From positions 1-9,730 of the forward strand of contig NIRF01000025.1 in assembly GCA_002878375.1 (NCBI GenBank): a DNA stretch of 9,730 nucleotides. Reading direction: 5' to 3'. Each line of letters starts with the position of its first letter. Within the stretch, counting starts at the first letter, position 1. Origin of the DNA: Dictyoglomus sp. NZ13-RE01 (GTDB lineage Bacteria; Dictyoglomota; Dictyoglomia; Dictyoglomales; Dictyoglomaceae). Under the pieces are notes generated by a model. The model had not been told where the DNA came from. It ran no database searches and saw only the letters and a program-made list of their open reading frames with translations. A program made the position numbers and the translations under genes. Shown here one piece after another: positions 1 through 9,730 of the stretch.

Positions 1-126
1 TAAAGCTTTTTTAGAAAGAGCTCTAATTGATGGTTTTTTCTCTTTTATTAAACTCATTATTAACACAATTAAAATTTCTTTTATCTTTTTTCTTAAAGAA
101 AAATCTGGTAGAATATTAATGACCAT
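1..126 (-). CDS. Putative transposase, N-terminal fragment (runs off the left edge)
   Basis: The ATG is at 126-124 and the frame stays open for 42 codons to the window edge. A good ribosome binding site, GGGAGGTG, lies 6 bases upstream. The peptide begins MVINILPDFSLRKKIKEIL and goes on with a basic, helix-rich stretch including KPSIRALSKKAL, which looks like an N-terminal helix-turn-helix of a DDE-type transposase. The transposase call rests mainly on its place inside an exactly duplicated, sharply bounded repeat; the peptide alone would not prove it. It is identical to the partial gene at the right edge but reads the opposite way, so the two point outward. It is cut by the window and not visibly broken. 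Confidence 0.65.
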   Translation of the reverse strand, partial: MVINILPDFSLRKKIKEILIVLIMSLIKEKKPSIRALSKKAL

Positions 127-133
127 AGTTTTC

Positions 134-188
134 ACCTCCCGGGGTTTGGATGTTATCTCTTTCTAATCTAATTCTAACCCTGGGAGGT
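134..188 (-). promoter_or_regulatory. Hairpin that can sequester the transposase ribosome binding site (left copy)
   Basis: The 13-base arms at 188-176 and 146-134 pair at 12 of 13 positions with one A-C mismatch. The second arm contains the GGGAGG ribosome binding site of the transposase. The first arm lies upstream of the predicted start of the element's own transcript, so only mRNA entering from outside would carry both arms. This is the logic known from IS10 and IS50. Confidence 0.6.
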
Positions 189-200
189 TTTTCTTTTCAA
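171..200 (-). promoter_or_regulatory. Transposase promoter of the left IS copy
   Basis: On the minus strand, TTGAAA (200-195) is followed after 18 bases by TAGAAT (176-171). Each hexamer matches the sigma70 consensus at 5 of 6 positions. Predicted transcription starts near 164-162, about 37 bases before the transposase ATG. It is the mirror copy of the promoter at 9532-9561. Confidence 0.6.
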
Positions 201-237
201 AAACTGATTACAGGTCAGTAATATTTGGAAAATTTTA

Positions 238-246
238 TGATATAAT
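238..246 (+). promoter_or_regulatory. Extended -10 promoter of the transketolase gene
   Basis: TGATATAAT at 238-246 is a perfect extended -10 element (TGnTATAAT). At the normal -35 distance (around 218-223) there is no TTGACA-like hexamer, and that position falls on the junction with the IS end at 218. Transcription would start near 253, giving a leader of about 33 bases before the ATG at 286. Confidence 0.6.
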
Positions 247-253
247 AGTTTCA

Positions 254-265
254 AATTTGCAAATT
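254..265 (+). promoter_or_regulatory. Perfect palindrome at the transketolase transcription start (possible operator)
   Basis: AATTTGCAAATT is a perfect 12-base palindrome lying 7 bases after the -10 hexamer, over the predicted start site. A bound repressor there would block initiation. AT-rich palindromes of this length can also arise by chance, and it does not resemble the operators in front of the LacI-family gene. Confidence 0.35.
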
Positions 266-285
266 CTACAAAGGAGGTTAAAGAA

Positions 286-2220
286 ATGGGCGTTGATCTA
301 AAAAAAGGATTTCTTGAAGAGAAAATTGATGAGAAAACTTTAGAATATCTTAAAAAATTAGCTCATAAATGCAGAGGAGATATTCTAAAGATGACTACCC
401 TTGCTGGATCTGGACATCCAGGAGGATCCATGTCCTCTATTGAAATGTATCTTACTCTTTACTATTTTGCAAATGTGAATCCTCAAAACCCTAAGGACCC
501 TAATAGAGATAGGATCATTATTAGCCATGGGCATACCTCTCCTGGTGTTTACTCTGCTCTTGGGAATTTGGGATTTTTCGATATTGATAAAGCAATTGCG
601 TATTTTAGATTGGCAGGAAGCATTTTTGAAGGACATGTAGAAAGATATGTTCCTGGGGTAGAGTGGAGCACTGGAAATCTTGGACAGGGACTTTCTGCAG
701 GATGCGGTATGGCTCTTTCCGCAAGACTTACGAATAGAAACTTCCATGTCTTTGTAGTTATGGGAGATGGAGAACAACAAAAAGGGCAGATTTCAGAAGC
801 AAGAAGGTTTGCAGTGAAATATAATTTATCTAATTTAACAGTACTTATTGATTATAATAAGTTACAGCTTTCAGGATCATTGTCATCTATTATGCCACAA
901 AACATTAAAGAGAATTATCTTTCCGATGGATGGGAAGTTATAGAGGTAGATGGACATGATTTTCAAGATATTTATCAAGGGATAAGAAAAGCAATAAACG
1001 ATGGAAAACCTACAGCTATAATTGCCCATACTGTTATGGGTAAAGGTGTGTCATTTATGGAAAATAAGTTTGAATTTCATGGGAGAGCATTAAAGCCTGA
1101 TGAATACAAAAAGGCTTTAGAAGAGTTAGGTATTGAAGATGATTTAGAAAAGTATAAGAAGATGAGAGAGGAGTTTAAGCCTGAAGGAAAACATCATGTA
1201 GAAATAGAGCACGTAAATATAGATACGGGAGAGCCATTTACCTATACTCCTGATATGAAAACAGATAACAGGTCAGCCTTTGGAAAAGCTTTGAGAAATC
1301 TTGCAGAACTAAATATTGGGAAAGAGGGGAGAACTCCTATCGCCGTTTTAGATTGTGATTTGGTAGAATCGGTAAGAACCCATGAATTTGAAAAGGTAGC
1401 TCCAAATAACTTTTTTGAGGGAGGAATTCAAGAGCACAATACGGCAACAATAGCAGGTGCCTTGTCAACTCAAGGAGTTCTAACCTTCTTTGCAGACTTT
1501 GGAGTATTTGGAGTAGACGAAACTTATAATCAGCATAGATTAAATGATATAAACTATACAAACCTAAAGTTGATAGTAACCCATTGTGGACTCGATGTGG
1601 GAGAGGATGGAAAAACCCATCAATGTATAGACTACATTGGGACTTTTAGAAATCTTTTTGGTTTTAAAATAATAGTGCCTGCAGATCCTAATCAGACAGA
1701 CAGAGTTATAAGATATGTGGCAAAAGAAAAAGGAAACTTTTTAGTTGCCATGGGAAGATCTGTTGTTCCAATAATTACTGATGAGAAAGGAAATCCTTTC
1801 TTTGGAGGAGATTATAAATTTGTTTATGGAAAGATGGATAAGGTAAGAGATGGAGATAAGGGAGCAATAATAAGCATGGGAAGTATGTTGCATAGGGCAG
1901 TTCAAGCCTGGGAAAAACTAAAGGAGATGGGCATACATGTTAAAGTTTTCAATTTCTCATGTCCTAATGAGATAGATTGGGACTCTTTAAGGGAAGCTAT
2001 AAGTACGGGATTAATAATTACTTATGAGGATCATAATGTAAATACAGGTATTGGAAGCGTAATTGGAAATGCAATTGCGGAAAGCGGATTTTCCGTTAAA
2101 TTTAAGAGATTAGGGGTTAAAGAGTACGGCGCATCTGGAAAACCTGATGCATTATATAAACTACAAGGTTTGGATGTAGATTCTTTAGTTAAAGAAGTAC
2201 TCTCTTTAATCTCCCGCTAA
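286..2220 (+). CDS. tkt: Transketolase, full-length single-chain enzyme
   Basis: This cytoplasmic thiamine-diphosphate enzyme moves two-carbon ketol units between sugar phosphates in the non-oxidative pentose phosphate pathway. Residues about 20-290 form the cofactor-binding domain: GHPGGS (43-48), HGH (81-83), STGNLGQG (128-135) and the diphosphate/Mg motif GDGE (160-163) with Asn191. Residues about 330-480 form the pyrimidine domain, with the catalytic Glu383 in GIQEHN and the substrate loop GEDGKTHQ (439-446). The rest is the C-terminal domain. Its 644 residues are normal for a one-chain transketolase, yet GDGE and GI-EHN look more like the split two-subunit enzymes of archaea and anaerobes. 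The start is set by AAGGAGGT, 7 bases before ATG. The gene has its own promoter, runs opposite to the sugar operon, and ends at a hairpin shared with its convergent neighbour. The family call is secure; the exact substrates are not. Confidence 0.93.
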   Translation: MGVDLKKGFLEEKIDEKTLEYLKKLAHKCRGDILKMTTLAGSGHPGGSMSSIEMYLTLYYFANVNPQNPKDPNRDRIIISHGHTSPGVYSALGNLGFFDIDKAIAYFRLAGSIFEGHVERYVPGVEWSTGNLGQGLSAGCGMALSARLTNRNFHVFVVMGDGEQQKGQISEARRFAVKYNLSNLTVLIDYNKLQLSGSLSSIMPQNIKENYLSDGWEVIEVDGHDFQDIYQGIRKAINDGKPTAIIAHTVMGKGVSFMENKFEFHGRALKPDEYKKALEELGIEDDLEKYKKMREEFKPEGKHHVEIEHVNIDTGEPFTYTPDMKTDNRSAFGKALRNLAELNIGKEGRTPIAVLDCDLVESVRTHEFEKVAPNNFFEGGIQEHNTATIAGALSTQGVLTFFADFGVFGVDETYNQHRLNDINYTNLKLIVTHCGLDVGEDGKTHQCIDYIGTFRNLFGFKIIVPADPNQTDRVIRYVAKEKGNFLVAMGRSVVPIITDEKGNPFFGGDYKFVYGKMDKVRDGDKGAIISMGSMLHRAVQAWEKLKEMGIHVKVFNFSCPNEIDWDSLREAISTGLIITYEDHNVNTGIGSVIGNAIAESGFSVKFKRLGVKEYGASGKPDALYKLQGLDVDSLVKEVLSLISR

Positions 2221-2225
2221 GAAAA

Positions 2226-2263
2226 AAGAAGGGTAATAGGGGATTTTTCCTATTACCCTTCTT
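2226..2263. terminator. Bidirectional hairpin terminator between convergent genes
   Basis: A perfect 15-bp stem pairs 2226-2240 with 2249-2263 around an 8-base loop (core GGGTAATAGG / CCTATTACCC). On the minus strand it is followed by TTTTTT, so it is a strong intrinsic terminator for the gene ending at 2262, whose stop codon overlaps the stem. In the + direction the following tract is only pyrimidine-rich, so transketolase termination may be less efficient. Confidence 0.85.
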
Positions 2264-3188
2264 ATCTTCTAAAAATCTTTTCTCCAGTATTTGGCCAGAT
2301 AACCTTTTCCTCTTGGAGCAGATTGAATGCGGATATTTCGAGTTTTTCTGCGAAGGTCTCTTCTCCTCTATCTCTTATCTCTCTTAAGATTTTAGCAAAA
2401 AGCCTTTCTATCTCTTGGGCTAAGTAAAAGGTCTCTTCTTGAGACTCTACCTTACAGGTCCAATTCTTTTTATCAAAGGATATTTTTAGAGAGCCGTAAT
2501 TATTTTCTAAAGGAAGAAGTAGAAGCTCCGTGGTACTTGTTCCCCATCTCTCCACTAATGCTTTAGCTACATTGGTAAGAACTTTCTGAGCAAAGTTGAT
2601 AATTCTCTTTCTCTCTTCCTTCTCCCATTCCTCGAAGTAATCAACAAGAGGAATATTTTCTAAGGCATAAACATTAAGATATCCTTTAGGGGGAAGGACT
2701 CCAGGAATTATATTTAATGGATTTCCTTTTTGAAAGAGCCAGTATCTTGTTTCTGTAGGACTCTCGTAAAAAACAACTCCACTAAACTCTCTCTTTTGAA
2801 GTAGTGCAAAAAATCTACTTGGAATTATTGTATCTACATCCAACTGAACATATATAGGTTTACCAATATATTTTCCTGCTATTGCAATAATTAGAGGTTT
2901 ATCCACTGCATAAAAGCTAACTTTTCCAACGCCCGCATATATTTGTTGTACTAAAAGGTTTATACTGGTCAAATCATCATAATCCGGTATATTTAGAACC
3001 TTTGCAAGAAAAGCCTTGCCTTGGTAGATTAGGACTATTATTCTGATTTTATCGTCGTAATAGTAAAGTACTCCTGTGGATCTTTCTCTCTGTAGCCTCT
3101 TTAAGAACCTATCAAAATTTAAAAGGTACGATGGGAGATCACCGAATTCCAAAGCCTTTTTATCAAGGAGTTTTATAATATCTTCCAT
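2262..3188 (-). CDS. Uncharacterised protein with a tandem internal duplication
   Basis: I do not recognise a named family. The 308-residue protein has no signal peptide or membrane segment, so it is probably cytoplasmic. Two stretches align without gaps at an offset of 98 residues: LQRERSTGVLYYYDDK (32-47) and LQKREFSGVVFYESP (130-144), followed by LIYQGK (53-58) and LFQKGN (151-156). The pattern of a helix, then SGxL plus strands, then a basic turn with QG/KG resembles my memory of DUF4388/PATAN-type domains in bacterial signalling proteins, but that is a weak guess. A charged helical segment (185-215) links to a C-terminal region (about 220-308) that looks alpha/beta. The start uses AGGGGAG five bases before ATG. 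It lies 71 bases after the dehydrogenase gene and has its own likely promoter, so it may be read both from that promoter and by run-on from the sugar operon. Confidence 0.8.
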   Translation of the reverse strand: MEDIIKLLDKKALEFGDLPSYLLNFDRFLKRLQRERSTGVLYYYDDKIRIIVLIYQGKAFLAKVLNIPDYDDLTSINLLVQQIYAGVGKVSFYAVDKPLIIAIAGKYIGKPIYVQLDVDTIIPSRFFALLQKREFSGVVFYESPTETRYWLFQKGNPLNIIPGVLPPKGYLNVYALENIPLVDYFEEWEKEERKRIINFAQKVLTNVAKALVERWGTSTTELLLLPLENNYGSLKISFDKKNWTCKVESQEETFYLAQEIERLFAKILREIRDRGEETFAEKLEISAFNLLQEEKVIWPNTGEKIFRR

Positions 3189-3220
3189 AACAACTCCCCT
3201 TATAAGTTTATCTTAATGTA

Positions 3221-3250
3221 ATTTTAACATGAAAATTAAAATTTTTTCAA
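3221..3250 (-). promoter_or_regulatory. Promoter of the uncharacterised 308-residue gene
   Basis: On the minus strand TTGAAA (3250-3245) is separated by 18 bases from TAAAAT (3226-3221), and a TG one base before the -10 hexamer makes it an extended -10. The start would fall near 3214, about 26 bases before the ATG at 3188. Confidence 0.5.
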
Positions 3251-3259
3251 GTTTTTAAT

Positions 3260-4351
3260 TTAAGGTTTTAAGATTATTTTTATAGAATTTTCTCCATTAT
3301 GAACTAATTCTATTCCTTCCTGGAAATTCTGGAGAGGGAGAATATGGGTAACTATTGAATCTACTTTGACCTTTCCTTCTTCTAAATACCTTATTGCCTT
3401 TGGATAACAAAAAGGACCTAAATGGGCTCCATATATGTTTAGTTCTTTTACGTCTCCAATTATAGACCAATCCACGCAAGTAGGTTCTGCATGTACCCCA
3501 AACTCTACAAAAGTGCCTAATTTTCTTATCATCTTTAAACCTTGAATAACTGCAGATTTTGAACCACTTGCCTCTATGTACACATCACATCCATAACCCT
3601 CAGTAAGATCTAAAACCTTTTTCACTACATCCTCTTCTAAAGGATTAATAACTATATCTGCTCCTAAATTTTTTGCAATTTCTAATCTATTTTGTTTTAG
3701 ATCTATGGCTATAAGAAGTCCTGGACCTTTCATTTTTGCTATCTGAAGCATGAAGAGACCAATTGGTCCCATACCCGCAATTACTACTACATCATTTAGT
3801 TGAATATTTGCTCTTTCCACAGCATGAATAGCACATGCAAGAGGCTCAATAGTTGCAGCATACTCAGGTTTGATGGAGTATGGTACTTTATGGATGATAG
3901 AGTTTGCAGGATACTTCATATATTCTGCCCAAGATCCTTCTGCCCTATCTTTTATGAATCCGAAAATGTCGTGTTGTTGACACATCCAATATTTTCCTTC
4001 TTTGCAAAATCTACATTTACCACAAGGGATAATCTGCTCAGCTATTGCCCAATCTCCAATATCAATACCATGTTTTTCTTTTGCCCCTTCTCCTAATGCA
4101 ACTACTTCACCTATAAACTCGTGTCCAGGAATCACTGGTGTTTGGATATAGGGAGGAATATCTTCTGAGCCCCAAACTCTATGCCCATAGTAAGTTTTAA
4201 CATCACTTGCACATATACCAGTAGCAAGAACTTTTACTAAAACTTCTTCTCTGCCAATTTTAGGAACTGGTCTCTCCTCAAGTCGATAGTCTTTAGGACC
4301 ATAAACTACAACAGCCTTCATTTTATCAGGTAAATTCATAAAAAGGGACAT
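3260..4351 (-). CDS. Zinc-dependent medium-chain alcohol/polyol dehydrogenase
   Basis: A cytoplasmic NAD(P)-linked enzyme interconverting an alcohol and a ketone or aldehyde, of the sorbitol/threonine dehydrogenase group. With ATG at 4351 (363 residues) the visible parts are: catalytic zinc ligands Cys47 (GICASD), His77-Glu78 (GHE) and Glu169 (IEPLA); structural zinc cysteines 110, 113, 116 and 124; the nucleotide fold GMGPIG (193-198), with Asp217 at the end of the second strand favouring NAD over NADP. The segment YWMCQQHDIFGF reminds me of erythritol/L-threitol dehydrogenases, which is a lead and not an assignment. The frame stays open upstream to a TTG at 4369, but ATG 4351 is preferred: it overlaps the rbsD stop as TAATG, implying coupled translation, and has GGAG ten bases upstream. 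It is the last gene of the transport operon, where ribokinase would be expected in a classic rbs cluster. Confidence 0.9.
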   Translation of the reverse strand: MSLFMNLPDKMKAVVVYGPKDYRLEERPVPKIGREEVLVKVLATGICASDVKTYYGHRVWGSEDIPPYIQTPVIPGHEFIGEVVALGEGAKEKHGIDIGDWAIAEQIIPCGKCRFCKEGKYWMCQQHDIFGFIKDRAEGSWAEYMKYPANSIIHKVPYSIKPEYAATIEPLACAIHAVERANIQLNDVVVIAGMGPIGLFMLQIAKMKGPGLLIAIDLKQNRLEIAKNLGADIVINPLEEDVVKKVLDLTEGYGCDVYIEASGSKSAVIQGLKMIRKLGTFVEFGVHAEPTCVDWSIIGDVKELNIYGAHLGPFCYPKAIRYLEEGKVKVDSIVTHILPLQNFQEGIELVHNGENSIKIILKP

Positions 4352-4746
4352 TAGAAAGCAACTCCACAAACAAGAATTATATTAGCATATGGAGTAAATT
4401 CAGCAGATCTTACTATTCCTTTTGCATTTTTGCTTATCTCTTTAAATTTTGTATGGGATACAAACTCTATAGGTGTATTTCCAATTATTTCTTTAATTTT
4501 TTCTAAAAGTTCAGGACTAGTTTTTTCAATTTCTTCTGCAAGTATTACTTTTTCTATAACTATTTCTTCATAAATTGCTTTTAAAATATCTAGAAATCTC
4601 GGTATATTTTTGACTAAGGTTAAATCTATTCTTTTTACATCTTTAGGAATTGGAAAACCTGCATCACAAATAACTAGCAAATCAGTGTGTCCTAAAGATG
4701 ATAAAACCGCAATTAATTCTGGATTTAATATTCCACCTTTTTTCAT
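4351..4746 (-). CDS. rbsD: RbsD/FucU-family sugar pyranase (mutarotase)
   Basis: The family interconverts pyranose and furanose forms (RbsD) or anomers (FucU) of a sugar after import, in the cytoplasm, as a ring-shaped oligomer. The 131 residues match the usual RbsD length and nearly all of its landmarks: MKKGGILNPEL at the N-terminus, LGHTD with catalytic His20, CDAGFPIP with Asp28, RIDLTL (39-44), His98 in VSHTKFK, and the C-terminal TPYANIIL plus CGVAF. The family's usual TGE before that block is SAE here. Ribosome binding site AAGGGGG lies about seven bases before ATG. The gene is 22 bases after rbsC and overlaps the dehydrogenase start by one base. RbsD is known for ribose; with no kinase in the operon the actual sugar may differ. 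Confidence 0.93.
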   Translation of the reverse strand: MKKGGILNPELIAVLSSLGHTDLLVICDAGFPIPKDVKRIDLTLVKNIPRFLDILKAIYEEIVIEKVILAEEIEKTSPELLEKIKEIIGNTPIEFVSHTKFKEISKNAKGIVRSAEFTPYANIILVCGVAF

Positions 4747-4768
4747 AAATTTACCCCCTTATCTAAAT

Positions 4769-5722
4769 TTATTTAGCAAATTTAACTCCTCGAGCTAAAG
4801 ATGTAGCTGCTATTGCTAATACTAAGCCTCGAGCTATGTATTGATAGAAAGGAGGAACTTGTAATAGATTTAAAATATTACCCAAAATAGTCATAATTAA
4901 AGCGCCCATAAATGTTCCTATTAAAGAGCCAATTCCACCTACAAAGCTTATACCTCCAAGTACTGATGAAGCAATGGCATCTAATTCATAACCTTCCCCA
5001 GCAATAGGATATGCAGAATCTAATCTTGCAGTAAGCATTATACCTCCCAATGATGCACAAAATCCTGAAAATGCAAAAACAAAGATTTTTACTTTATCTG
5101 CTTTAATTCCAGAATATCTTAGAGCTTCCTCATTTCCCCCTAAAGCGTATATATATCTTCCTAATCTTGTTTTAGAGAGAATGAATTGACCTAAAATATA
5201 AATAAATATCATTATAAAAGTTAGTCCAGAAATAGGACCAAAATATTTTGCTATTATTCTAAAGGATGGAGGAAAAAGGGAAATAGGGGAACCACCAGTG
5301 ATTATTAATGCCCCACCTCTTGCAATTGCCATCATGGATAGTGTAGCTACAAAAGATGGAATTTTTACTTTTGTTACTAAAAATCCATTAATCAGACCTG
5401 CGCTTATCCCTACGAGTAGTGCTAAGATTATAGAAAGGAAAGGATGTATATTCAAAAATTTCATTAGATAGGCTACTACCGCTCCTGAAAGTGCAAGAAC
5501 CGAACCAGGAGAAAGATCTATTCCACCTACGAGAATTACAAAAGTTTCACCAGCTGCTAAAACGGCTATTACAGCTACTTGAGCTAATATATTTCTAAGA
5601 TTTATAATTGTAAAAAAATATGGGGAAAGAATGGTGGAAACTATAATGAGTCCTAACAAGGCAAAAAAAGGAAAGATTTCTCTTCTTTCAGAAATCCACT
5701 CCCATTTATCTTTTGTGATCAT
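4769..5722 (-). CDS. rbsC: RbsC-type sugar ABC transporter permease
   Basis: An inner-membrane permease of the carbohydrate uptake CUT2 group, working as a dimer with the RbsA ATPase and the RbsB-like receptor. The 317 residues hold about eight to ten hydrophobic segments, starting after a charged N-terminal tail (1-15). Family marks are VGGIDLSPGSVLALSG, the cytoplasmic coupling loop LGRYIYALGGNEEALRYSGI, and the run AGEGYELDAIASSVLGG followed by GGIGSLIGTFMGAL. Length is normal. ATG overlaps the rbsA stop by four bases (ATGA), and AAGGAGG sits seven bases upstream, so the two are translationally coupled. The substrate cannot be read from the permease; ribose or another pentose is the default from context. 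Confidence 0.94.
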   Translation of the reverse strand: MITKDKWEWISERREIFPFFALLGLIIVSTILSPYFFTIINLRNILAQVAVIAVLAAGETFVILVGGIDLSPGSVLALSGAVVAYLMKFLNIHPFLSIILALLVGISAGLINGFLVTKVKIPSFVATLSMMAIARGGALIITGGSPISLFPPSFRIIAKYFGPISGLTFIMIFIYILGQFILSKTRLGRYIYALGGNEEALRYSGIKADKVKIFVFAFSGFCASLGGIMLTARLDSAYPIAGEGYELDAIASSVLGGISFVGGIGSLIGTFMGALIMTILGNILNLLQVPPFYQYIARGLVLAIAATSLARGVKFAK

Positions 5723-7236
5723 ACTTTTGCCTCCTTTTCCAAACCCATTGCCAAGTATAAAATATTTTCTCTTGTGGCCTTATTTTTAGGTAGAATCCCT
5801 TTTGGTTCTCCCTTATAAAGAATTAAAATTCTATTAGCTAAATTCAATACCTCCTCTATTTCTGAAGAAAAAAGTAATATAGAGATGCCTTTTTGAGAAA
5901 GTTCTAAAAGTAACTTTCTTATCTCAGCTTTTGCTCCTACATCAATTCCTCGTGTTGGCTCATCTACTATTAGGATTTTTGGATTAGTAGCTAACCACTT
6001 TGCTAAGACTACTTTCTGTTGGTTTCCACCACTAAGATTCTCTACTTTTTGTTTTAAAGTAGGTGTTATTATCTTTAGCTGTTCTATCCACTTTTTAGCT
6101 ACTTCTATTTCTTTTTTAGAATCAATTATAAAATTCCACCAACAGATTTGGGATAAACTTGGAAGAGTAATATTTTGAGCGACATTCATTTGTCCGATAA
6201 GTCCTTGTTGTCTTCTATTCTCTGGAACTAATCCTATGCCAAGATTCAATGCATCATATGGACTTTTTATTTCTACTCTTTTATTTTCTATCCATATTTC
6301 CCCACTATCTTTTTTTTCTATACCCCATAACACCCTCGCAATTTCAGTTTTTCCAGCCCCTAAAAGACCTGTTATCCCTAAAATCTCTCCTTTGTAAAGG
6401 TTAAAGCATAAATTTTTTACTTTGACAAAAGCGGAAGAAATATTCAGATTTTCAACTCTCATTATTTCTTCTTTAGATAATGTCTCATGAAAGGAAGTAT
6501 ATAAAGTATCAAATGTTTTTCCCGTTATTAGTTGGACTACATAAGAGGGGGAAGTTTTATTTGTTTCTAACGTTGCAATTTTATGACCATCTCTTAATAC
6601 TGTGATTTTATCAGAAATTTCAAATACTTCATCTAGTCTATGACTTATGTATAAAATTGTGATACCTTGCTTTTTCAGGGATCTGATCACATCAAAAAGT
6701 TTAGAAATCTCTGTAATAGTTAATGCAGAGGTAGGTTCATCCATAATAATTATTTTAGCTTTTTTAGAGATAGCTTTTGCTATTTCAACCTTCTGCTGTT
6801 CTCCTATACTTAAACGAGAAACCTTAATCCGGGGAGATATATCTCCCCCTAAAAGTTCAAGGATTTTTTCTGCTTCTTTGAAAATGCTTTCAAAATTTAT
6901 TGTTTTTAAATAAGAGTTATTAGAATCATGTTCGATAAATATATTTTCCGCTACACTAAGATTAGGATAAAGCATTAATTCCTGATGAATCATCACTATT
7001 CCTAATTTGTTTGCTATGGTAGGATTTAAGTTCTCAATCTTTTTTCCCTCCAAATAAATTTCCCCACTATCATTTGGAATAATTCCTGCTATAATTTTCA
7101 TTAAAGTAGATTTTCCAGCCCCATTTTCTCCAACAATTGCATGAACTTCCCCCTTCTCTATTTCTAAAGATACATCTGATAATGCTTTCACTCCTGGAAA
7201 GCTTTTATTTATTTTTTCTAACTTCAAAATTATCAT
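5719..7236 (-). CDS. rbsA: RbsA-type sugar ABC transporter ATPase with two nucleotide-binding domains
   Basis: This cytoplasmic ATPase powers the RbsC permease. The 505 residues contain two fused ABC domains. Domain 1 (about 3-240): Walker A GENGAGKST (36-44), signature LSIGEQQ (142-148), Walker B IIIMDEP with Asp166-Glu167, and H-loop His199. Domain 2 (about 258-500): Walker A GLLGAGKTE (290-298), signature LSGGNQQ (401-407), Walker B with Asp425-Glu426; its H-loop position is SSE (457-459) instead of His. Such asymmetry is typical for CUT2 ATPases, where one site is thought to be weak, although GAGKT here is closer to a standard Walker A than the GAGRT common in this group. ATG follows GGAGGT by seven bases. 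The gene comes 53 bases after the receptor gene, across a hairpin. Confidence 0.95.
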   Translation of the reverse strand: MIILKLEKINKSFPGVKALSDVSLEIEKGEVHAIVGENGAGKSTLMKIIAGIIPNDSGEIYLEGKKIENLNPTIANKLGIVMIHQELMLYPNLSVAENIFIEHDSNNSYLKTINFESIFKEAEKILELLGGDISPRIKVSRLSIGEQQKVEIAKAISKKAKIIIMDEPTSALTITEISKLFDVIRSLKKQGITILYISHRLDEVFEISDKITVLRDGHKIATLETNKTSPSYVVQLITGKTFDTLYTSFHETLSKEEIMRVENLNISSAFVKVKNLCFNLYKGEILGITGLLGAGKTEIARVLWGIEKKDSGEIWIENKRVEIKSPYDALNLGIGLVPENRRQQGLIGQMNVAQNITLPSLSQICWWNFIIDSKKEIEVAKKWIEQLKIITPTLKQKVENLSGGNQQKVVLAKWLATNPKILIVDEPTRGIDVGAKAEIRKLLLELSQKGISILLFSSEIEEVLNLANRILILYKGEPKGILPKNKATRENILYLAMGLEKEAKV

Positions 7237-7253
7237 ATATTTACCTCCATAAA

Positions 7254-7283
7254 AAGGGGTAGGGAATTTTATCCCTACCCCTT
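7254..7283 (-). terminator. Intercistronic hairpin between the binding-protein and ATPase genes
   Basis: A perfect 12-bp stem pairs 7254-7265 with 7272-7283 around a 6-base loop (core GGGGTAGGGA / TCCCTACCCC). On the minus strand only about three T residues follow before the rbsA ribosome binding site, so it is a weak terminator or an mRNA 3'-end stabiliser. Either would yield more receptor than ATPase, a known pattern in ABC operons. Confidence 0.75.
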
Positions 7284-7289
7284 GAAATT

Positions 7290-8318
7290 TTACCTTTTGC
7301 TTCCAGGAATAGGTACAGGAGTTTTAACTATTTCGTTTAGTTTTCCCACATTTTCCTTTGTTACAACCATAACTGGGGTCCCTAAAAGTTTTGCTCCAGT
7401 AGGTGCATAGGTTGGAGTATCCTTTGGAGGAGTCCATCTTAGCTTTTTATATTGATATGCTGCATCTACACCCCAATAACCCATAATATAAGGAGCTTGA
7501 GCCACTGTTGCAGCAAACTCACCTCTTTTTACCGCTTCTACAGCATCAGTTATTGCATCAAAACCTACTATAATCACTCCATCAGGGAATCCTATTTTGT
7601 ATCCTGCTGATTTTAAAGCTTCTAAAGCCCCTAAGGCCATCTCATCGTTGGCTGCAATAACTGCATCAATCTTTTTCTCTCGTGCAATAATATCCTCCAT
7701 AACTTTTAGACCTGTTGCCCTATCAAATCTTGCAGTTAGATCCGCTACGATTTTAATGTTTCCTGCATCTATGTATGGTTTTAATGCATTCTTAAATCCT
7801 TTTTCTCTTTCAATTGCAGAAGATGCGCCAGGAAGTCCTTCAAGAATTACTACATTATATGGCATTGATCTTTTTGTAGCTGTTAATAATTCCCAAAGCT
7901 TCTTTCCGCCAAGCTCAGCAGCTTTTACATTATCTGTCCCTATATAGCAAACTCTATCTCCTCCTACAACATCTCTATCTAAGGTAAATACAGGTATTTT
8001 AGCTTCATTTGCTTTCTTAACAGCAGAAACTAATCCCTCCGCTGTTATAGGATTTAGAAGTATAGCATCAAATCTCATAGTAATTGCATCTTCAATTTGC
8101 TTTGTTTGAAGTTCTACATCATTTCTTGCATCAAAAGTAGCAAGAGCAACATCGAGTTTTCTTGCCGCATCTTCTGCTCCATCCTTCATATCTAAGAAGA
8201 AAGGATGTGCCAAACTACAAATAAATAATCCAAACCTTAAACGTCGTTGAGCAGTTCCTAAAGAAACGAGTAAACTTAAAATTAATAAGAGAGAAAGTAT
8301 TTTTGTAAATTTTTTCAT
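7290..8318 (-). CDS. rbsB: RbsB-like periplasmic sugar-binding protein
   Basis: The extracytoplasmic receptor that delivers sugar to RbsAC. Residues 1-23 are a signal peptide (basic MKKFTK, hydrophobic core, cleavage expected after GTA). There is no lipobox cysteine, so the mature protein should be free and not lipid-anchored, fitting a cell with a periplasm. The mature part is a type I periplasmic-binding fold. Compared from memory with E. coli RbsB, most ribose contacts are present: PFF (39-41), LDR with Asp114-Arg115, Arg171 in EREKGF, FDR (198-200), Asn224 in ANDEMALG, Asp254 in GFDA, Gln274 in VAQAP. One differs: the Asn before PFF is His38. A pentose or similar sugar is likely. The ribosome binding site is the G-rich AAAGGGGGG. 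It is the first transport gene, 95 bases after the repressor. Confidence 0.92.
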   Translation of the reverse strand: MKKFTKILSLLLILSLLVSLGTAQRRLRFGLFICSLAHPFFLDMKDGAEDAARKLDVALATFDARNDVELQTKQIEDAITMRFDAILLNPITAEGLVSAVKKANEAKIPVFTLDRDVVGGDRVCYIGTDNVKAAELGGKKLWELLTATKRSMPYNVVILEGLPGASSAIEREKGFKNALKPYIDAGNIKIVADLTARFDRATGLKVMEDIIAREKKIDAVIAANDEMALGALEALKSAGYKIGFPDGVIIVGFDAITDAVEAVKRGEFAATVAQAPYIMGYWGVDAAYQYKKLRWTPPKDTPTYAPTGAKLLGTPVMVVTKENVGKLNEIVKTPVPIPGSKR

Positions 8319-8395
8319 TAAAGAACCCCCCTTTAACTAAATTTATTTATGGGAAAGTTTAATAATATTGGGTAACCTTTTTGGAAGAAGATTAA

Positions 8396-8405
8396 CACCT
8401 CCTTT
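8396..8405 (-). promoter_or_regulatory. Orphan Shine-Dalgarno sequence in the repressor-receptor gap
   Basis: AAAGGAGGTG (minus strand), a near-perfect ribosome binding site, lies 9 bases after the repressor stop and about 78 bases before the receptor ATG. No ATG, GTG or TTG occurs at a usable distance after it. The rest of the 95-base gap shows no convincing promoter or terminator. Confidence 0.5.
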
Positions 8406-8413
8406 CTTTATAC

Positions 8414-9427
8414 TTACCCTTTTTTACATCCACAAGATTCTCTTATGACTAAGGTATTTTTTAAAACTATTTGTCTTCTCTTATTTGAGTATGGCAACTC
8501 CTCTTTTATAAGTTTTAATAATCTCTTCATAGCATATGCTCCTAGTTTATAAGTTGGTTGAGAAACTGCTGTTAAAGGTGGTGATAAGTGTTGAAACCAT
8601 GGAAAGTCATCAAAAGTGATCACAGCAATATCTTCAGGTATTTTTAATCCACATTCTTTTATTGCTGTGTACACTCCTAAAGCAATTAAATAATTTCCTG
8701 CAAAAATAGCCTTAGGAGGATTTTTCATTTTTATTAACTCCTTCATATTTTTATATCCGCTATCTTCCTTAAATTCTCCAATCTTTATAAGATTTTCATC
8801 ATATGGAATTTTATACTTTTTAAGGGCAAGTTTGTAACCTTCTAATCTTTCTAAACTTGTCGTTATATTTATAGGACCTGTAATAAAACCTATTCGAGTA
8901 TAACCTGTTTCAATAAAATGCTTTGTTGCCTCAAAAGCTCCTCTCTTATTATCTGTGATTATAGTATCAAAATTGGAACCCTCTACTTTTCTATCTACTA
9001 AAACCACAGGGATTCCTTCTCTCTCTAAGGCAGAGAAATGTTCTTTATTTTCACCTGTTGTGGCTATAATCATACCATCAACTTTTTTAGCTCTTAATAC
9101 ATCTATATAAACCCCTTCTTTTTTTGGATTCTCATCAGCATTACAAAGAATAATATTAAAATTATTCTTCATTGCTACATCCTCTATTCCTCTAACCACG
9201 GAAGTAAAAAATGGATTTAGTATATTAGAAATAATTACTCCTATAGTATATGTTTTCTTCTTCTTTAAACTTGCTGCTAAAATATTAGGGTGATATCCTA
9301 ACTCTTTTGCTATCTTTTTTACTTTTCTCTTCAATATGGGATTAACGTTTCCTTTATTGTTAAGAACTCTGGAAACTGTACTTTTTGATACCCCTGCTTT
9401 TAAAGCAATATCTTTTAAGGTCACCAT
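8414..9427 (-). CDS. LacI-family transcriptional repressor of the sugar operon
   Basis: A DNA-binding dimer that releases its operator when a sugar binds, probably controlling its own operon. Residues 4-23 are the helix-turn-helix (LKDIALKAGVSKSTVSRVLN) and 47-54 the hinge. About 60-330 is a sugar-binding domain like RbsB: NPFF (71-74), VDR with Asp145-Arg146, Arg194, FDDFPW (272-277), Gln290; the C-terminus ends SCGCKKG. Two family positions are unusual: the hinge Arg (PNxxARSL) is Ala52, and the usual ND pair near 245 is Asn-Tyr. ATG 9427 is the first usable start, since a TAA lies two codons upstream in frame, and MVTLKDIA is the normal beginning. There is no Shine-Dalgarno sequence; an operator sits where it should be, so synthesis is probably low. 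Close to RbsR/CcpA-like regulators, but the effector is unknown. Confidence 0.93.
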   Translation of the reverse strand: MVTLKDIALKAGVSKSTVSRVLNNKGNVNPILKRKVKKIAKELGYHPNILAASLKKKKTYTIGVIISNILNPFFTSVVRGIEDVAMKNNFNIILCNADENPKKEGVYIDVLRAKKVDGMIIATTGENKEHFSALEREGIPVVLVDRKVEGSNFDTIITDNKRGAFEATKHFIETGYTRIGFITGPINITTSLERLEGYKLALKKYKIPYDENLIKIGEFKEDSGYKNMKELIKMKNPPKAIFAGNYLIALGVYTAIKECGLKIPEDIAVITFDDFPWFQHLSPPLTAVSQPTYKLGAYAMKRLLKLIKEELPYSNKRRQIVLKNTLVIRESCGCKKG

Positions 9428-9431
9428 CTTT

Positions 9432-9443
9432 TAAATCGGTTTC
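9432..9443 (-). promoter_or_regulatory. LacI-family operator O2, overlapping the repressor ribosome-binding region
   Basis: GAAACCGATTTA (minus strand) is a near-palindrome around a central CG, the hallmark of LacI-family sites. It ends 4 bases before the repressor ATG. It shares the core ACCGATTT with O1, and the two centres are 19 bases apart. Confidence 0.65.
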
Positions 9444-9450
9444 TAATTTT

Positions 9451-9462
9451 GAAATCGGTCTC
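9451..9462 (-). promoter_or_regulatory. LacI-family operator O1, just after the transcription start
   Basis: GAGACCGATTTC (minus strand) is a second copy of the CG-centred site. It begins about 10 bases after the -10 hexamer, so a bound dimer would block RNA polymerase at or just after initiation. Confidence 0.65.
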
Positions 9463-9471
9463 TCAAATAAG

Positions 9472-9500
9472 ATGATAAATCCATTTAAAAAAATTGTCAA
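9472..9500 (-). promoter_or_regulatory. Main promoter of the sugar operon
   Basis: On the minus strand a perfect -35, TTGACA (9500-9495), is followed after exactly 17 bases by TATCAT (9477-9472), 5 of 6 matches to the -10 consensus. Transcription should start near 9465, about 38 bases before the repressor ATG. The -35 lies 14 bases from the right IS end, outside it. Confidence 0.8.
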
Positions 9501-9531
9501 GTATTCGTGGGAGCTGACCTGTAATCAGTTT

Positions 9532-9561
9532 TTGAAAAGAAAAACCTCCCAGGGTTAGAAT
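9532..9561 (+). promoter_or_regulatory. Transposase promoter of the right IS copy
   Basis: TTGAAA (9532-9537), an 18-base spacer and TAGAAT (9556-9561) form a promoter with 5 of 6 matches in each hexamer. Transcription should start around 9568-9570, within the loop of the hairpin described next. Confidence 0.6.
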
Positions 9562-9598
9562 TAGATTAGAAAGAGATAACATCCAAACCCCGGGAGGT
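9544..9598 (+). promoter_or_regulatory. Hairpin that can sequester the transposase ribosome binding site (right copy)
   Basis: The arms ACCTCCCAGGGTT (9544-9556) and AACCCCGGGAGGT (9586-9598) pair at 12 of 13 positions across a 29-base loop. The second arm contains the ribosome binding site; the first lies upstream of the element's own transcription start. Confidence 0.65.
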
Positions 9599-9605
9599 GA
9601 AAACT

Positions 9606-9730
9606 ATGGTCATTAATATTCTACCAGATTTTTCTTTAAGAAAAAAGATAAAAGAAATTTTAATTGTGTTAATAATGAGTTTAATAAAAGAGAAAAAACC
9701 ATCAATTAGAGCTCTTTCTAAAAAAGCTTT
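9606..9730 (+). CDS. Putative transposase, N-terminal fragment (runs off the right edge)
   Basis: ATG at 9606 follows GGGAGGTG by 6 bases, and the frame is open for 41 codons to the edge. The encoded peptide is identical to that of the left-edge fragment: a short hydrophobic-acidic start (MVINILPDF), then a basic helical region ending KPSIRALSKKA. The likely role is DNA cleavage and strand transfer by an IS transposase, with this part serving as the N-terminal DNA-binding region. No catalytic residues fall inside the window, so the DDE class is only presumed. The promoter and RNA hairpin upstream suggest that its expression is held low. Confidence 0.65.
   Translation, partial: MVINILPDFSLRKKIKEILIVLIMSLIKEKKPSIRALSKKA

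Follow-up and report, generated by a model that had tools for sequence, protein, structure and literature searches.

An IS10-like inverted repeat in the transposase leader of a thermophile IS4-family element: predicted fold-back control and a candidate antisense RNA

We describe an inverted repeat around the transposase start of an insertion sequence (IS) that is present at both ends of the window (the whole 9,730-nt stretch of DNA that was analysed, which is all of contig C25 in a 34-contig, 1.93-Mb genome). The element is a multi-copy, recently active insertion sequence of the IS4 family, with the IS10 type closest. We suggest that its leader hairpin is probably a real, selected RNA structure, that it likely inhibits transposase expression from read-through transcripts by fold-back, and that the antisense strand probably makes use of this repeat as well. 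The anatomy of the leader, the multi-copy state, the family and the compensatory changes in the arms are established by the sequence.

Organization of the transposase leader

The leader of the right-hand IS copy is organized on the sense strand as follows.

9514 to 9730, plus strand: left end of the IS copy on the right, truncated where the contig stops.
9514 to 9527, plus strand: terminal repeat CTGACCTGTAATCA of this copy.
9532 to 9537, plus strand: −35 hexamer TTGAAA of the transposase promoter (pIN-like), from a promoter scan and kept in 6 of 6 aligned copies.
9544 to 9556, plus strand: arm 1 (anti-Shine-Dalgarno), ACCTCCCAGGGTT, inside the promoter spacer, from the sequence and its covariation with arm 2.
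9556 to 9561, plus strand: −10 hexamer TAGAAT, from the promoter scan, with an 18-nt spacer to the −35.
9586 to 9598, plus strand: arm 2, AACCCCGGGAGGT, which contains the Shine-Dalgarno (SD) site, from the sequence and covariation.
9592 to 9597, plus strand: SD site GGGAGG.
9606 to 9730, plus strand: N-terminal part of the transposase gene (MVINILPDFSLRKK...), with the ATG at 9606–9608, an open frame that runs off the contig.

The two arms pair at 12 of 13 positions, the sole exception being A9551/C9591, and the promoter hexamers match the consensus at 10 of 12. From the position of the promoter, transcription is expected to start at about 9568, in the loop between the arms. The preliminary description of this DNA had placed the arms, the promoter between them and the predicted start in the same way, and its coordinates are confirmed from the sequence. 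It had also stated that the arrangement is duplicated at 134–188; the repeat there is exact, but it belongs to another copy of this IS.

Copies and family of the element

Window positions 2–218 are the reverse complement of 9514–9730 (217 nt, 100%), the contig ends being inverted IS copies.

2 to 218, minus strand: left end of the left-hand IS copy, inverted and identical, from the 217-nt inverted repeat.
176 to 188, minus strand: arm 1 of this copy, from the sequence.
134 to 146, minus strand: arm 2 with the SD, from the sequence.
124 to 126, minus strand: ATG.

The same sequence stands at both ends because the assembly broke inside a multi-copy IS. Its left end has 18 matches in the genome, most of them identical, at contig ends. 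The right ends read TGATTACAGATCAG and were paired with left ends through the flanks for 11 copies, whose target duplications are 10 bp in 7, 9 bp in 3 and 11 bp in 1; an additional 6-nt pair was rejected as chance. A composite transposon is ruled out, because the left-hand copy forms a target duplication of its own with contig C17.

No intact copy is assembled, and the transposase was therefore studied as a composite of the window, L013 and L053. The composite has D100, D168 and E260 together with Y(2)R(3)E(6)K, in the form YRERMKIEEMFRNEK. The IS4 family is defined by DDE and the YREK motif, with the spacing D(60-110)D(100-150)E; the spacings here are 67 and 91, the second slightly short of that range (PMC2266710). 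The composite matches PF01609 (2.1e-11), and its best NCBIfam model is NF033591 with 73.7 bits (37.2 for the next model), which lies below the model's cut-off of 152. For IS10 from plasmid R100, too, NF033591 is the top model (404 bits). Pairwise BLAST between the composite and IS10 aligns the region around YREK only, and a PDB search by sequence gave no match. Judged by its sequence, the element is an IS4-family member with IS10 nearest among the models. It had been called unrelated-looking, which does not hold: with YREK, PF01609 and a best model common with IS10, it is a distant relative with the same leader, and thus not an independent invention.

The IS10 subgroup has CT ends and a 9-bp target duplication (PMC2266710). 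CT ends are present here (CTGA[CT]CTGTAATCA at both IS ends), the length estimated from the composite is about 1180 bp against 1200–1350 bp in the subgroup, and the duplications of the 11 copies span about one helix turn, as in the IS4 family, but are mostly of 10 bp and not 9. With these duplications and a score below the NF033591 cut-off, the element is therefore not filed in the IS10 subgroup.

Relatives of the IS were found only within the same family of genomes. Protein scans of the genome-contig and viral-contig collections yielded none, and the terminal-repeat DNA pattern gave one sister-species contig and two chance matches among the genome contigs, so the comparison draws on this genome and on G001. 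Terminal-repeat matches in G002, G004 and G005 were discarded as tRNA genes (CTGATTTGTAATCAG) or single sites.

Several derivatives were observed as well. In G003, L030 1501–1697 and L032 1501–1697 are near-identical 197-bp non-autonomous elements that end in CTGACCTGTAATCA like the IS; they point the same way, are separated by about 1.7 kb, have similar flanks and are MITE-like derivatives of a related IS. A solo terminal-repeat relic (L034, G000 C19:21512-21549) adjoins an intact IS copy at its target duplication, which reads as an insertion beside an older IS end. Two partial copies, L015 and L016, have a common internal deletion just past the start codon, an intact leader hairpin and different flanks, so the deleted form may have transposed in trans.

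Conservation and covariation of the arms

Six distinct leaders from three diverged lineages were aligned: the window type, L013 (decayed), L015 and L016 (partial), L017 (same genome, 79% identical, broken and without the ATG) and L023 (sister species, 70% identical, decayed, with two unpaired sense-strand positions). The preliminary description had proposed searching the copies for compensatory changes in the arms, and these are found in the diverged ones: among the 13 arm pairs 7 are invariant and 4 change on both sides with the pairing kept, namely A-U to G-C, C-G to U-A, G-C to A-U, and A-U versus U-A where the window type has A-C. The covariation score is 0.195 versus 0.093 ± 0.023 for shuffled alignments, with none of 500 shuffles reaching it, and does not exceed 0.108 in any slid register. 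We consider this covariation good but not overwhelming, as the sequences are few and related. All six copies have an identical −35 and a nearly identical −10, with a spacer of 17–18 nt that always contains arm 1. In every copy arm 2 is exactly the SD, and its complement is retained in arm 1.

Complementarity of this kind could arise by chance between an SD-rich purine stretch and a pyrimidine stretch of the promoter spacer and then be multiplied by the copy number of the IS; identical copies indeed count as one observation, not many. The background was taken from 400 kb of the same genome, with 137 genes that have a GGAGG site. None of the 137 has an upstream complement of 12/13 and two have 11/13. 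Across the 137, the median predicted SD pairing at 75 °C is 0.38; a single gene, with a doubtful start, comes to 0.98, versus 0.99 in the window. The fold z-score of the 55-nt segment is −3.9 on the sense and −5.5 on the antisense strand, the diverged copies show the two-sided changes, and IS10, IS10A and ISEc60 carry the same arrangement. A chance origin is thus highly improbable, and the leader hairpin is probably a real RNA structure maintained by selection.

Folding of the leader and the proposed mechanism

Transcripts were folded at 75 °C, the assumed growth temperature. In the window, the predicted probability that the SD is paired is 0.99 for a leader beginning at the IS end and 0.32 for one beginning at 9568; the corresponding values for the long and short leaders are 0.99 vs 0.37 in L017 and 0.77 vs 0.44 in L023. 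This agrees with the earlier claim that the long RNA hides the site and the short one does not. Anatomy and folding agree with the IS10 geometry, in which the read-through RNA would have both arms and the native mRNA, from its predicted start, arm 2 alone.

Fold-back inhibition operates in IS10 and IS50. For the present element we suggest the following sequence of events, in which the start site, the folding in the cell, the lower translation and the antisense RNA are what we infer from the DNA. As the transposase promoter overlaps arm 1 of the repeat, the element's own mRNA would start in the loop; it would lack arm 1 and leave the strong SD site free. RNA entering from outside would carry both arms, with the SD folded into a 12–13 bp stem that is expected to be stable at 75 °C, and such RNA would be translated poorly, as in the fold-back inhibition of IS10. 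The other strand of the same repeat would, probably, give an RNA-OUT-like antisense RNA too. Fold-back inhibition of read-through transposase expression appears likely on the grounds of sequence and modelling, and among single readings of the sense strand the mechanism of the preliminary description is the likeliest.

The opposite strand

The preliminary description did not take the opposite strand into account; the pairing is better there and resembles that of an antisense RNA of the IS10 type. Two features are proposed there.

9535 to 9611, minus strand: predicted antisense RNA of about 77 nt, a stem-loop (9598–9544) followed by UUUUCUUUU (9543–9535), from the sequence and folding.
9618 to 9626, minus strand: extended −10-like TGGTAGAAT, a candidate pOUT with an expected start at about 9611, from the motif and its position as in IS10 and ISEc60.

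The repeat may thus serve primarily an RNA-OUT-like antisense RNA, with the read-through fold-back as a by-product, the two being coupled in IS10; we regard the chances of this as about evenly balanced. In 6 of 6 copies the hairpin folds more stably on the antisense than on the sense strand. For the window the energies are −26.6 (antisense) vs −19.7 kcal/mol (sense) at 37 °C and −10.1 vs −5.6 at 75 °C, the latter being model extrapolations. Compared with dinucleotide shuffles, the strand asymmetry exceeds expectation in L016 (3.5 SD), L017 (2.4) and L023 (2.1), but the window copy alone has 1.5 SD and ISEc60 shows no asymmetry. A-C mispairs occur twice on the sense strand (in the window type and in L023), and both are G-U on the antisense strand. 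G-U against A-C is a usual sign of which strand is the RNA, although two cases are few; as the A-C mismatch is in the active copies, selection may keep the antisense RNA and not the read-through fold.

With its 5′ end at coding nt 6, the predicted RNA would overlap the SD, the start codon and the 5′ end of the mRNA, like RNA-OUT, which in IS10 is 70 nt long and begins at coding nt 8. The extended −10 (TGGTAGAAT, or TGGTAAAAT in L013 and L023) is antisense to coding nt 13–18, and TGNTA[AG]AAT occurs at antisense coding nt 9–32 in 0 of 236 genes. Hexamers resembling a −10 lie at coding nt 15–21 in IS10, IS10A and ISEc60, from nt 15–16 onward in IS10 and ISEc60. However, the motif was picked after the sequence had been seen and lies in conserved coding sequence (NILP), which gives its conservation another cause, so that the antisense RNA has about an even chance. 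The candidate promoter has a poor −35, the hairpin, with about 30 nt in its loop, is long-looped for a terminator, and the RF00240 (RNA-OUT) covariance model has no match in 9500–9730 at E up to 5. Rfam as a whole gave sub-threshold matches only in the window, nearly all to the minus-strand hairpin and taken as chance. Another promoter-like site of the minus strand (TTAACA/TATCTT, 9672–9645) was rejected, as it is not kept in L023.

On the minus strand the GC-rich stem is followed directly by UUUUCUUUU, and a comparable tail occurs in 15 of 978 comparable hairpins in the 400 kb. Besides favouring an antisense RNA, this would fit an outward-facing intrinsic terminator that stops antisense or outward transcripts at the left end of the IS, with the SD overlap incidental. 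But arm 2 coincides with the SD in every copy and arm 1 keeps the complement. The loop, at about 30 nt, is also unusual, and since a tail of this kind follows just 2 of the 546 long-loop hairpins in the 400 kb, terminators of this genome do not ordinarily take this form. A terminator as the sole role is therefore unlikely, and on the evidence of the sequence we favour the view that the SD-covering repeat probably serves the antisense strand also.

Comparison with known systems

IS10, IS10A, ISEc60 and ISEc29 were analysed in the same way as controls. The first three have an SD- or start-covering repeat whose antisense strand forms a 65–70 nt stem-loop; ISEc29 has no such hairpin by the same measure. 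RF00240 sits exactly at that repeat in IS10 and IS10A, and misses ISEc60 despite the same architecture, so the family model is narrow.

The present element resembles IS10/Tn10 in an inverted repeat that spans the start of the transposase and holds the translation start region in its second arm, the antisense stem-loop of about 70 nt, the antisense −10 (coding nt 13–18 here, 16–21 in IS10), the CT ends, the YREK motif and the common best NCBIfam model. It differs in its strong GGGAGG SD, the ribosome binding site of IS10 being weak (PMC4265352). It also differs in a transposase that is nearly unrecognizable by pairwise BLAST save around YREK, in the U-tract after the antisense stem and in target duplications of mostly 10 bp. 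IS200 has an unrelated transposase of the HUH type. Its tnpA leader likewise sequesters the transposase ribosome binding site in a stem-loop (PMC12594629, PMC3196728), but incoming transcripts are terminated there by a separate stem-loop (PMC3196728). In ISPpu9 the tnp 5′-UTR structure also hides the ribosome binding site and an antisense RNA, Asr9, is present; a difference is that Asr9 stimulates translation (PMC8450116).

Tentatively, and with slightly less than even confidence, we propose that this thermophile IS4-family element has the full double control of the IS10 type, with read-through fold-back and an RNA-OUT-like antisense RNA that an intrinsic terminator within the repeat would end, kept at high growth temperature by an element whose transposase is almost unrecognizable beside that of IS10. 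The leader design of IS10 is known in detail so far from enterobacteria only. If the proposal is true, this design is old within the IS4 family, is common to very distant relatives and works at high temperature, and the covariation shows that the pairing is selected. It would also supply an anatomical test for other IS4-family elements (an SD-covering repeat, a promoter in arm 1 and an antisense −10 at coding nt 13–21), usable where the narrow RF00240 model fails.

Neighbouring genes

Both IS copies of the window adjoin divergently transcribed genes, and read-through from the neighbours is therefore not obvious here. The likely promoter of the regulator (TTGACA 9500/TATCAT 9472, minus strand) has its −35 about 14 bp from the start of the right-hand copy. 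This LacI-type regulator (8414–9427) and an alcohol dehydrogenase lie beside a ribose-type ABC transporter cluster at 4351–8318 on the minus strand (RbsD-like protein, permease, ATPase and binding protein; all names from translations), and the transporter and regulator cluster is framed by the two inverted IS copies. A strong stem-loop at 2221–2268 (AGAAGGGTAATAGGGGATTTTTCCTATTACCCTTCT), similar to a bidirectional terminator, separates the convergent transketolase gene from the gene that follows.
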